IMG/VR virus record: IMGVR_UViG_3300010885_016539
Span: 1-30,470 of that record
DNA length: 30,470 bases
Origin: a virus
Reading direction: 5' to 3' (one strand)
Of the stretch, positions 1 to 30,470 are shown piece after piece. How positions within the stretch are numbered: the stretch's first letter is position 1; each line of letters begins with the position of its first letter. Both the position numbers and the translations under genes were made by a program. The notes below the pieces were generated by a model. The model did no database searches, was not told the origin of the DNA, and saw only the letters and a list, made by a program, of their open reading frames with translations.

Positions 1-1
1 C

Positions 2-604
2 CAGCACCCGGCCCTGATCGGCGAGGCTGAATGGCAGGAACTTGCCAGCCACCTCAGGCGGCCGACCAATCAGTTCTTAACCCGCTCCAACGGTGGCGAG
101 GCCCGCCATGCCCTCACCGGGCTGCTGCGGTGCGGCGCCTGCGGCCACACCCTGCGCCGCAACGCCTCCGGCTCGACCGGCTGGTGGCGCTGTCGGCATC
201 GCCTGTGCGGCGACCATGCCGTGATCAAGGAAGCCGCTGCGCTGCCGCTGGCGGTGGCCGCCTGCGTCGAGGCGGCTGACCGCCTGGCGGCTGCCTATGC
301 CATGCCGGCCGACGAGGATCCGGCGGTAGCCGCCAAGCGTCGTGACCTCGAGCAGCTGGAGGGGCTGGCGCGGCGGAACCCGGCATTGGCACCAGCAGCC
401 GACATGCTACGGCTGGAGATCGAGAGTCTGAGCCGCCGGCCCAGGGTGGCGCCGGAGCTCGATGGCCTCACCGTGCAGCTGAGAGATCCCGAGTTCTTTG
501 CTGGGGCGACGCCTCAGGAGCAACGCACGATGTTTGCAGCAGTGCTGGAAAGCCTGGTGGTGGAGGCGGCTGGGGCAGTCCACGCTCGGCCGCGTAGCTG
601 GTGA
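2..604 (+). CDS. Large serine recombinase (prophage integrase), C-terminal part, 5'-truncated by window edge
   Basis: An open frame runs from the first bases of the window to the TGA at 602-604, so only about 200 C-terminal residues are present; the catalytic serine domain is outside. The visible part begins with a recombinase-domain end (PALIGEAEWQELASHL), followed by a zinc beta-ribbon: LLRCGACGH gives the first CxxC pair, and about 17 residues later WRCRHRLCGD gives the second cysteine pair. A helical segment rich in Ala, Leu and Arg follows, typical of the coiled-coil end of these enzymes. Large serine recombinases integrate and excise temperate phages at att sites, and the gene usually lies beside one attachment site. 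Its C-terminus points into the phage genes, so the att site is probably upstream of base 1. The ATG- or GTG-initiated frames inside this region are only pieces of it. Confidence 0.8.
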   Translation, partial: QHPALIGEAEWQELASHLRRPTNQFLTRSNGGEARHALTGLLRCGACGHTLRRNASGSTGWWRCRHRLCGDHAVIKEAAALPLAVAACVEAADRLAAAYAMPADEDPAVAAKRRDLEQLEGLARRNPALAPAADMLRLEIESLSRRPRVAPELDGLTVQLRDPEFFAGATPQEQRTMFAAVLESLVVEAAGAVHARPRSW

Positions 605-791
605 GCCTGCTGTAGATGGCTTCGCGGAGGGTCACGGCTGGGGCCTGCTCATGCTCGACACTCTGAGCCCCGCCCCGCTGATGCGTCAACCCTCAGAGTT
701 CCGCTGCCGAGCTGCAGCAGATGAGCGAATCCCAGTTGTCAGCCAGCGTCTGCGGGGCGTACCTTCTGGGTATGACCGCTCACAACTCACC
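605..791. other. Intergenic region before the HTH regulator
   Basis: These 187 bases separate the integrase stop from the regulator start. No convincing gene is seen; a 30-codon frame from 721 overlaps the regulator start and has no support. A TATGAC hexamer at 771-776 could be a -10 box for the regulator, giving a leader of about 10 bases, but no good -35 box lies 16-18 bases upstream. Confidence 0.35.
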
Positions 792-1520
792 ATGGCCACC
801 ACTTACAGCCTGATCAAACAGCAGCAGGACGAGGCCGCCACGGAGTTCGGCCGGCTGCTGCGCCGGTGGCGCAAGTCCAACGGATGGACGCAGTACACAG
901 CGAAGCGGTGGGCATCTGAGGCCGGCCTGGGGGAGGTGGTCAGGCATAGCGGCCTGAGCGAGTTGGAGCGCGGCATCACCAAGTCCCCGCGGTCGGTGGT
1001 GTTCCTGAGCCTCGCCAACTTGAACGCCCTGGTCCACCAGGGGGAGTTCAAGGGGGTCCGCAGCCGCGACCTGCTCGGCCAACTGAAGGGCTCCACGGCC
1101 ATCTGCGACGAGGCCGGTGAGCCCTGGGGGCCCAAGGAGTTCTGGGCCTGCCATGCGGGCCTCCTCTTGCCACCGGCGGCCTTGCGCGCACCAGCCGCCA
1201 GCCCTGCCCCTGTGCTCACGGATGACCAGGCTGCCGAGCTCTGCACCAGCTGGGCCGATCAGGCGAGGGAGTCCGCCCGGGCCGCCGATTCCGGACCGGC
1301 TGGCCTGATCGCGGCCGGTGGGTTCGCGCCGCCGCGGCTGCGCCAGCGGTGGTCAGGCGTGCTGCTGGGGATCGACAGCTTCTCCCCGCAGGAGCTGGCT
1401 GACCAGTGGGATCCCGAGGCCTCGGAATGGCGCCCCTCCCAGTGGTTGGCCGCATGGCGCGAGTCCCTGATCCCGGCCGAACCTGGGGGGGGGGTGAGTT
1501 TTGAGCCTGTGGCGTTCTGA
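792..1520 (+). CDS. Helix-turn-helix regulator (candidate prophage repressor)
   Basis: 242 residues. The N-terminal part (about residues 14-78) looks like an XRE-type helix-turn-helix: FGRLLRRWRKSNGWTQ is the usual first helix and start of the second, and SGLSELERGI matches the end of the recognition helix and the following turn. The spacing between them is longer than in lambda Cro/CI-type domains, so it is a divergent member. The rest (about residues 80-242) is not recognised; it is rich in Trp, Ala and Pro and has no visible LexA-type protease motif. I chose ATG 792 because the upstream extension of the frame overlaps the integrase and is low quality. The gene sits directly upstream of a promoter that contains a palindrome, which fits a repressor or activator of the next operon. 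A run of ten G (1485-1494) lies near its 3' end. Confidence 0.65.
   Translation: MATTYSLIKQQQDEAATEFGRLLRRWRKSNGWTQYTAKRWASEAGLGEVVRHSGLSELERGITKSPRSVVFLSLANLNALVHQGEFKGVRSRDLLGQLKGSTAICDEAGEPWGPKEFWACHAGLLLPPAALRAPAASPAPVLTDDQAAELCTSWADQARESARAADSGPAGLIAAGGFAPPRLRQRWSGVLLGIDSFSPQELADQWDPEASEWRPSQWLAAWRESLIPAEPGGGVSFEPVAF
1485..1494 (+). repeat. G10 homopolymer near the 3' end of the regulator gene
   Basis: Ten consecutive G encode three glycines plus the first base of a valine codon. Loss of one G gives an immediate TGA after three glycines (233 residues); gain of one G gives a different short tail ending Gly-Glu-Phe. It could be a slippage site or a sequencing artefact. Confidence 0.7.
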
Positions 1521-1523
1521 GCG

Positions 1524-1553
1524 TTGCGGATCGGCGTACCGATCCGGTATGCT
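1524..1553 (+). promoter_or_regulatory. Candidate sigma-70 promoter of the early operon
   Basis: TTGCGG (1524-1529) and TATGCT (1548-1553) are separated by 18 bases and resemble -35 and -10 boxes. Transcription would start near 1560, about 20 bases before ATG 1580. It lies in the short gap between the HTH regulator and the first gene of a seven-gene operon. Confidence 0.5.
1527..1546. promoter_or_regulatory. Perfect palindrome between the promoter boxes (candidate operator)
   Basis: The arms CGGATCGG and CCGATCCG are exact reverse complements around a 4-base centre CGTA. The palindrome overlaps the -35 box and fills the spacer up to the base before the -10 box. A dimeric regulator bound here would block RNA polymerase; the HTH protein encoded immediately upstream is the obvious candidate. 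It has no T-run after it, so a terminator is less likely. Confidence 0.5.
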
Positions 1554-1579
1554 TCAACGGTGCAGCACTTTCACACCAC

Positions 1580-2251
1580 ATGCACCCCATGTCCGCTGAG
1601 CTGGCACTGCGATCGTTCGAGGCTGATGCCTCGTTCTCCGCGGCGCTGGCCGAGTTCCAGGCCACGATCACTGAGGGGATCCACCCCATCCAAGCCGCGC
1701 GCCAGGCCGCGGCCCACGGCTTCTGCTGGTTCAGCCGTCCGTCTGAGCCCGGCTTTGTTGAGGTCCGGCTGCGCCACAAGGACGGCGCTGATTCAGTTGC
1801 AGAGGGATCCTCTGTCGCTGAACTGTTGGCCGGCTTGCTGGGCCTTGTCTGGCCGCAGGAGGCTCAGGCTGCCGAGCCTGAAGAAAAATGCAGTTTGCGC
1901 ATAATGTCGCCCAGCGAACACGCGGAGCCGGAGCCGGCGGCCAATGCCGAGGTGGTCCAGGCCGCTGCCGAGTCCCTGGCCGCCGCCACCTCTGGTGTGG
2001 TCGTGGCTGAACCGGTGGCCGATCCCGAGTCGGACCCCACCACGCCACTCACCGCTGAGCAGAAGGCGGTGGCAGTGAACATGATCAAGGCGCTCTCTGC
2101 CGACCAGCGCCAGGCGTTCACGATCTCGTTTCGTGATGCGTTCCGGGTCGAGCGGTCGATCAAAGCGATCGCCCCCGTGATCACTGAACTGCGCCATCTG
2201 CAGTTCTGTGACCGCTGGAGCATCGAGGCCGCCGGGGGTGTGGCGCCGTGA
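1580..2251 (+). CDS. Unknown early protein with a QRxAFT motif
   Basis: 223 residues; not recognised as a known family. The N-terminal part (residues 1-75) is a compact, mixed sequence with several aromatic residues (GFCWFSRP). The middle (about 90-155) is an acidic Ala/Glu/Pro-rich linker. The C-terminal part (about 155-223) is predicted helical and contains ALSADQRQAFTISFRDAF. That last motif closely resembles ALTPEQRRAFTIDWRAA near the N-terminus of the lysis-position enzyme at 6016-6762, so the two phage proteins share a small domain. It is the first gene of the early operon, just behind the palindromic promoter, and its stop overlaps the GTG of the next gene. An alternative start is ATG 1589. 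Confidence 0.6.
   Translation: MHPMSAELALRSFEADASFSAALAEFQATITEGIHPIQAARQAAAHGFCWFSRPSEPGFVEVRLRHKDGADSVAEGSSVAELLAGLLGLVWPQEAQAAEPEEKCSLRIMSPSEHAEPEPAANAEVVQAAAESLAAATSGVVVAEPVADPESDPTTPLTAEQKAVAVNMIKALSADQRQAFTISFRDAFRVERSIKAIAPVITELRHLQFCDRWSIEAAGGVAP
1864..1881 (+). repeat. Inverted repeat, family TCAGnCT-n4-AGyCTGA, perfect copy
   Basis: TCAGGCT-GCCG-AGCCTGA has perfectly complementary 7-base arms and a 4-base centre. It lies inside the coding sequence of the first early gene. Related copies are at 2663-2680, 4738-4755, 16561-16578, 17158-17175 and 24025-24042. Confidence 0.5.
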
Positions 2252-2541
2252 CCCCGCACAACCGCGAGCGCGTTCAACGCGCCATTGACCTTTTGCAACT
2301 CGTCTCCGATGACCAGCAGCACGAACTCAACAACCTGGCCAGCCTGGGTATCAGGTCCGATGGCATCGGCCAGCTGCTCCAGATCAGCCGCACCGTTGAC
2401 ACCATCGAGTCCTGTTCTGCCGATCTCCAGTGCCTGCTCGATCAGCCGCCGCGTCTGGGTGGTTCAGCGGCTGGACGGGAAGTTCCTGGATCAAAACGGT
2501 CTATGGGCGACCCGCCTGGAATGGGCGTGGTGGCCGCTTGA
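2248..2541 (+). CDS. Small helical unknown protein, 3' part overlapping the next gene
   Basis: 97 residues starting with GTG 2248, which overlaps the upstream TGA by four bases (GTGA), a sign of translational coupling. The first 70 or so residues look real: a charged helical segment (RERVQRAIDLLQLVSDDQQH) followed by another helix. From about residue 70 the composition becomes Gly/Pro/Arg-rich, and the same DNA in another frame encodes a more protein-like sequence (see 2459-2662). So either the two genes truly overlap by about 80 bases or a frameshift joins them. No function can be assigned. Confidence 0.5.
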   Translation: MTPHNRERVQRAIDLLQLVSDDQQHELNNLASLGIRSDGIGQLLQISRTVDTIESCSADLQCLLDQPPRLGGSAAGREVPGSKRSMGDPPGMGVVAA

Positions 2542-2662
2542 TGCCGCTGCGGCGACCGCCAGGGTGCGCCAGCTTGGGATTGACCTGGAGTCCTGCCAGT
2601 TGATCCCCGTGACCCTTCACGCTCACCCGGCCACCCCCTGGAATTGGCGTGTCGATGGCTGA
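2459..2662 (+). CDS. Small unknown protein, overlapping frame
   Basis: 67 residues if started at GTG 2459. The sequence VQRLDGKFLDQNGLW, followed by a Trp-rich stretch and a helix (ATARVRQLGID), looks like the small phage proteins that begin with an Arg/Asp-Gly-x-phenylalanine strand; this is my impression, not a firm family match. It overlaps the end of the preceding ORF in the +1 frame and ends at TGA 2660-2662, inside the start of the ribbon-helix-helix gene. No ATG is available in a sensible place, so the start is uncertain. It could also be the C-terminal half of the upstream gene if a +1 frameshift is present near 2450. Confidence 0.45.
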   Translation: MVQRLDGKFLDQNGLWATRLEWAWWPLDAAAATARVRQLGIDLESCQLIPVTLHAHPATPWNWRVDG

Positions 2663-2858
2663 TCAGACTCCCGAGCCTGAGCGGTTCCGCCCCTATGGGC
2701 GCCGGCCTGCCGTCCCATCCGGCTGGAAAGTCCAAACCAAGCTGCGCGACGACTCAGAGCAGGCCGTCCGTCAGGCCATGAAGCAGCACAACCTCAGCGC
2801 CTCCGGCGCCGTTCATCACCTGGTTCGCCTTGGTGCGGGCCTTGATCCCCTTATCTGA
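2655..2858 (+). CDS. Ribbon-helix-helix-like small DNA-binding protein
   Basis: 67 residues from ATG 2655 (a GTG at 2649 is also possible). After a Pro/Glu-rich N-terminus, residues 25-30 (KVQTKL) form a short alternating strand, followed by a helix (DDSEQAVRQAMKQHN), a turn (LSASG) and a second helix (AVHHLVRLGAG). This is the Arc/MetJ-type ribbon-helix-helix plan, which binds DNA as a dimer through paired N-terminal strands. It may regulate phage genes or assist plasmid-like partition; the context (early operon beside an SSB and a sigma factor) favours transcription control. The start region carries a copy of the TCAGnCT inverted repeat. It overlaps the upstream ORF by eight bases and lies seven bases from the next gene. 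Confidence 0.5.
   Translation: MADQTPEPERFRPYGRRPAVPSGWKVQTKLRDDSEQAVRQAMKQHNLSASGAVHHLVRLGAGLDPLI
2660..2680 (+). repeat. 21-base direct copy shared with 17158-17178 (minus strand)
   Basis: The 21 bases starting TGATCAGACT and ending GAGCCTGA are identical to the minus strand at 17158-17178. The inner 18 bases (2663-2680) are the imperfect inverted repeat TCAGACT-CCCG-AGCCTGA. Here it overlaps the stop of one ORF and codons 2-9 of the ribbon-helix-helix gene. Confidence 0.75.
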
Positions 2859-2865
2859 ATCACCC

Positions 2866-3432
2866 ATGGCATCCGAAACCTTCTACAGCCCCAAAGCGCC
2901 CGTGCGTTATGCGCACCTGATCACCGCTGACCTCTACAAAGATAAGTGGAACTACAGCGTCGAATTGATCCTTGACGACGCCAACCCCAGTCACAAAGCG
3001 TTCCTGGCCAGGCTTGAGGCGGAGTTCGTGGCGCTGCATGGTGCCAAGCGTGAGCGCGCCAAAGGTGGCGAGCCGTGGGACAGCCTTGGCGAAGGCAAGA
3101 CCCGCGTCAGGTTCAAGACGCGTCGATTCGAGAACTCCGATGGAACCTTCAGCAAGGGGCCCCGGCTGGTTGACGCGAAGAAGCAACCCTGGAACGGCCA
3201 GGAAATCGGCAACGGTTCCGAGATGATCGTGGGCTTCACAATCCGCGACTGGACCGACGACGGCGCTGGTATTTCCCTGCTGCCCAAAGCGTGCCAGGTG
3301 GTCAACTACGTTCCCCGGGAAGACGCTGGCGAGCAAGTCGCCGAAGGCTTTGAGGAGCAAGAGGGCTACAGCGTGGCCCAGCCCTCCGGCTACGTCGATG
3401 AGTTCGCCAGCGATGAGGAGGCCCCCTTCTGA
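2866..3432 (+). CDS. Phage single-stranded-DNA-binding protein
   Basis: 188 residues from ATG 2866. The body resembles the T7 gp2.5/DUF2815-type phage SSB fold: an opening strand region (YAHLITADLYKDKWNYSVELIL), a helix with KAFLARLEAEF, then a basic beta-rich part (RVRFKTRRFENSDGTF, FTIRDW, GISLLPKACQVVNY). The last residues, DEFASDEEAPF, are a strongly acidic tail ending in phenylalanine. That is the protein-recruiting tip of bacterial SSB (ending PF) and of gp2.5. It would coat single-stranded DNA during phage replication or recombination and recruit partners through the tip. It lies seven bases after the ribbon-helix-helix gene and its TGA overlaps the next ATG. The frame extends upstream to 2830, but that part overlaps the previous gene and is not needed. 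Confidence 0.72.
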   Translation: MASETFYSPKAPVRYAHLITADLYKDKWNYSVELILDDANPSHKAFLARLEAEFVALHGAKRERAKGGEPWDSLGEGKTRVRFKTRRFENSDGTFSKGPRLVDAKKQPWNGQEIGNGSEMIVGFTIRDWTDDGAGISLLPKACQVVNYVPREDAGEQVAEGFEEQEGYSVAQPSGYVDEFASDEEAPF

Positions 3433-3584
3433 TGAGCTCCTTTGCCGCTCAGGTAGCGCTCAGTATCCTGCTGGCCGTCACTGCGCTAGTGGTGGCCCTG
3501 ATGCTCCCGCCCTATCCGGTGATCTGGGCGGTTGCCCTGTCGCTGGGCCTAATGGCGGTGATCACCTGCCCCTCGCCGCCGTAA
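3432..3584 (+). CDS. 50-residue double-membrane-segment protein
   Basis: This short frame starts at ATG 3432, sharing one base with the SSB stop, and ends at TAA 3582-3584, three bases before the sigma factor start. The product has two hydrophobic segments, about residues 7-25 (QVALSILLAVTALVVALML) and 29-46 (PVIWAVALSLGLMAVITC), separated by a PPYP turn, with almost no charge. Its position and tight spacing argue that it is translated. The family is not recognised. Size and topology would fit a small holin or a membrane partner of a neighbour, but the lysis-like enzyme is far away on the other strand, so no function is assigned. Confidence 0.5.
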   Translation: MSSFAAQVALSILLAVTALVVALMLPPYPVIWAVALSLGLMAVITCPSPP

Positions 3585-3587
3585 CCC

Positions 3588-4538
3588 ATGGCAGCCACCG
3601 GCGGCGACATGGTGACCCACTGGTTGGGGCAGGCCGGTCGGGTTCCGATGCTGACGCCGGCCGAGGAGATCCACCTCGGCGGCCTGGTGCGGGTCTGGCA
3701 GGACTGGGAGCCCGCGCCTGGCAAGGCCCCGCCAGCGGTCCGCAGGCGGGGCCTGCGGGCTAGGGATCGGATGGTCATGGCCAATCTGCGGCTGGTGGTC
3801 CACGTCACCCGCAAGGCTCGGCCGGGCCTGGGGGTGCACATTCCCGACGCCGATCTGCCCGACCTGCTCCAGGCCGGTGCGATCGGCCTCCAGCGCGGGG
3901 CGGAGAAGTTCGACCCGGCCCGGGGATACAGGTTCTCAACCTTTTGTTACTGGTGGATCCGCCAGGGGCTGAGCCGTCACGTTGACTGGCACGGTCGCAC
4001 CATCCGCGTTTCGACCGGAAAAACTGAGTTGCTGTCCAGGGCACGGAGGACCGCCGCGGCCTTGGCCGCCGAGATCGGCCGTGCCCCTACCCGGGCAGAG
4101 CTGGCGATTGTGCTTGACGTAAACCAGGCCGATCTCGATCACCTGCTGCTGGTGTCAGCCGGCTGCCATTCGCTTGACGCTTCACTGCCTGGCGATCGTG
4201 ATGGCAGCCCCTCGACATTGGGCGATCTGACGGCAGCCGCAGAGCTAGAGCCAGACCCCGAAGCCGACGAACTGCGGGAGCGGATGGCGGCACTGGACCC
4301 CATTGAGCAGCGGCTGATTACGGGCCGCTGGGGGCTGGATGGCCCGCCCCGCACCCTTGCCCAGCTGGCCTCTCAGGAGGCCATTTCTGTCGGGGAGGTC
4401 CGGAAGATGCTGGCCAATGCCATGGGCAAGCTGCGCAAGGAGCGCCCTAGTGAGACTGGCCTGGCCGCAGTTCTGCCAGCAACTCCCGGGCCTATTCCTC
4501 GTGCCTCGGTGCATACGGTTCAGCTAAGGCTTCTTTGA
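3588..4538 (+). CDS. Sigma-70-family RNA polymerase sigma factor, cyanobacterial primary/group-2 type
   Basis: 316 residues with the whole set of domains. Region 1.2 is at 9-40 (THWLGQAGRVPMLTPAEEI, like the cyanobacterial YLQEIGRVPLL motif). Region 2 is at 61-132 with the hallmark YRFSTFCYWWIRQGLSRHV at 114-132, followed by the RTIRV linker (137-141). Region 3 is about 148-200 (AEIGRAPTRAEL). Region 4 is 234-285 (LDPIEQRLITGRWGL, then ISVGEVRKMLANAMGKLRK as the -35-binding helix-turn-helix). It should bind core RNA polymerase and select promoters. It lacks the long region 1.1. Being the last gene of the early operon, it is a good candidate for the activator of the leftward late genes. This is not an ECF- or T4 gp55-type factor but a host-like one. 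Its 3' end overlaps the minus-strand gene ending at 4492. Confidence 0.9.
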   Translation: MAATGGDMVTHWLGQAGRVPMLTPAEEIHLGGLVRVWQDWEPAPGKAPPAVRRRGLRARDRMVMANLRLVVHVTRKARPGLGVHIPDADLPDLLQAGAIGLQRGAEKFDPARGYRFSTFCYWWIRQGLSRHVDWHGRTIRVSTGKTELLSRARRTAAALAAEIGRAPTRAELAIVLDVNQADLDHLLLVSAGCHSLDASLPGDRDGSPSTLGDLTAAAELEPDPEADELRERMAALDPIEQRLITGRWGLDGPPRTLAQLASQEAISVGEVRKMLANAMGKLRKERPSETGLAAVLPATPGPIPRASVHTVQLRLL

Positions 4539-4710
4539 TTTCCAACTCCTGCACCCGCGCCAGGGCCTGGCGGAGCAAGTGATCCATGGTGGTCAGATGG
4601 ACCAGCGCCGAATCCAGCCGGGCCTCCAGGTCGTGGCGGTGGAGCCGGGGGATCTCCCGGCGTGCGCGCTCCAACTCCAGCTGCCTGCTCAGACTGAGAT
4701 TCGGATCCAT
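4492..4710 (-). CDS. NblA-like small helical protein (tentative)
   Basis: 72 residues from the ATG at 4710 (an in-frame ATG at 4725 adds five residues). The sequence is almost all helix. Its pattern LSLSRQLELERARREI, then nine residues later an LEARL helix, then MDHLLRQAL, can be lined up without gaps with my memory of NblA proteins, which read LxLEQxFxLxxxxxxV, then REQAxxxL, then KDNxxRxLL. NblA is a small protein of cyanobacteria and some cyanophages that directs phycobilisome breakdown. The charged C-terminal tail is not part of that family. GC-rich third positions support coding. It is the last leftward gene and overlaps the sigma factor's end by 47 bases. It could instead be an unrelated two-helix protein. 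Confidence 0.5.
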   Translation of the reverse strand: MDPNLSLSRQLELERARREIPRLHRHDLEARLDSALVHLTTMDHLLRQALARVQELEIKEALAEPYAPRHEE

Positions 4711-4723
4711 CCGCCAGCCGTCC

Positions 4724-4930
4724 ATGACCGAGCACGATCAGAGTCCCCAGTCTGATGAAGGCACCCTGCGGGCCTCAGTCGATGCCGATGGCGGCTGCTG
4801 CTGGGAGATCTGCGGCGGCGGGGAGTGCCTGCGGGACCGCAGCCGGGCGGAGCTGTTGCGCCGGTGGTCAGTCCGTCAGGACGGGAAAGGCTCCGGTCCA
4901 GCCGCGCTCGCTGTCGAGGAACCTGAGTAG
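4724..4930 (+). CDS. Small Cys-rich unknown protein
   Basis: 68 residues from ATG 4724. The N-terminus is acidic and polar (MTEHDQSPQSDEG). The centre has DADGGCCWEICGGGECLRDR, with four cysteines in a CCx3Cx4C-like arrangement, then a helix (SRAELLRRW). Third codon positions are strongly GC, as in the neighbours, which supports translation. It runs rightward against the late genes: its start touches the minus-strand ORF start (CATG at 4723-4726) and its end overlaps the metallophosphoesterase 3' end by 63 bases. No family is recognised; a metal-binding small protein is possible. Confidence 0.4.
   Translation: MTEHDQSPQSDEGTLRASVDADGGCCWEICGGGECLRDRSRAELLRRWSVRQDGKGSGPAALAVEEPE
4738..4755 (+). 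repeat. Inverted repeat, family TCAGnCT-n4-AGyCTGA
   Basis: TCAGAGT-CCCC-AGTCTGA has 7-base arms with one mismatch around a C-rich 4-base centre. It lies at codons 5-11 of the small Cys-rich ORF, in the same reading phase as the copies at 1864 and 2663. Confidence 0.45.
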
Positions 4931-6019
4931 CTGCTGGGGGCGCTCCGGCGCGAAGCCCAGCTTGAGGCCATAGGCGGTGGGGCCGATCAGCGAGCCATTC
5001 ACCGACCAGCCGGTGCCCATGGTGAGCTGGTGGAAGTGGCCGAAGAATGAATGATCTGCGGCGATGCCCTGATCCTGCCGGAGCTGCCATTTCGTCAGCG
5101 GCACGGTCAGCCCGCCAATGCCGCCCTGATAGCGGATGGCATCGCCATGGTGAAAGCGCAGCAGCCGGCCGAGGACCTCGACATAGAGAATGTTGCCGTC
5201 GCTGATATGCCATTCGATGCGCGGCTCATGCCTGTAATGGCGCCGCAGGCTCTGATACATCAGCCACTCGTAGCTGGTGGCGTGGGCGTTGTCGGCCTGC
5301 ACCTTGGGGGTGGTGCGCCCGTGGTTGCCGTAGCTGCAGGGGATCACGATGCGATCAAATGCGCCGTGCTCCAGCAGGTGATCGATGCCGGCCACAATGG
5401 CGCGCTCGCATTCGATGATCTGCTGGGTGGGCGATAGCTCTTGGGTCTGGGCCTGCTCGGGGTGCAACCAGTTGTCGATCAGATCCCCGCCCAGCCAGAG
5501 CACCATCTGCCGAACGTCGCAGCTGCTCCGCACCATGCGGATCACCTTCAGGGCATTGACGAACAGGGCCCGGGCTCGCCGGTGAAACTCGTCAACGTCG
5601 TAGGCGTTCAGTTGGTTCACCGATTCCGCGCGCACCACGGCGCCGCAGTGCCAGTCAGAGCACAACAGGATCGGGACCGATTCGGACCTGGGGCCATGGT
5701 GGCGATCGCTCAGCGGCTCGGGCTGCTCAATCTCTCGGATGTCCAGGGCCGTGCTGAGCGAATCCATCGTGTTGGCCAGCTCCGCCAGGGCGCGGTCCCG
5801 ATCGCGCTCGGCAGATCTGGCCAGCTCCTTGGCCTTGCGGAGCTCCAGCTGCAGCGCCAGTAGCTCGTCGCTGGTGTCGCTGCGCTTGCCATTGGGGCAC
5901 ATGCCCGGAGCGCAGAACGGCCGGCGCGTGCCCGTCTCGTCTTGCCATTCAATCGCGCTCTCTGGCAGCCAGGCCCGACAAGCCTTGTTACGCCGACACT
6001 GCCAGGTGCGCTCGCTCAT
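4868..6019 (-). CDS. Calcineurin-like metallophosphoesterase with N-terminal Cys cluster and coiled coil
   Basis: 383 residues. The two-metal phosphoesterase motifs are all present in order: SDWHC (D122, H124), GGDLID (D179), YGNHGR (N232, H233), FHHGD (H290, H291) and GHFH (H328, H330). The family cleaves phosphodiesters (nucleases such as SbcD/Mre11) or phosphoproteins. The nuclease branch is the likelier one in a phage, but the substrate is not shown. Residues 8-41 hold C8, C14, C36 and C41, a probable zinc ribbon. Residues 50-110 are a charged coiled coil. The gene lies at the distal end of the late operon and its ATG overlaps the stop of the preceding lysis-position gene by four bases. 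It may act in DNA processing, host DNA degradation or defence evasion. Confidence 0.8.
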   Translation of the reverse strand: MSERTWQCRRNKACRAWLPESAIEWQDETGTRRPFCAPGMCPNGKRSDTSDELLALQLELRKAKELARSAERDRDRALAELANTMDSLSTALDIREIEQPEPLSDRHHGPRSESVPILLCSDWHCGAVVRAESVNQLNAYDVDEFHRRARALFVNALKVIRMVRSSCDVRQMVLWLGGDLIDNWLHPEQAQTQELSPTQQIIECERAIVAGIDHLLEHGAFDRIVIPCSYGNHGRTTPKVQADNAHATSYEWLMYQSLRRHYRHEPRIEWHISDGNILYVEVLGRLLRFHHGDAIRYQGGIGGLTVPLTKWQLRQDQGIAADHSFFGHFHQLTMGTGWSVNGSLIGPTAYGLKLGFAPERPQQLLRFLDSERGWTGAFPVLTD

Positions 6020-6762
6020 CTGCTTTCCTGCCAGACCGAGACGTAGACGGTCCCCAGTTCGGTCAGGGGGAGCAGCAGATCCCTGAGGTCCCGGTTGTGC
6101 ATCCGGATGCAGCCGAGCGTGGGGTGCAGCGGCTGCAGCGGCAGCCAGGCACCAGGCCAGCCGCAGGCACTGCCGCCGCCGTGGATCATGATCCCGTCGC
6201 GGCCGTCCCGACTACCTGGCCCCTCCTGCCCCTCAAGGCCGAGCAGGTCAAACGAGAACCACCCGTAGGCCCGGCGATCCGCGCTGAACGTGGTGCTGGG
6301 GTCGTCCTCGTAATCCCGGTATATGGCGCCGATCTGATAGAGCCCCGGCGGGGTATCGCTGTTGCGGGATCGCCAGTCGGTCTCGGTTGACTGGCCCCGG
6401 GCCAGCGCTGCCACCCGCCAGATCTGCCGCCCCTTGTGGTCGAACGCGGCGATCGTCTCGGCCCGGTCATCCACGACCAGGTGGTGGTCGCCGGGCTTGA
6501 GATCTGGCCGCCGCTTTGGTCCCACCATCCCAACCCGTTGGGGCTCGGCCGCCGGTGGCGGTTTGATCGGGCTGGATGGTGCCGGGGGCGCCGCGGCCGG
6601 GCTGCCGGCGGCTCTCCAGTCGATCGTGAACGCCCGCCGCTGCTCAGGCGTGAGAGCCTGATCCAAGGCGGAGAAAGCGGCCAGCTGATGGGGGAGCAAC
6701 TGGCCACGCTTGGCCACCTCCTGGGCGGCGTCGCGGACTGAGGCGAGGGTGGGGGAGGCCAT
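6016..6762 (-). CDS. L,D-transpeptidase (YkuD-fold) peptidoglycan enzyme, candidate lysis protein
   Basis: 248 residues. The C-terminal half is a YkuD domain: PPGLYQIGAIY, DGIMIHGGG (His194) and HPTLGCIRMHN (Thr215, Cys218, Arg220) give the catalytic His and Cys and the conserved xGCxR box. These enzymes form or cut peptide cross-links in peptidoglycan through a cysteine thioester. The N-terminal part (1-50) has an ALTPEQRRAFTIDWRAA helix motif shared with the early gene at 1580, followed by a Pro/Ala linker (52-75). There is no signal peptide. It lies directly after the tail fibre gene, where lambda-like phages often carry host-lysis genes, so a role as endolysin or wall remodeller is inferred. 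No other free endolysin is seen in the window. Confidence 0.78.
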   Translation of the reverse strand: MASPTLASVRDAAQEVAKRGQLLPHQLAAFSALDQALTPEQRRAFTIDWRAAGSPAAAPPAPSSPIKPPPAAEPQRVGMVGPKRRPDLKPGDHHLVVDDRAETIAAFDHKGRQIWRVAALARGQSTETDWRSRNSDTPPGLYQIGAIYRDYEDDPSTTFSADRRAYGWFSFDLLGLEGQEGPGSRDGRDGIMIHGGGSACGWPGAWLPLQPLHPTLGCIRMHNRDLRDLLLPLTELGTVYVSVWQESR

Positions 6763-6765
6763 CGA

Positions 6766-7710
6766 TTACAGCTCGGCGCTAAACGACGTGACGGAAAGAG
6801 TTGCCTGAAAGATGCCCGCCCCAGTGGCGGTGAGGGATGCAACCAGGCCCCAGGGGGACGGAGAGTAGCCGCCTGCTGCTGCGTTGGTCCCGGCAGTCCA
6901 TCCGCCGGTGAAAGTTGGGGTCGCCCTCATGGTGACAGGAAGAGAGAAAGAGGCGGTAATGCTTAAACCTGCCGAAGGTGCATTGCTTTGATAGAAGATA
7001 TTGGCGCCAGGGGCGTAAAAATACCTCTGACACATCGCCAACTCTGCAGCGCAACTCCGTCGCTCAAACTGCGTCGCGTTGGCCCCTGGCTCCAGCTGCG
7101 GCAGCGAGAACGTGCCTCCGCTGAATCGAACTGTGGTGTCTACTCCGCCGGTCAGGGTGACGCTGCCGCCTTTGGTGACAGCGACGCCTGCAACAGTGGC
7201 CGCAGCGGTGCCGGCCCAGCTCAGCGCATAGGTGCCGGTGATCAAGCTGCTTCCCTCAATTACCTGCTCGATCCCGCCGGCTGGCGCGTTGATCGTGCGG
7301 ACGTTGCCGCTGTCGGACCAGGTGACCGATTGCCCTGATGTGACAACCCGCCAGCGGTCAAGGGTGTACTGGTTGGCTGTCGTAGTAGCTGTCCCGGAAA
7401 CGTAGGCCCGCTGATTGATGATCGGGTTGGCGTTGATCAGCGCGTTGCGCGTGCCGCTGCTCGCTGGCGACAGGTTGCCCAGGTTGGCCACGCCAAGCTC
7501 GCCAATGGGGACCCAGGCATTGTTGGCCGCGTTGCGCTGCCGGAGGGTGGGCGGCGTCGAGCCGGTGTCTGCCCAAGGTTGATAGGGGTACGTCGTGCTG
7601 GGCGCCGCCGCGCCGCTGTTGTTGCTGACGATTGCGGCCAGCGCATTGTTCAGATCAGCCAAAAATGCCGAACCAGATGCGTCGCTAATGGAATAGTCGT
7701 GTTGCGCCAT
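6766..7710 (-). CDS. Phage tail fibre / appendage protein
   Basis: 314 residues. The N-terminus (DYSISDASGSAFLADLNNALAAI) resembles the short attachment region found in tail fibres. It is followed by a Trp-rich strand, a segment with ALINANPIINQRAY and YTLDRW, and a beta-rich carbohydrate-binding-like part ending at FSLPQLEPGANATQFERRS and ELAMCQRYFY, motifs common to many phage fibre C-terminal domains. The ATG shares one base with the stop of gene J (TAATG). It would extend from the tail tip and bind the cell surface. Receptor not known. Confidence 0.7.
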   Translation of the reverse strand: MAQHDYSISDASGSAFLADLNNALAAIVSNNSGAAAPSTTYPYQPWADTGSTPPTLRQRNAANNAWVPIGELGVANLGNLSPASSGTRNALINANPIINQRAYVSGTATTTANQYTLDRWRVVTSGQSVTWSDSGNVRTINAPAGGIEQVIEGSSLITGTYALSWAGTAAATVAGVAVTKGGSVTLTGGVDTTVRFSGGTFSLPQLEPGANATQFERRSCAAELAMCQRYFYAPGANIFYQSNAPSAGLSITASFSLPVTMRATPTFTGGWTAGTNAAAGGYSPSPWGLVASLTATGAGIFQATLSVTSFSAEL

Positions 7711-10700
7711 TAAGTGACCTCCCGGCCAAATCCAATCGCAGTATAGTTAAATTGTCTGGCGACAGCTGCGCCACTGCTGTTGCTGAAGGTCACGCTAAAC
7801 CCGGATCGGGTGATGCTTGCGGGGTCGATCACCCAGTAGTCACCCGCGTTCATGCTGTAGGCCGTGACACCGATGTTCGGCACGTCGTAAAAGCGCTCAG
7901 CGAATGTGACCGCATAGGTGCTGGCGGTAGCTGAGATGGTGCCGGATTGCTCGATGCGCTGCTGTAGCTCCAGCACGGCGCCGAGCTCTTGGATGATGAT
8001 GTTCTGCGCCAGGTCGTAGCTGCTGGCGATGACCTTGAACTGAAAGGCACGACCGCGCACGATCCCATTAGCCAGCTCGTTCCAGTCCGACCACTGAGGG
8101 GCCACATTTGGATCCGTTGGCGTTGAACGGACCAGGAGCGCGGCGTCAACGTCGCCAGCATCGGCACCCACGATTGACGACCAGCTGCTGACCAGGCCCG
8201 GCCTACCGGCGATCAGATCGAGCTGATTGAAGGTGAAGCTGACAAACCGCCGCTGTATGTTCACGTCAAACACGCCGCCCATGTCATAGGTGGAACCAAA
8301 CTCGTATTCACCCTTTGCCACTACCGGCTGCGTTAGCGAGGTGTCTGCACCGGCGATTGACGACAGGGCTGCAATGCTGGCGTGTGAACTGATTAAAACA
8401 CCACTGCCCAAAACAAGCGCATCGAAATAAGTGCTATAGAACATGTCAATTCCGTTGCCATTGAACGGCGGGCTCTCCTGATCCTCTGAGTATTCCTTGA
8501 CCAGCAGGCGCGGCTGCGGCTGTGGCAGGTCGGTGACCACGTAGGTCACCTCGGCGGACTGGCGCCCGCCGTCATCTTCAAACCTCAGCAGGTAGCTGCC
8601 CTCCAGGAGCGGCACCTGCTTTTGAACTTGGTTGCCGCCGGCTGCCTGGATGATGCTGATCGAGTCACCCCATGCCGGGGTGTCGAGGCGCGTGCTGTGC
8701 CTGATCAAGACACGCCCGCCAAGGCGCACGTCAAGGTCGGGAGCCTGATCCCAACTCAGGATGGCGCTGGCCCCGTCGATCGGCATCAGCGACGCGCCGG
8801 TAACGCTGGCCGGCGGCGCCGTCTTCCCCACGCAGTTGAACCACAGCCTGGCCGGCTTGCTGAGGATGATGGCATTCTTCACGGATGCCATCAGCACCTC
8901 GTATCTGCCCTCTTGCGTGTCCAGGATCTCAGCGGATGGGCCGCTGACGGTGGTTTGCTGCCAGTTGTCGTTCCCCCGGCGGTAGCTCACCCGGTAGCTG
9001 CTGACCCCTGGCACCAGGCTCCAGCTCAGTTGCAACTTAGCCAGCGCCCGACTGCCCGCCTCATAAAGCACTTCCACACCGCTCAGGTTCTGCGGTGCGT
9101 CGGGAACAATGTCTAGGTCGGTCACATCCCGCTTGGTCAGCGCCCAACCCTGTTCGATGTAGTTGTATTTGCTGGGGTTGTAGGACAGCGCAGTGACCGC
9201 GCAGCCCACGCCGTCGCGCTCCTCGACCGCCAGGACGCGCCACAGGGATGCCTGGATGTTGGACGTTTCGTAGATCCAAATGCTGTCAGGCTGCGGCGCT
9301 GATGTGAAGCCCGGCGAGACGGTGACGACGTTGCCGGCGATCGAAACCACCGGCCGGGTCTGCACCGTGCCATCGGTCAGGATCACTGAGAGGGTTGGGC
9401 TGTTGGCCATGGTGAGGCCGGTCGCGTCGTCGGTGGTGATCGCGGTGGAGGTGGCTGCTGCGATGGCACCACCCCGGCGGGAGCCGCTGCGCATGGGATC
9501 GGCCACGCCGATGATCTGCCCGGGGCGCACGGCCACACTGGCGGCCAGGTTGCTGGTGAAGCTGCACGTCTCGCCCTCGTTCTGTTCCGAGTAGAGCAAC
9601 CATTTCCCGAGCCGATTCGCTTGGCCCCGGCTGGTGCAGGCGAAGGCGTCAATTTCAGCTTTGATCGCGCCATAGCGGGCAATGCCTGCAGCGTCCTCGA
9701 CAATCTCAAAGGCGGCGTCCCGAAGATCCAGGTCTTGATAGCGCACCACCGCCACGGTGGGCCGTGATTTGACGCTGCTGTTGGAGTAGCTGAATCCTTC
9801 CTGACCGACGTTGGCCAGGGTGAACAGGAACGATTGATCAGCCGGCCGGTCTTGGCTGATCGTGAGCGCACCGGCCGCCCAGAAAGGCATCACCCGCAAA
9901 GTGGAGCACAGATCGTTGATCAGCCGATAGGCTCCGTCAAGTGTCTGAATGTTGGCGTTGCAGCTGAACCGCGGCTCGTAGCCGCCGAACCCATCGGGCA
10001 CCAGGGCAGAGGCGTACTGGGAGCCGGAATAGAACGCCCAGCGGTCCAGGTTGTTGGCGTCCAGGTGATCGCCAAGCCCAAAGCGGCTATCAGTGAGCAA
10101 TGCCCACAGGCACCAGGCGGGATCGCTCGTCCACTGCGCAGCGGCAAAGGCACCATTCCACACGCCGGAATAGATCAGCCGCCCGGTGGCGTTGTCCACC
10201 GTGGCATTGTTGGGGATCAGTACCTTGAGCCCCCGCACCCGGTAGCTGCGGGCGGGGATGGCGTTGAATTGCTCGGCGTCAAACCTCAAGCCAACCAGCG
10301 CCGAGTTGGGGTATGTGAGCTTGGCGTAAGTGATCGTCGAATAGCTCGCCCAACTAAAGGCGTTCGCAACCTTGGAACTGGTGCTGTCTGGGGTGATCCG
10401 GCGCACCCGAATATCAACAGGGAATGGACCGTAGAGCTTGACCAGGTACTGCCTCTGATACTGCTGCGATGTTCGACCGCTGATTGTGTCGTTGATGGCC
10501 GTGTAATAGCCGCCACCGTTGTTCTGAACGTCAATGTAGAGGTTTACATCTGAACCAAAAATGTCGCCTTTGTCGGTGTATTCCTGCAGCGCCGGCAGCG
10601 TCACGGTCACCCGCACATAATCAGCCGCTGCAGCAATGGTCCGCGTCACTGGAGCCGAGGCGGTGACGACCACACCCACAGCCGTCTCACTGGCTACCTC

Positions 10701-11003
10701 GTCAAAGCCGGGAATGTAGCTCTGGCTCTGCGTGCCGTTGCGCGTCTCAACCGTGACGCCATTAAAGTTTAGGCTGCCATCAGGGCCTTGGATGGGCGTG
10801 CCCTCGAAGTAAATCGATTGCAGGCCATTTACCAGTCCATCAATCTCACCCTCGCCGATCAGGTCAAGAGTCTTGGCATAGCTGGTTGAGAATAGATTGT
10901 TGGTTGTCTCAGTGGGGATGTACTGCGCAGGCTGCGCCGCCACCTGCTGCACCACTGCCTGCTGCGACTGCTGCGTTCTGCGTCCGCCTGATCCGCTGAT
11001 CAT
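7710..11003 (-). CDS. J: Tail tip attachment protein J (lambda host-specificity protein family)
   Basis: 1097 residues, close to lambda J in length. The N-terminus carries the conserved early part (LFSTSYAKTLDLIGEGEIDGLVNGLQSIYFEGTPIQ), then the hub domains with WASYSTITYAKLTYPNSALVGLR, WTSDPAWCLWALLTDSRFGLG and FSYSNSSVKSRPT. From about residue 630 come fibronectin type III-like domains (LQLSWSLVPGVSSYRVSYRRG, then ASAILSWDQAP). The last 250 residues are beta-rich and probably form the receptor-facing end. J forms the trimeric tail tip that triggers DNA ejection. The start overlaps the stop of gene I by four bases, as in lambda order K-I-J. Confidence 0.92.
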   Translation of the reverse strand: MISGSGGRRTQQSQQAVVQQVAAQPAQYIPTETTNNLFSTSYAKTLDLIGEGEIDGLVNGLQSIYFEGTPIQGPDGSLNFNGVTVETRNGTQSQSYIPGFDEVASETAVGVVVTASAPVTRTIAAAADYVRVTVTLPALQEYTDKGDIFGSDVNLYIDVQNNGGGYYTAINDTISGRTSQQYQRQYLVKLYGPFPVDIRVRRITPDSTSSKVANAFSWASYSTITYAKLTYPNSALVGLRFDAEQFNAIPARSYRVRGLKVLIPNNATVDNATGRLIYSGVWNGAFAAAQWTSDPAWCLWALLTDSRFGLGDHLDANNLDRWAFYSGSQYASALVPDGFGGYEPRFSCNANIQTLDGAYRLINDLCSTLRVMPFWAAGALTISQDRPADQSFLFTLANVGQEGFSYSNSSVKSRPTVAVVRYQDLDLRDAAFEIVEDAAGIARYGAIKAEIDAFACTSRGQANRLGKWLLYSEQNEGETCSFTSNLAASVAVRPGQIIGVADPMRSGSRRGGAIAAATSTAITTDDATGLTMANSPTLSVILTDGTVQTRPVVSIAGNVVTVSPGFTSAPQPDSIWIYETSNIQASLWRVLAVEERDGVGCAVTALSYNPSKYNYIEQGWALTKRDVTDLDIVPDAPQNLSGVEVLYEAGSRALAKLQLSWSLVPGVSSYRVSYRRGNDNWQQTTVSGPSAEILDTQEGRYEVLMASVKNAIILSKPARLWFNCVGKTAPPASVTGASLMPIDGASAILSWDQAPDLDVRLGGRVLIRHSTRLDTPAWGDSISIIQAAGGNQVQKQVPLLEGSYLLRFEDDGGRQSAEVTYVVTDLPQPQPRLLVKEYSEDQESPPFNGNGIDMFYSTYFDALVLGSGVLISSHASIAALSSIAGADTSLTQPVVAKGEYEFGSTYDMGGVFDVNIQRRFVSFTFNQLDLIAGRPGLVSSWSSIVGADAGDVDAALLVRSTPTDPNVAPQWSDWNELANGIVRGRAFQFKVIASSYDLAQNIIIQELGAVLELQQRIEQSGTISATASTYAVTFAERFYDVPNIGVTAYSMNAGDYWVIDPASITRSGFSVTFSNSSGAAVARQFNYTAIGFGREVT

Positions 11004-11605
11004 GCCGCCACCTGATCCACGTCGATTGCGGCGGAGATGACCACAGAGCCCACGATCACTTCGCCAAATATCACGGGAACCGGCAGCCCTTGGCGGCTTG
11101 TGTTTTGAATACCTGAGAAGCTGAAGTTTTTACGCGGGTCGTTCTCGTCTGGCCTGGCAGCGTTTGCGCTGGCCATGGCCGCTGTTGCGCCTGGGCCTGC
11201 TATGCGCGGCACGGGGGTGAGCAGCTGGGCCACGCCGCCGAGGGCCAGGCTGGCGCCGACGCCGGTGATCAGGGAGAAGGCGAGCGGCCCCAGCCAAGGC
11301 TGACCGATGACGAAGGCAGCCGCCACCAACGCCACCCCGGCCACGATCCGCCCCACGGCGCCAGCACCGCCGATCACCGGCACGATGGCAATGTCTGAGC
11401 CGCCGGCCGGTTCGTGCAGCTCCTCAGCGTCAAGAGCCCGAGCACCGATGCTCACGCGATAGTGCTGATCCGCCATGTGCTTCTCCACCTGGGGGAAGTT
11501 GGCCAGCAGGAATCGCACGGCCTCGGCAGCGCTGGCCACCTCAGCGCGGAACGTGCGGCGCTTCAGGAACTTCGCCAGCCGGCCGTAAATGCGGATGGTC
11601 CTCAT
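11000..11605 (-). CDS. I: Tail assembly protein I (lambda family)
   Basis: 201 residues from the ATG at 11605, which overlaps the stop of gene K by four bases. The frame also has a start ten codons upstream at 11635, but that lies inside gene K. The N-terminal 90 residues are ubiquitin-like as in lambda I (MRTIRIYGRLAKFLKRRTF, AAEAVRFLLANFPQ). Next is a Gly/Ala-rich hydrophobic middle with about two membrane-like segments (GRIVAGVALVAAAFVIGQPWL, GPLAFSLITGVGASLALGGVAQLL). The C-terminal segment PVPVIFGEVIVGSVVISA is the conserved end. In lambda, I helps assemble the tail tip but is absent from finished tails. Confidence 0.85.
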   Translation of the reverse strand: MRTIRIYGRLAKFLKRRTFRAEVASAAEAVRFLLANFPQVEKHMADQHYRVSIGARALDAEELHEPAGGSDIAIVPVIGGAGAVGRIVAGVALVAAAFVIGQPWLGPLAFSLITGVGASLALGGVAQLLTPVPRIAGPGATAAMASANAARPDENDPRKNFSFSGIQNTSRQGLPVPVIFGEVIVGSVVISAAIDVDQVAA

Positions 11606-12315
11606 GGCCTCAGTCTGCCGACCCAGCCGGTGCACTTCTGCAGCCAGCCGCCGTACACGTCCCTGCTCGACAACCTGCCCCGAAGGTGATGCAGCAGCAG
11701 CTGATCACCGACGTAAACGCCGACGTGATTGAGCCTGGCGTTGCTGATTGCCATCAGCACGGCGTCGCCCTCCTGCATGTCGGCCGGGTCGATCTGCTGG
11801 AACCCAGCCTCTTGCCATAGGGCCTCAAACATCGGCGCCGCCTCGAAGTCGTCGGGCCTGGCAGGCCGCTGCCAGTCCGGCAGGGTGGTGCCCTGCTCGG
11901 CGTACCAGTCGCGTACCAGCGTCCAGCAGTCCTGCGCACCCCAGACCCATTCCCGGCCGATCAGCGGGGCCTTATAACCGCAGGGTTCCAGCTCGGCCCA
12001 CGCCTGGGTCTTCGGGTTGCAGATCAGCCACGGCAGGCCTGATACCTCGCACGCGGAGCGATCCGCAGGCGATGGCTCGGGCGGGGTGATCGGGTGCGAG
12101 TGAACCACCGCCAGCACCTCCCCGTCGTCTTCGGCCTGGCGGTAGTCGTCGGGATCAATGGTGAACATGTCCCCCGGCTCCTCAGCGATGTTGCGGCAGG
12201 GCCGGTAGACCTGCCGCCCCGTGACCACCAGCACCAGCCCGCAGGCCTCGCGGGGGTCGTCCTGCTGGGCATGGGCCAGGGCTTGGCCCCTAATGGTGTC
12301 GTCGATCTGAATCAC
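11602..12315 (-). CDS. K: Tail assembly protein K: JAMM protease domain plus NlpC/P60 peptidase
   Basis: 237 residues with two peptidase domains as in lambda K. Residues 1-115 are a JAMM/MPN metalloprotease-type domain: Glu23 in EACGLVLV and the HSHP-x8-PADRS motif (His72, His74, Asp85). Residues 118-237 are an NlpC/P60 cysteine peptidase: WGAQDCWTLV places the catalytic Cys130 and LNHVGVYVG the catalytic His197, with a further His pair at 209-210. The NlpC/P60 part can cut cell-wall peptides and may help DNA cross the wall. The start overlaps the end of gene L by four bases. Confidence 0.92.
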   Translation of the reverse strand: MIQIDDTIRGQALAHAQQDDPREACGLVLVVTGRQVYRPCRNIAEEPGDMFTIDPDDYRQAEDDGEVLAVVHSHPITPPEPSPADRSACEVSGLPWLICNPKTQAWAELEPCGYKAPLIGREWVWGAQDCWTLVRDWYAEQGTTLPDWQRPARPDDFEAAPMFEALWQEAGFQQIDPADMQEGDAVLMAISNARLNHVGVYVGDQLLLHHLRGRLSSRDVYGGWLQKCTGWVGRLRP

Positions 12316-12992
12316 GAGGAATACGCTCCAGCGCCAGGGAAGCCACCGAACGGCAGCTCAGAGTTCGCGCCGAAGTGGGCGCGGCAGTCGGCCAGGCTTT
12401 TGGTGCAGCTGGGCAGGCCGCCGCTGTAGCCGCATTCGGCGGACCTGTAGACCCATGTGCAGATTGATGCGATCACCTGCCGTTTTGGGGCTCGCACGCC
12501 GGCCAGGTCAAACGCTGCAGCAAGCTCAAACTCCACCACCTCGCGGGATTCGCTGCGGCGGCGATCAATGAAGTAGACCTCGCGGGGGTATTCGGCCGAG
12601 GGGTCGGGAGTGCCGTAGGGATTGACGTTGTCAGGGAAATTCATCGCATCCAGGTAGCGGGCATGGGTGCGGATGCGTGTCACCTTGGCGCCTTCCAGCC
12701 CTGCCGGGAGAGTCAGCAGCAGAGTGGTGATAGCGCCTGCAACGTTGGCCACCCGCAGGGTCGGCCTGGGAAGCTGGCCGTTGCCGGAGTAGCTGAAGCC
12801 ATCGGCATCAACAGGGAAGGCTAAGTAGCTGTTGCCAGCCCAAACAACGTCCCCCGCTCCCTTGGCATTGATGCCGGCGTGGAAGCGGTAGACGGCATTG
12901 GTGCCATGAATGGCGGCGATCAGCTCCAGCTCAAACAGCTCAATCAGCGCCGAGGGGGCGGGTAGCTGGGCTTCAGAGAAAGGGATGGGCAT
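12312..12992 (-). CDS. L: Minor tail protein L (iron-sulfur tail tip protein)
   Basis: 226 residues. The N-terminal two thirds form the strand-rich domain typical of lambda L (IELFELELIAA, WAGNSYLAFPVDADGFSYSGNGQLPRP, REVYFIDRRRSESREVVEFELA). The C-terminal part has Cys178, Cys187, Cys196 and Cys203 (ICTWVYRSAECGY, LPSCTKSLADCRAHFG), matching the four ligands of the iron-sulfur cluster known in lambda L. It sits between M and K as in lambda and shares four bases with K. Confidence 0.9.
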   Translation of the reverse strand: MPIPFSEAQLPAPSALIELFELELIAAIHGTNAVYRFHAGINAKGAGDVVWAGNSYLAFPVDADGFSYSGNGQLPRPTLRVANVAGAITTLLLTLPAGLEGAKVTRIRTHARYLDAMNFPDNVNPYGTPDPSAEYPREVYFIDRRRSESREVVEFELAAAFDLAGVRAPKRQVIASICTWVYRSAECGYSGGLPSCTKSLADCRAHFGANSELPFGGFPGAGAYSS

Positions 12993-12993
12993 A

Positions 12994-13422
12994 TCAGCTC
13001 CTGGCCACGATGTAGTCGCCGCTGGATGTCACAAGCCGCAGGCCGGCTAATGTCACGATATTGCTGTAGGTTGGATCCGGCGGCGCAAAGTCGTAGACCT
13101 GCCGAAACTTTGCCCTGATCTGATTGTTGTTGCAGTTGGTGGGGTCAATGTTCCATTCCTCGCACACCCAGCTCTTGTTGGTCTGATTCCATGGCGTTGT
13201 CCAGTTGAACGACTCGACGCCAGCGCGGGCCTCCAGGAAGGTGCGGATCTGATCGCGCTCGGCGTCGTCGCGGTTGTTGAACTGCAGATCCCAGGTCTTG
13301 GGGTCTGAGTTCAGGCCCATCCTGATGCGTTGCTCATAGCCATCGCCCAGCGCGGTCTTAAGCACTCGCGGCTGGCTCGACTCTGCCGAGTCGAACGATG
13401 GGATCCAGGTGAAGGTGGCCAT
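12994..13422 (-). CDS. M: Minor tail protein M
   Basis: 142 residues. The opening TFTWIPSFDSAESSQPRVLKTALGDGYEQRI matches the lambda M/distal-tail family, in which M joins the tail tube to the tip. The next segment, with PKTWDLQFNNRDDAERDQIRTFLEARAGVESFNW, is the typical middle. Two cysteines (CEEWNIDPTNC) are present in the C-terminal part. It starts two bases after the tape measure stop and is followed by L after one base. Confidence 0.88.
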   Translation of the reverse strand: MATFTWIPSFDSAESSQPRVLKTALGDGYEQRIRMGLNSDPKTWDLQFNNRDDAERDQIRTFLEARAGVESFNWTTPWNQTNKSWVCEEWNIDPTNCNNNQIRAKFRQVYDFAPPDPTYSNIVTLAGLRLVTSSGDYIVARS

Positions 13423-13424
13423 GA

Positions 13425-16400
13425 TCAGGCGGCGAGGAGTCCGCCAGGGAGGCGGTGGTGGATCAGGCGGTCATCGACGACCCGGGCCAGGTCGCGGGCC
13501 AGGGCTGCGCCGGTGCCGGCATTGCCTTCGGCCTTCGTGCCGCTGGCGTCCACGTTGATGGTGATGTTGTTGCTGCTGGCGGTGGCGGTCCGGGGGGTGC
13601 CCCGGGTGTGATCGATCACCGTTTCCCTGGGGTGCAGCATCGCCATGAAGCCGCCCTGGCCGTCGAGGCCGCCGGACCTGGCGCCGTCGCCGGTGTAGCC
13701 GCCGCCGGCGAAGCTGTAGCCGCCCGAGGGGATGAAGGCCTGGCCGGGCATCTCAAAGCTGCGGCCAACGCCGCCGCCGATCCCGCCAATCAGCGACATG
13801 ATCGTCTTCAGCACCATCTGCCGGATGATCATTCGGCTGGTGTCAGCCAGCACCGATGCGGCAAATGCTTTGAAGTTGGTGGTGCCAGTGGTGGCCAACT
13901 CGGCCAGGCTGTTCTCAAGGCCGCCGATGCTGTCGGTGGTGAGCTGGCCCACGGCATCGCGCATGGTGCCGACCGACTCGACATAGCCCTGCAGGCCCTG
14001 CTGTAGCCCGGCGCCCACGCTGGTGCGGCTGCTCATCTCCTGCATGTAGGCCATGGAGTCGGCCAGGGCCTCGGCTCGCTGGCGCTCGGTGATCAACTGC
14101 TGATCGGCGATCTCCGCCATCTTCTTGTCGAGCTCCAGCTTCTGCAGGGCCCAATCGTTGATCTGAGCCGCCACCAGTAGCTCACCCTCCTGGGCGCTGC
14201 GGACGTTGGCGTACTTCTCGGCGTACTCCCGCATCCGCTCGGTTCGCGCCTGGTCGTATTCGACCTGCGCTTTCTCAAGTGGATCCATCGCCGCTGCCAC
14301 CTGCAACCGAGCCTCGCTGGTGCTCAGCAGGTCGCGTGCGGCGGTGAGTTGCTTCTGGGTTTCCTCGGCTGCCTTGGCAGCTTCCTTGGCCTGATCCTGC
14401 AGCTGCTGCCCGTAGTCCGCCACGCCCGCGCCGGGGCCGCCGCCGGCGATCTCGCCGAACACCCTGCGCGCATTGGCCTGACGCTCGCCCATGGCCTTGA
14501 CGCCGGAGCGCTCGTAATACTTGTCGAACAGGTAGGCCGCCTGCTCAGGGGATTGAGCGGTCTTGAGCTTGTTCAGGGATGCGGCTTCGGGCCCCATCAT
14601 TTCCGAAACCAGGAAGCGCAGCTGGGTGGCCATGTCCCCGGCCTGGCCGCGACCACCAGCGAAGCGCACCAAGTCGGTCTGGCGGCTGCCGGTCCACTGG
14701 GCGAGGCCATAGCCGCCGACTCCGCGGGGCAGGCCAACGGCTCCGCCTTCGTTCACCCGGGGATTCAGGCCCGATTCGCGAATCAGGTTGCCGACGATGC
14801 CGGCGGCCTGGGCATCGGTCAGGCCCAGCGCAGACTTCAGGGCGTTGGCGATCTGGGCGGCTGCGCTCTGGCCTCTGGCTCCGGCAGATCGCCCGCCATC
14901 CCCGGCGGCCCTGCCTGCCCCAGTGCTCCTGCCACCGGCGCCGCCATAGCCGCTCAGGTCCAGTGCGCTCATGGCTGGTGCGGGGATGGCGGGCGATCTG
15001 CCGCCCTGGGCGCCGCCAGCACGTGGACCCATGGACATGGCACGACCCACCGCACCGATGGCATAGGAGCCGATCGGGCCGAACAGCGCACCGGTGGCGG
15101 CTTGCCCCACCGCCATGCCGAGCTTGTCGCGGATCGGCTTGGGGATGGCGTTCACCATGTTCTGAATAGCGCCTGACACCAGCCCCATGGCGGTGCGCGC
15201 CGCGTCAGCGATGAAGCCGAACGGGCCGGAGAACGCCTGGGCGATGCCGGATCCCATCTGCTGAGCGAAGCCGACCAGCTTGCTCCAGGTGCCGTTGATG
15301 AAGCGGCCAGCCCCGGCGGCGAGGTTGCCCATGACCTCCATGGCGCTCTTGAAATCACCGCTGATCACGTCGCCGAGATTGCCGACGAAATCACGAAAGG
15401 CGTCGTTGGTGGAGTAGACGTAAGCCGTCAGGCTCGTCAGCGCGGCGACGCCTGCCAGCGCCCAGCCCCAACCGGGGATCCCCAGGATGGCCACCTTCAC
15501 CGCGTCAAGGCCGCCGGCCAGCAGGGGCATCACGCCACCAGCCAGCGCGGCCTGGTAACGCATGATCTCCATGGCGGCGCCAGCGCTTTTGATCGCCACG
15601 CCGCCCAGCTTCACGGCGCTGGTCAGCGGCCCCCACGCAATGGCCAGCGCAGCCGCGGCAACGGTGCCCTGCTGGAGCCCTGGCGGCAGGCTGTTAAACC
15701 CGGCGACCGCTGCGGTCACGGCGTCGGTGACGGCGTTCAGGGCAGGGAGCAGGGCAATGGTGAGATCCATGCCCAGCGCGCTGACCTTGCCGCTGAGAAT
15801 CGCCAGCTTGTCCCTGTACTCGTCGGCCTTCTCCGCAAAGGCCTTGGTCATCTTGACGCTGAGCGAATCGATCGCCGCGCCGCCCATATTGAGCATCGGG
15901 ATCATCTCGGCCCCGCTCTTGCCGAACAGGGCCATCGCCAGGGCCGTCTTCGTCACGCCGTCCGGCATGGCCTTGAACCGGTTGGCAACCTCCAGGGTCA
16001 CCGCGTCGGCGCTTTTGATGTTGCCGGCCGCATCCTTGGCGCTGATCCCCAGGGCATTCAGTGCATCGGCCGCCTTCCCCTTGCCGGTGGTGGCCGCTTC
16101 AAACATGCCCTTGCTGAGCCGGCCCAGGCTCTTGGCTACGTTGTCGATGTCGGTGCCCGACGTGGCCGCTGCCTTCTTGAATTTCGCCAGGGCCTCGACG
16201 CTCACGCCGGTGCGCTGGCTCAGGTCGTTCATCGCGTCGCCCGCATCAATGGCGCCTTTCACCAGGCCCACGAGTCCGGCCGCGCTCATCAGCGGCAGCA
16301 GGGCGCCTAGGGAGCTGGTCAGCAGGGCCGACGACCCAGCCATGCCCCGCATCGCCACACTCGCCCCAGTGGCCGTCTGCTGCACGCCCTGCAGGCCGCG

Positions 16401-16472
16401 ATTCAGCGCAACGATGCTGTTGGCACCTTGAACGTCGGTCTTGATTCTCAGCAGAGCGTCAAGGTTCGCCAT
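13425..16472 (-). CDS. H: Tail tape measure protein with embedded tail lysozyme domain
   Basis: 1015 residues; length sets tail length. The N-terminus (ALLRIKTDVQGANSIVALNRGLQG, then VGLVKGAIDAGDAMNDLSQRTGVSVEALAKF) is typical of tape measures. It is followed by Gly/Ala-rich hydrophobic stretches (about 310-350) that may insert into membrane. Residues about 533-665 look like a phage tail lysozyme domain: AGIVGNLIRESGLNPRV with the likely catalytic Glu, GGYGLAQWTGSRQTDLVRFA, and AAYLFDKYYERSG. A coiled coil rich in Lys/Glu/Gln follows at about 695-790. The lambda H C-terminal type region is near 810-895 (FKAFAASVLADTSRMIIRQMV). The lysozyme part would thin the cell wall during DNA entry. The ATG overlaps the stop of the GT reading frame. 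Confidence 0.9.
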   Translation of the reverse strand: MANLDALLRIKTDVQGANSIVALNRGLQGVQQTATGASVAMRGMAGSSALLTSSLGALLPLMSAAGLVGLVKGAIDAGDAMNDLSQRTGVSVEALAKFKKAAATSGTDIDNVAKSLGRLSKGMFEAATTGKGKAADALNALGISAKDAAGNIKSADAVTLEVANRFKAMPDGVTKTALAMALFGKSGAEMIPMLNMGGAAIDSLSVKMTKAFAEKADEYRDKLAILSGKVSALGMDLTIALLPALNAVTDAVTAAVAGFNSLPPGLQQGTVAAAALAIAWGPLTSAVKLGGVAIKSAGAAMEIMRYQAALAGGVMPLLAGGLDAVKVAILGIPGWGWALAGVAALTSLTAYVYSTNDAFRDFVGNLGDVISGDFKSAMEVMGNLAAGAGRFINGTWSKLVGFAQQMGSGIAQAFSGPFGFIADAARTAMGLVSGAIQNMVNAIPKPIRDKLGMAVGQAATGALFGPIGSYAIGAVGRAMSMGPRAGGAQGGRSPAIPAPAMSALDLSGYGGAGGRSTGAGRAAGDGGRSAGARGQSAAAQIANALKSALGLTDAQAAGIVGNLIRESGLNPRVNEGGAVGLPRGVGGYGLAQWTGSRQTDLVRFAGGRGQAGDMATQLRFLVSEMMGPEAASLNKLKTAQSPEQAAYLFDKYYERSGVKAMGERQANARRVFGEIAGGGPGAGVADYGQQLQDQAKEAAKAAEETQKQLTAARDLLSTSEARLQVAAAMDPLEKAQVEYDQARTERMREYAEKYANVRSAQEGELLVAAQINDWALQKLELDKKMAEIADQQLITERQRAEALADSMAYMQEMSSRTSVGAGLQQGLQGYVESVGTMRDAVGQLTTDSIGGLENSLAELATTGTTNFKAFAASVLADTSRMIIRQMVLKTIMSLIGGIGGGVGRSFEMPGQAFIPSGGYSFAGGGYTGDGARSGGLDGQGGFMAMLHPRETVIDHTRGTPRTATASSNNITINVDASGTKAEGNAGTGAALARDLARVVDDRLIHHRLPGGLLAA

Positions 16473-16795
16473 CAGCTCGCAAGCTCCGCCAGCTTGGCCA
16501 GTGCTGCGTCTTCCATCACCTGAACGTCCTCCAGCACTTCGGTTGGGTTGGGCTCTTGCTCCAGACTAAGAAGGCTGAGCACAACGCCATAATCCAGGCC
16601 GATCCGCTGGCCATCGCTGACGCGCCATTGGGTGCAGCACTTCAGGAACATTCGGACCCCCTTCTCTGCGTCTGGGTGGATGTCGAAAATCTGCACCTCA
16701 GGCTCAGGCACGATCACCCCCAGCGCTGCGGCTTCCACGGGGTCTGGGCCTTCCTGCCGGCCGCCGGTCACCCACAACTCGGCGGCCTCGATCAG
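16472..16795 (-). CDS. T: T part of tail chaperone GT, read by -1 frameshift
   Basis: 107 codons in the -1 frame relative to G, entered at the slippery site 16795-16801. The frame is open throughout from there. A TTG at 16777 is the nearest start codon, but no ribosome-binding site favours it, so I treat this as the C-terminal half of a fusion protein of about 222 residues. The sequence around TQWRVSDGQRIGLDYGVVLSLL resembles DUF1799 and the T domain of lambda GT, which binds the tape measure or tail tube subunits during assembly. It ends one base into the tape measure ATG. Confidence 0.85.
   Translation of the reverse strand: MIEAAELWVTGGRQEGPDPVEAAALGVIVPEPEVQIFDIHPDAEKGVRMFLKCCTQWRVSDGQRIGLDYGVVLSLLSLEQEPNPTEVLEDVQVMEDAALAKLAELAS
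16561..16578 (-). repeat. Inverted repeat, family TCAGnCT-n4-AGyCTGA
   Basis: On the minus strand TCAGCCT-TCTT-AGTCTGG, two mismatches between the arms, inside the T coding region about 90 bases before the tape measure start. Confidence 0.35.
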
Positions 16796-16801
16796 TTTTT
16801 T
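16759..16801 (-). promoter_or_regulatory. Programmed -1 frameshift signal (A-AAA-AAC plus stem-loop)
   Basis: On the minus strand the G frame reads CGA AAA AAC TGA. A-AAA-AAC (16801-16795) is a canonical X-XXY-YYZ heptamer in the right phase and lies directly before the stop. After a spacer of seven bases, GGCCGCCG (16787-16780) pairs perfectly with CGGCGGCC (16766-16759) around a 13-base loop, a GC-only stem at the classical distance. Slipping back one base enters the open T frame. This is the lambda G/GT arrangement. Confidence 0.9.
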
Positions 16802-17139
16802 CGCTTGCCCTTCGCCAGCGATTCCAGCCAGGCCGCCACGATGGCCGAGGCCACCAGGGGGACGTTAAGGATCCGCTGGCGGCTGTTTTCGCTGAACGGC
16901 ACCTCGGCGCCGGCCTCATCAAGGATGCCGCCCCAGCCGGTCAGCACCTGGTCGAGCAGCTCCAGATCAGAGATGGCGCCACCTTCGATCTTCTCGCCGA
17001 TCTCGCGAAGGCGGTCCTGCGGGAGCCGCTTGAACTCGGCATCAAAGGTTTCCTTGTCGAACTTGCCGCCGTCAACCGGAAACTCGACGACGACGGGCCA
17101 GCGGTAGCTGGGGGATTGGCTGCGGAGCTGGAGGGGCAT
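16792..17139 (-). CDS. G: Tail assembly chaperone G
   Basis: 115 residues ending in a basic tail (AKGKRKN). The sequence SYRWPVVVEFPVDGGKFDKETFDAEFKRLPQDRLREI is like small tail assembly chaperones in front of tape measure genes: an N-terminal strand region followed by helices. In lambda, excess G and a small amount of GT coat the tape measure and recruit tube subunits. Position between tail tube and tape measure, and the slippery heptamer at its last codons, decide the call. It starts 36 bases after the tail tube stop, a gap that carries a copy of the 21-base repeat. Confidence 0.85.
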   Translation of the reverse strand: MPLQLRSQSPSYRWPVVVEFPVDGGKFDKETFDAEFKRLPQDRLREIGEKIEGGAISDLELLDQVLTGWGGILDEAGAEVPFSENSRQRILNVPLVASAIVAAWLESLAKGKRKN

Positions 17140-17157
17140 GGGTGGCGGTGTGGTGGT

Positions 17158-17178
17158 TCAGGCTCGGGAGTCTGATCA
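17158..17178 (-). repeat. 21-base exact copy of the repeat at 2660-2680
   Basis: The minus strand here is identical over 21 bases to the plus strand at 2660-2680. It overlaps the tail tube stop codon and fills most of the short gap before gene G. The inner 18 bases (17158-17175) form the imperfect inverted repeat TCAGACT-CCCG-AGCCTGA. Confidence 0.75.
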
Positions 17179-18111
17179 AGTCAGCGCAAGGCTGAACTCG
17201 TTGTTGCCGGCCGTGGTGGGCAACGCGACGTAGGGGAGATTGAGCATCATCACGCCGTCGGAATCCCCGTAGGTCGGGTTATTCAGGTCAGCCTGAGCAG
17301 CGGTGAACACCACGCGGTTACCGGCGGTGGTGCCATGGGTGAAGGTCAGGTTGCCGGTGGCGGAGTTGTTGGCGGCGGTGAAGTAATCCTTGGTGGCGAT
17401 CGGCACGGATTCGATCATCACCTGGCCGGCGGGCTTGCGGTCGGTGATCAGGATCTCTCTCGTGCAGCCGATCAGCTCGCGGTAGACCATCTCATTGGCC
17501 AGGGCAAACGAGAACGACGACAGACAGCCGGAGTAGCTGAACAGACTGAACGACGTGGTGTTGCCCTGGGTGAAGGCCAGCGGGTCGGCCTGGCCGCCGT
17601 AGGTCACGGCGCCCACTGCAGTATCGGTGGGGGCGTTGTAGACGCCCATGCCGCTGAAGGCGATAACCGGGATCTGGCCCACTTCACCCCTGATCTCAAA
17701 GGTGCCGCGCCAGCCGGTGACAGCGTGCCGGATGCCATCGGCGAAGTAATAGATCGTCGCGCTGCCGAAGCTGGAGCTCACCGGCGCATAGGTCACGGAG
17801 GTGGACGCCACGGTGGTGGCAGCAGTCCCGCAGGCCAGCATGGCGGCGCCCCAGCGAGGGGCAGTGCCAGCGGCGCCGCTGCCAGCCAACTCCACCTCAA
17901 AGTTGCATTGAACCTTCAGGTTCGTGAGCAGCTGGGGGGAGTTGCCCAGGTATGGGCGGATCAGATCACGGCTCACCAAATCCGCGTCAATCGGCGACAC
18001 GTCGATGCTGCGGACGGTCAGGGCATCAGCTGCGCCGGTCGGCACCGAATCGGTGCCATAGACGGACTCAGCCTTGATCAGGATGGTCCGCTTTCTCGTC
18101 AGGAAGGGCAT
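17176..18111 (-). CDS. Major tail tube protein
   Basis: 311 residues. The start MPFLTRKRTILIKAESVYGTDSVPTGAADAL is the usual opening of siphophage tail tube proteins. The following strands, with RPYLGNSPQLLTNLKVQCNFEVELAGSG and IYYFADGIRHAVTGWRGTFEIRGEVGQIPVIAFSGMGVY, match the beta-sandwich tube fold. It is the V-equivalent: right after the tail terminator and before the G/GT chaperones. The ATG lies inside the 3' end of the 57-residue gene at 18068-18241 (44-base overlap). Confidence 0.85.
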   Translation of the reverse strand: MPFLTRKRTILIKAESVYGTDSVPTGAADALTVRSIDVSPIDADLVSRDLIRPYLGNSPQLLTNLKVQCNFEVELAGSGAAGTAPRWGAAMLACGTAATTVASTSVTYAPVSSSFGSATIYYFADGIRHAVTGWRGTFEIRGEVGQIPVIAFSGMGVYNAPTDTAVGAVTYGGQADPLAFTQGNTTSFSLFSYSGCLSSFSFALANEMVYRELIGCTREILITDRKPAGQVMIESVPIATKDYFTAANNSATGNLTFTHGTTAGNRVVFTAAQADLNNPTYGDSDGVMMLNLPYVALPTTAGNNEFSLALT

Positions 18112-18241
18112 CGGTCGGCTCGTTGGGGTTGGGAGCAGGAGCGGTGCGGGCGATCAACGTCCGCTGGCCGGTCTTCGGGTCGAGCAGGTATTCCCCGCCC
18201 TGTCCGTCGAACTCATCTGTGATCAGGCTAGGAACCTTCAT
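18068..18241 (-). CDS. 57-residue small protein overlapping the tail tube start
   Basis: The ATG at 18241 overlaps the stop of the tail terminator by four bases (ATGA) and the TGA at 18068-18070 lies 44 bases inside the tail tube gene. The product starts MKVPSLITDEFDGQGGEYLL, has DPKTGQRTLIARTA, and ends Pro- and Asp-rich. The start-stop overlap on the upstream side and the tight gene packing argue that it is translated. Family not recognised; it is too short and acidic to predict a fold. It could also work mainly to couple translation of terminator and tube. Confidence 0.5.
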   Translation of the reverse strand: MKVPSLITDEFDGQGGEYLLDPKTGQRTLIARTAPAPNPNEPTDALPDEKADHPDQG

Positions 18242-18657
18242 TGGGTCAGATCTTCGGTGCGGGTCCTGAATCGGACGTTGTAGCTCAGGCTAAGGATGCC
18301 GATCTCGCCAGGCTCGCCCCTCCATTCCGTGGGGCCTTGGTCGATCGAGTGGGTGAGGCCGCCGAGGGTGCGATCAGCCATTAGGCGGGCGTGGGCATCC
18401 ACCCGGATCGGATCAGCCAGGGCCGACAGCGGTGATCCGCTGATCAGGATGTCTACCGCAACGGTCAGGGTGTAGTCGGTGAAGGGGATGGAGACGACGC
18501 CGGGCTCTTCGCCGATTGGATCCAGGGAGATGCAAGGCATCTCGTTGCGGGCCTGGGCTTCCCAGCGATCCCGGAACACCCGGGAGCTGATGCCAGCCGT
18601 GGGGGCGAGGGCTGTGGCGATCGCCGCCAGGATCCGCTCAGACTTGCTCAGCGTCAC
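18238..18657 (-). CDS. Tail terminator / minor tail protein U-like
   Basis: 139 residues. Elements such as RILAAIATALAPTAGISSRVFRDRWEAQARNEMPCISLDP, YTLTVAVDILISG and ADPIRVDAHARLMAD follow the pattern of lambda U and related tail terminators, a small alpha-beta protein that forms a ring capping the tail tube and joining it to the head. Position directly upstream of the tube protein supports it. The start is a GTG overlapping the stop of the preceding small membrane gene by four bases. Confidence 0.75.
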   Translation of the reverse strand: MTLSKSERILAAIATALAPTAGISSRVFRDRWEAQARNEMPCISLDPIGEEPGVVSIPFTDYTLTVAVDILISGSPLSALADPIRVDAHARLMADRTLGGLTHSIDQGPTEWRGEPGEIGILSLSYNVRFRTRTEDLTQ

Positions 18658-18866
18658 GGCTTCGGCTCCACATCAGTCTCAGGCCGCCGACGGCGACCGA
18701 TGCCCAGCATCCGACCAGCGGCAGGGATGGCGCCCTGCAGCGGCGAGGGCACAAATACAGCCAGCGCCACGTTCCAGCGCGCGTCACAGGCCGCCCAGGG
18801 ATTGGGGGCCCGGTACTCGCAGACTCCGATGTAAGCAGCCACCAATGCAAATGCGGCCCAGTTCAT
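18654..18866 (-). CDS. Small membrane protein
   Basis: 70 residues. The start overlaps the previous stop by four bases and the stop overlaps the next GTG, so the reading frame is well supported among the alternatives. Residues 2-18 (NWAAFALVAAYIGVCEY) are a likely membrane segment. A second hydrophobic stretch (WNVALAVFVPSPLQGAI) is weaker. The C-terminus is basic, with a run of arginines (GIGRRRRPETD). Together with the coiled-coil membrane protein upstream it could form a holin-type pair, but this is inference only. Confidence 0.55.
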   Translation of the reverse strand: MNWAAFALVAAYIGVCEYRAPNPWAACDARWNVALAVFVPSPLQGAIPAAGRMLGIGRRRRPETDVEPKP

Positions 18867-19159
18867 GGCTTCACCTCCCGTTGCTCAATGGCAACCGGGA
18901 TCACAAGCCTGAGCGTGATCCAGCTGCCCACGACCGGGAGGAGCATTGCAAGGACGGCGCCAAGGATCACGACCTGAGCCATGCGGCTCTCCAGCGCGCG
19001 CTGGCGGACAAGCAGGCTGTTGAGGTCTCCATTGATCCGCACCATGTCTTCCTTCCGCTCGGCCATAATCGCCAGGATTGAATCGATCTTGGCGCCCAGC
19101 TCTGCCAGGCGAACGTAGATCTCGCGGTGCGAAACGTCTTCCGGCGCCATGGGGCTCAT
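18863..19159 (-). CDS. Coiled-coil plus single membrane segment protein (XhlA-like topology)
   Basis: 98 residues. Residues 8-62 are a long amphipathic helix (REIYVRLAELGAKIDSILAI, then INGDLNSLLVRQRALESRM), followed by one membrane segment at about 63-88 (VVILGAVLAMLLPVVGSWITLRLVI) and a short charged tail. The heptad helix followed by a C-terminal membrane anchor is the layout of XhlA lysis factors and of several holin-associated proteins. It lies between the second chaperone-like gene and the small membrane gene, overlapping the latter by four bases. The L,D-transpeptidase is 12 kb downstream, so a lysis role is only a possibility. Confidence 0.5.
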   Translation of the reverse strand: MSPMAPEDVSHREIYVRLAELGAKIDSILAIMAERKEDMVRINGDLNSLLVRQRALESRMAQVVILGAVLAMLLPVVGSWITLRLVIPVAIEQREVKP

Positions 19160-19178
19160 CAGGCTGCTCTCAGTCTGC

Positions 19179-19817
19179 CTATACCCACGCCTCGTCCTGC
19201 GGCGTTGCTGGATCGTCAGCGATGAATCGGCCCTGCTCGTCGTGGGCGCGTTCGCGGTTGGGCTCCAGTGTCGCCACGAACTCCGCCGGCAGGTGGCAAT
19301 CCTGGGCCGCTGCAGTCAGCGCCGCCAGGGCCTCGGGCTCGGCAGCACCAGCGGCGGCGACCACGGCCCAGCAGGCGGCAAACTCAGCGGGCTGTCCGCT
19401 GGTGGCCTTCTCCAGCGCTACAGGCAGATTGGTCACGGCAATTTCGCGCCCGGCAGCGCGAGCAGTCGCCATGATTTGCGCGACAGATTCGTTAATCAGT
19501 AGGCCGCCCTTGAATGTTGCCCAGTCCGGGGCAGGCGGGTTTGCCTCGTCATAGGCCGCGATCTCATCATCCGCTGCATCCCTGACGACCCACTGCTGGC
19601 GGTAGACGCCCTCGGCGTCACGGGCTGCAGTTGGCCCCTCGATGCGCTGCGTGCGCGGGTCGCAACCGGGCTGCGGCGTGGGGTGGACGTTGACGTGGCC
19701 GAACGGGGCCAGGTCCTCGTCGGTGGGCTCAGCGGGAAAGGAAACGTTCGGATTGGCCTGGCGCACCTCGTAGAGGCTGACGGGGTAGGCGTTGGTGAGG
19801 AGGTTGAGGATGGTCAT
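19179..19817 (-). CDS. Tail fibre assembly/chaperone-like protein, copy B
   Basis: 212 residues. The central region resembles phage fibre-chaperone/DUF4376-type proteins: TRTQRIEGPTA, then YRQQWVVRDAADDEIAAYDEANPPAPDW. The C-terminal half is helical (AEFAACWAVVAAAGAAEPEALAALTAAAQ, LPAEFVATLEP). The protein at 24055-24702 has the same blocks (TRTQRLLPVEAE, WRQVWPIRDASEHEIADYDAAN, LPADLIRSLG), so the two are paralogues. Each follows its own group of fibre genes, which suggests each helps assemble or cap those fibres. Confidence 0.6.
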   Translation of the reverse strand: MTILNLLTNAYPVSLYEVRQANPNVSFPAEPTDEDLAPFGHVNVHPTPQPGCDPRTQRIEGPTAARDAEGVYRQQWVVRDAADDEIAAYDEANPPAPDWATFKGGLLINESVAQIMATARAAGREIAVTNLPVALEKATSGQPAEFAACWAVVAAAGAAEPEALAALTAAAQDCHLPAEFVATLEPNRERAHDEQGRFIADDPATPQDEAWV

Positions 19818-19827
19818 GGGTTAGTGG

Positions 19828-20580
19828 TTACATGGAACTGGCCTTGTAGATGTCGCCGAAGCTAACACTGCAGTAAACATCGCTGCCTAGCGTTGTCATG
19901 CCAGTCCAGGATCTATTCACCTGGCCTAGAGGCAAAAAATTGCCAGTCCCCCCCGTCCGTTTGTAGATGTCGCCGCTGTAATGACTGCAATAAATATCGC
20001 TGCCTAGCGTTGTCATGCGCCACCATGTCCTAGCCGTCTGCCCCAAAGCCACGAAATTGCCAGTCCCCCCCGTCTGTTTGTAGATGTCGCCGTCGTACAC
20101 ACAGCAATAAACATCGCTGCCTAGCGTTGTCATTCCATTCCACCCCCTACTCGTCTGGCCCAAAGCCACGAAATTGCCAGTTCCTCCCGTCTGCTTGTAG
20201 ATGTCGCCGCCGCCAACACAGCAATAAACATCGCTGCCTAGCGTTGTCATTCCATTCCAGGGCCTAGCCGTCTGCCCCAAAGCCACGAAATTGCCAGTCC
20301 CCCCCGTCTGTTTGTAGATGTCGCCGCCGACAACACAGCAATAAATATCGCTGCCTAGCGTTGTCAGTCCTTGCCAGAGCCTAGTCGCCTGCCCCAAAGC
20401 CACGAAATTGCCAGTCCCCCCCGTCTGTTTGTAGATGTCGCCGCTGTACACACAGCAGTAAACATCGCTGCCTCGCGTTGTCATGTCAACCCAGTTCAAA
20501 GTCGTCTGGCCCGTGCCCACGAAGTTACCCAACCCCGAACCACGATTCGTCGCCGCCAACAAAGCCCTACGCCTCAGCAT
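19828..20580 (-). CDS. Six-repeat beta-propeller-like adhesin
   Basis: 250 residues made of six 39-residue repeats after a 13-residue start: residues 14-53, 54-92, 93-131, 132-170, 171-209 and 210-250. Each repeat contains GNFVALGQ, a Trp, MTTLGSD, VYCC or a variant, and GDIYKQT. Six near-equal 39-residue units are what a closed six-bladed propeller of the tectonin/tachylectin type would need. Such lectins bind sugars at loops between blades. The residues that differ between repeats cluster at two places, around Trp and after the Cys pair. It shares one base with the stop of the large fibre gene and lies just before the chaperone-like gene. Likely a tail-fibre-borne or secreted cell-surface binding protein. 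Confidence 0.72.
   Translation of the reverse strand: MLRRRALLAATNRGSGLGNFVGTGQTTLNWVDMTTRGSDVYCCVYSGDIYKQTGGTGNFVALGQATRLWQGLTTLGSDIYCCVVGGDIYKQTGGTGNFVALGQTARPWNGMTTLGSDVYCCVGGGDIYKQTGGTGNFVALGQTSRGWNGMTTLGSDVYCCVYDGDIYKQTGGTGNFVALGQTARTWWRMTTLGSDIYCSHYSGDIYKRTGGTGNFLPLGQVNRSWTGMTTLGSDVYCSVSFGDIYKASSM
19848..20540 (-). repeat. Six tandem 117-bp repeats within the propeller gene
   Basis: The protein repeat is mirrored by DNA repeats spaced 117 bases. Long stretches are nearly identical between units, while differences gather in a few codons. The two residues after the YCC-V part use only codons ending in C (TAC, AGC, GTC, GGC, GAC, TTC), and one codon before the Trp is always NNT. Confidence 0.85.
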
Positions 20581-23500
20581 TACGCAGCCCTCCCCTTGAG
20601 TGCGGCAACCTCAATAACTGTGCTGCCTCCCACGACTTCAATCACGACCTTCTCAACCTCGCTGGCCGTTGGGGCGATCGCTGATCCACCGTCCCATCTC
20701 ACGCTGTAGCCAGAGTTGCCCGCAAACCAGTTGATGGTGCCGCTGGTGTAGCTGAACGACAGCACACCTCGCCACACGTAGTTGGTGGGGATGCTGGCCA
20801 GGTTGCTCAGGTTGATTGTGGTGGTGCCAGCGATGGCGGCAGCCGTCACGAACTCACTGGCGGCTGTGACATCCAAGGCGTAGGTGCCGGATGCCGCCGT
20901 GACGGTCTGGCGAAGATTCCACTGTGTTGCCTGGGCGACATTCCCGTTCAGCTTCTGAATGGCGCTCAGCACCGAATCGGCCGCCGTGATCGTCCCAGCG
21001 CCGCTGGCGTACCCCGTCAGCACGGTGCTGCGCACCTGGGCCTCAGAGAACCCCGTGGCGCCGCTGGCGATGCCGTCGAGCTTGGCCTTATCCGAGCTGG
21101 ACATAGCACCCGCCGCGAGGGTGGTGGCGGCCGGCAGCAGCGCGACCGGCACCAGGGCGCTGCCATCCAACCGGACCAGGCCGTTGGCGACATTCAGGCT
21201 CAGCGTGATATTCCGGTTGCGCGTCTGGAAGCCCTGGGCGTCAACGGTTGAGGTGTCGGAAACGCTGATCGGCTGACCGGCTGTTGTTGTGACCGCCTGC
21301 AGGAACTTGTTATCGGCGTAGGTCTTGACTGCGAACTGCGTCGGTGCCGTGTTGCCATCAGCGGCTCCCGTGCTCGCGTACAGGCTGGTGTTATTGCTCA
21401 CCTCCCGCAGCTGCTCGCCCACGGTGCTGATGCCTCCGTTACGGCTAAATGGTCCGATGAAGTTCAGGCCTGAAAGATTGAACTGATCGGTGTTGATCGT
21501 GACGGTGCCGCTGGTGCCGTCAACGGTGAACTGAGTCCCGACCGCAAAATTGCCCAGTTCATCGGTGTTTGATGAATAGACCCTGCCGTTGTTCGTTTCG
21601 ACAATCTTGTTCGCCGGGATCGGAACTCCGCCATTCCAGGGCAAGGCGTTGTAGTTGGTGCCGGAGCCCACGTACTCGAAGGTGTGGCTGGGGGCCGAAA
21701 TCTGCGAGCGCTGCCTGAAGTCCAGCGTCTGATCAACAGCCAGCGAGTTCTTCAGGCCCCCATTGGTGCCGGAGAAGAACTGCACCCGGTAGCCCGCCCG
21801 ACTGTTGGAGTCATTGGCCACCGTGTTGCCGCTCGCGTCGATCGGCACGCTGCTGGTCACGATGTAACCGCTAGTCGGGCAGATGAACGCCAGGCCGTTG
21901 ACGGTGACCGATCCGGTGCTGGCACCAGGCAGGGCCGTCACGGTGGTAATCGTGGTCAGGCCGCTGGTCTTGTCGTAGACAGCACCGGCCACGCCGTAGT
22001 CGGTGCCGCCGATCGCCACCGTGCCGCCGCTCACGTATTCGTGATCAGGACCGCTGGGGGATGCGGCCTCGGTGTAGGTAAAGGTGTAGACGCTGGTCCT
22101 GGTGTAAGTGAATGTCTTCGATTCGGCTGCACCCGTGCTGGCGTTCCTGGGGAACACCAGCTGTGGGAACATCAACTGCCCCGCGTTTGGCCGGCTGCTG
22201 CTGTTGCAGATGAACGACAACCCAGCCAGCGTCACACTGGCTCCCACGGTTGGCGTGTAGCCTGTGGCCCTCACGGTCGTAGCGCCGGTGGTGTTGTTGT
22301 AGGTGGCGGCCACCACGTCGTAACTGGTGCCGCCGACCGTCACCGTGCCACCGCCCACGTACTCATGGGCGATCGCGCTGGTGTCCAGCGTGATTGCGAA
22401 CGTGGTGCCAGATGCCGCCGAGATCGTGACCGGCCGGCCACTAGCACCCAGGCTGCCGGCGGTTGGGTACTTGATCTGGCGGCCCAGGCGGTTGGCGCTG
22501 AAGCCGATTACATCAACCTCAGTCACACCCTGCCGGATCACCGCATAGGTGCCGACACCAGGCTCTGTGATGTCGAGAATCGAGCCGCCAGAGGTAGCCG
22601 AGATGGTGAACGTGTCGGCCGTCAGGCTGGCGCTGCGCACGAAGTAGACGGCGCCTGTCGCCAGCGGTGCCGGCAGCGTTCCCATGCTGGCCTGGAACAC
22701 CACCTGATCATTGGCGCTCAGCCCGTGAGCGGTGCAGGTGAATGTGTTGGTGGTGTCGTTGATCGTGACGGCTTTCTCAATCCGAGCCGCCCCAAACTTG
22801 CTCACCCTCGACTTACCTGTAAACACCGGTCGCGGGCTGTAGCCATCAGCCACTAGGCCATAGATGCCGAAGTCGCTGGTTCCACCGCCCGACAGGTTGA
22901 CCTGCCCACCGGTCAGGGTCTTGACGTGGTATTGACAGAACGTGCCGAAGAACGACACCAGTTGGGCATAGCCGTCGTTGGTGACCAGGCAGCCGGGGCC
23001 GCCTAGGTTCACCTGCGTGTAGCTGTCCACCACCATCGAACGGATGGGGGAGTTGGCGGCGCACTTGCTGCCGTCCACCAGGATGCCGCCGCCGGTGTCA
23101 CCAGTGGAAACGGAGCCGGCCGTGCCGCTGTCATCCTCTGCGGTGATACTGCTGCAGTTCTGGATGTAGGGGGACTTGAGGATGTAGGCGCCCAGCCCAA
23201 CTGCGCCGATGCCCCGGTTATCTGCCAGTTCGTTGAAGCTGATGGCCCAGGACAGGTCCCCGGTGGCGCTGTTCGCCTGGTGGCCAGCGAACTCCAGGCC
23301 CCAGCACCAGAATCCCGAATCCACCTTGAAGATATCTTTCATTTCCTGCCCTGCGGCAGGCCCTACGGTGGTGTTGCGCAGGCCGGAGCACAGCAGGCCA
23401 ATGTTTCGCTTCCAACGGATCGGCAGCGCCGCTTCTGTGTAAGTGCCAGAGCCAACCACCACCAGGTTGCCAGGTTGCGCCGCTGCAGCGGCTGCGGCCA

Positions 23501-23951
23501 GCGTGCGAAGCGGTTCACCCGGGCTGGTGCCGTTGTTGGCATCGTTGCCGCTGGGGGAGACGTAAACCCGATTCGCGTCACGAAACGCGGTCAGCGCCTC
23601 CAGCACATTCCAGCGAACGGCCTGCGCTGTCCACGCCCGGCGCGTGGTGCCAGTGCCAGCCCTGGCCTCCACCTCCGTGGCTGTCGCGGCGGTCCATTCG
23701 CGTGCGTTGCTCACTGAGGCGTCGCTCGTTGACACCTTGTTGCTCAGCGCCGCCAGGGTGGCTGAGCTGAGCGGTTTATCGGCGTCGCTGGTGTTATCGA
23801 CACTGCCGAGGCCCACCGTGGTCTTGGTCGCCAGGTTGGCGATTGCCTGCGTGCTCGCGTCAACGGTGGTCGCGCCCTGATCCATCGGCACCCGCTCCGA
23901 GCCCGTCAGGATCGTTGCATTGGGTAGCCCTGAAATTGTGATGTCGGCCAT
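20580..23951 (-). CDS. Large tail fibre with parallel beta-helix (pectate-lyase-like) domain
   Basis: 1123 residues. The N-terminus (ITISGLPNATILTGSERVPMDQ) is a fibre attachment type region. Residues about 125-400 begin with VYVSPSGNDANNGTSPGEPLRTLAAA, the hallmark of DUF1565/pectate-lyase-like beta-helices. Two similar units at about 515-575 and 615-690 share HEYVxGGTVxxGGTxY and LxFIC, an internal duplication. Residues about 750-830 (SHTFEYVGSGTNYNALPWNGG, TDELGNFAVGTQFTVD) resemble a module I recall from virion proteins of T4-like cyanophages. Near 945, AGAMSSSDKAKLDGIASGA is a common tail-fibre motif. No obvious enzyme residues are seen. It probably binds the host envelope; starts right after a 103-base gap. 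Confidence 0.75.
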   Translation of the reverse strand: MADITISGLPNATILTGSERVPMDQGATTVDASTQAIANLATKTTVGLGSVDNTSDADKPLSSATLAALSNKVSTSDASVSNAREWTAATATEVEARAGTGTTRRAWTAQAVRWNVLEALTAFRDANRVYVSPSGNDANNGTSPGEPLRTLAAAAAAAQPGNLVVVGSGTYTEAALPIRWKRNIGLLCSGLRNTTVGPAAGQEMKDIFKVDSGFWCWGLEFAGHQANSATGDLSWAISFNELADNRGIGAVGLGAYILKSPYIQNCSSITAEDDSGTAGSVSTGDTGGGILVDGSKCAANSPIRSMVVDSYTQVNLGGPGCLVTNDGYAQLVSFFGTFCQYHVKTLTGGQVNLSGGGTSDFGIYGLVADGYSPRPVFTGKSRVSKFGAARIEKAVTINDTTNTFTCTAHGLSANDQVVFQASMGTLPAPLATGAVYFVRSASLTADTFTISATSGGSILDITEPGVGTYAVIRQGVTEVDVIGFSANRLGRQIKYPTAGSLGASGRPVTISAASGTTFAITLDTSAIAHEYVGGGTVTVGGTSYDVVAATYNNTTGATTVRATGYTPTVGASVTLAGLSFICNSSSRPNAGQLMFPQLVFPRNASTGAAESKTFTYTRTSVYTFTYTEAASPSGPDHEYVSGGTVAIGGTDYGVAGAVYDKTSGLTTITTVTALPGASTGSVTVNGLAFICPTSGYIVTSSVPIDASGNTVANDSNSRAGYRVQFFSGTNGGLKNSLAVDQTLDFRQRSQISAPSHTFEYVGSGTNYNALPWNGGVPIPANKIVETNNGRVYSSNTDELGNFAVGTQFTVDGTSGTVTINTDQFNLSGLNFIGPFSRNGGISTVGEQLREVSNNTSLYASTGAADGNTAPTQFAVKTYADNKFLQAVTTTAGQPISVSDTSTVDAQGFQTRNRNITLSLNVANGLVRLDGSALVPVALLPAATTLAAGAMSSSDKAKLDGIASGATGFSEAQVRSTVLTGYASGAGTITAADSVLSAIQKLNGNVAQATQWNLRQTVTAASGTYALDVTAASEFVTAAAIAGTTTINLSNLASIPTNYVWRGVLSFSYTSGTINWFAGNSGYSVRWDGGSAIAPTASEVEKVVIEVVGGSTVIEVAALKGRAA

Positions 23952-24054
23952 GGTTCAGGCTAGAAAGTCAGAGCGTGATCAGTCGTGCCGTTGATCGCGG
24001 CCACATCATGGCGATGAACTGTGCTCAGGCTAGGCAGGCTGAACCTTTGGCGCC
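23952..24054 (-). promoter_or_regulatory. 103-base gap with two TAGCCT motifs (candidate internal late promoter)
   Basis: One of the larger gaps in the late arm. On the minus strand, CTAGCCTGAACC ends directly before the fibre ATG (TAGCCT at 23957-23962). Another CTAGCCTGAGC lies about 70 bases further upstream (24024-24034), inside the inverted repeat 24025-24042. TAGCCT fits the minimal TAnnnT -10 box, but no clear -35 box is present, and the nearer one would give an almost leaderless mRNA. Confidence 0.3.
24025..24042 (-). repeat. Inverted repeat, family TCAGnCT-n4-AGyCTGA
   Basis: Minus strand TCAGCCT-GCCT-AGCCTGA: 7-base arms with one mismatch and a 4-base centre containing CC, as in the copies at 1864, 2663 and 17158. 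It lies in the gap between the chaperone-like gene A and the large fibre gene. Confidence 0.5.
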
Positions 24055-24702
24055 CTACTGCTCAGGCGCCCCCAAGCTGCGGATCAGGTCGGCCGGTAGG
24101 TGGTAGCCAGTGGCGATCTGGGCCATGCCAGCGGCTACCTCGGGGCTCACCAAATTGGCCTGGCGCAGGATTAGCCAAGCGCCGATGAACAGGCTCGGAT
24201 CGTTTTGTGACGCCGCCGCCAGCACTATGGCGCCGAGGTCGGACAGCGCAGTTGCGGCCCTGAGCAGTCGCTGCCGCCGGACCCCCTCAGCGGTTGGCAG
24301 CTCAGCCTCAAGGACTTGCCGCGCCTCTATTCGAGCTGCTGCAAAGGCTTCTGATTGCAGGAGTTGGGTTTGAAAGCCCGGCCAGTCCGGCGGCGGAGCG
24401 TTTGCCGCGTCATAGTCCGCAATTTCATGCTCTGAGGCATCACGAATAGGCCAGACTTGTCGCCAGGCGCCATCGACCAACTCGGCCTCAACAGGAAGCA
24501 GGCGTTGAGTCCTGGTGTTGATGGTGGGTGGCTCAACCTTAGCCACTGCGTACACCAGGATTGGTGGGTCGAGAGTGGCGTAGGTGGCCAACTCGCCGGG
24601 ATGCGGGTCGCTGGAAATCGACAGTTGCGGCTCGTCGACGCGGAACTGCATCACCGAATAGGGATACTGGGGGATTGTGTTGCGCAGGCGGATGATGTTC
24701 AT
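24055..24702 (-). CDS. Tail fibre assembly/chaperone-like protein, copy A
   Basis: 215 residues. It has the same ordered blocks as the protein at 19179: an N-terminal beta-rich part, TRTQRLLPVEAE, WRQVWPIRDASEHEIADYDAANAPPPDW, and a helical C-terminus ending LPADLIRSLGAPEQ. It follows the collagen-like and glycine-rich adhesin genes with a six-base gap. The function is inferred from position and from the resemblance to fibre chaperones; it could instead be a structural piece at the fibre base. Confidence 0.6.
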   Translation of the reverse strand: MNIIRLRNTIPQYPYSVMQFRVDEPQLSISSDPHPGELATYATLDPPILVYAVAKVEPPTINTRTQRLLPVEAELVDGAWRQVWPIRDASEHEIADYDAANAPPPDWPGFQTQLLQSEAFAAARIEARQVLEAELPTAEGVRRQRLLRAATALSDLGAIVLAAASQNDPSLFIGAWLILRQANLVSPEVAAGMAQIATGYHLPADLIRSLGAPEQ

Positions 24703-24708
24703 GGTTGG

Positions 24709-25611
24709 TTAGATCGGGTAGCGGATAATCCAAATGCCAGAGCCACCGTTGTTTCCGGTACGGCTGAAACCTGCAACGCCGCCGCCACCTCCGCCCGTAT
24801 TAGCTGCACCTGGCGCACCAGACGCGCTATTCCCAGAGCCTCCAGCGCCGCCGCCAGCGGTTGCGGCTCCAGCTCCGCCCACGGTGTTGAAGTCAGAGCC
24901 TCCTCCTCCGCCTCCTCTGGCGACAGCAGTTCCAGTGATTGACGACGTGACACCAACACCACCATCGCCGCCTCTGCTGGTGTTGGTTGAGTCGCCGCCC
25001 GCGCCCACAAAAACGTCGCCACCAGGGCCGCCCGCTCCACCGCCTCCGCCAGCGGCATAGCCCAATGAACCGTCGTTTCCACCGCCAAAGCCCTGGCCGG
25101 TGGTCCCGGCCCTCCTCGTGGTGGAGTCGCACGATCCGCCGCTAGACCCGCCTGTAGATCCAATGGCCTGGGTGCCACCTCCGCCTCCGCCCAGTGCGAC
25201 GATACCGGCAAACGATGAATTGCCGCCATTGCTGCCAGTTGCCTGAACGCCGCCATTGCCTCCGGCGCCGACCACGACTGAATAGGTCTGGGGCGTGACG
25301 GCGATTACTGGTTCCGCAGCAGCGCCACCACCGCTGGACTCCCCCACGACTGAGCAGCGATAACCGCCACTGCCGCCACCGCTGCCGGGGTACCCGCTTC
25401 CGCTGCTTCCACCACCGCCGCCGCCGCCGCCAATGCCCAAATACTCAACATTGCCGCCAGTTGTAACTACAAAAGTAGATGTACCTACTGTCGTAAAAAT
25501 GTGGACTCGGTAGCCGCCGACATCCAGAACAGTGTTGCCACCATTAGCCACCACGCCGCCAGCGTCGAGGCTCGCCAAAAATGCCAGGTCATCAAACGAA
25601 AATGTGTTCAT
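24709..25611 (-). CDS. Glycine-rich tail adhesin
   Basis: 300 residues. Residues 1-60 are a small beta-rich domain (VLDVGGYRVHIFTTVGTSTFVV). Residues 60-290 are extremely glycine-rich with many GGGGG runs and Ser, Ala and Asn spacers. The end NNGGSGIWIIRYPI is the terminal strand seen in many phage glycine-rich fibre proteins. Poly-glycine sandwiches of this sort are known from the gp38 adhesins of T-even phages, where they sit at the fibre tip and determine the receptor. Its start overlaps the preceding collagen-like fibre gene by four bases, so the two may be fibre shaft and tip. Confidence 0.75.
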   Translation of the reverse strand: MNTFSFDDLAFLASLDAGGVVANGGNTVLDVGGYRVHIFTTVGTSTFVVTTGGNVEYLGIGGGGGGGGSSGSGYPGSGGGSGGYRCSVVGESSGGGAAAEPVIAVTPQTYSVVVGAGGNGGVQATGSNGGNSSFAGIVALGGGGGGTQAIGSTGGSSGGSCDSTTRRAGTTGQGFGGGNDGSLGYAAGGGGGAGGPGGDVFVGAGGDSTNTSRGGDGGVGVTSSITGTAVARGGGGGGSDFNTVGGAGAATAGGGAGGSGNSASGAPGAANTGGGGGGVAGFSRTGNNGGSGIWIIRYPI

Positions 25612-26774
25612 GGCGATTCCTTCCAGGCGGCACGAATGTCCGCTGACGAAGCGCCATTGGCCTTAATGGTCAGCACTGCCGACTTATTTGCAGTCTGCGT
25701 GGCGGGCTTGTTACTCAGGAATACCCACCCTGCCGGGAATGTCAACGTTCGATTAGCTGCGCCAGGTTCTATAAAAATGGTCACCCATCTTCCCAGTGAA
25801 AGGTTGATTGCTGTGAACGAAACCGCTCCGGTTAAGGTGAGTAGTTGATGCGTTCCGGTGAGCGTTGCTAGATCTAGCTCGATACTGGCGCTGTATGCCA
25901 GTGATTGGGTTGGAATTGTGCCGCTGCCACCACCACCGGCGCCGGTATCGCCTCGGGGGATCGTGAAGTTGAAAATGGCAGCCGAACTGGTGCCGGTGTT
26001 CGTGACGCTGGCGGAGGTGCCAGCGGCGCCGGTGGTGACGGTCCCAACAGAGATCGTGGCGGCTGTGCCGTTGGTCCCGTTCGTCCCGTTGGTTCCGTTC
26101 GTCCCTGCGTCGCCTCGGGGAATCGTGAAATTCAGCGTGGCCGCGCTGCTGGTGCCTGAGTTGGTAACGGATGCAGAGCTGCCAGCGGCGCCGGTGGTGA
26201 CCGTGCCGACCGCCACCGTTGCAGCTGTGCCGTTCGTGCCAGCGGTTCCGTTGGTGCCGTTGGTCCCGGCGTCGCCGCGAGGGATGGTGAACGCCAGCAC
26301 GGCGGCGCCGCTGGTGCCGGTGTTCGTGACACTGGCCGAGCTGCCTGCCGCTCCAGTGGTGACGGTGCCAACGCTGACGGTTGCGGCGGTGCCGTTGGTG
26401 CCAGCGGTGCCGTTTGTGCCGTTGGTTCCGTTGGCGCCTGGCGCGCCGATCAGCGCAACGCCAGAGCCCCACGCGCCGGCCGCCTTGGGGCCATACAGGC
26501 GCGTGGCTGCCGTGTCCAGATAGATGTCGCCGTTGACGCCCAGGGCGCCGCTGGGGGCGCCGCTGCCGCTCAGGATGGTGTTGCCGCTGCCGCCGCTGCT
26601 GGTGGAGTAGTAAGCAAGCGAGCCCCAGGTGCTGGCACCGTCGCCCATCTTCAGCTTTCGGGTGTCAGTCTCAAGGCCCAGTTCGCCATTGAGCAGCACG
26701 GGATTGGCAGCAGTCCACGCTGCCGCCGTGTCGCGCCTAAAGACAATCCGTGCCGGGATGGTTTGAGTGGTCAT
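25608..26774 (-). CDS. Collagen-like tail fibre
   Basis: 388 residues. The N-terminus PARIVFRRDTAAAWTAANPV, then LGLETDTRKLKMGDGASTWGSLAY, is the head-binding domain found in Mtd-like phage fibres. Residues about 110-285 have three units, each made of collagen-like Gly-X-Y triplets (GTNGTNGTAGTNGTA) and a beta segment (SVGTVTTGAAGSSASVTNTG, LAFTIPRGDAG). The remaining 100 residues form a beta-rich trimeric end (LTGTHQLLTLTGAVSFTAIN, then RTLTFPAGWVFLSN). Phage collagens with such inserts form long trimeric shafts. The start overlaps the head-tail joining gene by four bases. Confidence 0.8.
   Translation of the reverse strand: MTTQTIPARIVFRRDTAAAWTAANPVLLNGELGLETDTRKLKMGDGASTWGSLAYYSTSSGGSGNTILSGSGAPSGALGVNGDIYLDTAATRLYGPKAAGAWGSGVALIGAPGANGTNGTNGTAGTNGTAATVSVGTVTTGAAGSSASVTNTGTSGAAVLAFTIPRGDAGTNGTNGTAGTNGTAATVAVGTVTTGAAGSSASVTNSGTSSAATLNFTIPRGDAGTNGTNGTNGTNGTAATISVGTVTTGAAGTSASVTNTGTSSAAIFNFTIPRGDTGAGGGGSGTIPTQSLAYSASIELDLATLTGTHQLLTLTGAVSFTAINLSLGRWVTIFIEPGAANRTLTFPAGWVFLSNKPATQTANKSAVLTIKANGASSADIRAAWKESP
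25930..26450 (-). repeat. Three tandem repeats in the collagen-like fibre gene
   Basis: Each unit is about 170-180 bases and encodes Gly-X-Y triplets followed by a beta segment ending IPRGD. The DNA copies are similar but not identical; the number of triplets differs between units, as expected from repeat expansion or contraction. Confidence 0.7.
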
Positions 26775-27172
26775 GCGTGGCCACCGTCGTAGATGAAATC
26801 AACCGGGGCCGGAGTTGGGGTGGTCGGTGTTGGCGCCGCGCCACCGTCAAGGATGTAGGCCATAGCTTCTTCTGCTGTCAATTTCACCAGCGGCACCCGG
26901 CAGAAGCTGCCGTCGTCGAAGCGCTGCGGCTGGGTTTCGCACTTGTAGCTGGTGCCATCAACCGTCACCAGGTCGCCATAGCTCAGGCTGCCGAAGGTGC
27001 TGGTGGGGACGGTCAGCAAATAATCGATGATCGTGATCTCGCCGCCGAGGATCATCTCGGAGTTTTGAGAGAGAAAGCCTTGCCCGGTGACAGCGCCAGC
27101 CACAACGCTGACGCTGCCCAGGCGGTTGAAGGCCACCCGATTGGCTGCTGCCGATAGGGTGACCCAACCCAT
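26771..27172 (-). CDS. Head-tail joining protein (lambda FII / Gifsy-2 type)
   Basis: 133 residues. The segment with EITIIDYLLTVPTSTFGSLSYGDLVTVDGTSYKC, followed by RFDDGSFCRVPLVKL, resembles the small beta-rich head-tail joining proteins such as lambda FII, which sit at the neck between portal and tail. Residues 105-120 form a Pro/Thr-rich linker (GGAAPTPTTPTPAP). It lies between the decoration protein and the first fibre gene. Both ends are coupled: one-base overlap with the upstream stop and four bases with the fibre gene. Confidence 0.6.
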   Translation of the reverse strand: MGWVTLSAAANRVAFNRLGSVSVVAGAVTGQGFLSQNSEMILGGEITIIDYLLTVPTSTFGSLSYGDLVTVDGTSYKCETQPQRFDDGSFCRVPLVKLTAEEAMAYILDGGAAPTPTTPTPAPVDFIYDGGHA

Positions 27173-27498
27173 CAGAAGGAGCCGTTAAGGCGGACGTTGG
27201 CGCTGGTGTCGCCGGAAGCGTAGGCGGCCACGAACACACCGATCAGCGTGTTGCTGGTCGAGGTGGCGGTCACGTTTTTGTTGGTGTCGTTCCAGTACGC
27301 CTTGGCGCCAAGGGTGGCGGCGCCAGTGGCCTTGGGCAGGTTGTAGACGCCTTTCAACTGGAAGCTGCCGACCTCGGCGTTGGCCAGGGCGGTGACGGCG
27401 ACACCAAAGATGGAGCCAATCAGGGCCCCACCGCCGGAGGCGACTGCGTAGGGGGCGGCAAGGGCGAGAACGTCGCCGTCTTGGATGGAGTTCTTCAC
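27172..27498 (-). CDS. Capsid decoration (cement) protein, DUF2190-like
   Basis: 108 residues. It starts with GTG 27498, preceded by GAGGT at a suitable distance, a clear ribosome-binding site. The sequence SIQDGDVLALAAPYAVASGGGALIGSIFGVAVTALANAEVGSFQLKGVYNLPKA, then LGAKAYWNDTNKNVT, is typical of DUF2190, a family of small beta-barrel proteins beside major capsid genes; they stabilise heads as lambda D does. The 62-base gap from the capsid gene contains this ribosome-binding site. Confidence 0.8.
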   Translation of the reverse strand: MKNSIQDGDVLALAAPYAVASGGGALIGSIFGVAVTALANAEVGSFQLKGVYNLPKATGAATLGAKAYWNDTNKNVTATSTSNTLIGVFVAAYASGDTSANVRLNGSF

Positions 27499-27560
27499 GG
27501 GTGATTACCTCGGGGGTTGAATGAAGGAAGGGCCGGGGTTGCCGGCCCAGAAGGTCAAGA

Positions 27561-29627
27561 TCAGGCGCCGGTGGAGCGGTAGATGAATCGGTAGTCCTTC
27601 ACTGCGCAGCCGAAGTCGAAGCGGGCCAGCAGGGTCAGGCCATCAGGATCCCGCTCAGTCACGGGGGTGATGGTCGGGCCGGGCTCGTCAGCCAGGTAGC
27701 CGTACACCAGGCCTTCCACTTTGCTGGGGGCAGAAGCGGCGTACCACTGGGTGGCGGAACCATCAAGGCGGGGCTCGACGATCAGCTGCATGGCACCGGC
27801 ATAAACGTTGGGGCCGGCTGCTCCGGTCAGCGCTGCAGGGGCGTAGCCGGTGGGATAGAGGAACTGCAGGGCAGTCGCTTCCAGATCGGTGGGAACGATC
27901 AGGTAGTCGGGGGTCAGGTTGACGGTGACACCCGAGATGTCCGTTTGCTTGCGCATGGCCTTCTTCGCGGCGTTGACACCAGCGATGCCAATCGCGCCGG
28001 TGCCGGTGTTGTTGTGGCCAGCGGCAAACAGGGCCTGACCGTCAACGGAGACGGTGGCGTTGCTGGTGATCTGGGCCCAGATCAGGTTGGACTCAAGGCG
28101 GCGGAAGCCGCGACCCAGATACTCAGGCGTGCGCTCCAGGGCGGACAGATCATCGTTAATTATCGCTTGCCTCGAAATCGTTACTTTGCGAGCATAAGTA
28201 GCGAGTTTCCAAGTAGCTTGCGCCTCCGTAAGTGTGCCTTTCTGGTATTCACCGCCTTCAAGCAGGGCCAGTGGGGCCAGGTCCGCGGCCAGAATCAGAT
28301 CCGTGCTTTGCTTGAAATCCGGGAGATTCTGCTGACGGGCGAGGGGCTTCCAGGTGTGGGGCTCTTCCTCATAGGCAGCGGTCAGGGTCTTGCCGGCCAG
28401 GTTGCTGAACAGCAGCGGGAAGTCCGACGTGCTGTGCATGGCCATCGCCACCAGATCGCTCTTAGAGCGGCCGGCGGTATTGATGCCGCGGCTCTCAGCG
28501 AAGATCCGCACGCACTCCATCAGGGAGTAGCCGCGATATTGCTTGCCAGCGTCGCCGATCTTGGCGCCGGGGTTGATGCGGGCTTCCAGCATCTCACCGA
28601 TGCCAGCCATCACCGAATCACCAGCGTCGCGGGTGACCTGGATACGGGCAGGGTGGCCAGCAGCACCAGCCCGGCCTTCGATCACCTGGGCGTGCGCGGT
28701 CACGATGTCCATGGCGACCTGGGCAAACGGCTTGCCGCCGTCAACCATGGCTTGCACCACATCAGCGGCCAGGCCGGCCGAGGCGGCACAGCGGCGGATG
28801 TCGGCTTCCCGGCGGAGGCCGGCGATGGTGGCGGATTCGGTGGAGGCGGCCACGGGCTGGGGAGCCTGAGCCTGGACGGTCACAGCCTCAGTCGCGGCGG
28901 CTGCCACGGGCTGCACCTCAGTGGTCGCGGCCGGTGCGCCCCCGGCCTGAGATTGCGAAGTCATTGGATTCAGGGAGGGATTGGGGTTTTCCTCTGGACT
29001 CAGACTAGGAAGTGCGGCCCAGCCCCTTAGCAGGGCGGCCTGGGCATTGGTGAAGCGACCGGCCGGGAACCGCGGCACGCTGGCGCGCACATCCACCGGG
29101 GCCACCACCTCATCGGCCAGGCCTGCTTCAACTGCGGCGGCTGCGGTGAAGCACGTCCCGGCGCCAGCGCCGGCGGCCATCCACTCATCTACCTGGGCCT
29201 CGGATGCGCCGGACTTGCGGGCGTAGGTCTGCCGGTAGCTGGCGCTGTAGGTGTCGAGCAGGTTGGCCGAAGTGCGCAGCGATTCGGCGTCGCCGGCTGC
29301 CAGGCTCCAGCAGTTGTGAATCATCATCAGGGCGTTGTCGGGCATCACCACCCGATCGCCAGCCATTGCCACCATTGAGCCAGCCGAGGCCGCGACGCCA
29401 TCGATGATCACAGTCTTCTTGCCGGGATAGCGGGCGAGGATGTCGTGGATGGCCAGGCCCTCCCCGGCGTCGCCGCCATAGCTGAACAGGTTGATCGTCA
29501 CGTCCCGGCCGCCGGTCTGCTCCAGGGCCCGGGCCACATCGGCGGCCAGCACGTCAATGCCCACATCTCCATAGAGCTGCAGGACCGGGGCGGTAATCGC
29601 CGCTTTCACCGTCACGCCGAGAGTCAT
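27561..29627 (-). CDS. ClpP-like head protease fused to the major capsid protein
   Basis: 688 residues. Residues 10-200 are a ClpP/S14-type serine protease: INLFSYGGDAGEGLAIHD, GVAASAGSMVAMAG with Ser81 as likely nucleophile, and MMIHN with His104. Residues about 205-330 are an Ala/Gln/Pro-rich linker and a helical, scaffold-like part (IAGLRREADIRRCAASAGL). Residues about 330-688 are the capsid protein (IFAESRGINTAGRSKSDLVAMAMHSTSDFPLLF, RKVTISRQAIINDDLSALERTPEYLGRGFRRLE, DEPGPTITPVTERDPDGLTLLARFDFG). Such fusions are known in phages; the protease removes itself and the linker in the procapsid. It starts 41 bases after the portal stop. Confidence 0.88.
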   Translation of the reverse strand: MTLGVTVKAAITAPVLQLYGDVGIDVLAADVARALEQTGGRDVTINLFSYGGDAGEGLAIHDILARYPGKKTVIIDGVAASAGSMVAMAGDRVVMPDNALMMIHNCWSLAAGDAESLRTSANLLDTYSASYRQTYARKSGASEAQVDEWMAAGAGAGTCFTAAAAVEAGLADEVVAPVDVRASVPRFPAGRFTNAQAALLRGWAALPSLSPEENPNPSLNPMTSQSQAGGAPAATTEVQPVAAAATEAVTVQAQAPQPVAASTESATIAGLRREADIRRCAASAGLAADVVQAMVDGGKPFAQVAMDIVTAHAQVIEGRAGAAGHPARIQVTRDAGDSVMAGIGEMLEARINPGAKIGDAGKQYRGYSLMECVRIFAESRGINTAGRSKSDLVAMAMHSTSDFPLLFSNLAGKTLTAAYEEEPHTWKPLARQQNLPDFKQSTDLILAADLAPLALLEGGEYQKGTLTEAQATWKLATYARKVTISRQAIINDDLSALERTPEYLGRGFRRLESNLIWAQITSNATVSVDGQALFAAGHNNTGTGAIGIAGVNAAKKAMRKQTDISGVTVNLTPDYLIVPTDLEATALQFLYPTGYAPAALTGAAGPNVYAGAMQLIVEPRLDGSATQWYAASAPSKVEGLVYGYLADEPGPTITPVTERDPDGLTLLARFDFGCAVKDYRFIYRSTGA

Positions 29628-29639
29628 TGCCTGATCGTC

Positions 29640-29664
29640 ACTGAGATCAGGCTACGGAGGGTGA
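29640..29664 (-). promoter_or_regulatory. TAGCCT motif upstream of the protease-capsid gene
   Basis: The minus strand has CCGTAGCCTGATC in the short gap before the protease-capsid ATG at 29627. TAGCCT would serve as a -10 box, with a leader of about 18 bases. It coincides with a degenerate copy (29647-29664, TCACCCT-CCGT-AGCCTGA) of the inverted-repeat family. No strong -35 box was found. Confidence 0.25.
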
Positions 29665-29668
29665 GGTG

Positions 29669-30470
29669 TTAGGGCGCCGCAGGTGGTAGCTCCACCGTAT
29701 CGTCTTCTGCATCGCTCCCCGGATCCGGCGCCGAGCTGATGAAGCCCGACCCCACCGGCCGCGCCTGGGTTACGCCGGAGTCTGACACCAGGCCAGCATC
29801 TACGCTCAGGGTCAGGCCGGCGGCCTTGGCTCTGTCCATATCGGCGGCCAGTTCGGTGATGATCTCCTCGGGCACATAGCCAAACGACCGCTGCACCTCG
29901 GACAGACTCATGATCCCGGCCCGCACCGCACTGATCAGCGCCGGGATCTCGCGGGGCGGATCGACCATTTCCCGGCGCGGCGGGGTGTGGGTCCACTCCA
30001 TTGGACCCTTGAGCAGGCCCGTCATCCGCGACAGCTCGTCATGCCAGCGGCACACCGGGTTGAGCATTCCAGGGACTGAGACCTTGCCGCGCAGGTAGGC
30101 GATTCGGCGGGAGAACTCAAGCCAGCCGCCACGGAAACTTGAAAAGTTGACGTTGCTTAGGTCACCCGTCATCGACTCGTAGGTGATTTCGTAGGCCGCT
30201 GCGACCGCGTGGGCGTACTCGCGGTGCGTGCTCACGAAATCGCCGGAGCTTGGTGGGCTGAACGCCTGGAAGTTGCGCCCTGGAGGCAGGTGCTCCACCG
30301 CTCCAGGTTCAATGGTGTCGAATGCAATGCCGGTCTTGTTCGGGTCTTGCTCGCCATCCATATCGGTGACGACGCCAAAGAAACAAGCGGCGATCTTGTC
30401 CTTCATCTGCTGGGCGGCCCTGATGTCGCCCATGTCGCGCAGGGTCAGGATCGCCGCGGTGCCAAACGGC
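29669..30470 (-). CDS. Portal protein (lambda B family), truncated by window edge
   Basis: About 267 C-terminal residues; the frame stays open to the edge of the window, so the start is outside. PFGTAAILTLRDMGDIRAAQQMKDKIAACFFGVV matches the lambda-type portal pattern for the region around the core helices. It is followed by PGAVEHLPPGRNFQAFSPPSSGDFVSTHREYAHAVAAAYEITYESMTGDLSNVNFSSFRGGWLEFSR, with the family's ASAL-like spacing and Tyr/Ser motif. The C-terminal 60 residues are Pro/Asp-rich. The portal is the dodecameric ring for DNA passage at one vertex of the head. Terminase genes are expected just beyond the window. Confidence 0.9.
   Translation of the reverse strand, partial: PFGTAAILTLRDMGDIRAAQQMKDKIAACFFGVVTDMDGEQDPNKTGIAFDTIEPGAVEHLPPGRNFQAFSPPSSGDFVSTHREYAHAVAAAYEITYESMTGDLSNVNFSSFRGGWLEFSRRIAYLRGKVSVPGMLNPVCRWHDELSRMTGLLKGPMEWTHTPPRREMVDPPREIPALISAVRAGIMSLSEVQRSFGYVPEEIITELAADMDRAKAAGLTLSVDAGLVSDSGVTQARPVGSGFISSAPDPGSDAEDDTVELPPAAP

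Follow-up and report, generated by a model that had tools for sequence, protein, structure and literature searches.

The window, meaning the whole stretch of 30,470 nt analysed here, is an IMG/VR record of a phage that was also found in a 38,306-bp contig (L002/G001); across the shared 30,470 nt the two differ by one base, and the contig adds the 5′-end of the recombinase gene, TerS/TerL-like genes, and the remainder of the portal gene. Genes on the plus strand were arranged in the order recombinase, HTH protein, four or five small early genes, and sigma factor. The 3′ part of a serine recombinase gene lay at nt 2–604 (identified by Pfam; complete in L002 at nt 3284–4594, 436 aa), and nt 792–1520 encoded an HTH regulator, a candidate repressor whose match to Pfam HTH_31 scored 22.5 bits, below the cut-off of 27. 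Profile searches and synteny defined three early genes with no function assigned, at nt 1580–2251 (kept in relatives), 2248–2541, and 2649–2858; nt 2872–3432 encoded a putative ssDNA-binding protein with an acidic EEAPF end and no family match, and nt 3588–4538 a sigma-70 family factor. From nt 4868 on, all main genes were on the minus strand (exonuclease, L,D-transpeptidase, tail, capsid, portal, and terminase); the first convergent gene encoded a phosphoesterase/exonuclease (nt 4868–6019, phrog_284) and the next an L,D-transpeptidase domain protein occupying the endolysin place (nt 6016–6762, domain search). The late operon therefore runs towards the sigma gene and ends there. A preliminary description of this DNA had named sigma the last gene of an early operon, and this agrees with the arrangement found, since the genes from recombinase to sigma are on the plus strand and the next gene is on the minus strand. 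The sigma gene was convergent with the downstream late gene in 64 of the 65 scored loci; its place at the early/late junction, facing lysis and tail genes, is that seen in cyanosiphophage relatives.

The adjoining serine recombinase makes it plausible that the phage is a prophage. A close copy of the phage with this sigma was present in none of 400 genomes of a related host family, and no integrated copy was seen there; a single-protein scan of genome contigs with the sigma found no relative, and an alignment-based scan matched host group-2 sigmas and no prophage copy.

The sigma gene (nt 3588–4538, plus strand, ATG start) encoded a protein of 316 aa, with region 1.2 at residues 7–34, region 2 at 62–132, region 3 at 147–211, and region 4 at 233–284, followed by a tail (residues 286–316) that was disordered in the AlphaFold model and ended in VQLRLL. 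Pfam scores for regions 2, 3, and 4 were 47.3, 30.0, and 28.9 bits, respectively, all above the gathering cut-offs, whereas region 1.2 was marginal (21.4 bits versus a cut-off of 22); the earlier claim that all four regions are present thus held for regions 2, 3, and 4 and fell just short for region 1.2. The motifs GRVPML and YWWIRQ, which had also been pointed out before, were located at residues 17–22 and 121–126, the latter within the -10 reader FSTFCYWWIRQ of region 2.3–2.4 (nt 3933–3965, from sequence and alignment). The top NCBIfam model was TIGR02997, a cyanobacterial RpoD subfamily (E value 7.8e-56), but the score of 189.5 bits missed the curated cut-off of 384.5 bits, which marks the protein as a diverged relative of that subfamily. 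PHROG 351, "RNA polymerase sigma factor", matched as well, and the nearest sequences with solved structures were cyanobacterial SigA proteins. In the AlphaFold model, built with 24 phage sigmas as the alignment, confident helices extended from region 1.2 through region 4, and the PDB matches were sigma subunits in initiation complexes. The intact ORF, the Pfam scores of regions 2 to 4, and the sigma fold confirm that the gene belongs to the sigma-70 family.

Homologous sigma genes, annotated as "group 2" or RpoD-like, occupy the same convergent place at the same junction in the cultured phages S-LBS1, S-CBS1, S-CBS3, and KBS-S-2A, of which S-LBS1 has an integrase. Sigma genes of S-LBS1, KBS-S-2A, and P-SS2 have been mentioned in papers, and P-SS2 has two (PMC2784084), so the belief that a sigma gene was new to temperate cyanosiphophages was mistaken; a description of a repressor-to-sigma cascade in them was not found in the literature searched. 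To the comparison were added 80 further IMG/VR loci. In a careful tree of 74 rows, from which region 4 was left out, the sigma of the window fell within a clade of 22 rows, all from phages, with 99/94 support and recovery in 98% of bootstrap trees. Picocyanobacterial group-2 sigmas surrounded the phage groups and SigA was placed outside them, which is how the phylogenetic check proposed in the preliminary description came out. Nearly all phage sigmas had a group-2 signature of the YAYWW/YAFWW type, not the YATWW of SigA, and the sigma of the window, of the YAYWW class, shared both this signature and the tree place outside SigA. A phage-only clade with a group-2 signature indicates a sigma lineage of group-2 type that is old in phages, and not a recent capture. 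The suggested group-2-type origin is thereby supported, a private acquisition by this phage is not, and recent capture from host SigA was ruled out because the YATWW class falls outside.

Host -35 reading residues, which we take to be R584, E585, R586, R588, and Q589 (E. coli numbering), were conserved at four or more of the five positions in 48 of 50 host sigmas and at no more than three (mostly none to two) in the window clade, in an analysis that, like that of the late motif below, was chosen after seeing the data. By alignment with host sigmas, SVGEVRK replaced TRERIRQ in the region 4.2 recognition helix segment of the window sigma (nt 4386–4406), R584, E585, R586, and Q589 being replaced and R588 alone kept. 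The host-type -35 reading residues of a cyanobacterial group 2 sigma are thus absent here except for R588. This helix varied widely within the clade (STRALES in S-LBS1), whereas the WWIRQ -10 reader was retained in nearly all members; the marine phages S-CBS1, S-CBS3, and KBS-S-2A retained the canonical -35 helix. Judged from the alignments, one new feature of the window clade is that the -10 reader is kept while the -35 reading helix is replaced. Having a replaced -35 helix and a new C-terminal tail, the sigma is not host-like as a whole, contrary to how it had been characterized.

Beyond region 4, proteins of the window clade carried tails of 24 to 101 residues with divergent sequence, which often contained or ended in QLxL followed by L, F, V, or P. 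In the window this candidate sliding-clamp-binding-like motif was QLRLL at the very end (nt 4521–4535), compared with QLRLF in L013, QLSLF in the second sigma of L025, QLALF in L030, and QLVLPL in L021. QLxL[FLPVM] was present in 13 of 22 clade tails, against 0.26 on shuffling (with a maximum of 3 over 2000 rounds), and in none of 28 other phage sigmas or 24 host sigmas; a wider count gave 26 of 44, 1 of 36, and 0 of 129, respectively. The motif was missing in about 9 of the 22 clade members, and the S-LBS1 group had an imperfect form, QLVLV. Among 649 proteins of clade phages, 18 had it near the C-terminus, 12 of them sigmas. The bacterial clamp-binding consensus is QL[S/D]LF, and QLSLPL binds tightly (PMC12309361); by this resemblance, the QLxL(L/F) tail of sigma may hook to the host sliding clamp.

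Upstream of the gene at nt 1580, an early promoter of the form TTGCGG-18-TATGCT was observed at nt 1524–1553 (TTGCGG at 1524–1529, an 18-nt spacer, and TATGCT at 1548–1553), with the palindrome CGGATCGGCGTACCGATCCG in the spacer (nt 1527–1546) as a candidate repressor operator, so that the palindromic promoter reported earlier is present. Seven relatives had the same layout at the same place, TTGn3-17/18-TAAGGT or TAAGAT, and several of them carried a spacer palindrome of differing sequence, the pattern that repressors of distinct specificity should produce. From its sequence, the early promoter with a palindrome in its spacer is predicted to be of the host type (TTGn3-18-TAn3T).

A different element was associated with the late genes. 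Repeats of TAGCCTGA were first noticed in intergenic gaps of the window contig, and the motif sample comprised forty regions taken from 20 additional phage genomes and, later, 11 more genomes, with genes called by one script. In an unbiased 7-mer search of late gaps, TAGCCTG ranked top in the window group (12 versus 0.36 expected) and in the third, remaining derived group (7 versus 0.48), and second in the S-LBS1 group (11 versus 1.0), behind its variant CAGACTG. TAGCCTG was missing from the top-ranked 7-mers both in early gaps and in phages that have other sigmas. Over the final set, the 60-nt windows preceding 523 late genes contained 33 copies of TAGCCTGA, where 0.5 were expected, and the windows upstream of 228 early genes contained none. 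Sixteen of the 19 clade genomes, and none of the 17 with other phage sigmas, carried the element upstream of late genes (Fisher 1.3e-7, the motif tests overstating independence since the compared genomes are related). Copies numbered 51 on the late strand versus 7 on the early strand; 34 of the 51 were at most 60 nt before a start (2.5 expected), at spacings of 11–12, 24–30, and 33–38 nt with peaks at 11–12, 26–27, and 35, and the variant CAGACTGA was similar (16 of 25 copies within 60 nt of a start). The element can be written as YAGMCTGA, mostly TAGCCTGA, and no conserved -35 was observed upstream of it, only a T at -4 and a C at -2 relative to its first T. Before shared late genes, YAGMCTG was found in 24 of 76 cases in the clade versus 0 of 26 outside; the gene after TerL, for instance, has it in front in S-LBS1 and not in S-CBS1 or S-CBS3. 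As a host control, 370 upstream windows (400 kb, Cyanobium sp. ATX 6A2) contained TAGCCTGA once. Sites per clade genome were few (0 to 6): in 3 of the 19 genomes no called late start was preceded by one, and a weak variant was all that L003 had. By these motif statistics, the genomes of exactly this sigma clade carry an 8-bp element before late genes, a further new feature.

In the window, five copies of TAGCCTGA (0.45 expected), every one on the late strand, and two of CAGACTGA were found by motif scan, all on the minus strand. Late -10-like sites TAGCCTGA were located in the gap before gene 17176–18111 (nt 18,223–18,230), 11 and 81 nt before the start at 23,951 (nt 23,955–23,962 and 24,025–24,032), and 27 nt before the head protease/capsid gene 27561–29627 (nt 29,647–29,654), with a further copy within the 3′-end of gene 18238–18657 (nt 18,285–18,292); sites CAGACTGA were 12 nt before the start at 11,605 (nt 11,610–11,617) and 18 nt before that at 19,159 (nt 19,170–19,177). 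With a -10 at 12 nt, the transcript start would fall on the ATG (leaderless), while a site at 24–30 nt leaves room for a Shine-Dalgarno sequence. The authors' annotation of S-LBS1 agrees, since the start of A03 (2520) is 11 nt past a site. Nothing on TANNNT or on transcription starts of cyanosiphophages was found in the literature searched. This clade-specific late-strand motif supports, from sequence, the probable role in late transcription that the preliminary description had assigned to sigma.

We favor, with a probability of roughly two in three, the reading that this phage sigma is of old picocyanobacterial group-2 descent and is dedicated to the late genes through the -35-less YAGMCTGA, its tail possibly serving the clamp. 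From the gene, its synteny and phylogeny, the helix change, the motif statistics, and the tail motif, we infer the following scheme. Host RNA polymerase would read the early genes, sigma being the last, from the host-type promoter TTGn3-18-TAn3T, whose spacer palindrome is likely a repressor operator with a presumed ligand. Once made, the phage sigma would take over core RNA polymerase and start the opposite late strand at YAGMCTGA, which would act as a -10/discriminator extended upstream by a short TYC and lacking a -35 box; for late promoters of this kind, region 4.2 would do without host-type -35 contacts. A main support for such a handover from host to phage sigma is that the early promoter has a -35 and the late ones do not. 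The C-terminal QLxL(L/F) may tether sigma to the host sliding clamp, like T4 gp55, which would couple late transcription to replication.

The gp55 protein of T4 carries a C-terminal clamp-binding epitope, preceded by a divergent linker, and T4 late promoters lack a -35 (PMC2988020, PMC7892883). The likeness to T4 (gp55, gp33, and the gp45 clamp) would comprise a late-specific sigma, 8-bp -10-only promoters, and a clamp-motif end on a divergent linker. The promoter trait, -10-like 8-mers without a -35, appears to be present here by sequence statistics, and the tail parallel is a resemblance of layout. However, gp55 consists of a region-2 domain only, without regions 3 and 4, whereas the window encodes a complete group-2 sigma in which region 4 is altered; its full regions 1.2–4 and siphophage genome place it outside the gp55 family. 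T4 also employs gp33 and a phage clamp, neither of which was seen in this phage, and the motif sequence differs. That a large clade of freshwater cyanosiphophages independently evolved the T4 late principle from a full-length group-2 sigma, with no -35, YAGMCTGA, a clamp hook, and a repressor-controlled sigma, is put forward tentatively, as a possibility somewhat on the doubtful side; if true, late genes would be read only from replicating DNA. Phages phiEco32 and 7-11 likewise have a phage sigma, a short promoter word of its own before structural genes, and early genes read by host sigma-70 (PMC4331800), but they are other phages of other hosts with a distant sigma, the motif TGATGT/TATA, and an anti-sigma factor; no anti-sigma factor was identified here. 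P-SS2 is a picocyanobacterial siphophage with group 2 and group 3 sigma genes, but its authors predicted ordinary sigma-70 promoters for the group-2 sigma, and its genome organization is different (PMC2784084). Among the cultured relatives, S-LBS1 shares the derived clade and the late motif with the window and has the tail QLVLV; S-CBS1, S-CBS3, and KBS-S-2A differ in keeping the host-type -35 helix and in having no TAGCCTGA before late genes.

The same late element might instead be a promoter of host SigA, perhaps with a phage activator, leaving the phage sigma another or a supplementary role; TAGCCT fits a TAn3T -10, which is enriched before host genes too, but the single 8-mer among the 370 host windows and its absence from late upstream regions of the 17 other-sigma phages, orthologous genes included, make this unlikely. 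It is distinctly unlikely that sigma acts mainly on host genes, TAGCCTGA being read by something else. Metabolic reprogramming of this kind has a precedent, as expressing the S-CBS3 sigma and an RpoD-type sigma of S-CBS2 in Synechococcus elongatus raised acetyl-CoA (Sawa et al. 2019, reviewed in PMC10452541); against it, the place of sigma facing the late genes is conserved, and TAGCCTGA seldom precedes host genes, its distribution following that of the sigma clade.

Very little probability is likewise given to YAGMCTGA being, instead of a promoter, an operator, a signal for translation, or a strand-biased word of the Chi type. The word contains TAG and TGA, some copies overlap stop codons of the preceding gene, and AGCCTGATCAGGCT would be palindromic; nevertheless, the strand asymmetry and fixed spacing to starts, the placement of copies either ahead of a Shine-Dalgarno-like stretch or at exactly one promoter length from an ATG, and the rarity of the reverse form in gaps speak for a promoter, and the strong spacing rules out a Chi-like word. 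A high-GC artefact was also rejected, as TAGCCTGA was absent before late genes in S-CBS1, S-CBS3, G038, G048, G058, and G059 (58–61% GC) and nearly absent in Cyanobium (69% GC). A reading of sigma as a host gene in decay, relaxed in region 4 and lacking any special function, would fit the highly variable region 4.2 helix, but is scarcely credible given ORFs intact across the clade at 38–64% identity, conserved core-binding and -10 segments, a region 4 well folded in the model, and retained synteny. Cyanophage sigma genes are usually listed as host-derived auxiliary genes with target not known; on the favored reading, that of a late-dedicated sigma, one large clade would gain a concrete target in an 8-bp late promoter whose occurrence follows the sigma lineage rather than the genes downstream of it, and S-LBS1, as a cultured member, makes this proposal testable.

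Several further observations were made. The late strand of KBS-S-2A, G038, G048, and G049, whose sigmas have host-type helices, carried another -10-like word, CTAAACT, 26–35 nt before late genes (7 sites versus 1.0 expected in the final set) with no obvious -35; loss of the -35 contacts is thus not needed for -35-less late promoters. Two early-strand copies of TAGCCTGA, about 80 nt apart, lay outside the window (L002 1149–1156 and 1229–1236; window -2841 and -2761), preceding a small gene near the left end of the contig that is perhaps a late-expressed accessory gene. In S-LBS1 (L004), a candidate in-phase start at 4708 followed TAGCCTGA (at 4680) by 28 nt, a spacing matching that of the window capsid gene, and the annotated capsid start (4621) may be too early. 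Two different sigma genes were in tandem in L025 and L027 (6950–8933), the first with the canonical -35 helix SRERIRQ and the second of the derived clade with KPARVDG and the tail EQLSLFAA. Of the host sequences, the canonical-helix sigmas of Synechococcus lacustris (L149) and Synechococcus TMED19 (L167) lay nearest to the derived phage clade. The HTH regulator gene contained a run of 9–15 G close to its 3′-end in the window (nt 1485–1494) and in L003, L012, and L015, possibly a slippery or phase-variable site.

Loci in host genomes that share the early genes of this phage were considered as prophage copies of it and rejected, being mostly smaller elements with a primase-polymerase and a region-2 sigma fragment. 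Integrated elements of about 10 kb in Cyanobium-family genomes (L324, 2106–13588, and L313–L328) shared with the phage the early genes HTH, "1580", and "2649" next to genes for a primase-polymerase and an integrase, terminase-like genes, and one for a sigma-like protein limited to region 2, and have the appearance of phage satellites or remnants. A homologue of the "1580" gene was found in 37 of 201 Cyanobium-family genomes.
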